64,000 nt of DNA from the NCBI RefSeq assembly GCF_001571145.1, contig NZ_BCTF01000017.1, forward strand, positions 62,001 through 126,000. The letters run 5' to 3'. This document shows positions 1 through 64,000 of the stretch, piece after piece. The notes beneath the pieces are model-generated. The model did no database searches. It saw only the letters and a program-made list of their open reading frames with translations, and was not told where the DNA came from. Within the stretch, counting starts at the first letter, position 1. Each line of letters begins with the position of its first letter. The DNA comes from Hydrogenophaga flava NBRC 102514 (lineage in GTDB: Bacteria > Pseudomonadota > Gammaproteobacteria > Burkholderiales > Burkholderiaceae_C). The translations under genes were made by a program, and so were the position numbers.

Positions 1-271
1 CGGCGGCTGCGCCCAGATTGCCACCCAGCAAGGCGCGCCGCAGCGAGGCCCCGCCGTCGACCACGAGCACACGCCCTTCCCCTGGTCCTTCGACGAGGGC
101 CTTCACCTGGGTGTTGTCGTCCAGGCACTGCACGGTCACGATCGGCCCGGCAAAGCGGCGATGGGCACCAAAGTCACGGAACACAGGTGGTAACACACGG
201 AACGCGCCACTGGCGTCGCCCTTGTGCTCGTCACCGAAGTCGCAGGTCGAAAAATCGATGGGAGAGGTCAT
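1..271 (-). CDS. rraA: RraA-like ribonuclease E activity regulator (partial, 3' end off window)
   Basis: The first 90 codons of a minus-strand gene run off the left edge. The protein begins [19 protein letters not shown] and contains [15 protein letters not shown] and [19 protein letters not shown], which match the RraA/demethylmenaquinone-methyltransferase-like fold. RraA binds RNase E and inhibits it; some relatives are 4-hydroxy-4-methyl-2-oxoglutarate aldolases. The start at 271 gives the usual RraA N-terminus. The C-terminal half is missing, so regulator and aldolase forms cannot be fully separated, although the N-terminus resembles the regulator form. Confidence 0.85.
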
Positions 272-526
272 GGTCAGGCACTCTGGAAAGCAGGTTTTTC
301 GGAACAGAAATTGGAGCACGCTCTTCACTGTGGATTCATGAGCGGCGCGTGATACCGGGCGCAGTGTTGTTTTCGGGGCCAAAAAACCCCGACTTCCCTC
401 TGACATCGCGCAAAAAATCGGTGCTTCCACCTTGGAAGGACCATGCATCTCCATTAGCATCCGAGTCACCAGTGAGAGAGCGCGTTCTCCTCTGGCGTCA
501 AACCACTTCTAGAAGGAATCCTCAAC

Positions 527-982
527 ATGGCAACTGCAAAGAAAGCTCCTGCGAAGAAGGCCGCCCCGGCCAAGAAGGCCGCCGCTCCGGCAAAGAAGGC
601 TGCGCCCGCCAAGAAGGCCGCCGCTCCGGCGAAGAAGGCTGCACCCGCCAAGAAGGCCGCAGCTCCGGCAAAGAAGGCTGCACCCGCCAAGAAGGCCGCA
701 GCTCCCGCGAAGAAGGCCGCTCCTGCCAAGAAGCGCACCCCCAACGCTGCCTTCATGAAGGCCATGACCCCCAGCGCCGCACTGGCTGCCATCGTTGGCA
801 ACAGCCCGCTGCCCCGCACGGAAGTGACCAAGAAGGTCTGGGAATACATCAAAAAGAACAAGCTGCAGGACGCTGTCAACAAGCGCATGATCAACGCCGA
901 CGCCAAGCTGAAGGAAATCTTCAAGAAGGCCCAGGCCTCGATGTTCGAAATGACCAAGATGATCAACGAACACCTGAAGTGA
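527..982 (+). CDS. Histone H1-like AK-repeat protein with C-terminal SWIB/MDM2 domain
   Basis: This 151-residue protein has two parts. Residues 2-70 are a Lys/Ala/Pro-rich tail built from a repeated AAPAKKAAAPAKK unit, resembling bacterial histone H1-like tails that bind DNA non-specifically. Residues 71-150 form a SWIB domain, including PLPRTEVTKKVWEYIKKN. SWIB proteins of this type occur in Chlamydiae and many Burkholderiales and are presumed nucleoid-associated. The ATG at 527 follows AGAAGGAA, a good ribosome binding site. A strong terminator follows, so it is probably a monocistronic gene. Confidence 0.9.
   Translation: MATAKKAPAKKAAPAKKAAAPAKKAAPAKKAAAPAKKAAPAKKAAAPAKKAAPAKKAAAPAKKAAPAKKRTPNAAFMKAMTPSAALAAIVGNSPLPRTEVTKKVWEYIKKNKLQDAVNKRMINADAKLKEIFKKAQASMFEMTKMINEHLK
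560..733 (+). repeat. 39-bp tandem repeat encoding the AK-rich tail
   Basis: Four near-identical copies of a 13-codon unit (AAPAKK then AAAPAKK) are followed by a partial copy. Copies differ mainly at third codon positions (gcc/gct/gca, cca/ccg). The unit length is a multiple of three, so gain or loss of a copy keeps the frame and changes only tail length. Confidence 0.85.
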
Positions 983-1020
983 TCAGGTCCAGAAGGGGCA
1001 CCAGATGCTCCTCTCTGCAG

Positions 1021-1048
1021 AGAGCCGGCCTTGCCGGCTCTTTTTTTT
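1021..1048 (+). terminator. Rho-independent terminator of the SWIB gene
   Basis: A perfect 9-bp stem AGAGCCGGC/GCCGGCTCT with a CTT loop runs directly into eight T residues. It lies 39 bp after the SWIB stop and separates it from the following cyclase gene. Confidence 0.9.
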
Positions 1049-1116
1049 GCCTTTGTCTTCTGCGCCCGGACCTTTCAGATGTGAGAAACTGAAACGGCAC
1101 TTCCCCCTTTCGAGGT

Positions 1117-2949
1117 ATGACAAGCCAGCCGCACCCCAGCACCATGGGCTCTCTCGGCGAACCGGCTCCATCCCCAGAGGTGCCGCCTCTGCCGCTGATG
1201 CAGAACAAGGTGGTGCTGGTGATGGACCTGGTGGAATCCGTGAGGCTGATGGCATCGAACGAAGCGTCCGTAGTCCACCAGTGGCACGGGTTTCTCCAGC
1301 ACGCCCGTGAAGAGGTTCTGCCAAGACATGGCGGTCGCCTGGTCAAGAGCCTGGGCGATGGCATCCTGGTGGAGTTCGACGAACCGTCCCAGGCCGTCAA
1401 GGCTACGCTGCGCCTCCACCGCTATTTCGACGATGCCAATCGTCGGCGCGATGACGACAACAAGTTCTGGCTCCGCGCTGGGCTGAACGCCACCCACCTG
1501 TACATCGACGACCACGACGTGTTCGGCCATGGCGTCAACCTGGCCGCCCGGGTGGCGGGGCTCGCAGGCCCCGGAGAAACCGTGATCACGGCCAACGTGC
1601 ACGATGCCCTGGTGGACGGCGTCGATGGTGACATGGAGGACATGGGGGAGTGCTACCTCAAGCACTGGCCGGAGCCTGTCCGAACCTGGACGCTCTCCCC
1701 GCCCACCGGAACAGGCGTCGCCCTCAAACCGCCCGCTCCTGCCGCCAGACCGGAGGACTTCCGGGCGACCATCGCCGTGCTGCCCTTCGTGTCGAGGAGC
1801 AATGCGCCGGAGCACTTCGTGATCGGCGACCTGCTGGCGGACGGCGTCATCGTTCAGCTCTCGCGCAGCCAGCACCTGCGCGTCATCTCCAGGCTGTCGA
1901 CCGCCGTGCTCCGGGGCCGGGACGACGTCAACCAGACCGCGAGCCAGCAGCTGGACGCCCACTTCGTGCTGTCGGGCAGCTACGTCTCGCTGGGTGACCG
2001 TGTGCTGGTGACCGCGCAGTTGAGCGACACCCGGCGCAACGAGGTGATCTGGGCCGACCGGCTCACCGGCGACGTGATGGACGTGGTGCAGCAGGAGAGC
2101 GAGCTGATCAACGCGCTGGCGTCGACCTGCGCCGACCAGTTGCTCCACTCGGAAGTGCAACGCACCCTCACTCAGACCCTGCCCCGGCTGGACAGCAGCG
2201 CCCTGATGCTGGGTGCCATCAACCTCATGCACCGCTCCACCCGCCGGGATCTGGAGCGCAGCCAGCAGCTGCTGGAAGCTCTGGTGGACCGCCACAAGCG
2301 CTCCGTCGCTCCGTGGGCGTGGCTGGCCAAGTGGCACATCATGCAGGTGGTACAGGGCATGGCTGCGGACCCACACGCATCGTTTCAGCACGCGATTGGC
2401 ATCGCCGACCGCGCGCTGGACATGGTCCCGGAGAGCGCCTTGGCACTTGCAGTCAAAGGGCACGCCATGTGCCACCTGGGCAAGGACGTCGATGGATCGA
2501 ACCATATTCTGCTGGAGGCCACGAACGCCAACCCCAACGACCCGATGGCATGGCTCTACCGAAGCGTCTGGTCCACCATGTGGGGCACTCCTGCGGAGTC
2601 GATCATGCAGGCAGAAAACGCACTGCGACTGTCGCCGCTTGATCCGCAGAAGTACTACTTCGAGATGATGCTGGCAGGCAGCTACCTGTCCACAAATGAC
2701 CTGAACCAGGCCATTCACTACAGCAGGTGCTCGCTCAACAAAAACCGGTATCACCTGCCCAACCTGCGGATCCTGCTGACCGCCCAGTTCGAATCCGGAC
2801 AAACTTCGGACGCGAGCGAAACTTTAGCCCTGCTGCGCTCTCTGCAGCCCGAGCTAACTTTGTCAAAGTACCTTTCATCAGGCAGTCTCAGTCCGCTGCG
2901 GCAACGCACAGTGCGCGCTCTCGAGTCGCTGGGCCTTCCAAGAACCTGA
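1117..2949 (+). CDS. Class III adenylate/guanylate cyclase-TolB-like-TPR protein
   Basis: The protein has 610 residues. Residues 30-180 are a class III nucleotide cyclase domain. The two metal aspartates are D37 (VMDLVES) and D81 (KSLGDGILVEF), and the transition-state pair is N141/R145 (GHGVNLAARV), so it looks catalytically complete. Residues about 205-345 match the TolB-like/FlgO-type fold (TIAVLPFVSRS). From about 350 to the end are degenerate TPR helices. This architecture is common in alphaproteobacterial cyclases. No membrane segment or signal peptide is visible, so it is probably cytoplasmic. The preceding AGGT is a modest ribosome site, and starts at 1144 or 1198 are possible. It is the first gene of a three-gene cassette. 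Confidence 0.87.
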   Translation: MTSQPHPSTMGSLGEPAPSPEVPPLPLMQNKVVLVMDLVESVRLMASNEASVVHQWHGFLQHAREEVLPRHGGRLVKSLGDGILVEFDEPSQAVKATLRLHRYFDDANRRRDDDNKFWLRAGLNATHLYIDDHDVFGHGVNLAARVAGLAGPGETVITANVHDALVDGVDGDMEDMGECYLKHWPEPVRTWTLSPPTGTGVALKPPAPAARPEDFRATIAVLPFVSRSNAPEHFVIGDLLADGVIVQLSRSQHLRVISRLSTAVLRGRDDVNQTASQQLDAHFVLSGSYVSLGDRVLVTAQLSDTRRNEVIWADRLTGDVMDVVQQESELINALASTCADQLLHSEVQRTLTQTLPRLDSSALMLGAINLMHRSTRRDLERSQQLLEALVDRHKRSVAPWAWLAKWHIMQVVQGMAADPHASFQHAIGIADRALDMVPESALALAVKGHAMCHLGKDVDGSNHILLEATNANPNDPMAWLYRSVWSTMWGTPAESIMQAENALRLSPLDPQKYYFEMMLAGSYLSTNDLNQAIHYSRCSLNKNRYHLPNLRILLTAQFESGQTSDASETLALLRSLQPELTLSKYLSSGSLSPLRQRTVRALESLGLPRT

Positions 2950-2971
2950 GTCCAATTTATAAGGAGATGAC

Positions 2972-4051
2972 ATGAGTGCAGGAGTCAGTGCCGGAGTGAG
3001 CGCTGGGGTGAGTGCGGGAGTCAGTGCTGGTGTGAGCGCGGGTGTCAGTGCTGGTGTCGCGGGTGCCAGTCTGTTCTCTGCCGATGCCCTGACCATTAGT
3101 CGATCTGCAATAGCAGGCCCGTTTGCCGGAGCAGTGCTCCATCCCGCCACGCCCGGGTTCAACCAGGACCAGAACCTGCGCCTCTGGGCCGACGGTCCGC
3201 GGATGACCACCTGTTTCGAACAGCTGATCGAAGGCCTATCCATCACCGCGTCGGCCAGCACCAAACAGGCCGACCTGAAGTTCGCCAACCTCGGCGCGAC
3301 CACGATCAAGAACCGGACTCTGGTGCAGCTGCAGGGCCCGTCAAAAAACCTGCTCAAGCAGCAGCTGGATCTGGTCGCGGCCTACGCGGATCTGCGCGGC
3401 GACCGGGCCGCCGAGGTGCTCGATCAGCTCACCGCACCGGTCGGCTACTGGTCCGCCGTGCTGGGGCTGACGGCCCACCGCCACAAGAAGACATTGCAGC
3501 TGATCGAAATCGCGCTCGGTCTGTGCGTACACGTCGAGATGCGCCTCAAGCACATCTTTGCCACCCTGCGGCCTGTGGAGCTGTCGCCACAGATCCAGCC
3601 CATGATCCCCACGCCGGGGCACGGCAGCTGGCCCAGCGGCCACTCCACCGAAGCGTTCGCGGTGGCAACGCTGCTGGAGGCGTTCATGGACCAGACCCGC
3701 CCCGGCAAGAACGACGGCCAGAACAGCCGCACGCAGCTGCAGCGCCTGGCCGCACGCATCGCGGTCAATCGCACCGTGGCCGGAGTCCACTACCCGGTGG
3801 ACAGCGCCGTCGGCCGTCTGCTGGGCACCAGCCTCGGCGAGTTCTTCGTGGCCCGTGCTACCGCTGGCAGCGTCCGCTTGCGGGGCTTCGACAGCGACAA
3901 GTTCGTAGAAGCCGATGGCGCCCCCAAGGATTTCAAGCTCAGCGACCCCATGGACGCGGGTGCCTACAGCGTGGGTGGACCGGCGATCCCGCTGCCCCAG
4001 GCCGACACCCTGGGCTGGCTGTGGCAGGAGGCCCTGAAGGAGTGGTCATGA
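2972..4051 (+). CDS. PAP2 / vanadium-haloperoxidase-fold protein with N-terminal SAGV repeat
   Basis: The protein has 359 residues and starts 22 bp after the cyclase gene behind a strong AAGGAG site. All three PAP2 active-site motifs are visible: K193...R200-P201 (KHIFATLRP), P221-S-G-H224 (PSGHSTEAFA) and R267...H273...D277 (NRTVAGVHYPVD). The fold is shared by acid phosphatases and vanadium haloperoxidases, and sequence alone does not decide between phosphatase and haloperoxidase activity. No clear transmembrane helices are seen, unlike lipid phosphatases. Residues 2-29 are seven perfect SAGV repeats of unknown role. The stop overlaps the next start (ATGA), so translation is probably coupled. 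Confidence 0.85.
   Translation: MSAGVSAGVSAGVSAGVSAGVSAGVSAGVAGASLFSADALTISRSAIAGPFAGAVLHPATPGFNQDQNLRLWADGPRMTTCFEQLIEGLSITASASTKQADLKFANLGATTIKNRTLVQLQGPSKNLLKQQLDLVAAYADLRGDRAAEVLDQLTAPVGYWSAVLGLTAHRHKKTLQLIEIALGLCVHVEMRLKHIFATLRPVELSPQIQPMIPTPGHGSWPSGHSTEAFAVATLLEAFMDQTRPGKNDGQNSRTQLQRLAARIAVNRTVAGVHYPVDSAVGRLLGTSLGEFFVARATAGSVRLRGFDSDKFVEADGAPKDFKLSDPMDAGAYSVGGPAIPLPQADTLGWLWQEALKEWS
2975..3058 (+). repeat. 12-bp tandem repeat (seven SAGV codon units)
   Basis: Seven consecutive copies of a 12-bp unit (agtgcaggagtc and variants) encode SAGV directly after the start codon. Synonymous drift between copies is limited to wobble positions. Copy-number change would stay in frame. Confidence 0.9.
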
Positions 4052-6045
4052 GTGGGGCGCGCGCTCCCCAGCCCTGGCAGCCGCTGCCCAAAGGCGAGGT
4101 CACCGGCACGGACTGGTCTCTGCCCAGCAGCATCGAGGGCGCCGACCCCTACCTCGCATGGGCAGAAGCCGATCGTTTTGAAGGCTACCGTCTGGGCGAA
4201 GGCGCGGCCGCCCAGCCCAGGTGGCTGCCGATCATCATCGAACTCCATCCCGGTTTCGGCATTCAGGATCTGCTGCAGGCGTCCGACGTGAAGTGGCTGC
4301 AGGTGCCCAAGGCCTATCTGCTGCTGCCGGGGCTGCGTTTCTGCACGGCACGCGCGCGCAAAGGCTTTTTCAAGGAGATGCGCAAGCGCTCGGACCTGGC
4401 CGGCATCGTCCGACGCTATGAGCTCGGCCTGCCCGTGGAGGAGCACACCGGACCACTGACCGACCCGGCTTTGCCCGGCGACACGGTGCCCCCCTGCCCG
4501 GATCGCGTGGGCGGCAAGGTGATCGGCATCATCGACGGCGGTCTTGCGATGGCCAACACCGCCTTCCTGAAGCCCGACGGAGAGCCGCGGGTGCGCCACT
4601 TCTGGCGACAGGACGAGTTCGGCGGCCCGCACGGACCGGGCATGGGCCGCCACCTGCGCAGCCGCCTGGACCCGAAACGCGCCGGTCCGACGCCGCCCGT
4701 CATGGGCTACGGCCATGAGCTGACGGCAGCCGACATCCGCGCCGCCATGGACCGGTTCACGAGAGACGGTTCGGTCGACGAGGACGACCTGTACGACTAC
4801 CTGCAGTGCTGGGACCTGAAGCATCCGCTCAACCACGGCACCGTGGTGGCCAGCCTGGCCGCCGGCCCCTGGCTGGCCACCGCCCGCATGAGCAGTGCGG
4901 CCCACACCCCGGACATGACGCCGGCCCACGACGAGGCCAGCCGCGCGCCTCTGATCGCGGTGCAGCTGGACTGGTCCAACGTGATCGACACCTCGGGCGG
5001 GGCGATGAACGTGAGTGTGCTGGACGCGCTGCTGTTCATCCTGAACCGGGTGACCACCGACGCGAAGCTGGTGGTCAACATCAGCTGGGGCACGCTGGCT
5101 GGTCCTCACGACGGAACCTCGGTGCTTGAGGCTGCCATCGATCATCTGATTGCGCTGTGCACGCCAGAGCGCCTCGAAGTCTTCATTCCGGCGGGCAACG
5201 GTTACCAGGACCGCACCCATGTGAACCAGACGCTGCTGCCAGGGGGCGCGCCCGCCGAACTGCACTGGCATATCCAGCCCGACGACCGGACCCAGAGTTT
5301 TCTCGAGTTGTGGCTGGGCGACCCGGACCTGCCCGAGGAAGCGCTGCAGGACATCCGCATCGAAGTCACGCTGCCCGGCGGGCAGGTGCTCGGGCCCATG
5401 ACCGTCGGCAATGCGGGTTGCTGGCCCTCCACCACCGCGCCCCAGCTGGCGCTGGTGTTTCCCAGAAAGACTGCGCTGGGCCGGCACGGCACCTGCGCCC
5501 TGCTCGCCCTGTGCCCGACGGCCTCGCACCACCCCGAGGACCGGCTGGCCCCAGCCGGCGTCTGGCAGGTGAAGGTTCACAACGGCGGGCTCAACCCGGT
5601 GGTGCTGGACGCCTACGTGGAGCGGGACGATGTGGCCCAGGGGACCTACACGGGCGCCCGCCAGTCCGCCATGCTGGACAGTTTCTACGACACCAGCGGC
5701 AACATCGACAGCTTCATCGACCACCCCGACAACCCGACGCCGATCCGGCGCAGCGGGGTGTTCAACAGCATCGGGACGGGACAGCGATCGGTCTCTGTTG
5801 GCGGCATCCGCTTCGCCAGCAGCGCCTTCGACCCGGCCGCCCGCTACAGCCCCAGGCTACCGGACCCGGACGCCACTCGCCTGCCCCAGCGCAACGGTGT
5901 CAAAAAGGTGCCGGACGAACTGGCTGTGAGCGACGAGAGCACGGCATTGTGGGGGGTGCTGGGTGCTGGCAGCCGCAGCGGCGCATCGGTGCGCATGTAT
6001 GGCACCAGCTGTGCGGCGCCTCAGATCGCCAGAAAACGGCTCTGA
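4048..6045 (+). CDS. Subtilisin-like serine peptidase (S8 family), short C-terminus
   Basis: The protein has 665 residues, beginning at the ATG that overlaps the preceding stop. The full S8 set is present in order: Asp163 (VIGIIDGGLA), His263 (LNHGTVVASLAAG), oxyanion Asn384 (IPAGNGYQ) and Ser654 (MYGTSCAAPQ). No signal peptide is visible, so a cytoplasmic protease is likely. The spacing between Asn and Ser is large and contains a beta-rich insert (about 410-560). The protein stops only 11 residues after the catalytic Ser, whereas subtilases usually carry a further helix, so it may be C-terminally truncated. It ends 9 bp before the convergent Crp-type gene. Confidence 0.85.
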   Translation: MSGARAPQPWQPLPKGEVTGTDWSLPSSIEGADPYLAWAEADRFEGYRLGEGAAAQPRWLPIIIELHPGFGIQDLLQASDVKWLQVPKAYLLLPGLRFCTARARKGFFKEMRKRSDLAGIVRRYELGLPVEEHTGPLTDPALPGDTVPPCPDRVGGKVIGIIDGGLAMANTAFLKPDGEPRVRHFWRQDEFGGPHGPGMGRHLRSRLDPKRAGPTPPVMGYGHELTAADIRAAMDRFTRDGSVDEDDLYDYLQCWDLKHPLNHGTVVASLAAGPWLATARMSSAAHTPDMTPAHDEASRAPLIAVQLDWSNVIDTSGGAMNVSVLDALLFILNRVTTDAKLVVNISWGTLAGPHDGTSVLEAAIDHLIALCTPERLEVFIPAGNGYQDRTHVNQTLLPGGAPAELHWHIQPDDRTQSFLELWLGDPDLPEEALQDIRIEVTLPGGQVLGPMTVGNAGCWPSTTAPQLALVFPRKTALGRHGTCALLALCPTASHHPEDRLAPAGVWQVKVHNGGLNPVVLDAYVERDDVAQGTYTGARQSAMLDSFYDTSGNIDSFIDHPDNPTPIRRSGVFNSIGTGQRSVSVGGIRFASSAFDPAARYSPRLPDPDATRLPQRNGVKKVPDELAVSDESTALWGVLGAGSRSGASVRMYGTSCAAPQIARKRL

Positions 6046-6054
6046 GTCTGGCCG

Positions 6055-6702
6055 TCACCAGCGCGCTGGCAGCGCCTTGAGCAGCCAGATCCAGCGCTCG
6101 CGCACGGCGACGTAGCCGCCGGTTTCCAGGTCCTTGAGCAGGCGTGACACCATTTCGCGCGAACACGCGAGGTGCTGCGCCAGTTCCTGGTGGGTGAGGC
6201 GCTCTGCAAGCCGGCGCTCGCCAGAGGCTTCAGGCTCCTGCGCCAACTGGTTGAGCAGTCGCACCAGGCGCCCGTACACGTCGATGAGGGCCACATTGCC
6301 GGCGCTCTCAGTCGCCAGCCGCGCGCGGCGGATCAGTCGGGCCATGAGCTCCAGTGCGAACTCGGGGTGCTGGGCGATGTAGTTCAGCAGCACGGCACGG
6401 GAGATGACGGAACAGGTCGTTGCATCGACCGCCTCCACGTTGGCCGACCGGGGGCCACCGTCGAGCGACATTTCGCCCACATATTCCAGAGGGCCGTAGA
6501 AGCCCAGGGTCAGTTCCTTGCCGTTGCCATCACCGAGGAAGGCCCGCAGGCGCCCCTGCAGCACGATGTAGATCGTGTCCCCGGACTCACCTTCCTGGAT
6601 CAGCAGCGCGCCGTTGCGGTAGCGCCGCTGCACGCCCAGTGCCGCCAGCGCCTGGATGTGGGAGGAAGGCTCTGTGCTGGCAGGAAGGAAGGCGGCGGAC
6701 AT
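6055..6702 (-). CDS. Crp/Fnr-family transcriptional regulator
   Basis: The protein has 215 residues. The N-terminal cNMP-binding fold (about 20-140) has a recognisable phosphate cassette, VGEMSLDGGPRSANV, with Glu, Arg and Ser kept and one residue fewer between Glu and Arg than in many relatives. The C-terminal winged helix contains LTHQELAQHLACSREMVSRLLKDLE. No Fnr-type cysteine cluster is present. It lies 6 bp downstream of the LuxR-type gene on the same strand, so the two probably form an operon. Its ligand is unknown. Its proximity to a class III cyclase is suggestive but not proof of cAMP control. Confidence 0.88.
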   Translation of the reverse strand: MSAAFLPASTEPSSHIQALAALGVQRRYRNGALLIQEGESGDTIYIVLQGRLRAFLGDGNGKELTLGFYGPLEYVGEMSLDGGPRSANVEAVDATTCSVISRAVLLNYIAQHPEFALELMARLIRRARLATESAGNVALIDVYGRLVRLLNQLAQEPEASGERRLAERLTHQELAQHLACSREMVSRLLKDLETGGYVAVRERWIWLLKALPARW

Positions 6703-6708
6703 CCGGGC

Positions 6709-7422
6709 TCATGGTTGGGCAAACTCCATGGCATTGTGCTGCATCGCGGAGATCACCCGCAAGGCGGGCACCATGGGCGGCAGGCTGTGCACCTTCTGCA
6801 TCAGGGCCCGGATGCTGCCGCAGCCGGTTTTTTCGCGCAACGCCTTGATCTGGCTGCGCACGGTGGACTCGGCCACCTTGTGGTCGGCAGCGATCTCGGG
6901 AATCGAGGCGCCGCGGCACAGGGCCAGCAGCACCGCCTCTTCGCTGGGGCTGAGGTTCTGCGAGCGGGCGAACATGCGCAGCGCCAGGTTGTCGCAGGCG
7001 TTCTTGCGAGAGAGCAGCACCAGCACGGTGGGCGCGTCGAACTCCAGCGGGTGGCTCAGCGGCACAAACGCCAGCGACAGTTCGTGTTCGCCTTGCTTGA
7101 GCTGCAACAGGCGGCGCTGGCCGCGCAGCGCGTGCTCCAGGGCGCTCTGGATCTGGGTGGTGAGCTCGGTGTTGCGCCCCAGCAGAGAGCGCGCATGGGT
7201 GACGATCACCCGGCCGGTCGACATTTCGTGCCGCGCCAGGTGGTTGGCGTGGCGGATGTGGCCCTGGGCGTCGATCACCAGCAGGCCGTAGTCGACTTCG
7301 TCCAGCACCCGCAACAGCAGGTCCTGTCCCAGGCTGTCCGGCACCGGCTGCGTGCGCTCGGCGTGGAAGTACAGGTCGCTGGTGGTGCGGTCCATCAGGT
7401 GGCGTTGGGCGGTGGTTTCCAT
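6709..7422 (-). CDS. PAS-like/LuxR-type helix-turn-helix regulator
   Basis: The protein has 237 residues. The C-terminal LuxR/GerE helix-turn-helix is clear (NLSPSEEAVLLALCRG, then IPEIAADHKVAESTVRSQI). Residues about 30-130 look like a PAS-type sensor (DYGLLVIDAQGHIRHANHLA). I chose the start METTAQRH at 7422 because AGGAAA stands just upstream; a longer reading to 7491 lacks such a site. It has no receiver domain, so it is not a classical response regulator. It is the first gene of the two-gene operon with the Crp-type regulator. Confidence 0.85.
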   Translation of the reverse strand: METTAQRHLMDRTTSDLYFHAERTQPVPDSLGQDLLLRVLDEVDYGLLVIDAQGHIRHANHLARHEMSTGRVIVTHARSLLGRNTELTTQIQSALEHALRGQRRLLQLKQGEHELSLAFVPLSHPLEFDAPTVLVLLSRKNACDNLALRMFARSQNLSPSEEAVLLALCRGASIPEIAADHKVAESTVRSQIKALREKTGCGSIRALMQKVHSLPPMVPALRVISAMQHNAMEFAQP

Positions 7423-7520
7423 GGCGCTTTCCTCGTGTGTTGCGGATGGGGAAAGCTTAGAAACCAGGCAGGGTCTTGAGGCGTGTGCCATTGCCCACCG
7501 GCCTGTGACCTATTCACAAA

Positions 7521-7544
7521 GTTTGTTGCCAGAAGACAACAAAC
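7521..7544. promoter_or_regulatory. Inverted repeat upstream of the LuxR-Crp operon
   Basis: GTTTGTTG and CAACAAAC form a perfect 8-bp inverted repeat around an 8-bp spacer. It lies between the stop of the ThDP enzyme and the LuxR-type start, about 100 bp upstream of the latter. It could be a dimeric-regulator operator for the LuxR-Crp operon. A weak terminator of the ThDP gene is also possible, although the stem is AT-rich and lacks a long T tract. Confidence 0.4.
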
Positions 7545-7553
7545 ACACCCCGC

Positions 7554-9251
7554 TCAGCGGGATTTGTTCCGGATTGCCGAGAGGGTTCCGCGGGTGGTGA
7601 TGACCTCCGGATCGAGCATGACCTCGATCAGCGAACCGCTGTCGGCGGCCAGCGCCCGCTGCAAGGCCGGCTCAAACTCCGCGGTGTGGGTGATGCGTTC
7701 GGCCGCGTAGCCGTAGGCCCGCGCAAGCGCACAGAAGTCGGGGTTCCTCAGGTCCGAGCCACTCACACGCGCCGGGTACTCGCGCTCCTGGTGCATGCGG
7801 ATGGTGCCGTAGGTGCCGTTGTTGAGCAGCAGGATGACCGACTTCGCACCGTGCTGCACCGCCGTGGCCAGTTCCTGCCCATTCATGAGGAAATCTCCGT
7901 CCCCCGCGATGGTGAAGGCGGTGCGACCGGTGAGGATGGCGGCACCGATGCCCGCGGGCATGCCGTAGCCCATGGCGCCGTTGGTCGGTGCCAGCTGCGT
8001 CTTGTGCCCCTTGGCCAGGCCGTGGTAGCGGTAGAAGCGGTGCAGCCAGCTGGCGAAGTTGCCCGCGCCGTTGGTCAGCACAGCGTCGGCCGGCAGGTGC
8101 TTCTGCAGCGTGTGGATGAGGGCCGGCATGTCGATGCTGCCGGGCAGCACGATGCCGCCATTGCTCACCTCCACGTTGGCCTCGTAGTCGGCGTGGCAGG
8201 CGGCCGTCCACGCCGACCACGGCAGGCTGGGCGGTGCGGTCAGCACCTCCAGCGAACGCGCCGCCGCGTTCATCGTGGCCTGGATCGCGAGCGTGGGCTG
8301 GTAGACCCGGCCCAGCTCCTCGCCGCTGGCGTGGATGTGCACCAGCTTCTGCGCAGGCACTGGCGCCTGGATCAGCGTGTAGCCACCCGTGGTGGCCTCA
8401 CCCAATCGGGGTCCGATGGCCAGGATCAGGTCGCTCTCGCGGATGCGCCGGGCCAGCGCCGGGTTGATGCCCAGGCCGACATCGCCCGCGTACTGCGGGT
8501 GGTGGTTGTCGAAGCAATCCTGGAAGCGGAAGGCATTGGCCACCGGCAGCTGCCAGTTCTCGGCAAAGCGCTGCAGCGCGGCGGCGGACTGCGGCGTCCA
8601 GCCTCCGCCGCCGGCAATCACCAGCGGACGCTCGGACGCCAACAGCAGCGCGCGCAGCTCGCGCAGTGCGCCCGGGTCGGCCCAAGCCTGCACCGGCTCC
8701 ACGCGCGGTAGCGGGGTGGCGTCCACCGGCTGCGTCAGCATGTCCTCGGGCAACACCAGGACCACCGGGCCCGGCCGGCCATTCATGGCGGTGGCGAAAG
8801 CGCGCGCCACGTATTCGGGAATGCGGCGCGGATCGTCTATGCGCTCGACGCGCTTGGCCATGCCTTTCGTGCTCGGGCCGAAGAAGGCGTTGTAGTCCAC
8901 CTCCTGGAAGGCCTCGCGGTCGCGCGCGTCGCTGGCCACGTCGCCCACGAACAGCACCATCGGCGTTGAGTCCTGGAATGCGGTGTGCAGGCCAATGGAG
9001 GCGTTGGTCGCGCCCGGCCCGCGGGTCACGAAACACACGCCCGGCCGGCCGGTCAGCTTGCCCTGGGCCTCGGCCATGAACGCCGCCCCTCCCTCCTGGC
9101 GGTTGATCACGAAGTGGATGCGGTCGGCGCGGTCGTGAAAGCCGTCGAGCACGGCGAGATAACTTTCGCCTGGTACCCCGAACGCGTGGGTCACGCCCTG
9201 GGCGATGAGGCAGTCGACGAGCAGGTGTCCGGCAAGTTTTGGTGTGGTCAT
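7554..9251 (-). CDS. Thiamine-diphosphate-dependent enzyme, acetolactate synthase-like
   Basis: The protein has 565 residues, close to the length of acetolactate synthase-type ThDP enzymes. The N-terminal PYR domain carries the conserved Glu (INRQEGGAAFMAEAQG). The central FAD/DHAP-like domain spans about 190-320. The C-terminal PP domain has the ThDP/Mg motif GDGDFLMNGQE ending in LLNNGTYG. Substrate specificity cannot be read from sequence, and a true IlvB seems unlikely because no small subunit is adjacent. The start MTTPKLAGH at 9251 fits the family. It lies 19 bp after the MFS gene, suggesting co-transcription for uptake and breakdown of one substrate. Confidence 0.85.
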   Translation of the reverse strand: MTTPKLAGHLLVDCLIAQGVTHAFGVPGESYLAVLDGFHDRADRIHFVINRQEGGAAFMAEAQGKLTGRPGVCFVTRGPGATNASIGLHTAFQDSTPMVLFVGDVASDARDREAFQEVDYNAFFGPSTKGMAKRVERIDDPRRIPEYVARAFATAMNGRPGPVVLVLPEDMLTQPVDATPLPRVEPVQAWADPGALRELRALLLASERPLVIAGGGGWTPQSAAALQRFAENWQLPVANAFRFQDCFDNHHPQYAGDVGLGINPALARRIRESDLILAIGPRLGEATTGGYTLIQAPVPAQKLVHIHASGEELGRVYQPTLAIQATMNAAARSLEVLTAPPSLPWSAWTAACHADYEANVEVSNGGIVLPGSIDMPALIHTLQKHLPADAVLTNGAGNFASWLHRFYRYHGLAKGHKTQLAPTNGAMGYGMPAGIGAAILTGRTAFTIAGDGDFLMNGQELATAVQHGAKSVILLLNNGTYGTIRMHQEREYPARVSGSDLRNPDFCALARAYGYAAERITHTAEFEPALQRALAADSGSLIEVMLDPEVITTRGTLSAIRNKSR

Positions 9252-9270
9252 GCCGGAATTGTGCACAGAC

Positions 9271-10503
9271 TCAGCGGCCTGTCCGGCGGCCCACGCCGAT
9301 GGCGGCATAGACGGAGACCAGGAGCACCAGCGCGGCACCGGCCAGCGTCAGCGCGTACCAGCCCCGGTCCATGAACACGCCAAAGATCATTGGAGAGACC
9401 GCAAAGCCAACGTCCAGTCCCGAGTACACGGTGCCATAGACGCGCCCGGTCGCGCCCTTGGGCGTCGCCTTCTTGATCATCATGTCCCGGCTGGGGCCGC
9501 CCACGCCGATTGCAAAACCGGTGGCCGCCAGGACCACCATGGTGCCGGTGCCGTTGAGCCATCCGGTGGCACAGACCATCAGCAGCAAGGCGCCGGCGGT
9601 CATCGCCCAGGCCACGACGCGGTCACTGTGTTTCGAGGTGGCGGCCACGAAGCCACCCACGAACATGCCGAGCGCGCCGCACAGCATGTAGGCGCTGACG
9701 GTGAGGGTGGCCGCCTCGACACTGACCCCGTGCAGTTGCTTTAGGATGGACGGCGCATAGCTCTGCACCACCGCCAGCGTCATGGTCGACAGCAGGAAGA
9801 AGGCGAAGCACCACCAAACCACGGGCAGCTTCATGAACGCAAGGTCGGAGCCCTTGGGGGCGTCGGCGTGGCGCACATGCACCTCGGTGCGCAACTTCTC
9901 GCGCTGCCAGAACAGCAGCGACAGCACCGCCACATACAACAGCGCGGCGGCGTGGTAGGCGGTGCGCCAGTCGGCCAGCGCCGTGATGCCGACCAGAAAA
10001 GCGGGGGCGAGCGCCCAGCCTAGGTTGCCGGTCAGGCCATGGGCGCTGAAGGCGTAGCCCAGCCGCGGCGCCGACACGCGCTGGTTCAGGATGGTGAAGT
10101 CGGCCGGGTGGAACGGAGCGTTGCCCAGGCCCGCCAGCACGGCCACCAGCACCAGGCCGGCGTAGCCCGTGACCATGGACGCGGCCAGCGAGGCCAGCAG
10201 GAAGCAGCCGATGGCGGCAAACAGCACCGGGCGCGCGCCGATGCGGTCGACCACAAACCCAGCCATCGCCTGGCCGGAACCCGAGATGACGAAGAAGATG
10301 CTCATGAGAAGGCCGACGTCGGAGTAGCTCAGACCGAAGTCGCGCATGAAGATCGGGAACAGCGGCGCCAGCAGCAGGTGCGAGAAATGCGAGGTGCCGT
10401 GTGCCAGACCGACCAGACCGATGACGGCGGCGTCCTGCTTCAGGGGAACGGGATTGGCCGGCGGAGGCATGGCGTCGAGGGTGGCGGTGTTCATGCGGGG
10501 CAT
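9271..10503 (-). CDS. MFS transporter
   Basis: The protein has about 410 residues with roughly twelve hydrophobic segments. The MFS signature loop between helices 2 and 3 is recognisable (GFVVDRIGARPVLF), as is the related mid-protein loop (VGGFVAATSKHSDRVV). It is a cytoplasmic-membrane secondary transporter of unknown substrate. The gene is divergent from the AraC-type regulator and precedes the ThDP enzyme. Starts at 10503 (MPRMNTATL) and 10494 are both possible; neither has a clear ribosome site. Confidence 0.85.
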   Translation of the reverse strand: MPRMNTATLDAMPPPANPVPLKQDAAVIGLVGLAHGTSHFSHLLLAPLFPIFMRDFGLSYSDVGLLMSIFFVISGSGQAMAGFVVDRIGARPVLFAAIGCFLLASLAASMVTGYAGLVLVAVLAGLGNAPFHPADFTILNQRVSAPRLGYAFSAHGLTGNLGWALAPAFLVGITALADWRTAYHAAALLYVAVLSLLFWQREKLRTEVHVRHADAPKGSDLAFMKLPVVWWCFAFFLLSTMTLAVVQSYAPSILKQLHGVSVEAATLTVSAYMLCGALGMFVGGFVAATSKHSDRVVAWAMTAGALLLMVCATGWLNGTGTMVVLAATGFAIGVGGPSRDMMIKKATPKGATGRVYGTVYSGLDVGFAVSPMIFGVFMDRGWYALTLAGAALVLLVSVYAAIGVGRRTGR

Positions 10504-10580
10504 GGTACGGGCTGACGCGGCGGCCGATATGCGATAGAAAGACAACCATCATCGAATTTCAGCCAAATCCGGGAGCCCCC

Positions 10581-11429
10581 ATGAACAGACGCGAGCGCCG
10601 CGCCGTGCCCGTCGGTGACACCGACCCCTTCCGGCCCTCGCCGGAGCGGCCGGTGCGCTGCAGGGCGCGGGCCATGGGCCACGACACCCAGTTCGAACCG
10701 CACCACCACCCCTGGGGTCAGCTGGCGTACTGCGCCAGCGGGTTGCTGCAGGTGACGGTGGCCGACGCCGCGCCGAACCAGACCGGCGGACTGGAAACCA
10801 CCACCATCGTCCCGCCGTCGCGCGCCGTCTGGATCCCCCCGGGCGCCCGCCACGCGGTCAGCATGCTGGAAACCTCGCAGCTCTACACGCTCTACATCGA
10901 TCCGTCGGTGGTCACTGCTGACTGGCGCCGCTCCAGGGTGCTGGTGGTTTCGCCGCTGCTGCGCGAGCTGGTGCTGGGCATGGAACTGCCGCACCACGCG
11001 GGCGACGAGCTGCGGCAGCGCGCGCTGTCCACCCTGGTGCTGGCCGAACTGGCGAACGCGCCCACCCAGCCTCTGGGCGTGCCCATGCCCGACCCGCAGC
11101 GCGGCGACCGGCGCCTGCGCGCCCTGTGCGAGGCGGTGCTCAATGCGCCGGCGCAGCACGCGACGCTGGCCGGCTGGGCCGCCCACAGCGGTGCCAGCGA
11201 GCGCACCCTGGCCCGCCTGTTTCGGGACGAGCTGGGCATGGGCTTTCAGCGCTGGCGGCAGCAAGTGCTGCTGGCGCACGCGCTGCCGATGCTGGCCCGG
11301 GGCGCGCCGGTGAGCCAGGTAGCGGCTGCAAGTGGCTACGCCAGCGACAGTGCCTTCAGCGCCATGTTCCGCGCCGCGCTGGGCCAGCCACCGTCGCGCT
11401 TCGGCCCGGTGAGGGCGGGCCCCGCCTGA
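10581..11429 (+). CDS. AraC-family transcriptional regulator
   Basis: The protein has 282 residues. The N-terminal cupin-like sensing domain has FEPHHHPWGQLAYC and WIPPGARHAV. The C-terminal AraC double helix-turn-helix covers about 185-280 (SGASERTLARLFRDELGMG, then ASGYASDSAFSAMFR). It is transcribed away from the MFS-ThDP operon across a 77-bp gap, the usual arrangement for a regulator of that operon. Its stop at 11427-11429 abuts the stop of the convergent arsC. Confidence 0.88.
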   Translation: MNRRERRAVPVGDTDPFRPSPERPVRCRARAMGHDTQFEPHHHPWGQLAYCASGLLQVTVADAAPNQTGGLETTTIVPPSRAVWIPPGARHAVSMLETSQLYTLYIDPSVVTADWRRSRVLVVSPLLRELVLGMELPHHAGDELRQRALSTLVLAELANAPTQPLGVPMPDPQRGDRRLRALCEAVLNAPAQHATLAGWAAHSGASERTLARLFRDELGMGFQRWRQQVLLAHALPMLARGAPVSQVAAASGYASDSAFSAMFRAALGQPPSRFGPVRAGPA

Positions 11430-11786
11430 TCAGAGCACCTCTTGCAGCCGCTCTTTGGGGCGGCAGAGCACGGTGCCTCGCGGTGTCACGACGATGGGCC
11501 GCTCGACCAGCACCGGGTGCTGCACCATCAGGTCCAGCAATTCGGCGTCGCTGCGTTCGGGCTTGGCGTCGGCCAACCCGGCATAGAGGTCGCCCTTGCG
11601 GCGCAGCAGTTCGCCGGCGCCCATGCCCATGGCCTTGAGCAGCGCGACCAGTTGCTCCCGGGTGTAGGGCTGCTTGAGGTAGTCGATCACCACCGGCTCG
11701 ACCCCGGTCTCGCGGATCGCGGCCAGTACGTTGCGCGAGGTGCTGCACTAGGGGTTGTGGAAGATGGTGATGGAAGAAGGCTTCAT
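11430..11786 (-). pseudogene. arsC: arsC-type arsenate reductase interrupted by an in-frame amber codon
   Basis: Read from ATG 11786, the frame gives ITIFHNP-stop-CSTSRN and then an intact ArsC to 11430, 118 codons in all, the expected length. TAG at 11750-11748 is codon 13, directly before the catalytic Cys14. In homologues this position is usually Lys, Arg or Ala. Other key residues remain (LLRRKG and RPIVVTPRGTVLCRP, with the arsenate-site arginines). A fresh start at GTG 11693 would lack the catalytic cysteine. A single substitution, a sequencing error or amber readthrough would explain it. The rest of the frame is undamaged, so any inactivation is recent. Confidence 0.85.
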
Positions 11787-11930
11787 GGCGGTGCTCCGTG
11801 TGTCTCGCGGGCGAGCATAACGCCCGATTCACGCCCGGTGGCGGTGCAGCTGTGGGCGTCACAGCCCTGTCATTTCGGGCCCGTATCTTGCTGGATGCTC
11901 ACACACAAAACGCGCCAGCAGGGGAAGACG

Positions 11931-12167
11931 ATGAACGCACCACAACGCATTGCCAAGACACCGAAGGCCTGGGAGGCGCTGTCACGCCCCGACCTGGTCG
12001 GACGCAGGGCCCACAGCCTGCTGCTCATGGCCAACGGACGCCGCAGCGAACGCGAGCTGTCGGCACTGCTGGGAGGCGACGTGCGCGATCTCGCCGAGGG
12101 TCTGCTGCAGCAGGGCTACCTGCAACCGGTGCCGCTGATGCTCTACGGCGACAACGACAGCGCCTGA
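11931..12167 (+). CDS. Small uncharacterised protein, winged-helix-like
   Basis: The protein has 78 residues, starting MNAPQRIAKTPKAWEAL behind GGGGAAG. Residues 25-70 (AHSLLLMANGRRSERELSALL, then LAEGLLQQGYLQPV) have the helix pattern of small winged-helix modules that sometimes precede signalling domains in this group. No catalytic motif or membrane segment is visible. I do not recognise a named family. It stands alone between convergent or unrelated neighbours. Confidence 0.6.
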   Translation: MNAPQRIAKTPKAWEALSRPDLVGRRAHSLLLMANGRRSERELSALLGGDVRDLAEGLLQQGYLQPVPLMLYGDNDSA

Positions 12168-12177
12168 GCAACGCCGC

Positions 12178-13596
12178 TCAAAGCCAACGCTTGAGCAGGC
12201 CCATCACGCGGTCGAAGGTGGCCCCGTAGGGCGGGTAGAACAGGCTGGCCGCCGCCCAGCGCGACTGCACCAGTACCGGCTTCTGCTGCGTGAAGCGCAG
12301 GAAGCCCGTCTCACCGTGGTAGGCGCCCCAGCCGCTCTCCCCCACCCCGCCAAACGGCAGGTTTTCGTGGGCGATGTGCAGCAGCGTGTCGTTCACCGTG
12401 ACCCCGCCGCTGACCGTGCCGCGCAGCACCCGCTCGCGCGCGGCACCGTCCTGGCCGAACCAGTAGAGCGCCAGAGGCCTGGGACCGGCGTTGACGGTGG
12501 CGATGGCCTGGTTCAGATCCGTGTAACTGAGCACCGGCAGCACCGGGCCGAAGATTTCCTCGCGCATCAGGCGCGCCTCGGCGGGTGGCTGGAACACCAG
12601 CACCGGCGTCATCTGGCGCTCATGGCCCGACCCGCTGCGCGGGGCCACCTCGACCACACGTGCGCCCTGGGACTGCACCTCCTTCACCATCGCCAGCAGC
12701 CGCGCATGGTGCCGCTCGCTGATGATGCTGGCGTAGTCGGGGTGTGCGGCCCCACAGGGGAACAGCCGCGTCACGGCGGCGGCAAAGGCGCGCTCGAACT
12801 CGGCTTCGCGCCCCTGGGGCAGCAGCACGTAGTCCGGCGCGATGCAGGTCTGGCCGCCATTGAGCAGCTTGCCGTGGGCGATCTTGATGGCCACCGCATC
12901 CAGATCGGCCGAGGCGTCGACGATGCAGGGCGACTTGCCGCCCAGTTCCAGCGTGGTCGGCGTCAGGTTGGCGGCGGCGGCGGCGGCCACCTTGCGCCCC
13001 ACGGCGGTGGAGCCGGTGAAGAACAGGTGGTCGAACGGCAGGCTGGCGAACTCGTGCGCCACGTCTGGCCCGCCCAGCGCCACGCACACCTCGTCGGCAG
13101 AAAACGCCTGGTGCAGCAGGGTCGCGAGCAGCGCCGAGGTGTGCGGAGTGAGCTCGCTGGGCTTGAGCATCACGCGGTTGCCCGCGGCCAGCGCGGTGGC
13201 CGTCGGCCCGAGCGTCAGCTGCAGCGGGTAGTTCCAGGGACCGATGACACCGACCACGCCAAGCGGCTGGCGCTGGATGTGTCCGCTGGCGGGCTGCAGG
13301 TAGATGGGTGTGCGCACGCGGCGCGTCTTCATCCAGGCGCCGGTGTGGCGCTCCAGATCGCCCAGCAGCGAGCGCAGCACGAAGAAGTCTGCGACTTCGG
13401 TGAGCCGGGTTGAGCGCACGCCGAAATCGGCCTGCACCGCCTCGGCCAGCGCTGCTCCGTGCGTGTCGATCAGGGCCCGCATGCGGCGCAAGCGGTCCAG
13501 GCGAAGCGCCAGCGGCACGTCGATCTGCGCGCGGCTGGCCTGGAACTGCGCGTCGAACAGCGCGCGCAACGGAAGGTCGGGGGGCGTCAGGGTCAT
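12178..13596 (-). CDS. Aldehyde dehydrogenase (coniferyl aldehyde dehydrogenase-like)
   Basis: The protein has 472 residues, slightly short for ALDH and typical of the coniferyl-aldehyde/fatty-aldehyde branch. Visible motifs are the NAD-fold IGPWNYPLQL, the GSTAVGRKV loop, the catalytic Glu (LELGGKSPCIV) and the catalytic Cys (NGGQTCIAPD). It oxidises an aldehyde to the acid with NAD(P)+. The substrate cannot be fixed from sequence. MTLTPPDLPL at 13596 is the most likely start because the upstream extension is Pro/Gly-rich without homology. Confidence 0.87.
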   Translation of the reverse strand: MTLTPPDLPLRALFDAQFQASRAQIDVPLALRLDRLRRMRALIDTHGAALAEAVQADFGVRSTRLTEVADFFVLRSLLGDLERHTGAWMKTRRVRTPIYLQPASGHIQRQPLGVVGVIGPWNYPLQLTLGPTATALAAGNRVMLKPSELTPHTSALLATLLHQAFSADEVCVALGGPDVAHEFASLPFDHLFFTGSTAVGRKVAAAAAANLTPTTLELGGKSPCIVDASADLDAVAIKIAHGKLLNGGQTCIAPDYVLLPQGREAEFERAFAAAVTRLFPCGAAHPDYASIISERHHARLLAMVKEVQSQGARVVEVAPRSGSGHERQMTPVLVFQPPAEARLMREEIFGPVLPVLSYTDLNQAIATVNAGPRPLALYWFGQDGAARERVLRGTVSGGVTVNDTLLHIAHENLPFGGVGESGWGAYHGETGFLRFTQQKPVLVQSRWAAASLFYPPYGATFDRVMGLLKRWL

Positions 13597-13673
13597 CGGG
13601 CCATGATAGGAGCGCGCCCCGGGCGGCGGTAGAGGTGGCGCCCCATGCCGGGGCACCGCCTGTCGCCTGAGGC

Positions 13674-16280
<2,607 letters not shown>

Positions 16281-16313
16281 GTTGTGATGCTCCGAAATGC
16301 TTGAACTGACGGG

Positions 16314-16342
16314 CATGTGGCGCTGACCGCCATCATTTCAAG
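16314..16342 (-). promoter_or_regulatory. Sigma-32-like heat-shock promoter of clpB
   Basis: On the minus strand CTTGAAA (16342-16336) is followed after 14 bp by GCCACATG (16321-16314). This fits the sigma-32 pattern of a CTTGAAA -35 element and a CCCATNT-like -10 element. It sits just upstream of clpB, a classical heat-shock gene. The -10 match is imperfect. Confidence 0.5.
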
Positions 16343-16421
16343 ACCTTGCGCCAGTCGGGGTCCAGCGGGCTTGACCCGCATCAAAGCCGCTGCGCTCCGT
16401 GCAGCGGAGCAAGCGGGTGGC

Positions 16422-17177
16422 TTACCCCGCTCTCCAGTAGGCGTAGGACCACGCGGTGCTCATGCCACCTCGTCGGTACAGCGCCAGCGCAGGCGCATTG
16501 CTGCCGTCGACCTGCAGAAAGGCCCGGGTGATGCCTCGCCGCTGCGCTTCCAGTGCCATCGCGTGGATCATCCGCCCCGCCAGCCCCCTGCCCCGCTGGT
16601 TGGCGGCCGTGCGCAAGCCGTGCATGCTCAGCCAGCCTTGGGCAAAACAGGCGGCGCCGCAGGCCAGGGTCGTCCCGCCCTCCCGCAAGCTGACAAACAG
16701 AGTGCCCTCGGCGCGGGACAGCGCCTTCGAGCGGCTCGCGCCGTCCACCGGGTCCAGCCCCTCGCCCAGAAACATGGCCATCCAGGCCGCATCCGGACGC
16801 GGGTCCAGCGACACCCCGTCAGCGCTAGACGCCAGCGCCAGCAGGCCGTCCAGCGATCCGGTCTGGGTCAGGGTGGGCTGCTCGCGCCGGAAGCCTTGGG
16901 CCTGGAGCTTGGGCCACCAAGGCTCAAAGGCCGGCACATCGGGCAGTCGCAACACCGGCCGTCGGCCGGCATCGCGGTAGCGTTGCACGATGGTGCTGAT
17001 CAGCGCCGGGTCGTGGGGCCCGTGGTGCAGGGGCACGGCGCTGTGGGCGCGGCCGACCGTGCCGGGGTCCATGGGCAGCAGCCAGCCGTCGATAGCGTCG
17101 ACCTGCTCAGGTGCCACCGCGGTGAGCGTGGCGCGTTCGATGGATTCGATGTCGACGGCGGTCGGCGAGGTGGCCAT
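16422..17177 (-). CDS. GNAT-family N-acetyltransferase
   Basis: The protein has 251 residues. The C-terminal GNAT core has the acetyl-CoA loop NQRGRGLAGRMIHAMA and the following strand-helix ITRAFLQVDGSNAPALALYRR. The N-terminal part is a second, diverged GNAT-like half. The acceptor substrate is unknown. It lies 13 bp downstream of moaE on the same strand, so it may be transcribed with the molybdopterin genes, but no functional link is evident. Confidence 0.8.
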   Translation of the reverse strand: MATSPTAVDIESIERATLTAVAPEQVDAIDGWLLPMDPGTVGRAHSAVPLHHGPHDPALISTIVQRYRDAGRRPVLRLPDVPAFEPWWPKLQAQGFRREQPTLTQTGSLDGLLALASSADGVSLDPRPDAAWMAMFLGEGLDPVDGASRSKALSRAEGTLFVSLREGGTTLACGAACFAQGWLSMHGLRTAANQRGRGLAGRMIHAMALEAQRRGITRAFLQVDGSNAPALALYRRGGMSTAWSYAYWRAG

Positions 17178-17190
17178 CAGCACCACAACC

Positions 17191-17664
17191 TCAGGCGTTG
17201 TTCGAGGCGATGCCCCACTTGGCCAGCGCCGCATCGTCGCTGACCCGCGCATCGACCCAGCGCGCCCCTTCGGGCGTCTGTTCCTTCTTCCAGAATGGCG
17301 CCTGGGTCTTGAGGTAGTCCATCAGGAACTCACAGGCCTGAAAGCTCTCGCCGCGGTGGGCCGAGGTCACGGCCACCAGCACGATCTGGTCCAGCGGCTG
17401 CAGCAGGCCGACGCGGTGGATGACCCGGGCTCCCAGGATGTCAAAGCGCTGGGAGGCCTCGTCGATCATCTGCTCGATGGCCTTCTCGGTCATGCCCGGG
17501 TAGTGCTCCAGCTCCAGGGTGCTGACGCTCTGGCCGTCGTTGCGGTCCCTGACGGTGCCCACAAAAGTGCAGACCGCACCGACGCCCTTCTGGTCGGCCC
17601 TCAGCCGGGCGACCTCGGCAGACAGGTCGAAGTCTTCGGTCTGGATGCTGACCCGGGCGTTCAT
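17191..17664 (-). CDS. moaE: Molybdopterin synthase catalytic subunit MoaE
   Basis: The protein has 157 residues, the usual length. It inserts sulfur from MoaD thiocarboxylate into precursor Z to form molybdopterin. Signature segments are GAVCTFVGTVRD, LELEHYPGMTEKAI, VTSAHRGESFQACEFLMDYLK and FWKKEQTPEG, with the active-site lysines. It starts 2 bp after the moaD stop, consistent with stoichiometric synthesis of both synthase subunits. Confidence 0.96.
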   Translation of the reverse strand: MNARVSIQTEDFDLSAEVARLRADQKGVGAVCTFVGTVRDRNDGQSVSTLELEHYPGMTEKAIEQMIDEASQRFDILGARVIHRVGLLQPLDQIVLVAVTSAHRGESFQACEFLMDYLKTQAPFWKKEQTPEGARWVDARVSDDAALAKWGIASNNA

Positions 17665-17666
17665 GC

Positions 17667-17918
17667 TCAGCCTCCGGTGACGGGTGGGAAAAAGGCAATC
17701 TCGGCGCCGTCGGTCAAGGCGGCCGACTCGTCGGCCATGGTCTGGTTGACCGACACGCGCACCGCACGGCCGCGCGCCAGCGCCTCGGCGTGGGCGCCAC
17801 CCCGCGCGATCAGCTCGTCGCGCAGCGCGGACAGCGTGGCCGCAGCGGTCTCGACGGATTCGCTGCCGGAGCCAATGGCCTCGCGGATGGAGGCGAAATA
17901 ACGCAACTGGATCTTCAT
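17667..17918 (-). CDS. moaD: Molybdopterin synthase sulfur carrier MoaD
   Basis: The 83-residue beta-grasp protein ends in the diagnostic Gly-Gly (FFPPVTGG) that is adenylated and thiocarboxylated. The N-terminus MKIQLRYFASIREAIG is typical. The start codon overlaps the moeA stop (ATGA), showing translational coupling, and moaE follows immediately. A much longer in-frame extension upstream is only a shadow of moeA. Confidence 0.94.
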   Translation of the reverse strand: MKIQLRYFASIREAIGSGSESVETAAATLSALRDELIARGGAHAEALARGRAVRVSVNQTMADESAALTDGAEIAFFPPVTGG

Positions 17919-19204
17919 GCGAGCAGGTCCGAAAGAGCGATGTAGTTCACGAGGTCGCCGCGCGCGATGGTGATGCCAGCCAGGTTGTCCACCAAGCCGT
18001 CGCCCCACACGGTGGAGGTCAGCACCCCCGAGCTCTGGTTGGGGAACAGGTCCAGGCCGCCGTCGGCGTTGCGGCGCACGCGCAGGAACTCGCGGCGCTT
18101 GTCGGCGCGCGGCAGGTCGAAATCGGCGCGCACCGGCATGGTCTTGAAGGGAGGCTGGTATTCGGACTCCGCGGCCCCCTGCAGTTTGAGCAGGAAGGGC
18201 CGCACCAGCAGCAGGAAGGTGACGTAGCTCGACACCGGGTTGCCGGGAAGGCCGATGAAGTGGCAGTGGCCTTGAGCGTCTGCGCCGGCGCCTGCGTCGC
18301 GGCGCACCGTGCCATAGGCGAAAGGCTTGCCCGGCTTCATGGCGATTTGCCACAGGTCCAGGCTGCCCAGTTGCTGCACGGCGGGTTTGATGTGGTCTTC
18401 CTCGCCCACCGACACGCCGCCGCTGGTGAGGATCAGGTCGTGGTGGTCGGCGGCGGTCTTGAGCGCGGCCAGCGTGGCCTCGCGCCTGTCGGGCACGATG
18501 CCCAGGTCGCTGACCTCGCAACCCAGGCGCTCCAGCAGCACGCGCAGGAAGAAGCGGTTGCTGTTGTAGATGGCGCCTGGCTTCATCTGTTCGGGCGGCA
18601 CCTCACCGGGCATGACCAGCTCATCCCCGGTCGAAAACAGCGCCACGCGTGGCTTGGCGGTCACCCGCAGCTGTGCCGCACCGATGCCTGCCGCCAGACC
18701 CAGGCTCGCGGCCGACAGGCGCGTGCCGCGCGGCAACACCACAGAACCCCGGGTCACGTCCTCGCCCGCGCGGCGGATCCACTGGCCGGCCTCGGGCACG
18801 GCGTCGATGTGCACTGCGTGGAAATCGCCGCCAACCTCGCGCGTGTCTTCCTGCATCACGATGGCGTCCGCGCCAGGGGGCACCGGCGCACCCGTGAAGA
18901 TGCGGGCGCAGGTGCCGGGCTCCAGCGGCTGCGCCGCGTGGCCGGCGGGGATGCGCTGGCTGACCGGCAGCACCACACCCTTCTCGGCGATATCGGTCAA
19001 CCGGACCGCATACCCGTCCATGGACGAGTTGTCCTGGGGCGGCACGTGCAGCGCCGAGACCAGATCCTCGGCCAGCACACGCCGGTCGGCCAGCACGGTG
19101 GCCAGGGTTTCGGTGGCCGCGAGCGGCGTCGCGCGCGCAAGCAGGTCGGCCAGCGCGGCGTCCAGCGCCATCAGGGGTTTGCGGGCAGGTTGGGGAGCGT
19201 TCAT
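17915..19204 (-). CDS. moeA: Molybdopterin molybdenumtransferase MoeA
   Basis: The protein has 429 residues. It inserts molybdate into adenylylated molybdopterin. Recognisable parts are the N-terminal QDNSSMDGYAVR, the central LFSTGDELVMPGE and YNSNRFFL, the DLILTSGGVSVGEEDH active-site loop and the C-terminal domain starting near 350. The start MNAPQPARKP at 19204 fits the family length; an in-frame extension to 19291 would overlap mobB. It lies in the order mobB-moeA-moaD-moaE. Confidence 0.95.
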   Translation of the reverse strand: MNAPQPARKPLMALDAALADLLARATPLAATETLATVLADRRVLAEDLVSALHVPPQDNSSMDGYAVRLTDIAEKGVVLPVSQRIPAGHAAQPLEPGTCARIFTGAPVPPGADAIVMQEDTREVGGDFHAVHIDAVPEAGQWIRRAGEDVTRGSVVLPRGTRLSAASLGLAAGIGAAQLRVTAKPRVALFSTGDELVMPGEVPPEQMKPGAIYNSNRFFLRVLLERLGCEVSDLGIVPDRREATLAALKTAADHHDLILTSGGVSVGEEDHIKPAVQQLGSLDLWQIAMKPGKPFAYGTVRRDAGAGADAQGHCHFIGLPGNPVSSYVTFLLLVRPFLLKLQGAAESEYQPPFKTMPVRADFDLPRADKRREFLRVRRNADGGLDLFPNQSSGVLTSTVWGDGLVDNLAGITIARGDLVNYIALSDLLA

Positions 19205-19250
19205 GGTCTTGGAGGCACCGCCCCGGCCGATGTGGCCAACGCAGTGGCGA

Positions 19251-19784
19251 TCAAACGTAGGCTTCGGGGTCGTAGTCGAAACGGTCCCCATTGTCGACCA
19301 GCCAGGCCGTCACCGCATCGGGGTCGTCCAGATCCAGCCGCGGACGCAGGGTGTCCACGGGCAAGGCATCGGCGCCAGGCAGCGCAATGGCCGCCACGAA
19401 GGGGTCGTCCGGGTACCGGACCGGTTGGGCAGTGGCCGCGCGCCAGACCTCGATCTTGAGCAGGTTGCTGTCGCGCCAGCCTTCGACCAGCACCCAGTCC
19501 ACACCGGGGTGCAAAGCGGGAATCAGCTCGTGCACCGAGCGCTCCTGCGGCCGTTCGAAGCTGCGCTGCAGCACCAGCCGCTCGGGCGATGCGGCCAGCA
19601 CCTCGTAGGCGCCGGCCTCACGGTGGCGCCAGGTGTCCTTGCCGGGCTGGTCGATTTCCAGCCCGCAGTGCGCGTGCTTCATGACCGACACGCGCAGACC
19701 CCGCCCCTTGAGGGCCGGGATCAGGCGTTCGATCAGCGTGGTCTTGCCTGCACCCGACGATCCGGCGAAACCGACAACCTTCAT
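19251..19784 (-). CDS. mobB: Molybdopterin-guanine dinucleotide biosynthesis adaptor MobB
   Basis: The 177-residue P-loop GTPase has Walker A GSSGAGKTTLIERL at residues 8-21 and the family segments VMKHAHCGLEIDQPGKDTWRH and WVLVEGWRDS. MobB assists MobA in forming the bis-MGD cofactor. It lies 22 bp downstream of thrC and upstream of moeA. No mobA is in the window. The long C-terminal tail (130-177) is less conserved. Confidence 0.93.
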   Translation of the reverse strand: MKVVGFAGSSGAGKTTLIERLIPALKGRGLRVSVMKHAHCGLEIDQPGKDTWRHREAGAYEVLAASPERLVLQRSFERPQERSVHELIPALHPGVDWVLVEGWRDSNLLKIEVWRAATAQPVRYPDDPFVAAIALPGADALPVDTLRPRLDLDDPDAVTAWLVDNGDRFDYDPEAYV

Positions 19785-19806
19785 GGGATCTTGCGAGGGC
19801 GGTCCG

Positions 19807-21237
19807 TCAGACCGGGCAGTGGTCGGTGATGTAGCGCTTGACCGCGACCGCGTCCGCGCCCATCAGCTGCACGCGCTTGGGCAGGGCTTCGATGCCGTCG
19901 AACTTCGCCGGCCGCTCGGGGTCACGGCCCAGGGCCTCACGGATGGTTTCGGCGAACTTGATCGGCAGCGCCGTCTCCAGCACCACCACGTTCTCGCCCG
20001 CCTGGCGCAATTCGCGCGCCACCTTCACACCGTCGGCGGTGTGGGTGTCGATCATCACACCGTGCTGCTCGAAAGTGGCCTTGATGGTCGCCAGGCGGTT
20101 GGCATGCGTGCTCTTGCCGCTGGCAAAGCCGTAGCGGCTGGCCGCCTGGGCGAACAGCGGGTCGCTGCCCAGGTCGATGCGGCCGTGCAGGCGCAGCTCG
20201 TCGTCGAACAGGTTCTTCGTGCGCGCGGCGTCACGACCCAGCAGGTCGAACACGAAGCGCTCGAAGTTGCTCGCCTTGGAAATGTCCATCGACGGGCTGG
20301 AGGTCTCGTAGGTGTCGGCGCTGCCGCGCACGCGGTAGGTGCCGGTGCGGAAGAACTCGTCAAGCACGTCGTTTTCATTGGTCGCGACGATCAGGCGGCC
20401 GATCGGCAGACCCATCTGGCGCGCGACGTGACCGGCGCAGACGTTGCCGAAGTTGCCCGAAGGCACAGCGAAGCTCACCTTTTCATCGTTCGACTTCGTG
20501 GCGTAGAAGTAGCCGGCAAAGTAATAGACCACCTGGGCCAGCAGGCGCGCCCAGTTGATCGAATTGACCGTGCCGATCTTGTACTTGCGCTTGAAATCGA
20601 GGTCGTTGGACACGGCCTTGACGATGTCCTGGCAGTCGTCGAACACGCCTTCGACCGCGATGTTGTGGATGTTCGGGTCCATCAGGCTGAACATCTGCGC
20701 CTGCTGAAAGGCGCTCATGCGGCCGTGCGGGCTGAGCATGAACACGCGCACGCCCTGCTTGCCACGCATCGCGTACTCAGCCGCACTGCCGGTGTCGCCC
20801 GAGGTCGCTCCCAGGATGTTGAGCTGCTCGCCGCGGCGCGCCAGTTCGTACTCGAACAGGTTGCCCAGCAGCTGCATGGCCATGTCCTTGAAGGCCAGCG
20901 TGGGACCGTTGGACAGGGCTTCGAGCTGCAGGCCGTCTTCCAGCTTGGTCAGCGGCACGATCTCCTTGGTGCCGAACACCTCAGCCGTGTAGGTCTTCGC
21001 GCACAGCGCCTTCAGGTCGGCGGCAGGAATGTCGTCGATGTAGAGCGACAGCACCTCGAAGGCCAGAGCGGCATAGCCTTGCTCGACCAGCACGGCGCGC
21101 CAGCGGGTCAGTGTGGCGGCGTCGACCTGCGGGTAGGACTCGGGCAGGTACAGGCCGCCGTCCGGCGCCAGGCCTTCGAGCAGGATTTCGCAGAAGCGCT
21201 TGCGGTCCTGGTGGCCGCGGGTCGACAGGTACAGCAT
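19807..21237 (-). CDS. thrC: Threonine synthase
   Basis: The 476-residue PLP enzyme converts O-phosphohomoserine to threonine. The PLP lysine is K117 in GPTLAFKDMAMQLLG. The phosphate-binding segment GATSGDTGSAAEYAM and the Ser/Thr loop VPSGNFGNV are intact. It is of the longer, gammaproteobacterial/yeast-like type. It starts 1 bp after the hom stop, giving the classical hom-thrC pair. Confidence 0.97.
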   Translation of the reverse strand: MLYLSTRGHQDRKRFCEILLEGLAPDGGLYLPESYPQVDAATLTRWRAVLVEQGYAALAFEVLSLYIDDIPAADLKALCAKTYTAEVFGTKEIVPLTKLEDGLQLEALSNGPTLAFKDMAMQLLGNLFEYELARRGEQLNILGATSGDTGSAAEYAMRGKQGVRVFMLSPHGRMSAFQQAQMFSLMDPNIHNIAVEGVFDDCQDIVKAVSNDLDFKRKYKIGTVNSINWARLLAQVVYYFAGYFYATKSNDEKVSFAVPSGNFGNVCAGHVARQMGLPIGRLIVATNENDVLDEFFRTGTYRVRGSADTYETSSPSMDISKASNFERFVFDLLGRDAARTKNLFDDELRLHGRIDLGSDPLFAQAASRYGFASGKSTHANRLATIKATFEQHGVMIDTHTADGVKVARELRQAGENVVVLETALPIKFAETIREALGRDPERPAKFDGIEALPKRVQLMGADAVAVKRYITDHCPV

Positions 21238-21238
21238 C

Positions 21239-22561
21239 TCAGTTCAGCTCTTCCTTGCGGATGCGGGTGATCGGGGCGAGGACCGACGGCAGGCCTTGCA
21301 TCTGCGCGATCACGTCGTTCATCGTGCCTTCGCGCGTGTCGTGCGTCAGGATGATGAGGTCGGTCGAGGTCGCGCCCTCGCCGCCCACTTCGTCGGCCTC
21401 GCGCTGCAGCACAGCGTCGATGCTCACGCCGGCACCCGCCAGCAGGCCGGTCACCTGGGCCAGCACGCCAGCCTGGTCGGCCACGCGCAGACGCAGGTAG
21501 TAGCTGGTCACGACCTCGCTCATGGGCAGCACGGCGGCATCGCTCATCGCATCGGGCTGGAAGGCCAGGTGCGGCACGCGATTGAGCGGATCGGCCGTGT
21601 GCAAGCGGGTGATGTCCACCAGGTCGGCGATCACGGCCGAGGCGGTCGGTTCGCTGCCAGCACCCTTGCCGTAGTAAAGAGTGGTGCCCACGGCATCGCC
21701 GTTCACCACCACCGCGTTCATCGCACCTTCCACGTTGGCGATCAGGCGCTTGGCCGGCACCAGGCTGGGGTGCACACGCAGCTCCACACCTTGCGCCGTG
21801 CGCTTGGTGATGCCCAGCAACTTGATGCGGTAGCCCAGCTGCTCCGCGTAACGGATATCAACCGCACTCAGCTTGGTGATGCCTTCCACATAGGCCTTGT
21901 CGAACTGCACCGGGATACCGAAGGCGATCGCGCTCATCAGCGTGGCCTTGTGCGCCGCGTCCACGCCCTCGATGTCGAAGGTCGGGTCGGCTTCGGCGTA
22001 GCCCAGTCGCTGGGCTTCTTTCAGCACCACGTCAAAGTCCAGGCCTTTGTCGCGCATCTCGGACAAGATGAAGTTCGTAGTGCCGTTGATGATGCCGGCG
22101 ATCCACTGGATGCGGTTGGCCGTCAGGCCTTCGCGCAGCGCCTTGATGATGGGGATACCACCTGCAACGGCCGCCTCAAAGGCCACCATCACGCCCTTGG
22201 CCGACGCAGCCGCAAAAATCTCGGTGCCGTGCACGGCCAGCAGCGCCTTGTTGGCTGTGACCACATGCTTGCCGGCGGCAATCGCTTCGAGCACCAGGGC
22301 TTTGGCGATGCCGTAGCCGCCGATCAGCTCGATCACGATGTCGATCTCGGGGTTGGCGATCACGGCGCGGGCGTCGCTCACCACCTTGACGTCCGGCCCC
22401 ACGACGGACTGCGCACGCGCCACGTCCAGATCAGCCACCATGGTGATTTCAATGCCGCGACCAGCACGGCGCTGAATCTCTTCCTGGTTGCGCCGGAGCA
22501 CGTTGAACGTGCCGCTGCCCACAGTGCCGATGCCCAGCAGGCCTACTTGGATGGGTTTCAT
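21239..22561 (-). CDS. hom: Homoserine dehydrogenase
   Basis: The protein has 440 residues. It reduces aspartate semialdehyde to homoserine. The N-terminal Rossmann motif is GLLGIGTVGSGT. The catalytic domain has ANKALLAVHG, GGIPIIKALREGL and FDIEGVDAAHK, and a C-terminal ACT domain (about 360-435) suggests feedback control by threonine. It is a monofunctional enzyme without a fused aspartokinase. The start at 22561 begins MKPIQVGLLG. Confidence 0.96.
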   Translation of the reverse strand: MKPIQVGLLGIGTVGSGTFNVLRRNQEEIQRRAGRGIEITMVADLDVARAQSVVGPDVKVVSDARAVIANPEIDIVIELIGGYGIAKALVLEAIAAGKHVVTANKALLAVHGTEIFAAASAKGVMVAFEAAVAGGIPIIKALREGLTANRIQWIAGIINGTTNFILSEMRDKGLDFDVVLKEAQRLGYAEADPTFDIEGVDAAHKATLMSAIAFGIPVQFDKAYVEGITKLSAVDIRYAEQLGYRIKLLGITKRTAQGVELRVHPSLVPAKRLIANVEGAMNAVVVNGDAVGTTLYYGKGAGSEPTASAVIADLVDITRLHTADPLNRVPHLAFQPDAMSDAAVLPMSEVVTSYYLRLRVADQAGVLAQVTGLLAGAGVSIDAVLQREADEVGGEGATSTDLIILTHDTREGTMNDVIAQMQGLPSVLAPITRIRKEELN

Positions 22562-22662
22562 GCTTGACTCATTTCCAACAAAAACTCGGGCGCTGTCCGC
22601 CCTGTCCGATAGTGACAGCCGGTTGCCTGGGCATTGATGACATTGCCCGGCACCATTGATGA

Positions 22663-23895
22663 TCAGTCGCCTGTGCCGTGGCGATGACGCCACTGCTCCA
22701 GGAACTTGGCCAGCCGGTTGATGGCCTCGCGCAAATCGTCTTCGTGCGGCAGGAACACGATGCGGAAATGCTGGTTGTCCGGGTAGTTGAAGCCCGACCC
22801 CTGCACCAGCATCACGCGGGTCGCCCGCAGCACTTCCATGAAAAACTGCCGGTCGTCCTCGATCGGATAGACCTTGGGATCGAGCCGGGGAAACATGTAC
22901 AGCGCCGCCTGCGGCTTGACGCATGTCACGCCCGGGATCGCGGTGATCAGTTCGTAGGCCAGATCGCGCTGGCGACGCAGGCGCCCGCCTTCCCTAACCA
23001 GGTCGTTGATGCTCTGGTAACCGCCCAGCGCGGTCTGGATCGCCCACTGCCCCGGCACGTTGGAACCGAGCTTGAGGTTGGCCAGCATGTTCAGGCCTTC
23101 GATGAAGTCCTTGGCGATCTCCTTCGGACCCGACAGCACCATCCAGCCGGCACGGTAACCGCAGGAGCGGTAAGCCTTGGACAGCGAGTTGAACGTCAGG
23201 GTCAGCACATCGCTGGACAGGCTCGCCATCGCGGTGTGCTTCACACCTTCGTACAGCACCTTGTCGTACACCTCGTCAGCCAACAACACCAGGCCGAACT
23301 CGCGGGCCAGCGCCACGATGCCCTTGAGTAGCTCGTCGCTGTAGAGCACGCCGGTCGGATTGTTGGGATTGATGACCACGATGCCCTTGGTGCGCGGCGT
23401 GATCTTGGCGCGCATGTCGGCCAGGTCAGGCTGCCAGCCGTTGTTTTCGTCGCAACGGTAGTGCACCGGTGTGCCTCCGGAGAGGCTGGTTGCTGCCGTC
23501 CACAGGGGGTAGTCGGGAGACGGAACGAGCAACTCGTCGCCGTTGTCCAGCAGCGCATTGGCCGCCATCACGATCAGTTCGCTCGCGCCATTGCCCAGGT
23601 AAATGTCTTCCAGCGTCACACCCTGCACACCTTGCTGCTGGGTGTAGTGCATCACCGCCTTGCGCGCGGCGAAGATACCCTTGCTGTCCGAATAACCCGC
23701 CGAGTTCGGCAGATTCCGGATCATGTCCTGCTGGATTTCCTCGGGAGCGTCAAAACCGAACGGAGCCAGATTGCCGATGTTCAGCTTGATGATCTTCTGG
23801 CCCTCGTCCTCCATCTGCTTGGCCGCGTCGACGATCGGGCCCCGAACGTCGTAGAGCACATTGGCCAGCTTGGCGGATTTCTGGATCGGTTTCAA
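22663..23895 (-). CDS. alaA: Alanine-type aminotransferase (AlaA-like), TTG start
   Basis: The protein has 410 residues, fold-type I PLP aminotransferase of the AlaA/AlaC branch. The PLP lysine is in FNSLSKAYRS; also visible are NIGNLAPFGFDAPEE, NPNNPTGVLYS, LADEVYDKV and the C-terminal FRIVFLPHED. I place the start at TTG 23895 (LKPIQKSAKLANV) because GGAGGG stands 5 bases upstream and no ATG or GTG fits. AlaA makes alanine from pyruvate and glutamate. The gene precedes hom by 101 bp. Confidence 0.88.
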   Translation of the reverse strand: MKPIQKSAKLANVLYDVRGPIVDAAKQMEDEGQKIIKLNIGNLAPFGFDAPEEIQQDMIRNLPNSAGYSDSKGIFAARKAVMHYTQQQGVQGVTLEDIYLGNGASELIVMAANALLDNGDELLVPSPDYPLWTAATSLSGGTPVHYRCDENNGWQPDLADMRAKITPRTKGIVVINPNNPTGVLYSDELLKGIVALAREFGLVLLADEVYDKVLYEGVKHTAMASLSSDVLTLTFNSLSKAYRSCGYRAGWMVLSGPKEIAKDFIEGLNMLANLKLGSNVPGQWAIQTALGGYQSINDLVREGGRLRRQRDLAYELITAIPGVTCVKPQAALYMFPRLDPKVYPIEDDRQFFMEVLRATRVMLVQGSGFNYPDNQHFRIVFLPHEDDLREAINRLAKFLEQWRHRHGTGD

Positions 23896-24033
23896 AGTCC
23901 CTCCGGACAGATGAGGCAAGGTATGGGCGGTTGCAGGCAGGCGCGCGCTAAGATCGCGGCCCCTTCGGGGAAAACCCATAATTTGACCACAGTTCTCCTG
24001 CGCGCCTCCGCCCCTACACACGCCACCGACCCG

Positions 24034-24414
24034 ATGAAACTTCATGCAGACAAGCCTGACCACCTGTCCGTCACCGCCCATGGCGACGGATGGATCGCGG
24101 TCAATGGCGAGCGGCACAGCTCCAGCGTGGTGCTGCTGGCTTCGGGAACCGTTCGTCCTTGGGGAGTGGCACGCCTTGATGAACTCACTGCCGCGCATTT
24201 TTCGGAACTCATTGGGGGCAATGGACCTCCTCCTGAGTTGGTGCTGTTCGGGTCCGGTACCAAGCTGCGTTTTGTGGCCCCTGCCCTGCTGCGGCCGCTC
24301 ATCGAACAACGCATTGGCGTGGAAACCATGGACACCCCAGCTGCCTGCCGAACCTTCAACATCCTCGCAGGCGAAGGCCGGCGCGTGGTGGCGGCCCTGC
24401 TGATCGAAGCCTGA
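24034..24414 (+). CDS. Mth938-like domain (DUF498) protein
   Basis: The protein has 126 residues. The segments WGVARLDELTAAHFSEL, ELVLFGSGTKLRFV and GVETMDTPAACRTFNILAGEGR are characteristic of the Mth938/NDUFAF3-like fold. Mitochondrial relatives assist complex I assembly; the bacterial role is unknown. No membrane segment is visible. The gene is divergent from the alaA-like gene and has its own upstream region. A ribosome site is not obvious. Confidence 0.82.
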   Translation: MKLHADKPDHLSVTAHGDGWIAVNGERHSSSVVLLASGTVRPWGVARLDELTAAHFSELIGGNGPPPELVLFGSGTKLRFVAPALLRPLIEQRIGVETMDTPAACRTFNILAGEGRRVVAALLIEA

Positions 24415-24544
24415 CGCCCGGACCCGCGTTCGGGGTAAAATAGCCGATTGTTTTCCCGCAGCTGCCAGAGAGCGGCTGTCGCCCAGGGAGGGCGACGGGA
24501 AGACCAACGCATCTCCACCAACCTACGTCAGGGGTCCACGCAGC

Positions 24545-25021
24545 ATGGCAGTCGTTGTCAACAAACCCATTCCCGAATTTGAAGCCATGGCCACCGGCGG
24601 CATCAAGGTCAGCAACCAGTCGCATGTGGGCCAGACGGTGGTTCTGTATTTTTACCCCAAGGACAACACGCCTGGCTGCACCACCGAAGCCATGCAGTTC
24701 CGCGACAAGTACAAGGATTTCGTCAAGGCGGGTGCGCAGGTTTTTGGCGTTTCCCGCGACAACATGAAGTCGCACGACGACTTCAAAGCCAAACTGGAAC
24801 TGCCGTTCGAGCTGATCGCCGATACGGAAGAAAAGATGTGTCACATGTTCGGCGTGGTCAAGAACAAGATCATGTACGGCAAGAAGGTGAAGGGCATTGA
24901 GCGCAGCACCTTCCTGATCGGAGCCGATGGCGTGCTCAAACAGGAATGGCGGGGCCTGAAGGTTCCGGGCCACGTGGAAGAAGTTCTGAAGGCCGTCAAG
25001 ACGCTCAAGAAGGCCGCCTGA
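24545..25021 (+). CDS. bcp: Thioredoxin-dependent peroxiredoxin, Bcp/PrxQ type
   Basis: The protein has 158 residues and the thioredoxin fold. The peroxidatic Cys45 lies in NTPGCTTEAM. The resolving Cys five residues later, found in E. coli Bcp, is Met50 here. The only other cysteine is in EEKMCHMFG. It therefore fits a 1-Cys or atypical 2-Cys PrxQ that reduces peroxides in the cytoplasm. It is followed by a terminator. Confidence 0.92.
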   Translation: MAVVVNKPIPEFEAMATGGIKVSNQSHVGQTVVLYFYPKDNTPGCTTEAMQFRDKYKDFVKAGAQVFGVSRDNMKSHDDFKAKLELPFELIADTEEKMCHMFGVVKNKIMYGKKVKGIERSTFLIGADGVLKQEWRGLKVPGHVEEVLKAVKTLKKAA

Positions 25022-25118
25022 ACTCGATTCGGGAGCGTCATTTCAGTCGTGCATAATGGGTTCATGACCCAGGTCAGACCGATTGAACACACGTCTCTCC
25101 GATTGCCTTGCCTCATGC

Positions 25119-25148
25119 AAAGCCGCCCGGTTTTCCTGGCGGCTTTTT
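25119..25148 (+). terminator. Rho-independent terminator after bcp
   Basis: AAAGCCGCC and GGCGGCTTT form a 9-bp stem around a 10-nt loop, ending in a five-T run. It lies 98 bp after the bcp stop, with a CATAAT element between. Confidence 0.75.
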
Positions 25149-25180
25149 CGTTTTCCGGTCCGCGCTGAACCTTCGCCCAC

Positions 25181-26917
25181 ATGCCACTGCCCCCCGCTCC
25201 ATCCAAACGTGCCGCCCTGCTTGCTCCCGAGGCCTACAGCCTGAAAGCCAGCGACGACAGCTTTGACGAATTCCCGGCGTCCGCCCCTGCGCCATCCCTG
25301 CATAAGGAGCCCCGTCACACATCACCCTCTGTCCCTCCCAGTGGGAACAAGAAAAAGGCGAAAACGGCCAGCAGTACCAGTCCTCGCGCTACATCGGCCT
25401 CTGAAAAGGCCGAGACGTCTGCGCCGATTGCGCCAGTGACGCGCACGGAAAAGCTACCCGAGACGGCCCCCGCCAATCCGGTCGAACCGTTGCGTCGCAA
25501 ATTGCCCAAGGCAACAGCGACCAATGGTCCTGCCCGGCTGTTTGTGCTGGACACCAACGTGCTGCTGCACGACCCGATGAGCCTGTTCCGCTTCGAAGAA
25601 CACGACATCTACCTGCCGATGATCGTGCTCGAAGAACTCGACGGTCACAAGAAGGGAATGACCGAAGTCGCGCGCAATGGCCGTCAGACCAGCCGCACGC
25701 TGGACGCGCTCGCTGCCCAGACGGGCGGTGACATGACCAAAGGCCTGAAGCTGTCTGCCACCGGCAACACATCCGCACGTGGCTTGCTCTTCTTCCAGAC
25801 AGAACCTCTGGACACCCAACTGCCGACCAGCCTGCCCCAAGGCAAGGCGGACAACCAGATTCTGGGTGTGGTGCAAGCTCTGCGTGACAAGTACCCGCAG
25901 CGGGAAGTCATTCTGGTGTCCAAAGACATCAACATGCGGGTCAAGGCCCGTGCTCTGGGTCTCGCCGCAGATGACTACCAGAACGACAAGACACTGGACG
26001 ACGGCGAACTGCTGTACTCGGGGGCCCTGGCACTGCCGCAGGACTTCTGGACCCGCCAGAGCAAGACCATCGAAAGCTGGCAGAGTGGCAGCCACACCTT
26101 CTACCGCGTCAGCGGACCGGCGGTTACGCAGTTCCACATCAACCAGTTCGTCTACTTTGAAGCGCCGGGCGAGCCCTCGCTCTACGCGCGAGTGACCGAG
26201 ATCCGCGACAAGACAGCCGTTCTCAAGACCCTCAAGGACTACACCCACCTCAAGAACGCGATCTGGGGCGTCACCAGCCGAAACCGCGAGCAGAACTTCG
26301 CACTCAACCTGCTGATGGACCCGGAGATCGACTTCGTCACCCTGGCCGGCACCGCCGGGACCGGCAAAACGCTGATGGCCTTGGCTAGCGGACTGACCCA
26401 AGTGCTGGACGACCGCCGCTACACCGAAATCATCATGACCCGCGCCACCGTCAGCGTGGGCGAGGACATCGGTTTTCTGCCCGGCACCGAGGAAGAGAAG
26501 ATGGGCCCCTGGATGGGAGCCCTGGACGACAACCTCGAGTTTCTCGCCAAGGGCGATGCCGGAGGCGCAGGGGAATGGGGCCGAGCCGCCACCAACGAAC
26601 TGATCCGCAGCCGCATCAAGGTCAAGAGCATGAACTTCATGCGCGGCCGCACCTTCATGAACAAGTACGTCATCATCGACGAAGCGCAGAACCTGACGCC
26701 CAAGCAGATGAAGACCCTGATCACCCGCGCCGGTCCGGGCACCAAAATCATCTGCATGGGCAATCTGGCCCAGATCGATACTCCCTACCTCACTGAAGGC
26801 TCCTCCGGGCTGACCTATGCGGTTGACCGCTTCAAGGGTTGGCCGCACGGGGGGCACATCACCCTGGCGCGCGGCGAGCGCTCGCGACTCGCCGACTTTG
26901 CCTCTGAGATCTTGTAA
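25181..26917 (+). CDS. PIN-PhoH family ATPase (PhoH2-like)
   Basis: The protein has 578 residues. After an unconserved, Ser/Pro/Lys-rich leader (1-120) come a PIN nuclease domain (about 122-270, LFVLDTNVLLHD with the metal Asp) and a PhoH ATPase (about 360-578) with Walker A GTAGTGKTLM and Walker B KYVIIDEAQN. PhoH2 proteins elsewhere act as RNA helicase/ribonucleases; this role is inferred from architecture. The start at 25181 lies 33 bp after the bcp terminator. A bidirectional terminator separates it from dnaB. Confidence 0.9.
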   Translation: MPLPPAPSKRAALLAPEAYSLKASDDSFDEFPASAPAPSLHKEPRHTSPSVPPSGNKKKAKTASSTSPRATSASEKAETSAPIAPVTRTEKLPETAPANPVEPLRRKLPKATATNGPARLFVLDTNVLLHDPMSLFRFEEHDIYLPMIVLEELDGHKKGMTEVARNGRQTSRTLDALAAQTGGDMTKGLKLSATGNTSARGLLFFQTEPLDTQLPTSLPQGKADNQILGVVQALRDKYPQREVILVSKDINMRVKARALGLAADDYQNDKTLDDGELLYSGALALPQDFWTRQSKTIESWQSGSHTFYRVSGPAVTQFHINQFVYFEAPGEPSLYARVTEIRDKTAVLKTLKDYTHLKNAIWGVTSRNREQNFALNLLMDPEIDFVTLAGTAGTGKTLMALASGLTQVLDDRRYTEIIMTRATVSVGEDIGFLPGTEEEKMGPWMGALDDNLEFLAKGDAGGAGEWGRAATNELIRSRIKVKSMNFMRGRTFMNKYVIIDEAQNLTPKQMKTLITRAGPGTKIICMGNLAQIDTPYLTEGSSGLTYAVDRFKGWPHGGHITLARGERSRLADFASEIL

Positions 26918-26933
26918 GGCCGGTGCGCACGAC

Positions 26934-26960
26934 AAAAAGCCCGACTCTGTCGGGCTTTTT
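26934..26960. terminator. Bidirectional terminator between phoH-type gene and dnaB
   Basis: A perfect 12-bp stem AAAAAGCCCGAC/GTCGGGCTTTTT with a TCT loop gives a T run on both strands. It serves two convergent genes. Confidence 0.9.
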
Positions 26961-26983
26961 TACGAATGTGCGGGCATTCGCTA

Positions 26984-28426
26984 TCAGTAGTCGTCCCCAC
27001 CCATACCGCCACCAGCCAGTGTCTCGAAGCGGGTCAGCATGTTTAGGAAGGCCAGCTTGCAAGTCCCGGTAGGACCATTGCGCTGCTTGCCAATGATGAT
27101 CTCGGCCACACCCGGCTCCTTGCAGGTTTCGCGGTTGTAGTACTCGTCGCGGTAGATGAACATGATGATGTCCGCGTCCTGCTCGATGGCACCGGATTCA
27201 CGCAGGTCGGACATCATGGGACGTTTGTCAGTCCTCTGCTCCACCGAGCGGTTGAGCTGCGACAACGCAATCACCGGACACTGCAACTCCTTGGCCAGCA
27301 TCTTCAGACCCCGCGAAATCTCGCCCAGCTCGGTCGCCCGGTTGTCACCGCCCGAGGTGCTGGAGCCGCTCATCAGCTGCAGATAGTCGACCACGATCAG
27401 TCCCAGCTTGCCGCATTGGCGCGCCAGGCGCCTAGCGTTGGCACGCAGCTCGCTGGGCGTGAGGCCCGGGGTTTCGTCGATGTGCAACGACACGTTGCGC
27501 AGCTTCTCGATCGCCTCGGTCAGGCGTGGCCACTCGTCGTCGGTCAGCTTGCCCGTGCGCAGGTGCCCCTGGTTGATGCGGCCAATGGAGCCGACGATAC
27601 GCACCGCCAGCTGGGAGGCCCCCATTTCCATGGAGAACACCGCCACCGGCAGCCCTTCATTGAGCGCTACATGCTCTGCGATGTTGATGGCGAACGCAGT
27701 CTTGCCCATGGACGGTCGGGCAGCCAGCACCACCAGATCGCCGGCCTGCAGACCCGAGGTCATGCGGTCCAAGTCAATGAAGCCTGTGGGCACCCCAGTG
27801 ATGTCGTTGGGGTTGTCTGCCATCTCCTGCACACGGTCCAGCAGATCCACCACCAGGGTGTCCATGCCCTGGAAGCCCTCCTTCATCCGCGAGCCTTCCT
27901 CGCCAATCTTGAAAATCTTCTGCTCCGCCTCGTCCAGGATCTTGGCGACTGGCCGCCCCTGCGGGTTGAACGCGTTGGTGGCGATCTCATCGCTGGCTGC
28001 GACCAGCTTGCGCAGGATGGCGCGCTCGCGGACGATCTCGGCGTAGCGACGAATGTTGGCCGCGCTGGGCACGTACTGCGCCAGCGAGTTGAGGTACGCC
28101 AGGCCCCCCGCCTCGTCTGCCTTGCCCAGGTTCTGCAGGTGCTCGTACACCGTCACTACGTCGGCGGGCTTGCTGGCGTTGACCAGTGCCGCTATGGCCG
28201 AAAACGTCAGACGATGCTCGTAGCGGTAGAAGTCCGAGTCGTTGATCAGGTCGGCCACGCGGTCCCAGGCGCCGTTGTCCAGCAAGAGCCCTCCCAGCAC
28301 GCTGGATTCGGCCTCAATCGAGTGCGGGGGTACCCGCAACTGGGCCAGTTGCTGGTCTGGGGAGAAACCCACCTCGTCCAGTCCAGCGTCGAAAGAAGAA
28401 AACGGGGTGGAAAAGACGTCTGCCAT
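26984..28426 (-). CDS. dnaB: Replicative DNA helicase DnaB
   Basis: The protein has 480 residues. The N-terminal helical domain begins with PPHSIEAESSVLGGLLLD. The RecA-like C-domain has Walker A ARPSMGKTAFAINIAE, LIVVDYLQLM and QLNRSVEQR. It unwinds DNA at the fork and recruits primase. The start MADVFSTPF at 28426 is preceded by AGGAACACC; the upstream in-frame extension has no homology. No intein is present. It lies downstream of the rplI terminator. Confidence 0.97.
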   Translation of the reverse strand: MADVFSTPFSSFDAGLDEVGFSPDQQLAQLRVPPHSIEAESSVLGGLLLDNGAWDRVADLINDSDFYRYEHRLTFSAIAALVNASKPADVVTVYEHLQNLGKADEAGGLAYLNSLAQYVPSAANIRRYAEIVRERAILRKLVAASDEIATNAFNPQGRPVAKILDEAEQKIFKIGEEGSRMKEGFQGMDTLVVDLLDRVQEMADNPNDITGVPTGFIDLDRMTSGLQAGDLVVLAARPSMGKTAFAINIAEHVALNEGLPVAVFSMEMGASQLAVRIVGSIGRINQGHLRTGKLTDDEWPRLTEAIEKLRNVSLHIDETPGLTPSELRANARRLARQCGKLGLIVVDYLQLMSGSSTSGGDNRATELGEISRGLKMLAKELQCPVIALSQLNRSVEQRTDKRPMMSDLRESGAIEQDADIIMFIYRDEYYNRETCKEPGVAEIIIGKQRNGPTGTCKLAFLNMLTRFETLAGGGMGGDDY

Positions 28427-28538
28427 GGTGTTCCTGTGAATCCTGAAATGGTACGCCCGACCCAGCGGACTGTCATGGGACAAGTCTGTGGACAAAGCGT
28501 GCAAAGTCTGGGGATGGCGCGGGAAAACCCTGCGCAAG

Positions 28539-28572
28539 AAAAAAGGCCGCTGACCCGGAGGCAGCGGCCTTT
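28539..28572 (-). terminator. Terminator of the rpsF-priB-rpsR-rplI operon
   Basis: On the minus strand an 11-bp stem AAAGGCCGCTG/CAGCGGCCTTT closes a 9-nt loop and runs into six T residues. It lies 28 bp after the rplI stop and before dnaB. Confidence 0.85.
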
Positions 28573-28599
28573 GCGGGACGGCAGCAGCCGTCCGGAAGA

Positions 28600-29052
28600 T
28601 CAGGCGGTTTCGCCCAGCACCGTGACGGCCAAGTCGACCGTGACATCGGTGTGCAGGTTGACGCTGACGGTGTACTCGCCAACGGTCTTGAGCGGGCCAT
28701 TGGGCATGCGCACCTGGGACTTTGCCACAGCGAAGCCCTGCTTGTTCAGCTCTTCGGACACATCGTGGTTGGTGACGGAACCAAACAGACGACCGTCCAC
28801 ACCGGCCTTCTGGCTCAGCTTCAGGTTCACGCCGGCGATCTTCTCACCCAGGGCTTGGGCTTCGGCGAGCTTGGCCGCAGCGGCCTTTTCCAGATCGGCG
28901 CGGCGGGCTTCGAACTCGGCCACGGCGGCTTGAGTGGCACGGCGTGCACGGCCGGCGGGGATCAGGAAGTTGCGGGCATAGCCGTCCTTGACCTTGACCA
29001 CATCGCCCAGGGCGCCGAGGTTGACAACTTTGTCGAGCAGAATGATTTGCAT
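28600..29052 (-). CDS. rplI: 50S ribosomal protein L9
   Basis: The 150-residue protein has the L9 N-terminal signature [19 protein letters not shown] and [16 protein letters not shown]. The long central helix and C-terminal RNA-binding domain are complete. It binds 23S rRNA. It is the last gene of the ribosomal-protein operon, 13 bp after rpsR. Confidence 0.98.
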
Positions 29053-29065
29053 GTGAATCTCCCTA

Positions 29066-29347
29066 TCAGACGCGATGCTGGTCGCTGTACGGCAGCATGG
29101 CCAGGAAGCGGGCGCGCTTGATGGCGGTGGTCACCTGGCGCTGGTAGATGGCGCGGGTGCCGGTCAGGCGGGCAGGAATGATCTTGCCGTTTTCGGAGAT
29201 GAAGTCGCGCAGGACGTCCACGTCCTTGTAGTCGACCTCTTCCACACCAGCGACGGTGAAGCGGCAGAAGCGCTTGCGCTTGAACAGCAGCGATTGGGTG
29301 TTGCGCTTGGGGCGCTTGTCTTTGTTGAAACGTTTCGGTGCAGCCAT
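29066..29347 (-). CDS. rpsR: 30S ribosomal protein S18
   Basis: The 93-residue protein has a basic N-terminal extension followed by the S18 core ([49 protein letters not shown]). It partners S6 in the 30S platform. It lies 12 bp after priB. Confidence 0.98.
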
Positions 29348-29359
29348 GATGGGCCTTTC

Positions 29360-29665
29360 CTATGTCTTGCTGAAATCTTGGATATGGAACACAACGCCTT
29401 TGCCGTTGCGCGAGTTGGCCACGAAGCCCTGAAACCTGCCCGTCATCTCCAGGCTTTGCCTTGAGAGTGTCTCGGCCAACGCACCGAATGCGACAGCCTT
29501 GAGTTGCAGCTTCACGCTTCGCGGGACATCCAGTTCGACCACCGTGGACTCATGCTCCAGCACGAGGTTGACGGCAGGTATGCCAGCTGGTGTGTAGCGC
29601 AGGCTTTGGACCTGCACCACCGCGGCCGACAGTTCAAACCGGTTGATGCCCGTTGGCGACGTCAC
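29360..29665 (-). CDS. priB: Primosomal replication protein PriB (N)
   Basis: The 101-residue single OB-fold protein contains NRFELSAAVVQV, LVLEHESTVVEL and GRFQGFVANSRNGKG. It binds ssDNA and PriA during replication restart. Its place between rpsF and rpsR is the conserved beta/gammaproteobacterial arrangement, close to dnaB. Confidence 0.95.
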   Translation of the reverse strand: MTSPTGINRFELSAAVVQVQSLRYTPAGIPAVNLVLEHESTVVELDVPRSVKLQLKAVAFGALAETLSRQSLEMTGRFQGFVANSRNGKGVVFHIQDFSKT

Positions 29666-29674
29666 GCTCCGGAA

Positions 29675-30064
29675 TCAGGCCTCGGCGCGCTGCTCGCGAC
29701 CTTCGCGCTGCTCGGGCGCAGCCAGCTTGCGGGCTTCCTCGCGCTCGACCGCCTTCATCATGCTCGAAGGACCGGTTTCGGCCTTCTTCTTCTGCACGGT
29801 CAGGTGGCGCAGCACGGCGTCGTTGAACTTGAACGCGTGTTCCAGTTCGCTCATCACAGCCTGATCGGCTTCGATGTTGACGCACAGGTAGTGGGCCTTG
29901 GACAGCTTGTTGATCTGATAGGCCAGCTGACGGCGACCCCAGTCTTCAACGCGATGGATCTTGCCACCACCGGTGGTGATCATGCCCTTGTAGCGCTCCA
30001 GCATGGCCGGAACTTGTTCGCTTTGATCCGGGTGGATCAGCAAAACGATTTCGTAATGACGCAT
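29675..30064 (-). CDS. rpsF: 30S ribosomal protein S6
   Basis: The 129-residue protein starts [19 protein letters not shown] and contains [19 protein letters not shown], both typical of S6. The C-terminal tail is charged and variable, as in relatives. The start at 30064 has AAGGAG upstream. It is the first gene of the rpsF-priB-rpsR-rplI operon. Confidence 0.98.
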
Positions 30065-30142
30065 GGACTCTCCTTGTGGATGAAAAACAGCCGCCTCCGG
30101 CGTCAACACGGGGTGCGGCAAGGCGAAGCCCATGATTCTAAC

Positions 30143-30172
30143 AAAAAAGGCGGGCCGCAAGTGCGACCCGCC
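30143..30172 (-). terminator. Terminator of the DUF4212-symporter operon
   Basis: On the minus strand GGCGGG-CGC/GCG-CCCGCC arms (each with one bulge) close a four-base loop and run into TTTTTT. It lies between the symporter stop (30218) and the rpsF start. Confidence 0.8.
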
Positions 30173-30217
30173 CTGGGGACCAGCCTGCCAGCCATGCCGG
30201 CGGGCTGGTGATGACGA

Positions 30218-32329
30218 TCAGCCGAGCTTCAGGTTCGGATAGCGGACATGCTCCACCAGCTCCTGGATCTTTCGACTCGGTGCCGGCGTGATCAGGCTGA
30301 CCACAATGATCACCAGAAAACCAATCGGCACACCGAAGACACCGGCCGAGATCGGCTGGATGCCATACCAGAGCTCAATCGGCGAGGTCACACCGAAGAT
30401 GCCGCGCAGCCAGGGCTGGGTAGTCACCATGTAGTAGAAGGTAATACCCAGACCTGCGACCATGCCCAGGGAGGCGGCGATACCGGTGGCGCGTTTCCAG
30501 AAGATGCCGAGCACCAGGGCCGGGAAGAACGCCGCTGCGGCGAAAGAGAACGCCGCCGACACCAGGAACAGGATGTCCGCCGGTTTCTGCGCCGCGACAT
30601 AGGCCGCTGCCAGTGCGACGATCAGCAGCAGCATCTTCGAGATGGTCACCCGGCGCGCCGTGGAGGCGTTCGGGTCGATCATCTTGTAGTACAGGTCGTG
30701 CGACAGCGCGTTGGCGATCGTCAGCAGCAGGCCGTCGGCAGTCGACAGTGCCGCGGCCAGACCACCCGCCGCCACCAGACCCGAGATCACGTACGGAAGG
30801 CCACCGATTTCGGCCGTAGCCAGCACGATGATGTCGCCGCCGATGCTCATCTCGTTGAGCTGCAGGATGTTGTCCTTGTTGATGTCGGTGACCGACAGCA
30901 GCGACGCATCCACTTTGCTCCACGCGGCCACCCACTGGGGCAACTGGTCAAACGGCGTACCGATCAGTACGTGGAACACCTCATACTTGACCAGCACCGC
31001 CAGCGCAGGCGCCGTGAAATACAGCAGGAAGATGAAGAACAGCGACCAGGTCACCGACTGTCGAGCCTCCTTCACGCTGGGCACTGTGTAGTACCGCATG
31101 AGGATGTGGGGCAAGGCGGCCGTGCCGATCATCAGGCAGAAGATCAGGGCTAGGAAGTTGCGCCGAGACTCGTTGTAGGTCTTCTGGGCTTTCTCGTCGC
31201 CGTTCGGATCGCCCGAGAACTGTGCTGCATGGGCGGGCATGCCGTTGAGCGGCTTGGCCTTGTTTTCAGCAGCCGTCTTCGCTGCAGTCCAAGCCTTCTT
31301 GGCGGCCGCCTCGTCCTTGGGCACCGCTGCCAGCGCCTTCTCGGCAGCGGCAATGTCCGCAGCGGGTGCGTTGGCGGCGCGCAACTCGGCCAGCTTGGCC
31401 TCGGCAGCGGCTTTGTCTGCGGCCAGCGCGTTGGCGGGGTCCTTGAGCTTGGCGTCGAGATCAGCGGCGCGCTTCTTGTAGATCTCGCGCACCTCCAGTT
31501 CCTTGGCGTCGTTGGTCAGCAGCTTTTCCTTGGCCGTGACCTTCTCCAGCTGGAAGCCGTAGATCGCCTGAGGCACGGGCACGCTGGTCTGCTTCACCGA
31601 CAGCCACACCACCGGGATCATGTAGGCCACGATCAGGATGATGTATTGGGCCACCTGGGTCCAGGTCACCGCGCGCATGCCGCCCAGGAACGAGCAGACC
31701 AGAATGCCGCCCAGTCCCAGGAAAATGCCCAGCTCGAAGGCCACACCGGTCAGGCGCGACGTGATCAGGCCCACGCCATAGATCTGCGCCACCACGTAGG
31801 TGAACGAGCAGAGGATGGCCGCCACGATGCCGATGAAACGCGGCAGGTTGCCGCCGTAGCGCTCACCCAGAAAGTCGGGAATGGTGAACTGGCCGAACTT
31901 GCGCAGGTACGGCGCCAGGAACAGCGCCACCAGGCAGTAGCCGCCCGTCCAGCCCATGATGAAGGCCAAGCCGCTGTAGCCCGTGAGGTAGAGCGTGCCG
32001 GCCATGCCGATGAACGACGCCGCCGACATCCAGTCGGCACCGGTCGCCATGCCGTTGTAGACCGCGGGCACCCGGCGCCCTGCCACGTAGTACTCCGCCG
32101 CGTCTGTCGTGCGGCTCATGATGCCGATGCCGGCATACAGACCGATGGTCGCGAGCAGGAAGATGAAGCCGATCCACTCGCGGGACAGCCCCATCTGTTC
32201 GAGGATGGCCAGCGTGATCACGAAGACAAAGAAGCCTCCCGTGTACCACTTGTAGACCTTGTTGAGCTGCTGCTTGAAGGCCTTGTTGGAGCCTCCCGCA
32301 GCGCCTGCAGTTTCAAACATGCCTGCCAT
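30218..32329 (-). CDS. Sodium/solute symporter (SSS family, DUF4212-associated) with coiled-coil insert
   Basis: The protein has 703 residues, long for SSS proteins. The family core is clear (AAEYYVAGRRVPAVYNGMA, DWMSAASFIGMAGTLYLTG, GGMRAVTWTQVAQYI). Between helices there is an Ala/Lys-rich predicted helix (about 275-370, DKAAAEAKLAELRAA), which accounts for the length. An EF-hand-like 12-residue loop, D482-I-N-K-D-N-I-L-Q-L-N-E493, precedes the conserved GGDIIVLATAEIGG. DUF4212 partners usually accompany acetate or other organic-acid uptake systems; the substrate is inferred. The start MAGMFETAG has GGAGTG upstream. Confidence 0.88.
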   Translation of the reverse strand: MAGMFETAGAAGGSNKAFKQQLNKVYKWYTGGFFVFVITLAILEQMGLSREWIGFIFLLATIGLYAGIGIMSRTTDAAEYYVAGRRVPAVYNGMATGADWMSAASFIGMAGTLYLTGYSGLAFIMGWTGGYCLVALFLAPYLRKFGQFTIPDFLGERYGGNLPRFIGIVAAILCSFTYVVAQIYGVGLITSRLTGVAFELGIFLGLGGILVCSFLGGMRAVTWTQVAQYIILIVAYMIPVVWLSVKQTSVPVPQAIYGFQLEKVTAKEKLLTNDAKELEVREIYKKRAADLDAKLKDPANALAADKAAAEAKLAELRAANAPAADIAAAEKALAAVPKDEAAAKKAWTAAKTAAENKAKPLNGMPAHAAQFSGDPNGDEKAQKTYNESRRNFLALIFCLMIGTAALPHILMRYYTVPSVKEARQSVTWSLFFIFLLYFTAPALAVLVKYEVFHVLIGTPFDQLPQWVAAWSKVDASLLSVTDINKDNILQLNEMSIGGDIIVLATAEIGGLPYVISGLVAAGGLAAALSTADGLLLTIANALSHDLYYKMIDPNASTARRVTISKMLLLIVALAAAYVAAQKPADILFLVSAAFSFAAAAFFPALVLGIFWKRATGIAASLGMVAGLGITFYYMVTTQPWLRGIFGVTSPIELWYGIQPISAGVFGVPIGFLVIIVVSLITPAPSRKIQELVEHVRYPNLKLG

Positions 32330-32332
32330 GGT

Positions 32333-32593
32333 TCACTCCTCGGTTTCTTCGACACCGTGCTCGATGTCAAGGCGGTTCATGTACCAGGCGTAGTACCCGA
32401 TGATCAGGCAGTACACCACCAGCGCACCCTGCGCCCCCATCCAGAAACTGAACGGCCAACCGAAGAAGTTGAAGCTCAGATCGCGGGCAAAGTAGCTCAC
32501 AACGAAGGTCACCACGAACCAGATTGCTAGCAATACGGCCGTGATGTTCAGGTTTTTCCGCCAGTATCGGCGGTGGTTCTCAGTCAATTCCAT
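32333..32593 (-). CDS. DUF4212 small membrane subunit
   Basis: The 86-residue protein has two hydrophobic helices (NITAVLLAIWFVVTFVVSYF and the second around GALVVYCLIIGYYAWYM) and the characteristic start ENHRRYWRKNL. DUF4212 proteins are encoded next to SSS symporters and are thought to be their small subunit. The stop lies 3 bp before the symporter start, so the pair is almost certainly co-translated. Confidence 0.92.
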   Translation of the reverse strand: MELTENHRRYWRKNLNITAVLLAIWFVVTFVVSYFARDLSFNFFGWPFSFWMGAQGALVVYCLIIGYYAWYMNRLDIEHGVEETEE

Positions 32594-32745
32594 GGCATCG
32601 ACCTCTTTTCAAGAACACCCTTTCGGGCAGATCACGGGCGCCACCCGTCTCCTTACGGTGGCTTGCAACCGACCCGTGCGTGAGCAAACTCGCGTCACAG
32701 CACCAGCGCCAGAAGAATGTCCGCCGGCATGCCGCCGGCAGACAT

Positions 32746-33321
32746 TCAGGTCGAGGCAACGCCCAGACCCGTCTCGCGTTCGAGCTGTGCCGCCACTTTC
32801 GGCTCGAACTTCTTGAGGTGACGAATGATCTTCGCCGCCTCTTCGGGCTCTTGCCGGTCGACATGAACCCGGGCCAGTTGGTACCAGCCGTAAGGACTCA
32901 TGGGTTGCAATTCGGTGTTCTTGCGCAGAGCCACCACGGCGTCGTCGAAACGACGCAGGCGGATCAGGCACAGCGCCAGGCCATACCAGGCGCGATCCAG
33001 TTGGGGGTCGATGTCGGTGGCCCGACGAAAGGCCTCTTCGGCCTGTTCCAGCCGTCCCACCTCTTCCCGCAGAAATCCCAGGTTGAACCAGGCCGAAGCC
33101 TGCCTCGGTTGCAGCTTGACCAGCCGCTCAATCGAGTCAATGGCACCAGACTTGTCCCCCAGCTCGGCCTGCAGGTGGGCCCGGGTCGCCAGGGCATAGG
33201 CGTTGTCCGGGTGCAATGCCAGATGGCGCTCGATGCGGGCCAGAGCCTGCGTCTTCTGTCCGGCCAGCAACAGCAGGCGGACCTGCCAGCGCACATACCA
33301 GTCTTCGAGGGCATTCTTCAT
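32746..33321 (-). CDS. TPR-repeat protein
   Basis: The 191-residue protein consists of about four tetratricopeptide repeats (LALHPDNAYALATRAHLQAE, RQASAWFNLGFLREEVGRLE, DRAWYGLALCLIRLRRFDD, SPYGWYQLARVHVDRQEPE). No signal peptide is visible. The start codon shares one base with the upstream gene's stop (TGATG), so they are translationally coupled. Its partner protein is unknown. The segment 32594-32745 downstream holds no gene; an imperfect hairpin lies around 32714-32747. Confidence 0.8.
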   Translation of the reverse strand: MKNALEDWYVRWQVRLLLLAGQKTQALARIERHLALHPDNAYALATRAHLQAELGDKSGAIDSIERLVKLQPRQASAWFNLGFLREEVGRLEQAEEAFRRATDIDPQLDRAWYGLALCLIRLRRFDDAVVALRKNTELQPMSPYGWYQLARVHVDRQEPEEAAKIIRHLKKFEPKVAAQLERETGLGVAST

Positions 33322-33614
33322 CAGCACAGCTGCACTCCGATCTTCACGCAATGGGAGATCTTGGCCACAGTGGCGCCCACCCAGACCAGCCCCAACAGCA
33401 GAAACGCCACCAGAGGGTGGTGGCGTTCCAGCACGAAACGTGGCGTGATGAAGCGGGCCAGCAGCACAAAGGGCCGCCCGATCTGTTCAAGCACCTGATA
33501 GAACAGGTTGGTCGACTTGCGCTCCCCCGCAAGCAGCCCGAGCACCCATTGCCCGAACAGCGCCATGAGGGCGATTTCGGCAATCAGTTTGATGGCGAGG
33601 ATGAGCGTGAGCAT
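33321..33614 (-). CDS. Small two-helix membrane protein
   Basis: The 97-residue protein has two hydrophobic segments (LTLILAIKLIAEIALMALFG and a second around VAFLLLGLVWVGATVAKI) linked by a basic stretch (QIGRPFVLLARFITPRFVLERH). I do not recognise a named family. It is coupled to the TPR gene, so the TPR protein may be held at the membrane. The start at 33614 is tentative; an in-frame ATG near 33641 would overlap a palindrome. Confidence 0.65.
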   Translation of the reverse strand: MLTLILAIKLIAEIALMALFGQWVLGLLAGERKSTNLFYQVLEQIGRPFVLLARFITPRFVLERHHPLVAFLLLGLVWVGATVAKISHCVKIGVQLC

Positions 33615-33647
33615 GTAAGGATCGTGTAACGGTGGGCCCATTCTGAT

Positions 33648-33687
33648 TTGGTAACTTACCAACTCCTTACAAACTTGTCCGACAAGT
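33648..33687. promoter_or_regulatory. Twin 15-bp perfect palindromes in a divergent promoter region
   Basis: TTGGTAACTTACCAA (33648-33662) and ACTTGTCCGACAAGT (33673-33687) are each perfect 7-1-7 palindromes, with centres 25 bp apart. They stand between the small membrane-protein gene and the DUF294 gene, which diverge here. The shapes resemble operators of dimeric regulators of the GntR/FadR type; the regulator is unknown. Confidence 0.6.
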
Positions 33688-33778
33688 ACTGCCCCCGGTC
33701 AAACACCGAGAGGGTTTACCCTGCCCTGCCTTGGCCCGGATGTAGGATCGGTTCACCCCGTCACACAATCGTTGCGCC

Positions 33779-35644
33779 ATGGACCACGCATCCTCCTCTT
33801 CCAGCTTGCTGGCCCGCGCGCTGGAGAACCACCGGGTTCTGGGCATGCTGGCGCCACCGACGAGGGCGTCCCTCGCAAAGGCCCTGGTCACGGTACAGGT
33901 GTCGGCCGGCGAACGGCTGACCGGAGGCGAACGGTTCGCAGACCACCTGTACTGGCTGCTCGAAGGCCAGGCGGATCTGATCGATGCAGATGGCGACGGC
34001 GTACTGGGTCTGCAGGCCGGTGACCTGTTCGGCCTTGGCCTCGGCGATGCGCTGGGTATCACTGGTGCCAGGGCCACAACAGCCGTGACCTGCGCCCGGC
34101 TGGACGCACTCACGGTGCAGACCCTGTGCCGCGAAACACCGGGACTGGCCTATTTCCTCGGCCCCGTCCCCGACACCTCCAGGCTGGCACCCGGCGCCAG
34201 GGTTGTTGGAGGCGGGTCGAGCGACCGCGCCCTCAACCTCATGACCACACCGGTGCGCGCCCTGATCAAGCGCGAGCCGGTCACGCTGTCGCCTCAGACC
34301 AGCATCCGCGAAGCGGCCCTGGTGATGAGCGACCGGCGCGTGTCTTCGGTGCTGATCGTCGAGCAAGGCCTGCTGTTCGGCCTCATCACCGACCGCGACC
34401 TGCGCAACCGCGTGATCGCAGCCGGGCTCGACACCTCGCGCCCCATTGCCGACATCGCCACCCTTGCGCCCATGAGCATCGACGTGCACAGCCCGGCGTT
34501 CGACGCCCTGCTGCTGATGGCTCGCCACAACATCCACCATGTGCCGGTGCTCGACGGCCAGCGCATCGTGGGCATGATCACCGCCACCGACCTGACCGAG
34601 CAGCACAGCACCTCGGCCGTCTACCTGGCGGGCGACATCTACAAGCAGACCACGCTCGAAGGCCTGCAGGCGGTGGCCGGCAAGGTCCGGCGCCTGCAGC
34701 AGAACCTGGCCGCGGCGGAGGCCTCAGCCCACAGCACCGGTCATATCGTCACCGCCATCACCGACGCGATCACCAGCCGGCTGCTGCAGCTGGGCGAAGC
34801 ACAGCTCGGACCGGCCCCGGTCGACTATGTGTGGGTGGCAGCAGGTTCGCAGGCCCGCAACGAGCAAACCGCCAAGTCCGACCAGGACAACTGCATGGTG
34901 CTCGACGATGCCTACGACGAGGCGCGGCACGGGGCCTACTTCAAGGCGCTGTCGACCTTCGTCTGCGACGGGCTTGATGCCTGTGGCTACGTCCACTGCC
35001 CGGGCGAGATGATGGCGATGACGGACGAGTGGCGGCAGCCGCGGCGCAAGTGGATGGAGTACTTCGCGCGCTGGACCGGCCAGCCCGATCCGAAGTCGCT
35101 GATGCTGACCTGCGTGTTCTTCGACCTGCGGGGCATCCACGGCAACTTGGAGATGCTCGACAAGCTGCGGCGGGACGTCCTGCAGCGCACCCAGGGCAAC
35201 AGCATCTTTCTGGCCTACATGGTCGGCAACGCGCTCCAGCACCAGCCGCCACTGGGCATGTTCAAGGGGCTCACCACCATCCGCAGCGGTGAGCACAAGG
35301 GAACGATCGACCTCAAGCACAGCGGCATCGTGCCCATCGTCGACCTGGCCCGTGTCTATGCGCTCGCGGGCGGCGACAGCGCGGTGAACACGCACGATCG
35401 CCTGCTCGGCGCTGCCACGGGAGGCGCCATCAGCGAGCAGAGTGCCCGCGACCTGCGCGATGCCCTGGAGTTCCTGGCCTTTCTGCGCATCCAGCACCAG
35501 GCGCGCCAGATCACCGCAGGCCAGAACCCCGACAACTTCCTCAACCCCGACGAGATCTCCAATTTCGAGCGCACCCAGCTCAAGGACGCGTTCGCCGTGG
35601 TGGCCTCGCTGCAGGGCGTGCTGGCCCAGCGGTACAGGATGTGA
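33779..35644 (+). CDS. cNMP-binding-like/CBS/DUF294 nucleotidyltransferase signalling protein
   Basis: The protein has 621 residues. It shows a cyclic-nucleotide-binding-like domain (about 20-130), two CBS domains (about 155-285), a DUF294 nucleotidyltransferase-like domain (GSQARNEQTAKSDQDN with D368 and D370) and a DUF294 C-terminal substrate-binding-like domain. Such proteins resemble the GlnD/PII-uridylyltransferase N-terminal fold, but their substrate is unknown. In other proteobacteria they cluster with SSS symporters and a DnaQ-type exonuclease, as here. It converges on the exonuclease-fusion gene across 19 bp. Confidence 0.88.
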   Translation: MDHASSSSSLLARALENHRVLGMLAPPTRASLAKALVTVQVSAGERLTGGERFADHLYWLLEGQADLIDADGDGVLGLQAGDLFGLGLGDALGITGARATTAVTCARLDALTVQTLCRETPGLAYFLGPVPDTSRLAPGARVVGGGSSDRALNLMTTPVRALIKREPVTLSPQTSIREAALVMSDRRVSSVLIVEQGLLFGLITDRDLRNRVIAAGLDTSRPIADIATLAPMSIDVHSPAFDALLLMARHNIHHVPVLDGQRIVGMITATDLTEQHSTSAVYLAGDIYKQTTLEGLQAVAGKVRRLQQNLAAAEASAHSTGHIVTAITDAITSRLLQLGEAQLGPAPVDYVWVAAGSQARNEQTAKSDQDNCMVLDDAYDEARHGAYFKALSTFVCDGLDACGYVHCPGEMMAMTDEWRQPRRKWMEYFARWTGQPDPKSLMLTCVFFDLRGIHGNLEMLDKLRRDVLQRTQGNSIFLAYMVGNALQHQPPLGMFKGLTTIRSGEHKGTIDLKHSGIVPIVDLARVYALAGGDSAVNTHDRLLGAATGGAISEQSARDLRDALEFLAFLRIQHQARQITAGQNPDNFLNPDEISNFERTQLKDAFAVVASLQGVLAQRYRM

Positions 35645-35663
35645 CCCCGCGCGCGGCGGGCGG

Positions 35664-37859
35664 TCAGTACTTCAGCCGGGCGTAGTACGTCTGCTGCGCG
35701 GCCTCGCGCGCCTGGCCCAGGGTGTGGATGCCTTTTTCGGCCAGCAGCGGGATCAGCTTGAGGAACACCTCGGCCGTCACCATGGCGTCGCCCATCGCGG
35801 TGTGGCGCCCGATGACGGTGACGTTGAAGCGCTCCGCAATCGCCTCCAGCCGGTGGGAGTCCTGGCTCGGGTGGATGACCGCCGACAGCAGCAGCGTGTC
35901 CAGCACGGGCTGGTCGAACACCACGCCGGTCTGCCCTTCCTTGAGCTGCAGGAAGCGCATGTCGAACGCCGCGTTGTGCGCCACCAGCACCGTGTCCTGC
36001 GCGAACGCGTGGAAGGCCGGAAGCACCTGGTCGATGGTCGGCTGGCCCACCACCATCTCGGGCTGGATGCCGTGGATCGGGATGGTGGCCGGCGGGATCG
36101 GGCGCTTCGGGTCCACCAGCTGCTCGAAGCACTCCTGGCGCAGCAGCTTGTTGTTCACCAGGCGAGCAGCGCCGATCTGGATGATCTCGTCGCCCTGCGA
36201 TGGGTTCAGCCCCGTGGTTTCGGTGTCGAACACGGTGTAGGTCAGCTCGGTCAGCAGGCGGTCGTCCATCGAGCGTGTCTGCTCGGTCGTCTTGAACAGG
36301 TCGAAGTCGTAGTACTCCGGGCGGCTGTCGCTGCGCACGAAGGTGGCGGCATCCACCTGCTCCTGCGGGCGGGCAAGCGGCAGCAGGAAGCGAAAAAAGG
36401 CCTGGTGGCGGATGCGCTCGCGCTCGAACCAGAAGGCACCGTTGTGCCGCTCGACCACGTCGCGCACCGTCAGCCGCAGGGTTTCGCCGCCGACCTTCAT
36501 CGGGTCCAGCTCCCAGCTCATCACGGTCTCGGTGCTCATGGCCTGACCGCTCCAGATCAGGTCCAGCCAGGCCTTGCCCGCCGAGCCGGAAGCCGGCTGC
36601 AGGCGCAGCTGCACAAAGCGCACCTCGAACTCGTCGGACAGGCGCCCCGCCAAGTACACCAGGGATTGGATCAGCGAGAAGCTCTCGATTCGCAACCACA
36701 GCGCGCCGTCCACCTCGGCGGCCGACATTGGCACAGAGGTCGCCACCTCGATGCGCCTGAGCGCCGCCGTCACGAAGTCGGCGCCCAGCATGTCCTCCAG
36801 GGGCCAGCGGGTCTTGAGGCTGTCGGCCGAGCCAGCCTCCAGGTCGCCGATGCGCCGGCTCAGGGCGCCGGTCTCGTCGCGGATCACCCCGAGGAAGCGC
36901 TCGCGCATGGCCGCGTCCAGGTCGGGGTAGTCGAGCATGTCCAGCGCCGCCTGCATATTGGCCAGCGCCGCCCGGCTGCGCTCGGTGAGCGTGTGCAGCA
37001 CCTGGTCCTTGGCCGCCTCGACCTCGAACTCGCGTGTGATGTTGTCCAGCATGAGCACAAATCCGGTCAACGCAGAACCCGACCCATCGGCGCCCTCGCC
37101 AGACGGCGCACGCACCGGCGCCATCTGCACCCGCAGCAGCTGCCCGGCCGGTGTGGTGGTGACGAACTGGGCCGAGGGCTGAGCGGCGCCGCGCGCCATG
37201 CGCTGCTGGATGTTCTCGAGCGCATGCGCCACCAGCTTGCGGTCGAACACGCTGTAGATCGAACGGCCCAGCCCGATCAGTTCGGCCCCGCCGGCCACGC
37301 CGGGCGCCTGCGACAGTGCGCGGAACTGCATGCGCGCCCGGTTGTTGTAGAGCAGGATGCGCCCGTCCAGATTGCACACCACCACGCTCTGGGTGAGCTC
37401 CGACATCAGCGCCGCCAGCCGGCTTTTCTCCTGCTCGATGCCGCGCGCCGCCTCGTGCACCTTGTGGTCCATCTCGCGGCGCAGGTCTTCCCGCTGCGTC
37501 ACCAGCTGGTTGAACAGGCCCACCAGCACCTGGGTCTCGGCGTTGCCCTTGGGTGTGAGTTCACGCACCACATCGGTCCTGAGCAGCACCTGGGCCTCTT
37601 CGGCCAGCTGCACCGAGGGCGTCACCCACAGGTCGAACCAGCGCTTGAGGCCCCAGCCGATCACCCCCATGCCGGCCGCCCAGGTCAGCACGATCAGCAC
37701 CAGGCGGTCTCCCACGGTCTGCAGCACCGCCTGGCGCTCCTGCGCCTCCATGGCCGAGCCGATGAGGCCGAAGGTCGCCCCCAGCCACAGCAGGGAGGCC
37801 ACTGCGGCGGCGCCCAGCAGCCACCACAGGCGCGGGTCGGTCTTCTTCTGAAGACTCAC
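35664..37859 (-). CDS. Membrane-anchored PAS/pseudo-histidine-kinase fused to DEDDh 3'-5' exonuclease (DnaQ-like)
   Basis: The protein has 731 residues from a GTG start that overlaps the response-regulator stop (GTGA). Two N-terminal membrane helices (about 11-30 and 48-68) are followed by a HAMP-like linker, a PAS domain (SVVVCNLDGRILLYNNRARM) and a helical segment where HisKA would lie. That segment (LHTLTERSRAALANMQ) has no phospho-accepting His, and the next, HATPase-like segment lacks the N and G boxes. Residues 540-720 are a complete DEDDh exonuclease: D545-x-E547 (FDTETTGL), D633 (HNAAFDMRF), H686 and D691 (HTAMGD). It is probably a sensor-tethered nuclease. Function is inferred; DNA and RNA are both possible substrates. 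Confidence 0.85.
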   Translation of the reverse strand: MSLQKKTDPRLWWLLGAAAVASLLWLGATFGLIGSAMEAQERQAVLQTVGDRLVLIVLTWAAGMGVIGWGLKRWFDLWVTPSVQLAEEAQVLLRTDVVRELTPKGNAETQVLVGLFNQLVTQREDLRREMDHKVHEAARGIEQEKSRLAALMSELTQSVVVCNLDGRILLYNNRARMQFRALSQAPGVAGGAELIGLGRSIYSVFDRKLVAHALENIQQRMARGAAQPSAQFVTTTPAGQLLRVQMAPVRAPSGEGADGSGSALTGFVLMLDNITREFEVEAAKDQVLHTLTERSRAALANMQAALDMLDYPDLDAAMRERFLGVIRDETGALSRRIGDLEAGSADSLKTRWPLEDMLGADFVTAALRRIEVATSVPMSAAEVDGALWLRIESFSLIQSLVYLAGRLSDEFEVRFVQLRLQPASGSAGKAWLDLIWSGQAMSTETVMSWELDPMKVGGETLRLTVRDVVERHNGAFWFERERIRHQAFFRFLLPLARPQEQVDAATFVRSDSRPEYYDFDLFKTTEQTRSMDDRLLTELTYTVFDTETTGLNPSQGDEIIQIGAARLVNNKLLRQECFEQLVDPKRPIPPATIPIHGIQPEMVVGQPTIDQVLPAFHAFAQDTVLVAHNAAFDMRFLQLKEGQTGVVFDQPVLDTLLLSAVIHPSQDSHRLEAIAERFNVTVIGRHTAMGDAMVTAEVFLKLIPLLAEKGIHTLGQAREAAQQTYYARLKY

Positions 37860-38230
37860 GCGCCGCCCCCCAGCAGCTCCCGCACTTTCTGCACCAGCTC
37901 CTTGGTCGAGAACGGTTTGGTCATGTAGGCGTTGGCGCCCAGCGCGAGGCCCTTGGCCACGTCGGTGTCGCGCCCCTTGGCCGTGAGCATGACGATCAGC
38001 GTGTCGCGCACCGCTTCGTTGGCGCGCACCTCGCAGCAGACGTCGAAGCCGGTCTTGATGGGCATCATCACGTCCAGCAGCACCAGCGCCGGGCGCTCGC
38101 GCACGATGGCGTCCATGGCCTCCTGGCCGTCGCGCGCCAGCACCACCTCGTAGCCCTCTCGCTTCATCAGGAACTCCAGCGAGATCAGGATGTTCGGTTC
38201 GTCGTCGGCGATCAGGATCTTGGTGCTCAT
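37856..38230 (-). CDS. Single-domain response regulator (CheY-like)
   Basis: The 124-residue receiver has no output domain. The acidic pair D9-D10, phospho-acceptor D53 (LLDVMMP), T83 and K105 (YMTKPF) are all present. Its start overlaps the histidine-kinase stop and its stop overlaps the exonuclease-fusion start, so the three are translationally coupled. Output presumably passes through a partner protein rather than DNA binding. Confidence 0.92.
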   Translation of the reverse strand: MSTKILIADDEPNILISLEFLMKREGYEVVLARDGQEAMDAIVRERPALVLLDVMMPIKTGFDVCCEVRANEAVRDTLIVMLTAKGRDTDVAKGLALGANAYMTKPFSTKELVQKVRELLGGGA

Positions 38231-40989
38231 GTGTCTTGTCTCCTCGGTGATTCTGTCTGTCCATGCCAGGCCGCCAACGGCAGCGAGAACCCGAAGCAGG
38301 CGCCCTGCCCCGGTTCCGACCGCAGCCACATCCGACCGCCGAAGTGCTCGACGATCTGGCGGCTGATCGGCAGCCCCAGCCCGGTGCCACCAGGCCGGTA
38401 ATGTGCGTCGCCGGCCACCTGCCGGAACTTCTCGAACACCATGGCCTGCTGGTCCAGCGGAATGCCGGGGCCGTTGTCCTGCACCTCGATGCGCACGCTG
38501 CCACCATCGCAGTCCAGGCGCAACACCACCTGTCCGTTCTCGCGCGGCGCGTACTTCAGCGCGTTCGACAGCAGGTTCAGCACCACCTGGGTCAGGCGGT
38601 CGGCATCCGCCTCCACCAGAGGCACATGCCCGGCCAGTTCCCGCTGCAGCGCCACGCCTCGCTCCCGGTACATCTCGGCCATGCTGTCGGCCGCCTGCTC
38701 GGCCACCTCGCGCAGATCCACCCCGTCCACGATCCACTCCGCATGCCCGGCCTCGATCTTGGCCATGTCCAGCACCTGGTTGACCAGGCGGCTCAGGCGC
38801 TCGGCTTCGGTCACGATGATGCCCAGGAACTGCTGCCGCTGCGCCAGCTCCATGGCGTCATCGTCCCTCATGAGTTCCGACAGCGCCCTGATCGATGTCA
38901 AGGGCGTGCGCAGCTCGTGTGTCACCGACGACATGAAGTCGTCCTTGAGACGGTCCAGGCTCTGCAGCTTCTCGTTCGCCTCTCGCAGCTCGGTGGTGGC
39001 GCGCTCCAGGGACTGCGATTTCTCCTCCAGCGCCGTCGAGTAGGCCCGCAGCTGCGAGGCCTCGTCCAGGATGCGCATGACGTCGTCGAGGTCGAGCTGC
39101 TCCTCCTCGGCCACGGAGGCCACCATCACCCGGGCCGATGCGCTGCCGATAGCGCCCGCCAGCTGCGTTTCCACAAATTGCACCAGCCGCGCGTCGGCCG
39201 GGATGTCGGCCACCTGCCCCACGCCGCGGTCGCGCGCATGCGCCTGAAGCAGCTGGGCGGCCCGGGCCGCTCCCAGGAACCGCACCATCAGGGCCTGCAG
39301 CTCGGACACCTGAGCGCGCCCCTGCCAGAACACCGGGCGTGCGCCCTCGGTGCGGTGGAACACGTCCACGAACAGCAGCGCCTGGCTGGTCTCCGCCGCC
39401 GACGGTGCCCGCCAGAGCGACACCGCCACATAGCCCCCGACGTTGGCCAGCAGGCTCCAGAACAGCGAGTGGGTCAGGTTGTCGAGTCCGCTCAGACCCA
39501 GAAAGGCCTCGGGTTTGATCCATGTCCAACCGAACAGACCATGCTCCAGAAATCCGCCTGGCAGCCAGCCCGACTTCGCCAGCGAGGGCAGCATCAGCGT
39601 GTAGGCCCAGAAGCCGAAGCCCAGCACCAGACCTGCCAGCGCGCCGCGCTGCGTCCCCCCCTTCCAGTACATGCCGCCCAGCATCGCGGGTGCAAACTGC
39701 GCCACCGCGGCAAAGCTGATCAGGCCGATGCTCACCAGCGCGTAGGCCTCGCCCGCCAGGTGGAAATACAGGTACCCCAGCAGCAGGATCAGCAGGATGG
39801 CCAGCCGCCGGATCAGCAGCAGCAGCCCGGTGAGGTCGGAGGCCGAGCGCATGCCGACGCGGTGGCTGCGCAGCAGCAGCGGCATCACCAGGTCGTTGCA
39901 CAGCATGGTCGACACCGCGATGGCCTCGACGATCACCATGCCCGTGGCGGCCGACAGCCCACCAACGAAGGCCAGCAGCGCCAGACCATTCAAGCCTTCG
40001 GACAAAGGCAGCGACAGCACGAAGGTTTCCGGGTCCATGCGCTCCGGGCCGAAATGCATCAGGCCGCCGATGGCAATGGGCAACACGAACAGGTTGATCA
40101 GCAACAGGTACAGCGGGAACACCCAGACCGCGCGGCGCAGGTGCTGCTCGCGAACGTTCTCCACCACCATGACCTGGAACTGGCGCGGCAGGAAGAGCAC
40201 CGACAGCATGGCCAGCAGGGTCTGCCCGGTCCACTGGGCGTAGGCGAAGGGCTGGCCCTGGTCAAACTGCAGCAGCCGATGCATGGACTCCTGCGCCCGC
40301 GCCTTTTCAAACAGGTCACCCAGCCCGTCGTACAGCCCGTAGGCGACGAACAGCCCCACCGCGAGAAACGCCACCAGCTTGACCACCGACTCGAAGGCGA
40401 TCGCCGCCACCATGCCTTCGTGGCGTTCGGTGCTGTCCAGGTGCCGTGCGCCGAACACCATGGTGAACCCCGCCAGCGCCAGCGCCACATAGAGCGTGCT
40501 GTCGCGCCACCACTGCTGCGGCGGCGCCGCCGCCTCGCCCAGCGGCGAGGTGAGCACCGCGTAACCGCTGGCAATCGCCTTGAGCTGCAGCGCGATGTAG
40601 GGAACGATGCCCACCAGCGTGATCAGCGTCACCAGCCCGGCCAGCAGCGGGCTCTTGCCGTAGCGGCTGGCGATGAAGTCGGCGATGGAGGTGATGCGGT
40701 AGGTGCGCGCGATGCGGATCATCTTGCGCACCACCATCCAGGCCAGGACCATGGCCAGCATGGGCCCCAGGTAGATCGGCAGGAACCACACGCCCGAACT
40801 GGCGGCGCGGCCGACGCTGCCGAAGTAGGTCCAGGCCGTGCAATAGACGGCCATGGACAACGCATAGACCCAGGCGTTGCCGATGACCGAGCGCCCCGCC
40901 TGCGCGCGGCAGTCGCCCCAGTAGGCCACCGCAAACAGCAGCAGCAGGTAGGCAAAGGAAACACCGATGACCAGCGGGGCAGACAGCAT
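38227..40989 (-). CDS. SSS symporter-histidine kinase hybrid (CbrA/CrbS-type)
   Basis: The protein has 920 residues. Residues 1-500 are an SSS-type transporter core with about 13 helices (SIADFIASRYGKSPLL, GGLSAATGMVIVEAIAVS). A linker of about 120 residues follows, then a coiled coil (EKSQSLERATTELREANEKL), HisKA with H691 (SSVTHELRTPLTSI) and HATPase_c (NLLSNALKYAPREN, DNGPGIP, GGTGLGLPIS). CbrA and CrbS sense or respond to organic acids or amino acids; CrbS controls acetate assimilation. Its place beside acetate-type symporters suggests a similar role here. Confidence 0.92.
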   Translation of the reverse strand: MLSAPLVIGVSFAYLLLLFAVAYWGDCRAQAGRSVIGNAWVYALSMAVYCTAWTYFGSVGRAASSGVWFLPIYLGPMLAMVLAWMVVRKMIRIARTYRITSIADFIASRYGKSPLLAGLVTLITLVGIVPYIALQLKAIASGYAVLTSPLGEAAAPPQQWWRDSTLYVALALAGFTMVFGARHLDSTERHEGMVAAIAFESVVKLVAFLAVGLFVAYGLYDGLGDLFEKARAQESMHRLLQFDQGQPFAYAQWTGQTLLAMLSVLFLPRQFQVMVVENVREQHLRRAVWVFPLYLLLINLFVLPIAIGGLMHFGPERMDPETFVLSLPLSEGLNGLALLAFVGGLSAATGMVIVEAIAVSTMLCNDLVMPLLLRSHRVGMRSASDLTGLLLLIRRLAILLILLLGYLYFHLAGEAYALVSIGLISFAAVAQFAPAMLGGMYWKGGTQRGALAGLVLGFGFWAYTLMLPSLAKSGWLPGGFLEHGLFGWTWIKPEAFLGLSGLDNLTHSLFWSLLANVGGYVAVSLWRAPSAAETSQALLFVDVFHRTEGARPVFWQGRAQVSELQALMVRFLGAARAAQLLQAHARDRGVGQVADIPADARLVQFVETQLAGAIGSASARVMVASVAEEEQLDLDDVMRILDEASQLRAYSTALEEKSQSLERATTELREANEKLQSLDRLKDDFMSSVTHELRTPLTSIRALSELMRDDDAMELAQRQQFLGIIVTEAERLSRLVNQVLDMAKIEAGHAEWIVDGVDLREVAEQAADSMAEMYRERGVALQRELAGHVPLVEADADRLTQVVLNLLSNALKYAPRENGQVVLRLDCDGGSVRIEVQDNGPGIPLDQQAMVFEKFRQVAGDAHYRPGGTGLGLPISRQIVEHFGGRMWLRSEPGQGACFGFSLPLAAWHGQTESPRRQDT

Positions 40990-40992
40990 GGT

Positions 40993-41214
40993 TCAGTTGC
41001 GGTCACCGCCGGGCGCGGCGTCCGGCGAACGCTCGACGATCCAGGCCAGCGCGCCGATGAGCAGTGCCCAGATCAGGAACAGCGCCGCCGGGAACAGGGG
41101 CAGCCCCAGCACGCGGATGTCATGGTCCCAGAGCGCGAGCAGCGGAAAGTTGAACAGCAACAGACCGGCCACGAACAGGGCCACCAGGCGTTGGGCGTCC
41201 AGTCCTCGAAACAT
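40993..41214 (-). CDS. Small two-helix membrane protein upstream of the symporter kinase
   Basis: The 73-residue protein, starting MFRGLDAQRLVALF, has two hydrophobic helices separated by ALWDHDIRVLGLPLF. GAGGAG stands upstream of 41214. The stop lies 3 bp before the kinase start, so it is co-translated. Similar small proteins sit before CbrA-type kinases in other bacteria, but I cannot name the family. Confidence 0.78.
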   Translation of the reverse strand: MFRGLDAQRLVALFVAGLLLFNFPLLALWDHDIRVLGLPLFPAALFLIWALLIGALAWIVERSPDAAPGGDRN

Positions 41215-41309
41215 GCGCGTCTCCTCGGTCGGCGACGACCTCGTGGGGTCGCCTTTGTGCCTGATTGTGCGCCAGGCACTGACCCCGGCCTTACGCTGGA
41301 GCACAAAGC

Positions 41310-41337
41310 AAAACGGCCGGGCAGAGCCCGGCCGTTT
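41310..41337 (-). terminator. Terminator after ppsA
   Basis: A perfect 12-bp stem AAACGGCCGGGC/GCCCGGCCGTTT with a 3-nt loop runs into TTTT on the minus strand. It lies 20 bp downstream of the ppsA stop. Confidence 0.85.
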
Positions 41338-41357
41338 CGGAGGTCAAGGACCGGCGG

Positions 41358-43757
41358 TCACTTGGCGGAAGACGCCAGCAACTGCCAGGTGTCGACCACC
41401 GAGTCCGGGTTCAGCGAGATCGAGCTGATGCCCTCGTCGCGCAGCCACTGCGCGAAGTCCGGGTGGTCGCTGGGGCCCTGGCCGCAGATGCCCACGTACT
41501 TGCCCTCGGCCCTGCAGGCGCCGATGGCCAGCTTGAGCAGCGCCTTGACGGCTGGATCGCGCTCGTCGAAGTCGTGAGCCAGCAGTTCCAGGCCCGAGTC
41601 GCGGTCCAGACCCAGGGTGAGCTGGGTCAGATCGTTGGAGCCGATGGAGAAGCCGTCGAAGTACTGCAGGAAGTCCTTGGCCAGCACCGCGTTGCTCGGA
41701 ATCTCGCACATCATGATCAGCTTGAGCTCGTGCTCGCCGCGCTTCAGACCCTTGGCCGCCAGCAGCTCGGTCACCTTGCGCGCCTGCTCCAGCGTGCGCA
41801 CGAAGGGCACCATCACCTGCACGTTGGTCAGGCCCATGTCCTCGCGCACGCGCTTGAGGGCTTCGCACTCCATGGCAAAGGCTTCGGCAAAGTCCGCACT
41901 GATGTAGCGTGCCGCGCCGCGGAAGCCCAGCATCGGGTTCTCCTCGTCCGGCTCGTAGCGGCTGCCACCGACCAGCTTGCGGTACTCGTTGGACTTGAAA
42001 TCCGACAGGCGCACGATGACGGGCTTGGGCCAGAACGCGGCGGCAATCGTCGCCACGCCCTCGGCCACCTTGTCGACGTAGAAGGCGCGCGGCGAGGCGT
42101 GGCCACGGGCCACCGACTCGACCGCCTTCTTCAGGTCGGCATCGACGGCCGGGTAGTCTAGGATGGCCTTGGGGTGCACCCCGATGTTGTTGTTGATGAT
42201 GAACTCCAGCCGCGCCAGGCCGACGCCGCCGTTGGGCACCTGGGCAAAGTCGAAGGCGAGCTGCGGGTTGCCCACGTTCATCATGATCTTCACGTCGACC
42301 TCGGGCATGGTGCCGCGCTGGACTTCGGTGATTTCGGTTTCCAGCAGGCCGTCGTAGATGTGGCCGGTGTCGCCTTCGGCGCAGCTCACCGTCACCAGCG
42401 TGCCGTCCTTGAGATGGTCGGTGGCGTTGCCGCAGCCGACCACAGCCGGGATGCCCAGCTCGCGCGCGATGATGGCCGCGTGGCAGGTGCGGCCGCCGCG
42501 GTTGGTGACGATGGCGCTGGCGCGCTTCATCACCGGTTCCCAGTTCGGGTCGGTCATGTCGGTCACCAGCACGTCGCCGGGTTGCACCTTGTCCATCTCG
42601 CTGATGTTGTGCACCAGTCGCACGGGGCCGGTGCCCACCTTCTGGCCGATGGCGCGGCCACTGGCCAGCACGGCGCCCTTGCCCTTGAGCTTGTAGCGGA
42701 CTTCGGTCTTGCCGGCCGACTGGCTCTTCACCGTCTCGGGGCGGGCCTGCAGGATGTAGAGCTGGCCGTCGGTGCCGTCCTTGCCCCACTCGATGTCCAT
42801 CGGACGGCCGTAGTGCTGCTCGATCACCAGCGCGTAGTGCGCCAGTTGCTCGACCTCGGCGTTGGTCAGGCTGTAGCGGTTGCGCAGCTCGACCGGCACG
42901 TCCAAGGTCTTGACCAGCTTCTTCGTCGCGGCTTTTTCCTCGGGCGTGGAGAACACCATCTCGATCAACTTGCTGCCCAGGTTGCGGCGGATCACGGCCT
43001 TCTTGCCGGCCTTGAGCATGGGCTTGTGCACATAGAACTCGTCGGGGTTCACGGCGCCCTGCACCACCGTCTCACCCAGACCGTAGCTGGAGGTGATGAA
43101 GACCACGTCCTCGAAGCCCGACTCGGTGTCGATGGTGAACATCACACCGGCGGCGCCGAGGTCGGAACGCACCATGCGCTGCACACCGGCCGACAGGGCC
43201 ACGTCGGCGTGGGCGAAGCCCTTGTGCACGCGGTAACTGATGGCGCGGTCGTTGTACAGGGAGGCAAACACCTCCTTCATCTTGTGCAGCACATCCTCGA
43301 TGCCGTGCACGTTCAGGAAGGTTTCCTGCTGACCGGCGAACGAGGCGTCGGGCAGGTCTTCGGCCGTGGCAGACGAACGCACCGCGAACGAGGCATCGGG
43401 GTTGCCGGCGGACAGGCGGGCAAATTCCTCGCGGATGGCCTTTTCCAGATCGGCCGGGAAGGGCTGGTTCTCGACCATGGCGCGGATCTCGGCACCGGCC
43501 TCGGCCAGGGCGCGCACGTCCTCGGTGTCGAGCGCGTCCAGGCGGGCGTTGATGCGGTCGGTCAGACCATCGAACTTGAGGAACTCGCGGAAGGCATGGG
43601 CTGTGGTGGCGAAGCCCGTGGGCACCTTCACGCCTTGCGGCAGTTGCGAAATCATCTCGCCGAGGCTGGCGTTTTTGCCGCCAACGATCTCGACATCGTT
43701 CATTCGCAGTTTTTCGAAAGGCACGACCAGGGCGGTCGGCTCGAACAGGTTGGACAT
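41358..43757 (-). CDS. ppsA: Phosphoenolpyruvate synthase
   Basis: The protein has 799 residues. It converts pyruvate and ATP to PEP, AMP and Pi, the first step of gluconeogenesis from C2/C3 acids. The N-terminal ATP-grasp domain ([29 protein letters not shown]), the catalytic His in [15 protein letters not shown] and the C-terminal TIM barrel with [12 protein letters not shown]-type Cys ([13 protein letters not shown]) are intact. It is divergent from ppsR, its regulator. It fits the acetate/organic-acid theme of the neighbourhood. Confidence 0.97.
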
Positions 43758-43972
43758 GGAAGACTCCTAAGGTTGAAAAACCGGGGGGCTCCATGCGCCA
43801 GCGGGTGACCTGTGGTTCTGTTATGGGTCGTGCACCGGGCAGGGGGCAAGCAATCTGGGCGCCCGTGATTGTAGGATGGTGCCGCCAGCCCCGGATCACC
43901 CCGCGCCGCCCTTCCCTGTGAAATCAGCGCCGGGTGCCCCTGAAATTTCTTGAACCCCCAGCGAGCCCTGCC

Positions 43973-44794
43973 ATGCCCAACCGCACCGTCTTTTTCATCT
44001 CCGATGGCACCGGCATCACCGCCGAGACCTTTGGCAACGCCATCCTGGCCCAGTTCGAGACCACGGTCCGCCGGGTGCGCCTGCCGTTCCTGGACAGCGT
44101 GGACAAGGCCCACCAGGCCGTGCGCCAGATTAACCACACCGCCGAGGTCGAGGGCCGGCGTCCCCTGGTGTTCGCCACCGTGGTCAACATGGAGGTGCTG
44201 GCGGTGGTCAAGGAGCACTGCCACGGCATGATGCTGGACATGTTCGGCACCTTCGTCGAACCGCTGGAAGAGGAACTGGGCATCAAGTCCAACCACCGGG
44301 TCGGCCGCTTCTCGGACGCATCCAAGAGCAAGGAATACAACGACCGCATCGAGGCGATCAACTTCGCGCTCATGCACGACGACGGCCAGAGCCACAAGGA
44401 CCTGGAGGGCTCGGACGTGATCCTGGTGGGCGTCAGCCGAAGCGGCAAGACACCGACTTCGCTCTACCTGGCCATGCAGCATGGCCTGAAGGCGTCCAAC
44501 TACCCGCTGATTCCGGAAGACTTCGAACGCCGCAAACTGCCGCCGGCGCTGATGCCCCATCGCAAGAAGATCTTCGGCCTGACCATTGCCCCCGAGCGGC
44601 TCTCGGAGATCCGCAACGAGCGCCGACCCAATTCGCGCTACGCCAGCCTGGAGAACTGCCGGGCCGAGGTGAACGAGGCCGAGGCCATGATGCGGCGCGA
44701 AGGCATCCGCTGGCTCTCGACCACGACCAAGTCGATCGAAGAAATCGCCACCACCATCCTGCAGGAAATCCGCCCGGAGCGGCTGGCGTACTGA
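43973..44794 (+). CDS. ppsR: PEP synthase regulatory protein (bifunctional kinase/pyrophosphorylase, DUF299)
   Basis: The protein has 273 residues, the family length, starting [18 protein letters not shown]. The P-loop [15 protein letters not shown] and the C-terminal [18 protein letters not shown] are diagnostic. PpsR inactivates PEP synthase by ADP-dependent phosphorylation and reactivates it by phosphorolysis. It is divergent from ppsA across 215 bp. The longer reading from 43934 has no homology. Confidence 0.96.
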
Positions 44795-44954
44795 GGCTCG
44801 GCTACCGAGCTGGCGGCGATGCGCCACTCGCGCAGGCCCAGCGAAAAGGACCTATGCCAGTCGCGGTTACTGTCTGCGGTAAGCGTTCAAGCTCGGCTCG
44901 CCAGTTGTAGCGTACCGGCCTCTCCGGTCGAGGATGGTGCTCTGCCCGCCCGCC

Positions 44955-45317
44955 TCATTTTTTTTTGCTTTTGGCTGCAAGGGCATCGAATCCGCCATGG
45001 GCGTGGCGGCCCAGAGCAAAAGAGGCAAACAGCTTCATCCACAAAGTGGAACCGGCGATCGCGATCCAGTCCTGCCGCTCCAGGGCCTGGAAACCCAGCA
45101 CAGCCACCAGCACCGCCACCAGCACGATCCCGCCCAGCAGGTTTATGACCATCTCGTAGGGCGCGTACTTCTCGGCATCGGGCGCCGGCAAGCCCTTCTT
45201 CAGCGCAACCTCTGAAAAATCCCGGTTGAAAAATATCCTCCAAGCCCGCCGCAGCCAGAAGAAGGCCACGGGAAAAAGGACCAGAAGGAAGATCCAGTTG
45301 AGGATGAAGACGCTCAT
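44955..45317 (-). CDS. Small membrane protein of unknown function
   Basis: The 120-residue protein has an N-terminal hydrophobic helix (SVFILNWIFLLVLFPVAFFW), a basic amphipathic segment (RRAWRIFFNRDF) and a second helix (NLLGGIVLVAVLVAVLGF), ending in a lysine-rich tail. I cannot assign a family. The 160-bp stretch between ppsR and this gene holds nothing I can recognise. Confidence 0.7.
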   Translation of the reverse strand: MSVFILNWIFLLVLFPVAFFWLRRAWRIFFNRDFSEVALKKGLPAPDAEKYAPYEMVINLLGGIVLVAVLVAVLGFQALERQDWIAIAGSTLWMKLFASFALGRHAHGGFDALAAKSKKK

Positions 45318-45365
45318 TGTGTAAAAGTGTTGTAGACCAACAGGGTCGGATCGTATCGCCTCAAT

Positions 45366-45395
45366 AAAAAACCCCGTTGGCAAGCCAACGGGGTT
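45366..45395 (-). terminator. Terminator of the second DUF4212-symporter operon
   Basis: AACCCCGTTGGC/GCCAACGGGGTT is a 12-bp arm pair with a very tight loop, followed on the minus strand by TTTTTT. It is 38 bp after the symporter stop. Confidence 0.85.
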
Positions 45396-45433
45396 CTGTC
45401 AGGGAGGGGTAGCCCTCGCGCTCAGGCCTGGCG

Positions 45434-47287
45434 TCAGTGGGCCACGGCACCGCCGGCGCCCTTGGGCACGCGCACCGACTCGACCAGCGCTGCGATGTGG
45501 GCCGGGACCGGCTTGCTCACCTTGCTGACCAAGTAGGCCACAGCGAAGTTCACGATGGCACCCACGGTACCGAAGGCTTCCGGCGTGATCGTGAAGAAGC
45601 TGTTCGCTCCGCCGATCATGTCGACAAACTCGGTGCCCTTGATAAAGAAGATGCCCTTGTGTGCGAACACATAGAACAGCGTGACCAACAGGCCAGCGAT
45701 CATGCCGGCGGTAGCGCCCTTGTCGTTGATGGTCTTGCTGAAGATGCCCATCATGATGGCGGGGAAGATCGTCGAGGCGGCGATACCGAACGCCAGGGCC
45801 ACGGTGCCGGCCGCGAAGCTCGGCGGGTTCAGACCCAGCCAGCCGGAGATCACGATGGCCACGGCCATGGCGACCTTGCCAGCCAGCAGCTCGCCCTTCT
45901 CGGAGATGTTCGGGTTGAACACACCCTTGATCAGGTCGTGAGACACAGCCGAAGAGATGGCCATCAGCAGGCCGGCCGCGGTGGACAGCGCCGCGGCCAG
46001 ACCACCGGCGGCGACCAGCGCGATCACCCAGTTGGGCAGTTGAGCGATTTCCGGGTTGGCCAGCACGATGATGTCGGCGTTCACGGTCAGCTCATTCCCC
46101 TTCCAGCCAGCGGCTTCGGCCTTGGCCTTGACGGCGTCGTTCTTGGTCGCATCGTTGTAGAACTGGATGCGGCCGTCGCCGTTCTTGTCCTCGAACTTCA
46201 GCAGACCGGTCTTTTCCCAGCGCTTCATCCACTCCGGACGCTCGTCGTACTTCAGGCTGGCTTCGGCAGCGAACAGGTCGCCGTTGGCCTTGACCACATC
46301 AGCCTTCACAGCCATCTGGCCTTCGGCATTGGTGCCGATGCCCACGGCGGTGTTGGTGGTGCCGAACAGGTTCAGGCGGGCCATGGCGCCCACCGCAGGA
46401 GCGGTGGTGTACAGCAGCGCGATGAAGACCAGGGCCCAGCCGGCAGAGGCGCGGGCATCGGCCACCTTCGGCACCGTGAAGAAGCGAACGATCACGTGCG
46501 GCAGACCCGCGGTACCGATCATCAGCGACACGGTGTAGAAGAACATGTTCAGCATCGAACCGGCCGAGCTGGTGGTGTACTGAGTGAAGCCCAGATCGGT
46601 CACCACCTGGTCCAGTTTGGCCAGCAGGGACACGTCGGTACCGGCCAGGGAGGAACCCAGGCCCAGCTGCGGCAGGAAGTTGCCGGTCAGGTTCAGGGAG
46701 ATGAACAACGCCGGGACCACATACGCCAGGATCAGCACAATGTACTGGGCCACCTGGGTGTAGGTGATGCCCTTCATGCCGCCGAACACCGCGTAGAAGA
46801 ACACGATGGCCTGGCCGATGTAGATGCCGGTTTCGCTGGACACACCCAGGAAACGAGAGAAGGTCACGCCCACACCGGTCATCTGGCCGATGATGTAGGT
46901 GGTGGAAGCGACCAGCAGGCACACCACTGCGGTGGTGCGGGCCATCTGCGAGTAGTAGCGGTCACCGATGAACTGGGGCACGGTGAACTTGCCGAACTTG
47001 CGCAGGTACGGTGCCAGCAGGCAGGCCAGCAGCACGTAGCCACCGGTCCAGCCCATAAGGAACACGGCGCCGCCGTAGCCCATGTTGGAGATCAGACCGG
47101 CCATCGAGATGAACGAAGCGGCCGACATCCAGTCGGCAGCCGTGGCCATGCCGTTGGTGATGGGGTGCACGCCGCCGCCGGCCACGTAGAACTCGGAGAC
47201 GCTGCCAGCGCGTGCCCAGAAGGCGATGCCAAGGTACAGCGCGAAGCTCAATCCGACGAAGAGATAGGTAGTGGTTTGGAGATCCAT
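45434..47287 (-). CDS. Sodium/solute symporter (SSS family, acetate permease-like) with EF-hand-like loop
   Basis: The protein has 617 residues and about 13 helices. The SSS core is clear (VSEFYVAGGGVHPITNGMA, DWMSAASFISMAGL, GGMKGITYTQVAQYI). An extramembrane insert (about 345-395) contains the EF-hand-like loop D367-K-N-G-D-G-R-I-Q-F-Y-N378 before NADIIVLANPEIAQ. It is paralogous to the symporter at 30218-32329 but has no coiled-coil insert. It follows its DUF4212 partner by 13 bp. Acetate or a related monocarboxylate is the likely substrate, by inference. Confidence 0.9.
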   Translation of the reverse strand: MDLQTTTYLFVGLSFALYLGIAFWARAGSVSEFYVAGGGVHPITNGMATAADWMSAASFISMAGLISNMGYGGAVFLMGWTGGYVLLACLLAPYLRKFGKFTVPQFIGDRYYSQMARTTAVVCLLVASTTYIIGQMTGVGVTFSRFLGVSSETGIYIGQAIVFFYAVFGGMKGITYTQVAQYIVLILAYVVPALFISLNLTGNFLPQLGLGSSLAGTDVSLLAKLDQVVTDLGFTQYTTSSAGSMLNMFFYTVSLMIGTAGLPHVIVRFFTVPKVADARASAGWALVFIALLYTTAPAVGAMARLNLFGTTNTAVGIGTNAEGQMAVKADVVKANGDLFAAEASLKYDERPEWMKRWEKTGLLKFEDKNGDGRIQFYNDATKNDAVKAKAEAAGWKGNELTVNADIIVLANPEIAQLPNWVIALVAAGGLAAALSTAAGLLMAISSAVSHDLIKGVFNPNISEKGELLAGKVAMAVAIVISGWLGLNPPSFAAGTVALAFGIAASTIFPAIMMGIFSKTINDKGATAGMIAGLLVTLFYVFAHKGIFFIKGTEFVDMIGGANSFFTITPEAFGTVGAIVNFAVAYLVSKVSKPVPAHIAALVESVRVPKGAGGAVAH

Positions 47288-47300
47288 GGTGGTCTTCCTT

Positions 47301-47561
47301 TTAGTCTTCTTGCATGCCGAACTTGCGGTCGATCTCGCCCATCTTCTTGGCGTACCAGAAGATCAGCGCGATGAACACATAGATCGAGCCTTGTTGGGCA
47401 AACCAGAACCCGACGGGATACCCGCCCAGCTTGATACCGTTGAGCATCGGCGCGAACAGGATGCCAGCGCCATAAGAGACCAGGAACCAGATCACCAGTA
47501 CCTTGGTCAGCAGACCCAGTGTGGCGCTCCAGTAGGCCTTTGCATTGTTGTCGCTTGTCAT
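47301..47561 (-). CDS. DUF4212 small membrane subunit (second copy)
   Basis: The 86-residue protein starts MTSDNNAKAYWSATL and has two hydrophobic helices (LTKVLVIWFLVSYGAGILF and one around GSIYVFIALIFWYAKKM). GAGGAG lies 9 bases before this ATG and directly abuts an alternative ATG at 47570, which favours 47561. It is the presumed small subunit of the following symporter. Confidence 0.9.
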   Translation of the reverse strand: MTSDNNAKAYWSATLGLLTKVLVIWFLVSYGAGILFAPMLNGIKLGGYPVGFWFAQQGSIYVFIALIFWYAKKMGEIDRKFGMQED

Positions 47562-47610
47562 GAAAGTCATCTCCTCTACGTGATGCACTTGCCGTTCCGG
47601 CGGGGGTGAA

Positions 47611-47661
47611 CCGCCACGATGTGCGCACCTGGAAACCAGATTCCCAGGTACTACGTGGCGG
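47611..47661. promoter_or_regulatory. Nested dyad in the divergent symporter promoter region
   Basis: An outer pair CCGCCACG (47611-47618)/CGTGGCGG (47654-47661) encloses an inner pair ACCTGG (47627-47632)/CCAGGT (47644-47649). The element lies between the two divergent acetate-type symporter operons and could be a regulator site or leader hairpin. Confidence 0.5.
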
Positions 47662-47784
47662 ACTTTGGTTGCGCTTCCTTACAGCTAAATTGCTGCGACC
47701 CGTCAGCTGCGGTAATCCAAGGGTAAGTCCTAGGCAAGAGGGCCCACATAGCCTCCGGGGCGTTTCCATCCAAAGGAGGACTCC

Positions 47785-48093
47785 ATGGAAGACAAGATGG
47801 TCCAGCGCATCCTGGACAACCCCAAATACCAGCAACTCAGGCGCAAGCGTTCCAGCTTCGGCTGGTGGCTGACCGCCGCCATGATGATCGTCTACTACGG
47901 TTTCATCCTGCTGGTGGCCTTCAACAAGGAGTGGCTGTCGCAGCGCCTGGGCGAAGGCGTCATGACGGTGGGTATCCCTGTCGGTTTCGGGGTGATCCTG
48001 TTCACCATCGTGATCACTGCGATCTACGTCCGCCGCGCCAACAGCGAGTTCGACGACCTCTCCCACGCCATCATCACCGAGGTGCACAAATGA
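47785..48093 (+). CDS. DUF485 membrane protein (YjcH-like)
   Basis: The 102-residue protein has two membrane helices ([20 protein letters not shown] and [20 protein letters not shown]) and the DUF485 start [13 protein letters not shown]. YjcH-type proteins are encoded directly before ActP. AAAGGAGG stands upstream of the ATG. The stop overlaps the actP start (ATGA). Confidence 0.93.
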
Positions 48094-49814
48094 ACGCCCG
48101 CACCTTGCTGCGCCCCGCCCTGACCCTCGCCTCGCTGTTCGCCGTTTCTGCCGCGGCTCTGGCCGCCGGCGCCGACCTGGGCCAGGCCGAGAAGCAGGCC
48201 ACCAACTGGACCGCGATCACGATGTTCGCGCTGTTCGTGGTGTTCACGCTGTTCATCACCAAGTGGGCAGCCGCCAAGACCAAGAGCGCGGCCGACTTCT
48301 ACACCGCCGGTGGCGGCATCACCGGCTTCCAGAACGGCCTGGCGATCGCCGGCGACTACATGTCCGCGGCTTCGTTCCTCGGCATCTCTGCCGCGGTGAT
48401 GGCCTCGGGTTTTGACGGCCTGATCTACTCCATCGGCTTCCTGGTCGGCTGGCCCGTCATCACCTTCCTGATGGCTGAGCGCCTGCGCAACCTGGGCAAG
48501 TTCACCTTCGCCGATGTGGCGGCCTTCCGCTTCGAGCAGAAGCCGATCCGCATCTTCGCGGCCTCGGGCACGCTGGTCGTGGTGGCCTTCTACCTGATCG
48601 CCCAGATGGTGGGCGCGGGCCAGCTGATCAAGCTGCTGTTCGGCCTGGAGTACTACATCGCCGTGATCATCGTCGGCGCGCTGATGATGGTCTACGTGCT
48701 GTTCGGCGGCATGACGGCCACCACCTGGGTGCAGATCATCAAGGCCTGCCTGCTGCTGGGCGGCGCCTCGTTCATGGCCTTCATGGTGCTGTGGCACTTC
48801 GGCTTCAGCCCCGAGGCGATGTTTGCCGGCGCGGTGCAGATCAAGACCGATCTGGCGCTCAAGGACGGCAAGGTCGCCGAGGCCGCCACCGCCGCAGGCC
48901 AGTCCATCATGGGCCCAGGCAACTTCGTGAAGGACCCGATCTCCGCCATCAGCTTCGGCATGGCGCTGATGTTCGGCACCGCCGGCCTGCCGCACATCCT
49001 GATGCGCTTCTTCACCGTGCCTTCAGCCAAGGAAGCGCGCAAGTCCGTGATGTGGGCCACCGGCTGGATCGGCTACTTCTACCTGCTGACCTTCATCATC
49101 GGCTTCGGCGCCATCACCTTCGTGCTGACCACCCCCGACTTCCTGGACGCCAAAGGCGGCCTGATGGGCGGCAACAACATGGCGGCGGTGCACCTGGCCA
49201 ACGCCGTGGGCGGCAACGTGTTCCTGGGCTTCATCTCGGCCGTGGCCTTCGCGACCATCCTGGCCGTGGTGGCCGGCCTGACGCTCTCGGGCGCCTCGGC
49301 CGTGTCGCACGACATCTACGGCACCGTGATCAAGAAGGGCAAGGCCAACAGCGCCGACGAACTGCGCGTCTCCAAGATCACCACGATCTGCCTGGGCATC
49401 ATCGCTGTGGTGCTGGGTATTGCCTTCGAGAAGCAGAACATCGCATTCATGGTGTCGCTGGCCTTCGCGATTGCGGCCTCGGCCAACTTCCCGGTGCTCT
49501 TCATGAGCGTGCTGTGGAAGGACTGCACCACCAAGGGCGCGGTGATCGGTGGCTTCCTGGGACTGATCTCGTCGGTCGCACTGACCGTCGTGTCGCCCTC
49601 GGTGTGGGAAGCCACGCTGGGCAACCCCAAGGGCTCGGCGCTGTTCCCCTACACCTCGCCGGCCCTGTTCTCCATGACCATCGGTTTCGTCGGCATCTGG
49701 CTGTTCTCCATCCTGGACAACAGCGCCCGTGCCAAGCAGGACCGCGCGGGCTTCCTGGCCCAGCAGGTCCGCTCCGAAACCGGCATCGGTGCCTCGGGCG
49801 CATCGGGTCACTGA
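48090..49814 (+). CDS. actP: Cation/acetate symporter ActP
   Basis: The protein has 574 residues with an N-terminal signal-like hydrophobic segment ending near [10 protein letters not shown], as in E. coli ActP. SSS motifs include [52 protein letters not shown] and [16 protein letters not shown]. It imports acetate with Na+ or H+ and probably also glycolate. It is coupled to the DUF485 gene and divergent from the DUF4212 pair. A strong terminator follows. Confidence 0.94.
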
Positions 49815-49834
49815 GTTTCTGACCTTGCCATGAG

Positions 49835-49867
49835 AAAGGGCCACCGTTCACACGGTGGCCCTTTTCT
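49835..49867. terminator. Terminator between actP and ahpF
   Basis: AAAGGGCCACCGT/ACGGTGGCCCTTT is a perfect 13-bp stem with a 4-nt loop and a T-rich 3' flank. The genes on either side converge here. Confidence 0.9.
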
Positions 49868-49896
49868 TTTTCCCGACGACGCCTTTGTTGTGGGGT

Positions 49897-51486
49897 TCAG
49901 GCTGCCACGGCAGCAGGGGCTGGCGCAGCCGCAGGCTGACGGATCAGGTGGTCGAACGCGCTGAGCGCGGCCTTGGCGCCCTCGCCCGCGGCGATCACGA
50001 TCTGCTTGTACGGCACCGTGGTGCAGTCGCCCGCGGCGAACACGCCTTCCACGTTGGTGTGGCCCTTGGCGTCCACCACGATTTCGCCGAAGCGGCTGAG
50101 CTCGACCGTACCCTTGAGAAACTCGGTGTTGGGCACCAGACCGATCTGCACGAACACGCCTTCCAGCGCGACGAGGTGTTCCTCACCGCTCACGCGGTCC
50201 TTGTACTTCAGGCCGTTGACCTTGCTGCCGTCGCCGGTGATCTCGGTGGTCTGCGCGTTCACATGGATGGTGACGTTGGGCAGGCTCTTGAGCTTGCTCA
50301 CCAGCACCGCGTCGGCCTTGAGCTGGTCGGCGAACTCGATCAGGGTCACGTGCTGCACGATGCCGGCCAGGTCGATGGCCGCTTCCACGCCCGAGTTGCC
50401 GCCACCAATCACCGCCGTGCGCTTGCCCTTGAACAGCGGGCCGTCGCAGTGCGGGCAGTAGGCCACGCCCTTGTTCTTGTACTCCTGCTCGCCCGGCACG
50501 TTGACGTTGCGCCAGCGCGCGCCAGTCGACAGGATCACGCTGCGCGCCTTGAGCACGCCGCCGTTCTCCATCTGCACCTGCACCAGACCACCCGGCTCGC
50601 TGGCTGGGATCAACTTCTCGGCGCGCTGCAGGTTCATCACGTCCACCTCGTAGTGGCGCACCTGGGCTTCGAGTGCTGCGGCGAACTTCGGGCCGTCGGT
50701 TTCCAGCACCGAGATGTAGTTCTCGATGGCCATGGTGTCGTTCACCTGTCCACCCATGCGCTCGGCCGCGATGCCCACACGGATGCCCTTGCGCGCCGCG
50801 TACACGGCCGCCGCGGCACCGGCAGGGCCACCACCGACGATCAGCACGTCGTAGGCGTCCTTGGCGTTGAGCTTGGCGGCTTCGCGCTCACCCGATTTCG
50901 TGTCGAGCTTGGCGACGATCTCTTCGACGCTCATGCGGCCCGAGGCGAACACCTGGCCGTTCATGAACACCATGGGCACGGCCATGATCTCGCGCTCGGT
51001 CACTTCCTGCTGGAAGGCGCCGCCCTCGATCAACACGGTCTTGATCTTCGGGTTGACGATGGCCATGAGCGACAGCGCCTGCACCACGTCCGGGCAGTTG
51101 TGGCAGGTCAGGGACATGTAGACCTCGAAGCTGTACTCGCCGTCGAGTGCCTTGATCGAGTCGATCACGTCCTGCTCGACCTTGGGCGGGTGGCCACCGG
51201 TCCACAGCAGTGCCAGCACCAGCGAGGTGAACTCGTGGCCCAGCGGCAGGCCAGCAAAGCGCACGCCGGTGGTTTCGCCGGCGCGGGCGATCACGAAGGA
51301 CGGCTTGCGGGCGTCGTTGCCCGAGGTGTCCAGGCTCACCTTGTCCGACAGACCGGCGATGGTCTGCAGCAGCTCGCGCATCTCGGCGCCGGTGCTGCTC
51401 TCGTCCAGAGACGCGATCAGCGTGATGGGCTGACGCAGCATGCCGAGGTATTGCTGTAACTGGGCTTTGAGGGTGTCGTCGAGCAT
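49897..51486 (-). CDS. ahpF: Alkyl hydroperoxide reductase subunit F
   Basis: The 529-residue flavoprotein transfers electrons from NAD(P)H to AhpC. It has the N-terminal double-thioredoxin domain with redox pair CHNC, an FAD motif ([21 protein letters not shown]), a second redox pair CPHC ([12 protein letters not shown]), the NADH motif [16 protein letters not shown] and the C-terminal [14 protein letters not shown]. It follows ahpC, with a large hairpin between the two. Confidence 0.97.
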
Positions 51487-51520
51487 GGGGAACTCCTTGA
51501 ATGCGGTGCGCGGCGCGCGA

Positions 51521-51569
51521 AGCGTTGGGGGAAGGGCGCTCGGCGAATGGCCGCCGAACGCCCGACGCT
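51521..51569 (-). promoter_or_regulatory. Large hairpin between ahpC and ahpF
   Basis: Three nested arm pairs, AGCGT/ACGCT, GGGCG/CGCCC and CGGCG/CGCCG, stack around a short loop. There is no T run, so this is more likely an mRNA-stabilising or attenuating element that sets AhpC above AhpF than a simple terminator. Confidence 0.5.
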
Positions 51570-51585
51570 CAACACTCAGCGGGGA

Positions 51586-52179
51586 TCAGATCTTGCCGAC
51601 CAGGTCCAGCGAGGGGGCCAGGGTCTTGGCGCCTTCGTTCCACTTGGCGGGGCACACCTGACCGGGGTTGGCCGCGGTGTACTGGGCGGCCTTGAGCTTG
51701 CGCACGGTTTCCTTGACGTCGCGGGCGATTTCGTTGGAATGCACTTCCATCGTCTTGATCACGCCTTCGGGGCTGATCACGAAGGTGCCGCGCAGGGCCA
51801 GGCCTTCTTCTTCGATGTGCACGCCGAAGGCGCGGGTCAGCTGGTGCGTCGGGTCGCCGACCAGGGGGAACTTGGCCTTGCCCACGGCGGGGCTGGTCTC
51901 GTGCCACACCTTGTGCGAGAAGTGGGTGTCTGTCGTGACGATGTAGACCTCGGCGCCGGCCTTCTGGAACTCGGCGTAGTTGTCGGCGGCGTCCTCGATC
52001 TCGGTCGGGCAGTTGAAGGTGAAGGCGGCCGGCATGAAGATCAGCACGGACCACTTGCCCTGCAGGCTCTTCTCGGTCACTTCGATGAACTCGCCCTTGC
52101 CGGTGCGGTTGACGAAGGCGGTGGTCTTGAAGGGCTGCACTTGCGTGTTGATGATGGACAGCGCGTTGATCATGGACAT
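51586..52179 (-). CDS. ahpC: Alkyl hydroperoxide reductase subunit C (2-Cys peroxiredoxin)
   Basis: The 197-residue typical 2-Cys peroxiredoxin reduces H2O2 and organic peroxides. The peroxidatic Cys is in FTFNCPTEIED and the resolving Cys in GQVCPAKWNEG. The start MSMINALSIINTQ at 52179 has AGGAAAG upstream; the in-frame extension to 52266 lies in the promoter region. It is followed by its reductase gene ahpF. Confidence 0.97.
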   Translation of the reverse strand: MSMINALSIINTQVQPFKTTAFVNRTGKGEFIEVTEKSLQGKWSVLIFMPAAFTFNCPTEIEDAADNYAEFQKAGAEVYIVTTDTHFSHKVWHETSPAVGKAKFPLVGDPTHQLTRAFGVHIEEEGLALRGTFVISPEGVIKTMEVHSNEIARDVKETVRKLKAAQYTAANPGQVCPAKWNEGAKTLAPSLDLVGKI

Positions 52180-52248
52180 GGTCTTTCCTGTGAAGAGGTT
52201 GAAGGGAATCGGAAACGGGAAGCGATGGATATCGCGACGGGGTGAATC

Positions 52249-52282
52249 ATAGTCGACATCTATCAATTTTCAGCATTGATAG
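52249..52282. promoter_or_regulatory. OxyR-like dyad cluster upstream of ahpC
   Basis: ATAG-N7-CTAT (52249-52263) overlaps a perfect inverted repeat CTATCAAT-N7-ATTGATAG (52260-52282). The ATAG/CTAT spacing matches the half-site pattern of OxyR operators, and the site lies 70-103 bp upstream of ahpC, a classical OxyR target. The full four-element OxyR spacing is not met, and no oxyR gene is in the window. Confidence 0.4.
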
Positions 52283-52401
52283 TTTACATCGGGCCGATAG
52301 CCTGTGCTGCTATGCAGCAATCTCCAATCCCGGCGACAGGCTTGGCTGGTGTGGACTGCTTGCTACAAATAGCGCAAAAAAATGTCTGCCCGGTAAATAC
52401 T

Positions 52402-52441
52402 TTATTGAGAATCGTTTTTGTTTGCAATATCATTGAGAATC
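52402..52441 (+). promoter_or_regulatory. Fur-box-like repeats upstream of the TonB-dependent receptor
   Basis: ATTGAGAATC occurs twice (52404-52413 and 52432-52441), the second inside TTGCAATATCATTGAGAATC. TGAGAATC is the typical proteobacterial Fur half-site. It lies 60-97 bp upstream of a siderophore-receptor gene. Confidence 0.55.
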
Positions 52442-52500
52442 CAGCCAGCCACAGCGCCTTGCGTTGAAGCCAGCCGACAACCTGTTCGACCCGAGCTTCC

Positions 52501-54840
52501 ATGTCCCAACGTCGCAAGAACCTGCGCGCCCGTGCCGGCCGCCCCAACCCCACTCCCTCTTCCCACCTGCCCGCCGCATCCAGCGTGATGCTGCCCCTGG
52601 GCGCCATGCTGCTGGCCAGCTCCTTTGGCGCCCTGGCCCAGACCGCCCCCGCCAGCGAAGACAAACAGCTGCCCACTGTGGTCGTGCGAGAGAAGGCCCT
52701 GGCCCCCGAAGGCAAGGACGCACTGCAGGCCACCGAAACCACCATCGGCAAGGGCAAGCAGCAACTGCGCGACATCCCGCAGTCGGTCACCGTCGTGACC
52801 GAACGCCTGATCGACGACCGCAACCTCGACACCGTCAAGGAAGCGCTCAAGAACACCGCCGGCATCACCTTCCTGGCCGCCGAGGGTGGCGAGGAAGACA
52901 TCCGCCTGCGCGGCTTCGCCCTGCAGGCCACCGGCGACCTGTTCATCGACGGCATGCGCGACCCGGCCATCTACGACCGCGACACCTTCGCCATGGACCG
53001 CATGGAAGTGCTGCGCGGCTCGGCCTCGATGCTGTTCGGCCGTGGCTCCACCGGAGGCGCCGTCAACCAGGTGTCCAAGGTGCCCCGGCTGATCGACGAG
53101 CACCAGGTCGACCTCACCCTGGGCAACCACAAGTACGTGCGCGCCACCGGTGACTTCAACATCAAGACCGGCGAAAGCTCCGCGCTGCGCCTGAACGCCA
53201 TGGCCACCAAGGCCGACAACAACGGCAGCGGCGCCAGCCTGGACAAACGCGGCATGGCGGTGGCCTACCGCACCGGCATCGGCGAGCGCGACGAATTCCT
53301 CGCCAGCCTCTACTACCTGGACAACAACAACGGCGTCAACTACGGCATGCCGTTCATTGCCCCGGCCCGCGGTTCCAACGACCGCACGCTGCTCCCGGTC
53401 GACCCCGACACCAACTACGGCCTGGCCAGCGACTACAACGACTCCAGCGCCACCATCGCCGGCCTGGCCCACACCCACCGCTTCAGCCGCGACAGCGAAC
53501 TCAAGACCCAGGTGCGCGTGGGCAAGTTCGACCGCGACCTGCGCTCGGGCGCGATCCGCTTCTGCACGCAGGGCGTGAACCAGCAGACCGGTGCCATCAC
53601 CAACCCGAACTGCCCGACCTCGGTCAGCCTGGACAACTTCGGCCCCGGCACCGTGCTCACCCGCGGCACCCACCTGAAGATCCAGAAGCTCGACTCGGTG
53701 CAGGCGCAGTCGGACTTCAGCACCAAGTTCGACGCCCTGGGCGTGAAGCACGAGCTGATCGCCGGTGTCGATGTCTCCCGCGAGGAACGCACGGTCTACG
53801 CCGCGCGCTCGGCCGCACAGGGTGGCGTCACCATCACCAAGCCCACCACCACCGTCGGCACCCCGGAAGACGGCGCCTCGGTGAACGAAGCCAGCCGCGT
53901 GCTGCGCGTGAACAACGCCTATGTGGCCACCGGCGTCGGCGCCTACGTGCAGGACGTGATCCAGGTCGCTCCGGCCTGGAAGGTCGTCGGCGGCGTGCGC
54001 TACGACAACCTCAACGGCGACTACGACATCAACGCCATCCCGGACGCCGCCCCCGGCCCGGTCACGGCCACCAAGTACCGCATGCACGTCTCCGAGTTCA
54101 GCCCGCGCATCGGCGCGCTGTTCCAGCCGACCCCGCTGCACTCCTTCCACGTGTCGGCCGGTTCGTCGTTCAACACCTCGGGCGACGCCTACTCGCTGAG
54201 CGCCTCCAACGCCGACACCGATCCGGAAAAGAGCGTCAACCTCGAACTCGGCGCCAAGCTCGACTCGACGGACAAGCGTTTCTCCACCCGCCTGGCTATC
54301 TTCCGCTCGACCAAGACCAACGAGCGCAACACCGACCCGGACCTGCCGGTCACGGTGCTCAGCGGCAAGCGCCATGTGGCGGGTTTTGAGGCCGACATCA
54401 CCGGCCGCCTGACCCCGCAGTGGGAGGTCTACGGCTCCTACATGTGGCTGCCAGTGGCGCGCGTCGACAAGGCCGCCCCCTGCCCGGCCACCGGCGCCTG
54501 CGCGCAGTCGGCCATCGGCGAGCGCCCCGGCGACCGCCCGGCCCTCACGCCCGAACACAGCGGCACCGTGTGGAGCACCTACCAGGTCACGCCCCGCCTG
54601 CGCATGGGCGCCGGCCTGAACTTCCGCAGCTCGCAGAGCCCGACCCGCGTCGCCTTCAAGGTGCCGTCCTACACCACCGTCGACCTGATGGCCGAGTACA
54701 CGTTCGACTTCGAACGCCTCTCGATCAAGGCCTACCTGGCCAACGCCACCGACAAGCTCTACGCGGACCAGCTCTACCCGGCGCACTACATCCCGGGTGC
54801 CGGTCGCACGCTGCAGGTGACCGCCAGCCTGAAGTTCTGA
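52501..54840 (+). CDS. TonB-dependent siderophore receptor (Fiu-like)
   Basis: The 779-residue outer-membrane receptor has a signal peptide with cleavage likely after GALA (about residue 46), a TonB box-like stretch (LPTVVV), the plug domain (DIPQSVTVVTERLID, IRLRGFALQATGDLFIDGMRD, VLRGSASMLFGRGSTGGAVN) and a 22-strand barrel ending in aromatic Phe (TASLKF). Catecholate iron-siderophore uptake is likely from similarity to Fiu and the neighbouring piuC. Fur-like sites precede it. Confidence 0.92.
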   Translation: MSQRRKNLRARAGRPNPTPSSHLPAASSVMLPLGAMLLASSFGALAQTAPASEDKQLPTVVVREKALAPEGKDALQATETTIGKGKQQLRDIPQSVTVVTERLIDDRNLDTVKEALKNTAGITFLAAEGGEEDIRLRGFALQATGDLFIDGMRDPAIYDRDTFAMDRMEVLRGSASMLFGRGSTGGAVNQVSKVPRLIDEHQVDLTLGNHKYVRATGDFNIKTGESSALRLNAMATKADNNGSGASLDKRGMAVAYRTGIGERDEFLASLYYLDNNNGVNYGMPFIAPARGSNDRTLLPVDPDTNYGLASDYNDSSATIAGLAHTHRFSRDSELKTQVRVGKFDRDLRSGAIRFCTQGVNQQTGAITNPNCPTSVSLDNFGPGTVLTRGTHLKIQKLDSVQAQSDFSTKFDALGVKHELIAGVDVSREERTVYAARSAAQGGVTITKPTTTVGTPEDGASVNEASRVLRVNNAYVATGVGAYVQDVIQVAPAWKVVGGVRYDNLNGDYDINAIPDAAPGPVTATKYRMHVSEFSPRIGALFQPTPLHSFHVSAGSSFNTSGDAYSLSASNADTDPEKSVNLELGAKLDSTDKRFSTRLAIFRSTKTNERNTDPDLPVTVLSGKRHVAGFEADITGRLTPQWEVYGSYMWLPVARVDKAAPCPATGACAQSAIGERPGDRPALTPEHSGTVWSTYQVTPRLRMGAGLNFRSSQSPTRVAFKVPSYTTVDLMAEYTFDFERLSIKAYLANATDKLYADQLYPAHYIPGAGRTLQVTASLKF

Positions 54841-54860
54841 TTTCAAACCCAGGCCCTCAC

Positions 54861-54889
54861 AGCCGCCCCGCGCAAGCCGGGCGGCTTTT
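54861..54889 (+). terminator. Terminator after the receptor gene
   Basis: AGCCGCCC/GGGCGGCT is an 8-bp stem with a 10-nt loop followed by TTTT, 20 bp after the receptor stop. It may be partial, letting some transcripts reach piuC. Confidence 0.65.
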
Positions 54890-54941
54890 CCACTGAAAGC
54901 CTCCACTGCAAGACCCGGACACATACCGGCCCGATCCCACG

Positions 54942-55631
54942 ATGCTGCTGACCCTGCCCGACATCCTGTCGCCCGACGACATCCGCACCGCGCGCGACCT
55001 GCTGCGCAGCGCCCCCTGGGCCGATGGCCGCGACAGCGCCGGCCCGCAGGCGCTCACCGTCAAAAACAACCAGCAGCTGCCGCACGACTGCGAAGCCGCG
55101 ACCCGCGTCCGGCAGATGGTGCTGGACGGCCTGAACCGCTCCGCCCTGTTCTTCAGCGCCGCGCTGCCGCTGCGCATCTTCACTCCGCGCATCAACCGCT
55201 ACGGCGGCGAGCACAACACCTACGGCAACCACATCGACAACGCCGTGCGCCTCAAGGCCACGGCCGCCGGCACCGAGTACGTGCGCACCGACGTCTCCTG
55301 CACCGTGTTCCTGAACGACCCCGGCGAGTACGACGGCGGCGAGCTCACGGTCAGCGACACCTACGGCACCCGTGGCGTCAAGCTGCCCGCCGGCCACGCC
55401 GTGCTTTACCCCGGCACCAGCCTGCACCAGGTCACACCGGTCACGCGCGGCGAGCGCCTGGCCTGCTTCCTCTGGGTGCAGAGCATGGTGCGCAGCGACG
55501 AGCAGCGCCGCCTGCTCTACGAACTCGACATGAACCTGCTGGCGCTGCGCCAGCGCCACGGCGAGACCACCGAAACGACGGGCCTGACCGGTACGTACCA
55601 CAACCTTCTGCGCATGTGGGCCGAAACATGA
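54942..55631 (+). CDS. piuC: Fe(II)/2-oxoglutarate-dependent PKHD-type hydroxylase PiuC
   Basis: The protein has 229 residues. The double-stranded beta-helix metal triad is visible: His and Asp in YGNHIDNAV and His in [10 protein letters not shown], with the downstream Arg (RGERLACF). YbiX/PiuC is regularly encoded beside TonB-dependent siderophore receptors and is iron-repressed; its substrate is not established. Its stop overlaps the next start (ATGA). Confidence 0.95.
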
Positions 55632-56704
55632 CAGAACCGGTCACGCTCGCCGACCACGAACGCCTGGCGCAGGAGCGCATGGACGCCGGCGCCTGGGCCT
55701 ACCTGTTTGGGGGCGCCGCCGACGAAATCACGCTGCGTGACAACTGCACCGCCTGGCAGCGCCTGCAGCTGCGCCCCCGGGTGATGCGGCCACTTTCTGG
55801 CGGCCACACCCGCCGCACGCTGCTCGGCCGGGAACTGGCGCATCCGCTGCTGGTCGCCCCCATGGCCTACCAGCGGCTGGCGTACCCCCAGGGTGAACGG
55901 GCCAGCGCGCTGGCGGCGGCGGTGATGGGGCTGGGCTATGTGCTGAGCACGCAGGCCTCGGTACCGCTGGAGGAAGTGGCCCGCCTCGCTCAAGGCGAGG
56001 CCGCCCGAGGACCGCTGTGGTTCCAGCTCTACCTGCAGCCCGACCGCGGTCTGACGCGGTCGCTGGTGGCGCGCGCCGAGGCTGCGGGCTACGAGGCCCT
56101 GGTGCTCACGGTGGACGCCCCCGTGCAGGGCAGCCGCGACCAGGAGCGCCGCACCGGTTTCCAGCTGCCCCCCGGGGTGGCGGCGGTCAACCTGCCGGAT
56201 GGCGTTGCCATGGCGGCTGGCGGCCCTGGCCTGTGCGGCGGCCTGGCGGAACACGCCCCGACCTGGGAGGACCTGGCCTGGCTGCGCTCGGTCACTCGGC
56301 TGCCCATCCTGCTCAAAGGCATCACCCACCCGGACGACGCCCATCTGGCGGTCGAACACGGCGCGAGCGGCGTGATCGTCTCCAACCACGGCGGCCGCAC
56401 CCTGGACACCCTGCCCGCCACCGCCGCCCTGCTGCCCGAGGTCGTAGCCGCGGTGGCGGGTCGCGTGCCCGTGCTGGTCGATGGCGGCGTGCGCCGCGGC
56501 ACCGACGTCCTCAAGGCCCTGGCGCTGGGCGCCAGCGCGGTGCTGGTCGGCCGGCCGGTGCTGCACGGGCTGGCGAACGCCGGCGCGACCGGCGTCGCCC
56601 AGGTGCTGCGTCTGATCTGCGACGAGCTGGAGATCGCCATGGCACTGTGCGGCTGCCGCACGCTTGAAGACCTGGGGCCTGCGCTTCTGCAGCCTCGCCC
56701 CTGA
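55628..56704 (+). CDS. FMN-dependent alpha-hydroxy-acid oxidase/dehydrogenase
   Basis: The 358-residue TIM-barrel flavoenzyme belongs to the lactate/glycolate oxidase family. Visible are the FMN and substrate residues in [50 protein letters not shown], the catalytic [10 protein letters not shown], and [18 protein letters not shown]. The substrate (lactate, glycolate, mandelate or other) is not fixed by sequence. It is translationally coupled to piuC, an unusual pairing that suggests co-regulation by iron. Confidence 0.88.
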
Positions 56705-56735
56705 GCAGAAAATTTTTGCCCAATCCACAGAATAC

Positions 56736-56756
56736 GAACCATTCTCATTTATAATC
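56736..56756 (+). promoter_or_regulatory. Fur-box-like sequence upstream of the tonB operon
   Basis: GAACCATTCTCATTTATAATC carries the ATTCTCATT arm of the Fur consensus and an AT-rich -10-like tail. It lies 44 bp upstream of the micro-ORF that precedes tonB. Confidence 0.5.
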
Positions 56757-56800
56757 AACACATCGTTTTTCGGCCCAACGCGTTCACCAGAGAGCTCACA

Positions 56801-56878
56801 ATGACCGGAACCCTGACCACCCTCTTCGTCAGCCTTGCCCTGCTGCTGGGCGCTCTGTGGTGGGTGTTCCGCCCCTGA
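56801..56878 (+). CDS. 25-residue single-helix membrane micro-protein
   Basis: This short frame reads MTGTLTTLFVSLALLLGA then LWWVFRP, a single hydrophobic helix ending in a positive residue. It is the first frame after the Fur-like site and lies 34 bp before tonB. Similar short frames may act as membrane micro-proteins or leader peptides. No homologue can be confirmed by eye. Confidence 0.45.
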   Translation: MTGTLTTLFVSLALLLGALWWVFRP

Positions 56879-56912
56879 CAAGGACCGGCTCCGTTCCGAC
56901 GACACCTACACT

Positions 56913-57656
56913 ATGAGTTCCGCCGCTCTTGGCCTTACCGTCCCTCCGGCACCGTCTGCCGGCAAAGCACGCGAGGCACGTTCCAACCCAGCTCCCATGG
57001 ACCGCCGATTGTTCATCGTGGCCGCCGTCATCGGCTTTCACGTGCTGGGCCTCTGGGCCCTGCAGACCGGCCTGCTGCGGCGCGCCGTGGAACTGGTGGT
57101 GCCCGTGGCGGTGATGGCCGAACTGATCGAGCCGCCACAGCCCCAGGTCACGCCAGAGCCCACCCCGCCCAAGCCACAGCCGGCCCCCAAGCCGGTAGCG
57201 CCTGTGCAGCGCGTGGTGAAGCAGGCACCGATGCCTCTGGCCATTCCGGACCCGACCCCGGCCCCCGAAGCGCCCACCGGCGTGGTCAGTGCGCCCCCCG
57301 AGCCACAGCCGGCGGTCACCGAACCGGTCGCGGCTGCTCCGGTGGCGGCGCCGGCACCGCTCGCGCCACCCAAGGTGGAACTGCCCTCCAGCGACGCCAG
57401 CTACCTGAACAACCCTCAGCCACCCTACCCTCCACTGTCAAAGCGACTCGGCGAACAAGGTCGCGTCATGGTCCGGGTGCATATCAGCACGGACGGTCTT
57501 GCCACCCGTGCCGAAGTCCAAAAATCCAGCGGTTTCCCTCGTCTGGACGAAACCGCGGTCCAGACCGTGCTCCGCTGGCGCTATGTGCCTGGCAAACGGG
57601 CCGGTGTGCCCGAAGCCATGTGGTACGTCGTGCCCGTCACCTTTGTGCTCGACTGA
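56913..57656 (+). CDS. tonB: Energy transducer TonB
   Basis: The 247-residue protein has an N-terminal cytoplasmic segment, one membrane helix (LFIVAAVIGFHVLGLWAL, with the conserved His), a Pro-rich periplasmic linker (about 70-165) and a C-terminal TonB domain with the usual YP motif (PPYPPLSKRLGEQGRVMVRV) and LRWRYVPGKRAG. It couples the proton-motive force to outer-membrane receptors. A start at 56998 (MDRRLF) is a possible alternative. Confidence 0.94.
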   Translation: MSSAALGLTVPPAPSAGKAREARSNPAPMDRRLFIVAAVIGFHVLGLWALQTGLLRRAVELVVPVAVMAELIEPPQPQVTPEPTPPKPQPAPKPVAPVQRVVKQAPMPLAIPDPTPAPEAPTGVVSAPPEPQPAVTEPVAAAPVAAPAPLAPPKVELPSSDASYLNNPQPPYPPLSKRLGEQGRVMVRVHISTDGLATRAEVQKSSGFPRLDETAVQTVLRWRYVPGKRAGVPEAMWYVVPVTFVLD

Positions 57657-57700
57657 CGCGGTGGCGCCTTTTGCTCTTCACTTTTCGACCCTTTCTTCCC

Positions 57701-58435
57701 ATGGACACTCCTCTCGCAAGCTCGGGCCTGGCCCACGTCTGGTCTCAAGGCGACGCCGTCACCCGCACCGTCGCCCTGGTGCTGCTGGTCATGTCGCTGG
57801 CCACCTGGATCATCATTCTCTGGAAGGTGCTGGACCAGCGCGCCCAGCGCCAGCAGGCCAAGGCCAGCGAAGGCTTCTGGCACAGCGCCGATTTCGCCGA
57901 GGGGCTGGACAAGCTCGGCGCCGCCGACAACAACCCCTTCCGTGCCCTGGCGGTCGAAGGCCGTGAAGCCCAGCGCCACATCCTTCACAAGGACGGCCGG
58001 CAGGCCCCGCAGCTGCACGACAGCCTGGACGTGAGCGACTGGATCGAGCGCTGCCTGCGCCGCACGCTGGACGACCACATCGCCAAGGCCCAGAGCGGCC
58101 TGACCGTGCTCGCCTCCATCGCGTCCACCGCGCCCTTCGTGGGCCTGTTCGGCACCGTCTGGGGCATCTACCACGCCCTGCTGGGTATTGGCGCCGCCGG
58201 CCAGGTCAGCATCGACCAGGTGGCCGGCCCCATCGGCGAGGCGCTGATCATGACCGCGCTCGGCCTGCTGGTCGCCATCCCCGCGGTGCTGGGCTACAAC
58301 GCCCTGGTGCGCGGCAACAAGGCCATCCTGCACCGGCTCAACCGCTTTGCCCACGACCTGCACGCCTACTTCGTCACCGGCGCCCGCGTCAGCTCCGGCG
58401 CCGACGCCAAGGTGCTGCCGATGAAGAAGGCCTGA
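57701..58435 (+). CDS. exbB: ExbB biopolymer-transport proton-channel subunit
   Basis: The 244-residue MotA/TolQ/ExbB family protein has three membrane helices (about 24-43, 128-150 and 176-196) and the signature ASTAPFVGLFGTVWGIYHA followed by GPIGEALIMTALGL. It forms the pentameric channel that energises TonB. It lies 44 bp after tonB. Confidence 0.96.
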   Translation: MDTPLASSGLAHVWSQGDAVTRTVALVLLVMSLATWIIILWKVLDQRAQRQQAKASEGFWHSADFAEGLDKLGAADNNPFRALAVEGREAQRHILHKDGRQAPQLHDSLDVSDWIERCLRRTLDDHIAKAQSGLTVLASIASTAPFVGLFGTVWGIYHALLGIGAAGQVSIDQVAGPIGEALIMTALGLLVAIPAVLGYNALVRGNKAILHRLNRFAHDLHAYFVTGARVSSGADAKVLPMKKA

Positions 58436-58448
58436 TCAAGGAGTCCCC

Positions 58449-58862
58449 ATGGCCATCGGAACCCAGGACGACAGCGACGAAATGATGGCGGAGATCAACA
58501 TGATCCCGTTCATCGACGTCATGCTGGTGCTGCTCATCATCTTCATCATCACCGTGCCGGTCATCAAGCACGCGGTCAAGGTCGACCTGCCCCGCGCCAG
58601 CAATGAAAAGCTGGTCGACAAGCCGGAAAACGTCCGCCTGTCGGTCGACGCCTCGGGCGCCTACTACTGGAACGAAACGCCCATCGCCGACGCCGAGCTG
58701 ACCACCCGCCTGTCGCAGATCGCGGCCATGGAGCCACAGCCCGAGCTGCACATGCGCGGCGACAAGGACGTGCGCTACGAACGCGTGGCACTGGCCATGG
58801 CCAGCGCCCAGCGCGCGGGCGTGCGCAAGATCGGTTTCATCACGGAGCCCGCACAGCCATGA
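58449..58862 (+). CDS. exbD: ExbD biopolymer-transport subunit
   Basis: The 137-residue protein has one membrane helix with the essential Asp (MIPFIDVMLVLLIIFIITV) and a periplasmic domain. It pairs with ExbB in proton conduction. It starts 13 bp after exbB and overlaps hemP by four bases. Confidence 0.96.
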   Translation: MAIGTQDDSDEMMAEINMIPFIDVMLVLLIIFIITVPVIKHAVKVDLPRASNEKLVDKPENVRLSVDASGAYYWNETPIADAELTTRLSQIAAMEPQPELHMRGDKDVRYERVALAMASAQRAGVRKIGFITEPAQP

Positions 58863-59056
58863 CCCGTCCGACCACCTCCACTCCCGTGGCGACCAGCCCG
58901 GTCACGGCCCCCGCAACGGCGTCCGCCTCGGCCGCTGCGCCCGTGCTCAGCAGCCAGTCGGTGCTGCAGGGCCGGTCGCAGGTGGCCATCGAACACAACG
59001 GCGCGGTCTACCGCCTGCAAACCACCCGCCAGGGCAAGCTCATCCTGACCAAGTGA
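58859..59056 (+). CDS. hemP: Hemin uptake protein HemP
   Basis: The 65-residue protein has an unconserved Ala/Thr-rich N-terminus and the C-terminal HemP core GRSQVAIEHNGAVYRL, then LILTK. HemP proteins are linked to haem and iron uptake operons, and in some species HemP is a regulatory activator. It is translationally coupled to exbD. Confidence 0.88.
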   Translation: MTRPTTSTPVATSPVTAPATASASAAAPVLSSQSVLQGRSQVAIEHNGAVYRLQTTRQGKLILTK

Positions 59057-59129
59057 GCCACCCGACCAGGACACTTTTTTCAATCGTGGGGCGACCCGGG
59101 GTATGAGCAATTCCCCGAGCGTCGTTTTT

Positions 59130-59172
59130 CGCCAGCCAGGGGGCCGAAGGCCCCGTTAGCCAGGCGTTTTTT
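59130..59172 (+). terminator. Probable terminator of the tonB-exbBD-hemP operon
   Basis: GGGGCC-GAA-GGCCCC forms the core hairpin and CGCC/GGCG can close its base directly before TTTTTT. The stem between is imperfect. The next gene converges from the other side. Confidence 0.45.
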
Positions 59173-59176
59173 CAGA

Positions 59177-59584
59177 TCACAGACCGATCGCCGCGATGCC
59201 CGCCTTGGCGATCTGGGCGTCCTCGCTGGACTTCACGCCGCTGACGCCCACCGCGCCGATGCACTGGCCGTCCTTGATCACCGGCACGCCGCCTTCGAGC
59301 AGGCCCTGCACCGTCGGTGCGCTCAGGAACGAGGTGCGGCCCTGGTTGATGACATCCTCATAGACCTTGCTCTCCTTGCGGCTGAGCGCAGCCGTGTGGG
59401 CCTTGGCCGGCGCGATGTGCGAGGACATCGCCGGCGCGCCGTCCAGGCGCTGCAGCCAGAGCAGATGACCGCCGTCGTCCACGATGGCGATGGTGACGGC
59501 CCACTGGTTTTTCATGGCTTCGGCTTCGGCGGCGGCGGCAATGGCCTTGACGTCGGCGAGTTCGAGCACGGCTTTGGTTTTCAT
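59177..59584 (-). CDS. HbpS/GlcG-family haem-binding-like protein
   Basis: The 135-residue protein has the family segments VTIAIVDDGGHLLWLQRLDGA, AKAHTAALSRK, GGVPVIKDGQCIGAVGVSG and DAQIAKAGIAAI. HbpS of Streptomyces binds haem and iron, while GlcG relatives accompany glycolate genes. No signal peptide is evident, so it is probably cytoplasmic. Its neighbourhood favours an iron or haem role. Confidence 0.85.
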   Translation of the reverse strand: MKTKAVLELADVKAIAAAAEAEAMKNQWAVTIAIVDDGGHLLWLQRLDGAPAMSSHIAPAKAHTAALSRKESKVYEDVINQGRTSFLSAPTVQGLLEGGVPVIKDGQCIGAVGVSGVKSSEDAQIAKAGIAAIGL

Positions 59585-59757
59585 GGAAGCAATCCTGCAG
59601 AAAATGGAATGAAAGGCGAACGATAACGCGTTCATTGCAGAACTGGCGATCAAAACTGTTCTCACCCTGCGGTGGCTCGGCAGCACTTTCCACACGCCAG
59701 CGAGCACCGCCCTACAATGCGCCGCACGCGGCCTTCCGCCGACCAACAGGAGAGACC

Positions 59758-60441
59758 ATGACCGACTTCACCCAATACCAAGGCACTGCGGGCGCCCTCA
59801 GCGCCGAGCGCAACAAGGTGCTGCGCAACACCTACTGGCTGCTGGCCCTGTGTCTGCTTCCGACCGTGCTGGGCGCCTGGATCGGCGTGAGCACCGGCAT
59901 CACCCGCAACATTGGCGGCATCGTCGGCATGGTGCTGTTCATCGGCGGCATGATGGCCTTCCAGTTCGCCATCTACCGCTTCCGCAACTCCGGTGCGGGC
60001 GTGGCCATCCTGATGGCCTTCACCTTCTTCATGGGCCTGATGCTCTCGCGCCTGCTGGGCGTGGTGCTGGGCATGGGCAACGGCACCACGCTGGTGATGG
60101 CCGCCTTCGCCAGCACCGCCGGCGTGTTCTTCACCATGGCCACGCTGGCCACCGTGATCAAGCGCGACCTCAGCGGCATGGGCCGCTGGCTGTTCGCCGG
60201 CATGATCGCCATCCTGATCGCCGCGGTAGTCAACGTCTTCATCGGCAGCTCGGCCATGATGCTGGCCCTGACCGCCCTGAGCACGCTGGTGTTCAGCCTG
60301 TACATGCTCTACGACGTGAAGAACATCATTGACGGCGGCGAGACCAACTACATCGTGGCCGCCACCCAGCTGTTCATCGACATCTTCGCGGTGTTCCAGA
60401 ACCTGCTGGCGCTGTTCGGCATCATGGGCGGCGACGACTGA
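59758..60441 (+). CDS. Bax inhibitor-1/YccA family membrane protein
   Basis: The 227-residue protein has seven predicted helices and the BI-1 signature region LYMLYDVKNIIDGGETNYIV with the conserved acidic residues. BI-1 homologues are pH-sensitive calcium-leak channels; E. coli YccA also modulates FtsH. AGGAGAGACC precedes the ATG. A clear terminator follows. Confidence 0.92.
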   Translation: MTDFTQYQGTAGALSAERNKVLRNTYWLLALCLLPTVLGAWIGVSTGITRNIGGIVGMVLFIGGMMAFQFAIYRFRNSGAGVAILMAFTFFMGLMLSRLLGVVLGMGNGTTLVMAAFASTAGVFFTMATLATVIKRDLSGMGRWLFAGMIAILIAAVVNVFIGSSAMMLALTALSTLVFSLYMLYDVKNIIDGGETNYIVAATQLFIDIFAVFQNLLALFGIMGGDD

Positions 60442-60465
60442 TCCGTCGGACTGCACGGACGACAC

Positions 60466-60490
60466 AAGGGGACCTCCGGGTCCCCTTTTT
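60466..60490 (+). terminator. Terminator of the BI-1 family gene
   Basis: AAGGGGACC/GGTCCCCTT is a perfect 9-bp stem with a TCCG loop and five T residues, 24 bp after the stop. Confidence 0.9.
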
Positions 60491-60557
60491 CATGCCTGCA
60501 CGCGCTCAAGTTCTCGTCCGCCCCGCCGAAAACAGAGACAAACCTCGTTCAAGCACC

Positions 60558-60980
60558 ATGCGACACCTTGCCCTGCCCCTCTGCCTCTGCGCCGCCCTGC
60601 TGGCCGGCTGCGACGCACTGGGCATCGAAAGCGCCACCCAGGTGGCGGAGCGCAAGCAGGCCGAGGCGCATGCCATCGGCAGCGCCTGCCGCCACGCGAT
60701 CCGCAGCATCGAGGACTGCTTCAAGACCAACCCCAAGGCCGGCAAGGCCTCCGTGTTCGCTGGCTGGAAGGAGATGGACCAGTACATGCGCGACAACCAG
60801 ATTGTCGGCATGCCGTCCGCCATCGAGTCGCCCTCTGGTGAAGAGCTGGTCGAACAAGAGGACACAGCGGCCCAGGACGAACACACTTCGAGTGATGCGA
60901 AGTCATCCTCCGGGAAGAAGGCAGCCGACAAGACCCCGACCACCAGGTCGTCCGGCGACGCCAAGACCCAAAGATCCTGA
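60558..60980 (+). CDS. Putative lipoprotein of unknown function
   Basis: The 140-residue protein starts with a lipoprotein signal (LPLCLCAALLAGC, Cys17). The mature part has two further cysteines (GSACRHAIRSIEDCFKTN) and a Ser/Lys/Asp-rich tail from about 100. I do not recognise the family. The start at 60558 is preferred because it begins the signal peptide directly. Confidence 0.75.
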   Translation: MRHLALPLCLCAALLAGCDALGIESATQVAERKQAEAHAIGSACRHAIRSIEDCFKTNPKAGKASVFAGWKEMDQYMRDNQIVGMPSAIESPSGEELVEQEDTAAQDEHTSSDAKSSSGKKAADKTPTTRSSGDAKTQRS

Positions 60981-61012
60981 CGCCCCGGGCCCACACCGAG
61001 GCCGGCTGAGCC

Positions 61013-62437
61013 TCAGGGCAGTTCGAACACCGCCATGCTTTCGACGTGTGCGGTGTGCGGGAACATGTTGACCACCCCCGCCGCCGTGCAGCGGTACCCC
61101 GCCTGGTGCACCAGCAGGCCGGCGTCGCGCGCCAGCGTGGCCGGGTTGCAGCTCACGTAGACAATTCGCCTGGGCGGCGTCCAGCCTGCGCGCAGCTCAG
61201 GCTGCTGGTGCAGGTCGGCCAGCGCCTTGGACAGCGCAAACGCCCCCTCCCGAGGCGGGTCCACCAGCCATTTGTCCGCCACACCGTCGGCCACCAGCAT
61301 CTCGGGCGTCATCTCGAACAGGTTGCGCGCCACGAAGCTCGTGGGCGCCAACGGTGACGGGCGCCCCTGCTGGTTGAACGCGAGGTTCTCACGCGAGCGC
61401 GCCACCAGTGACTCGCTGCCCTCGATACCCAGCACCTCGCCGGCGCCCGTGGCAATTGGCAGGGTGAAGTTGCCCAGACCGCAGAACCAGTCGATCACCC
61501 GTTCGCTCTTCTGAGCGTCCAGCAGGCGCAGCGCACGCGCCACCAGCACCCGGTTGATGTGCGGATTGACCTGCGTGAAGTCGGTCGGCTTGAAGGGCAT
61601 GGTGATGCCGAACTCGGGCAGGCGGTAGCTCAGCTGCGCCCCGCCCTCGTCCAGCAGCCGGACCGTGTCCGGACCCTTGGGCTGCAACCACCATTGCACG
61701 CCGTTCTGCTGACCGAAAGCGCGCAGCCGGGCCAGATCGTCATCACTCAGGGGCTCCAGATGCCGGAGCACCAGGGCGGTCACGTCGTCGCCGCAGGCCA
61801 GTTCGATCTGCGGGCAGGTCTCGCGCGCGTCCATGCCGTAGATCAGCTCGCGCAAGGGCATGAGCAGGTTGCTCACATGGGGCGGCAGCACACGGCAGAC
61901 CTGCATGTCGGCCACGTAGCGGCTCTTGCGCTCGTGAAAGCCGATCAGCACCACGCCCTTCTTGTGCACGAAGCGCACCGACAGGCGCGCGCGGTAGCGG
62001 TAGCCCCAGGCCGGCCCCTCAATCGGACGCAGCAGCATCTCGGCCTTGACCTTGGCCAGATGCCAGAGGTTGTCCTCCAGCACGCGCTGCTTGATCGCCA
62101 CCTGCGAGCTGGCATGCAGGTGCTGCATCTTGCAGCCACCGCACGCGCCTTCGTGCAGTCCGAAGTGCGGGCAGCCGGGCGTGACACGCTGCGGCGACCC
62201 GCGGTGGATCTCGGTCAGCGTCGCGGCTTCCCAGTTGTTCTTCTTGCGATGGACCTTGGCGCTGACGATCTCGAACGGCAACGCGCCATCGATGAACACG
62301 ACCTTGCCATCGGGCCGGTGGGCGATGCCCTGCGCCTCGATGTCGAGCGATTCGACAAACAGCTGGCCTTCAGGCAAGCCGGCGGAAGGTGACGCGGGGG
62401 TGAGGGGATCTTGTTGTGTGGGGCTGTCTTGGCTCAT
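61013..62437 (-). CDS. rlmD: 23S rRNA (uracil-1939-C5)-methyltransferase RlmD
   Basis: The 474-residue protein has an N-terminal TRAM domain, an iron-sulfur site ([19 protein letters not shown] plus a later Cys in MQVCRVLPP), a SAM motif ([16 protein letters not shown]) and the catalytic Cys in [12 protein letters not shown]. It methylates U1939 of 23S rRNA. The length is slightly above that of E. coli RlmD. Confidence 0.93.
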
Positions 62438-62449
62438 GCCCCAATTGTC

Positions 62450-63235
62450 TCAGGCCCAGGCGGCGAGGTACTCCTGCCAGTGACTCTCAGCGGGCGCCAG
62501 CTGACCCAGCGTCTCTTTCACGAACGCGATTTCCTGCTCGTACTCGGCCTCTGTGAGACCACCACGCATCTTCTGGAAGCGGCAGTACACCAGATAGGTG
62601 TTCATCACGTCCGTCTCGCAGTAGCGGCGGATGTCCTCCAGTCGGCCGTCGAGGTACTGCGGATAGACCTGCGAGCCGTCCATGCCCAGCTTGCCGGGAA
62701 AGCCGCACAGCTTGGCCAGCGCGTCCAGCGGCGCGTTGTTCTTGGGGCTGTACATCGCCAGCAGGTCCATCAGGTCCAGATGGCGCATGTGGTAGCGGCT
62801 GATGTAGTTGTTCCACTTGTACTCGCGGTCGTCCTCGCCCAGGTCCCAGTACTTGCTTGCTTCGACGCCGTGGCGCAATCCGCGGTAGTGCAGCACGGGC
62901 AGGTCGAAGCCGCCGCCGTTCCAGCTCACCAGCTGCGGCTGGTGCTTTTCGATGCTGTTGAAGAAGGTCTGGATGACCCGGCCTTCGCTCTGGCCGTCGC
63001 GGTCGACGAAGGAGTGCACGCGCAGGCCTTCGGCGCTGCGGAACACCACACTGATGACCAGCACACGCTGCAGGTGCAGCGGTGCGAAATCGCTCTGGCC
63101 CTTGTCCTTGCGCTCGTTCAGCCAGGCCTCGTAGACCTGGGCATCCGTGGCATCGGCGGGCGCACCCCGCAACGTGCGCAGGCCGTCAACATCCGGAATC
63201 GACTCGATGTCAAAAACCAGCACCGGCCAGGCCAT
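62450..63235 (-). CDS. Predicted PolB-type 3'-5' exonuclease (DEDDy)
   Basis: The 261-residue protein has the exonuclease motifs D-x-E (VFDIESIPD), the middle Asp (LVSWNGGGFDLPVLHYR) and Y-x3-D (RRYCETDVMNTYLVY), i.e. DEDDy. It matches the family of stand-alone proteins related to the exonuclease domain of family B polymerases. Its substrate is unknown. It lies 12 bp upstream of rlmD on the same strand, so they are probably co-transcribed. Confidence 0.88.
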   Translation of the reverse strand: MAWPVLVFDIESIPDVDGLRTLRGAPADATDAQVYEAWLNERKDKGQSDFAPLHLQRVLVISVVFRSAEGLRVHSFVDRDGQSEGRVIQTFFNSIEKHQPQLVSWNGGGFDLPVLHYRGLRHGVEASKYWDLGEDDREYKWNNYISRYHMRHLDLMDLLAMYSPKNNAPLDALAKLCGFPGKLGMDGSQVYPQYLDGRLEDIRRYCETDVMNTYLVYCRFQKMRGGLTEAEYEQEIAFVKETLGQLAPAESHWQEYLAAWA

Positions 63236-63247
63236 GCGCCGGCCTGT

Positions 63248-64000
63248 TCAGCGCTTGGGCAGATAGGCCACCGGATCGACCGGCTTACCGTTGCGGCGCA
63301 CCTCGAAGTGCAGCTTGACTCGGTCGGCGTCGCTGCTCCCCATCTCGGCGATGCGCTGTCCCTGCTTCACGGTCTGGTCTTCGCGCACCAGCAGGGCCTG
63401 GTTGTGGGCGTAGGCCGTGAGGAAGGTGTTGTTGTGCTTGAGGATGATCAGGTTGCCATAGCCGCGCAGACCGGCGCCGGCATACACCACGCGCCCGTCG
63501 GCGGCGGCGAGCACCGGATCGCCCAGGCGGCCGCTGATGGACACGCCCTTGTTCTTGCCTTCATCGAAAGATGCCACCACGGCGCCCTGGGCAGGCCACA
63601 CAAATGCCACGTCGTCGGCCCCGGCGGAAACGGGCTCCGTGGCAGGCGCAGGTGTGGCAGCGGTTGGCGCCGTGACCGTTGCACCCGGCGTGCCCGGTGC
63701 AGGGGGCGCGTTCAGGGGCCGCGCCACCACGCCCGGCGTGGCCACCGGTGCAGCGGTCACCCCCGTCGCTGTGGCGGCTGTGCCCGATACGGGCGGCGCC
63801 ACCCGTAGGACCTGACCGACTTCGATCAGGTTGGGGTTGGTCAGGTTATTCCAGGCCTGCACGTCGCGCGGTGCCTGGCCGGCCTCCAGCGCGATCCGGT
63901 ACAGCGTGTCACCGGGGCGCACGGTGTAGTAACCCGGTTTGCCAGCGTTCTCCGCTCCGGGCAAAGGCTTGCCGTCGGATGGCCGCGCCGCGCCGGAACG
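63248..64000 (-). CDS. LysM/M23-like (NlpD-type) protein, 5' end off window
   Basis: The open frame reaches the right edge, giving 250 residues of an incomplete protein. A LysM domain (YYTVRPGDTLYRIALEAG) is followed by a Pro/Ala/Thr-rich linker and a C-terminal LytM domain. The first zinc motif is altered (KNKGVSISG, lacking the usual His and Asp), while YAHN and KLHFEVR remain. This fits NlpD-type activators of amidases rather than an active endopeptidase. It precedes the PolB-like exonuclease gene by 12 bp. Confidence 0.85.
   Translation of the reverse strand, partial: RSGAARPSDGKPLPGAENAGKPGYYTVRPGDTLYRIALEAGQAPRDVQAWNNLTNPNLIEVGQVLRVAPPVSGTAATATGVTAAPVATPGVVARPLNAPPAPGTPGATVTAPTAATPAPATEPVSAGADDVAFVWPAQGAVVASFDEGKNKGVSISGRLGDPVLAAADGRVVYAGAGLRGYGNLIILKHNNTFLTAYAHNQALLVREDQTVKQGQRIAEMGSSDADRVKLHFEVRRNGKPVDPVAYLPKR

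Follow-up and report, generated by a model that had tools for sequence, protein, structure and literature searches.

A conserved fusion of a pseudo-histidine kinase and a DEDDh exonuclease, encoded with a symporter-histidine kinase and a single-domain response regulator in Hydrogenophaga flava: a candidate partner in two-component signalling

Introduction

In the CrbS/CrbR (MxtR/ErdR) system a symporter is fused to an intact kinase, and the targets include an ActP-type symporter, a CBS protein and an RNase_T-family nuclease (PMC9927547). In the same study, deletion of pp_0353 in Pseudomonas putida impairs growth on pyruvate, as do deletions of mxtR, erdR and actP-I, while deletion of pp_0354, encoding the CBS protein, leaves growth on pyruvate normal; PP_0353 is an RNase_T protein in an operon with the CBS protein, its homologues adjoin actP in other species, and the authors speculate on mRNA degradation as its function (PMC9927547). 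A dead kinase core that takes its input from a response regulator is found in Caulobacter DivL, which has PAS domains, no phospho-accepting His and weak ATP binding, and whose core can act as a sensor of phosphorylated DivK (DivK~P) (PMC4211667).

The stretch of DNA analysed here, hereafter the window, comprises 64,000 nucleotides of Hydrogenophaga flava NBRC 102514. It encodes a sodium:solute symporter-histidine kinase (SSSHK), a single-domain response regulator (RR) and a protein, here called EXOF, in which a membrane-anchored pseudo-histidine kinase precedes a DEDDh exonuclease. The locus is like that of CrbS/CrbR in its symporter-kinase but differs in two respects: the RR adjoining SSSHK is without a DNA-binding domain, and a pseudo-kinase is joined to the nuclease. 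DivL is likewise a pseudo-kinase, but acts on the kinase CckA and carries a Tyr where EXOF has a Glu, whereas EXOF ends in an exonuclease and its RR binding is putative. In eukaryotes, IRE1 and RNase L work alike, with a sensor, a kinase or pseudokinase and a nuclease in one chain, and no homology to them is claimed.

An EXOF-type fusion was not found described in the open-licence literature, judged mostly from titles and the openings of abstracts, and the passages found in PMC9100948, PMC1183210 and PMC5436829 contain no fused nuclease. The parts of the system are known; the literature searched did not show them combined as a two-component system whose partner is a membrane-tethered pseudo-kinase/exonuclease.

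Results

The fusion gene and its domains

EXOF is read as a single open frame from a GTG start to its stop codon. An earlier note, made from the sequence alone, had placed the fusion correctly and left its strand, the minus strand, unstated (Table 1). It had also proposed a start/stop overlap with a response regulator gene, which is found in the tetranucleotide GTGA at 37856-37859, where the RR stop and the EXOF start share 4 bases. The two membrane helices proposed are seen both as hydropathy peaks and as helices in the AlphaFold model, and the loop between them is about 15-20 residues. The proposed HAMP-like linker is favoured by its position, its predicted helices and a likeness to HAMP-PAS kinases, but it has no HAMP profile match; Pfam searches up to E 0.1 gave no HAMP, HisKA or HATPase match anywhere in EXOF. 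The PAS domain was recovered as a PAS_4 match at residues 155-255 (E 1e-4) whose score of 23.0 bits lies just under the cut-off of 23.1. Membership of the RNase_T family (PF00929) follows from a match at residues 543-699 (E 1.6e-35) and from the presence of all five catalytic residues, D545, E547, D633, H686 and D691; the DEDDh site is complete, as had been claimed.

The AlphaFold model, built on a 73-row alignment, had a mean pLDDT of 77.2 and a pTM of 0.43. Searched with Foldseek, it matched the HAMP-PAS-kinase structures of WalK (model 9a5d, E 8.7e-20) and a VicK-like protein (4i5s, E 8.9e-16), with the poor global rmsd expected of a jointed protein, and also PolC/epsilon DEDDh exonucleases (PolC 9qpc, rmsd 1.7).

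Table 1. Features of the EXOF locus and its surroundings, in window coordinates
Feature	Coordinates	Strand	Basis or remarks
EXOF, pseudo-histidine kinase/DEDDh exonuclease fusion	35664..37859	-	731 aa, GTG start
Membrane helix 1, ~residues 12-33	37761..37826	-	hydropathy peak; helix in AlphaFold model
Membrane helix 2, ~residues 53-71	37647..37703	-	hydropathy peak; AlphaFold model
HAMP-like helical linker, ~residues 72-143	37431..37646	-	position, predicted helices, Foldseek likeness to HAMP-PAS kinases
PAS domain, ~residues 145-275	37035..37427	-	PAS_4 match; strong conservation
Pseudo-DHp, Glu293 at phospho-His site	36825..37034	-	profile alignment and family comparison
Pseudo-CA (ATPase-like) domain with W436	36366..36797	-	profile alignment and family comparison
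Conserved linker with SRPEYYDFDLF (residues 512-522)	36285..36338	-	family conservation
DEDDh 3'-5' exonuclease domain, residues 541-701	35757..36239	-	Pfam, structure matches, family comparison
Single-domain response regulator (RR), 124 aa, D53/T83/K105	37856..38230	-	Pfam and residue check
Sodium:solute symporter-histidine kinase (SSSHK), 920 aa	38227..40989	-	SSF, HisKA, HATPase_c matched; 4-base overlap with RR
Small membrane protein before SSSHK	40993..41304	-	no Pfam family; recurs in other loci
CBS-DUF294 nucleotidyltransferase	33779..35644	+	Pfam; weak cNMP-binding match; convergent, end 19 bp from EXOF
VC_2705-family sodium/solute symporter	30218..32329	-	TIGR03648, 801 bits
Symporter small subunit (DUF4212/TIGR03647)	32333..32593	-	profile match
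Phosphoenolpyruvate (PEP) synthase	41358..43757	-	context: pyruvate metabolism
PpsR, regulator of PEP synthase	43934..44794	+	context

The degenerate kinase core

The kinase remnant in EXOF is visible with profiles and not with single-domain Pfam models; the HisKA model gave a weak match in 20 of 46 family members (best E 0.0017) and none in the window EXOF core. When the EXOF core profile was compared with the kinase core of the adjacent SSSHK by hhalign, the single comparison gave a probability of 98.6% (E 1.4e-15) with DHp and CA aligned along 213 columns, against 0.3% for the EXOF exonuclease domain as a control. A chance kinase resemblance is ruled out by this control, and the degenerate kinase core described in the earlier note is upheld. 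The alignment places the phospho-His on E293, the N-box Asn on Y402 and R406 and the Asp of G1 on W436. Among 107 distinct fused sequences, residue 293 is Glu in 94, Asp in 6, Gln in 5, Val in 1 and Arg in 1, so that none has the phospho-accepting His of histidine kinases; neither N-box column, as set by this alignment, contains an Asn, and Trp occupies the G1 Asp position in all 107. The core therefore lacks the phospho-His and the ATP boxes, as had been stated, and the retention of a dead kinase with an invariant residue of its own argues against recent decay.

A search of the H. flava genome with the pseudo-core profile (47 candidates) returned the SSSHK of the operon as the best match other than EXOF itself (E 1.3e-9, against 5.6e-7 for the next kinase). 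Of 17 further genomes with an EXOF, 14 likewise had SSSHK as the best kinase match (13 adjoining an EXOF and one unlinked), one had it in second place (G015, where another kinase matches better), and two had no SSSHK. Judged from these profile comparisons, the pseudo-core of EXOF is homologous to the SSSHK kinase core.

The fused family and its exonuclease

A scan of GTDB contigs gave at least 577 relatives among at least 595 matched stretches, of which the best 80 were kept (loci L037-L116; L denotes loci and G genomes); where named, these are beta- or gamma-proteobacteria. The homology search for the fused architecture that the earlier note had called for yielded, with further genomes added, the 107 distinct fused sequences, which include the window copy and one Paracoccus plasmid copy, share one domain order and align over at least 550 positions, some ending at contig ends. 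A frameshift or separate starts splitting the two parts, named in the earlier note as grounds for refutation, are ruled out by these homologues and by the single frame in the window. On this evidence from sequence, EXOF is a conserved protein family. Two hydropathy peaks near the N-terminus are present in 96 of the 107, the PAS domain is highly conserved, and the full DEDDh set is kept in 106; the exception, a single relative (L016/L149), has a dead exonuclease with the rest kept. Two variants lack the pseudo-kinase: L196 (genome G283) retains a membrane and PAS-like part, the exonuclease, SSSHK and RR, and L152 has a PAS match, the exonuclease and, by eye, N-terminal hydrophobic stretches, its genome (G285) showing no SSSHK at E<=1e-150. 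No single-chain RR-EXOF or SSSHK-EXOF fusion was found at the thresholds used among loci L001-L116. In Paracoccus sp. SMMA_5, the match to a plasmid copy falls into two pieces, and the annotation gives two genes.

In profile searches the exonuclease domain resembled those of PolC, DinG and epsilon (2p1j, E 9.9e-31). It passed the broad epsilon-family model TIGR00573 (109.9 vs 71.5 bits) and failed the specific replicative-epsilon model dnaQ_proteo (107.2 bits, cut-off 222.7). EXOF shares the fold and catalytic residues of the DnaQ/PolC-type DEDDh exonucleases, but in the window no gene for a polymerase partner adjoins it, and it differs from them in its membrane helices and signalling neighbours. 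Public records label such proteins 'exonuclease domain-containing protein' or 'DNA polymerase III subunit epsilon'. A tree of 49 exonuclease domains grouped 25 fused domains with one standalone domain (L140; support 90/82), apart from epsilon-like rows. The tree gives no support for a fused form descended from an exonuclease linked to DUF294: the branch of L140 is long, and the two exonuclease-DUF294 proteins lie outside the fused group. A defence system was also considered and rejected: PADLOC matches in EXOF were limited to the DEDDh domain (three models, one generic DEDDh and two PDC-S48), and nothing was returned for DUF294 or SSSHK at E<=0.001.

Neighbouring genes and co-occurrence

Of 102 usable loci, these being the 105 EXOF loci minus three with <600 bp upstream (L140, which has no EXOF, was omitted), 89 have an RR gene whose end falls in the interval from 200 bp before the estimated start of EXOF to 60 bp inside it. 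Among the remaining 13, L146 and L196 have an RR frame overlapping beyond the cut-off and 11 have no RR frame. Across loci the RR is a bare receiver with a length of 121-132 aa; D53 and K105 are present in 94 of 94, position 83 is T or S, and by these residues the RR is phosphorylatable. A comparison of RR residues between EXOF-bearing and EXOF-less loci (94 vs 14 rows) was uninformative, only positions 56 and 66 passing the filter. The linkage to symporter kinases, which the earlier note had put forward for checking, was recovered, with SSSHK present in 81 of 93 EXOF loci with enough room.

DUF294 was found in 67 of 105 EXOF loci, one contig (L057 and L148) being counted twice in these neighbourhood counts and in the RR survey; the other 38, some of them short, showed none. 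It adjoins EXOF in 42 loci and directly precedes the small protein and SSSHK in 6 (48 of 105 in total), and at least one of DUF294, symporter and DUF4212 is present in 87 of 105. On plasmid 1 of Paracoccus denitrificans PD1222, DUF294, the small protein, SSSHK, RR and EXOF form a five-gene run (PDEN_RS25395-RS25415, the RR being PDEN_RS25410 and EXOF PDEN_RS25415) in which each gene overlaps the next, by 4 bases at three of the four junctions and by 11 at one; no SSS symporter gene lies within 9 kb among the genes listed in an incomplete gene table. Single-chain exonuclease-CBS-DUF294 proteins adjoin SSS genes at L141 and L151, an independent link between exonuclease and DUF294 enzymes. The window DUF294 protein contains a GS...DxD stretch, which we take to be a nucleotidyltransferase motif. 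The small-carboxylate context implied by the earlier note, which had suggested growth on acetate, is supported by the symporters and PEP synthase nearby; the phenotype reported for PP_0353 is on pyruvate and not acetate (PMC9927547).

Among 300 genomes of the order, 23 had an EXOF-type match (E<=1e-30) and 33 an SSSHK (E<=1e-150), and 17 had both, where 2.5 would be expected if the two were independent. The six EXOF-type genomes without SSSHK comprise an exonuclease-DUF294 protein (G454), a protein without the kinase part (G285), a fragment starting at a contig end (G256) and three (G204, G333 and G453) that belong to the seven close copies considered below. Of the 33 SSSHK genomes, 16 lacked an EXOF match; in 14 of these 16 loci an RR still adjoins SSSHK, so the RR has another role there as well. 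A second RR lies near SSSHK in 10 of the 16, one example (L187) being FixJ-like with a LuxR-type domain.

Divergence of the DHp and presence of SSSHK

Seven close EXOF copies (L085, L092, L096, L101, G453, G333 and G204), representing four lineages in a tree of the other EXOF regions, occur in genomes without an SSSHK match at E<=1e-60. G453, G333 and G204 are 99-100% complete; L085, L092 and L096 are metagenome assemblies and L101 a draft; no completeness is stated for these four, and an SSSHK may have escaped detection in them. When DHp distance was expressed as a log2 ratio to the PAS and exonuclease distances (105 rows; L016 and L011 left out), the seven ranked 1-7, with values of 0.68-1.17 against -1.05 to 0.67 for linked rows, the gap being thin (0.68 vs 0.67). 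Three copies located away from SSSHK, but with SSSHK elsewhere in the genome (L009, L131 and L126), had ratios of -0.22 to -0.02, under the linked median. In the SSSHK-less copies the CA distance was not raised (p 0.55) and that of HAMP was slightly lower (p 0.02); the rows are related, so that these p-values and those of the regression below overstate. The exonuclease had the shortest tree among the EXOF regions measured. A simpler regression on nine rows without adjacent SSSHK, two of which have SSSHK elsewhere (L016, L011, L126 and L014 were left out of the groups), gave an effect for DHp helix 1 (p 0.0008) and helix 2 (p 6e-6), none for HAMP (p 0.82) and a slightly low CA (p 0.022), with a normal DHp alpha1 in two of the nine. 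Of 94 rows taken as linked, 89 have Glu293, as do 3 of these nine. In this regression and in the ratio analysis alike, the linked rows include some loci whose length would not reveal an SSSHK (e.g. L080, L104, L111 and L112).

A distant set of 16 rows (nine newly fetched, two earlier left out and five earlier used as linked) contained 4 without a close SSSHK and 12 with one. DHp distance did not separate the 4 from the 12 (p 0.34), the 4 ranking 94-114 of 118, and in this rerun with 118 rows the seven close copies again ranked 1-7. Glu293 was present in 0 of the 4 against 9 of the 12; L209 has a shortened DHp. The criteria of the two sets differ, since the close set had no match at 1e-60, whereas the four distant genomes do have a match at E<=1e-60; the best of these are 35-38% identical and reach no further than residue 644 of the 920 in the query, and such matches to the symporter part were disregarded. 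The distance measure may be saturated at distant rows, and the distant-row test is a partial failure of the pattern. In close rows, this comparison of sequences supports the view that DHp conservation follows the presence of SSSHK.

Discussion

We propose, with a probability of roughly 0.55, that EXOF is the effector of a two-component system based on the symporter-kinase: a converted kinase which, like DivL, takes its input from the RR and in turn gates the exonuclease, in connection with pyruvate/acetate uptake. SSSHK would sense a small carboxylate, most likely pyruvate or acetate, and then phosphorylate the single-domain RR. In one of its phosphorylation states the RR would dock on the pseudo-DHp of EXOF, part of a core that may have retained the ability to bind an RR after losing phosphotransfer, like that of Caulobacter DivL. 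Such docking would alter the HAMP/PAS/DHp dimer, and the conserved SRPEYYDFDLF linker would pass this change on to the DEDDh exonuclease, gating an enzyme that would be kept at the inner membrane and would shorten nucleic acids from the 3' end, its likeliest substrate being RNA connected with the uptake or use of carboxylates. A DivL-like mode of action is supported, and EXOF is a candidate RR-reading pseudokinase. EXOF loci combine a dead core with a single-domain RR encoded nearby, and DivL (4q20) is among the PDB profile matches of EXOF (E 0.014). The adjoining PEP synthase and PpsR genes, together with the P. putida pyruvate phenotype, count in favour of this reading. We take PP_0353 as a standalone counterpart of EXOF, judged by family and context, although no membrane or kinase part is described for it (PMC9927547). 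Counted against the DivL-like reading are the SSSHK genomes without an EXOF match in which an RR still adjoins SSSHK, the distant rows in which DHp distance did not separate the groups, L196, which keeps SSSHK and RR without a pseudo-kinase, G015, where another kinase is closer to the pseudo-core, and the dead exonuclease of L016/L149.

The earlier note regarded EXOF as a membrane sensor in its own right, with its dead core relaying a conformational signal. EXOF is probably not the primary sensor, given the short loop between its helices and a core that is closest to the adjacent SSSHK; as for the relay, a protein that receives its signal from the RR agrees with the data better than a passive one, and the PAS or membrane part may add input. 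A version in which the helices and PAS domain sense the membrane or a ligand in the cytosol, with the kinase core reduced to a passive stalk and no role for the RR, would suit the strong conservation of the PAS domain, the L152 and L196 variants, and the retention of PAS, CA and exonuclease in copies without SSSHK. It leaves unexplained why the DHp in particular diverges in the close SSSHK-less copies and why Glu293 goes with SSSHK, and the RR directly precedes EXOF in most loci, so we consider it unlikely. Another possibility is that EXOF acts upstream, its pseudo-core pairing with SSSHK or sequestering the RR as feedback or scaffold, with the exonuclease secondary. As the pseudo-core is closest to SSSHK, mixed dimers are conceivable, and L016/L149 keeps the rest of the protein around a dead exonuclease; yet the near-invariance of the DEDDh set, the short exonuclease tree and the persistence of the exonuclease in variants without the pseudo-kinase make this role decidedly improbable.

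The frequency of DUF294 genes raises the question of a writer and an eraser, in which DUF294 would add nucleotides to a protein or RNA target, the DEDDh domain would remove them and the signal would set the balance. The counts beside EXOF or before the small protein and SSSHK, the shared operon in P. denitrificans, the single-chain proteins at L141 and L151 and the presumed GS...DxD motif all fit, but the 38 loci without a visible DUF294 do not, and pp_0354 deletion was normal on pyruvate where pp_0353 deletion was not (PMC9927547); we give this version little credence. An ordinary repair or turnover nuclease sitting by chance on a kinase relic would agree with the resemblance to PolC, DinG and epsilon and with the TIGR00573 score, but scores far under the specific-model cut-offs and a conserved signalling linkage make it scarcely credible.

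The DivL-like reading may be extended, speculatively and with considerable doubt, to a two-component output other than transcription, in which a membrane-tethered 3'-5' exonuclease, driven through a kinase turned RR receptor, is set against a partner nucleotidyltransferase; the two would form a switch, controlled by the signal, that writes and erases nucleotide tails where carboxylates are taken up. The five-gene version in P. denitrificans PD1222 makes the EXOF model testable. If it is true, it would provide a candidate mechanism for the unexplained pyruvate phenotype of PP_0353, and bacterial two-component signalling could have the trimming of nucleic acids as its direct end point, wired through a dead kinase, a kind of bacterial signalling output that would be new.

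Architecture and genomic context of relatives

Relatives of the pseudo-histidine kinase/DEDDh exonuclease fusion (EXOF) included one (L149, identical with L016) in which the full architecture is kept but the DEDDh residues are gone, and no RNase_T match was found in this protein. In L196 and L152, exonuclease fusions lack the pseudo-kinase and the exonuclease follows straight after a PAS or PAS-like part. Two further loci, L141 and L151, encode a DEDDh exonuclease, CBS and DUF294 nucleotidyltransferase in one protein, and in both sodium:solute symporter genes adjoin it. In Rhodoferax antarcticus (L101) the full gene is immediately preceded by a partial copy that covers EXOF residues 5-215, in its N-terminal part.

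At 703 aa, the symporter encoded in the window exceeds the 547 positions of the profile for its family; by eye, its mid-part contains an Ala/Lys/Glu-rich stretch of roughly 100 residues or more.

Features of the window and of compared loci
Feature	Location	Strand	Length
Symporter	window 30218-32329	minus	703 aa
Exonuclease-CBS-DUF294 protein	L141:5828-7999
Exonuclease-CBS-DUF294 protein	L151:2439-4562
Separate DEDDh exonuclease	L150:7780-8397		206 aa
EXOF relative lacking DEDDh residues	L149:509-2734
Partial EXOF copy, R. antarcticus	L101:7944-8645

A second response regulator lies near the symporter-histidine kinase (SSSHK) gene in 10 of the 16 SSSHK loci without EXOF (L181-L187, L190, L192 and L197); the sole one examined, in L187, is FixJ-like with a LuxR-type domain.

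The H. flava genome carries a second kinase-exonuclease pairing, as separate genes (L150; G000:C19, approximately 85.5-88.4 kb), which overlap by ATGA. The exonuclease's partner looks like a sensor kinase, judging by eye from a HEIMSP-type H-box. Within the genus, G107 gave no match to EXOF at 1e-30 or to SSSHK at 1e-150; on the evidence of this genome, presence in the genus is patchy.
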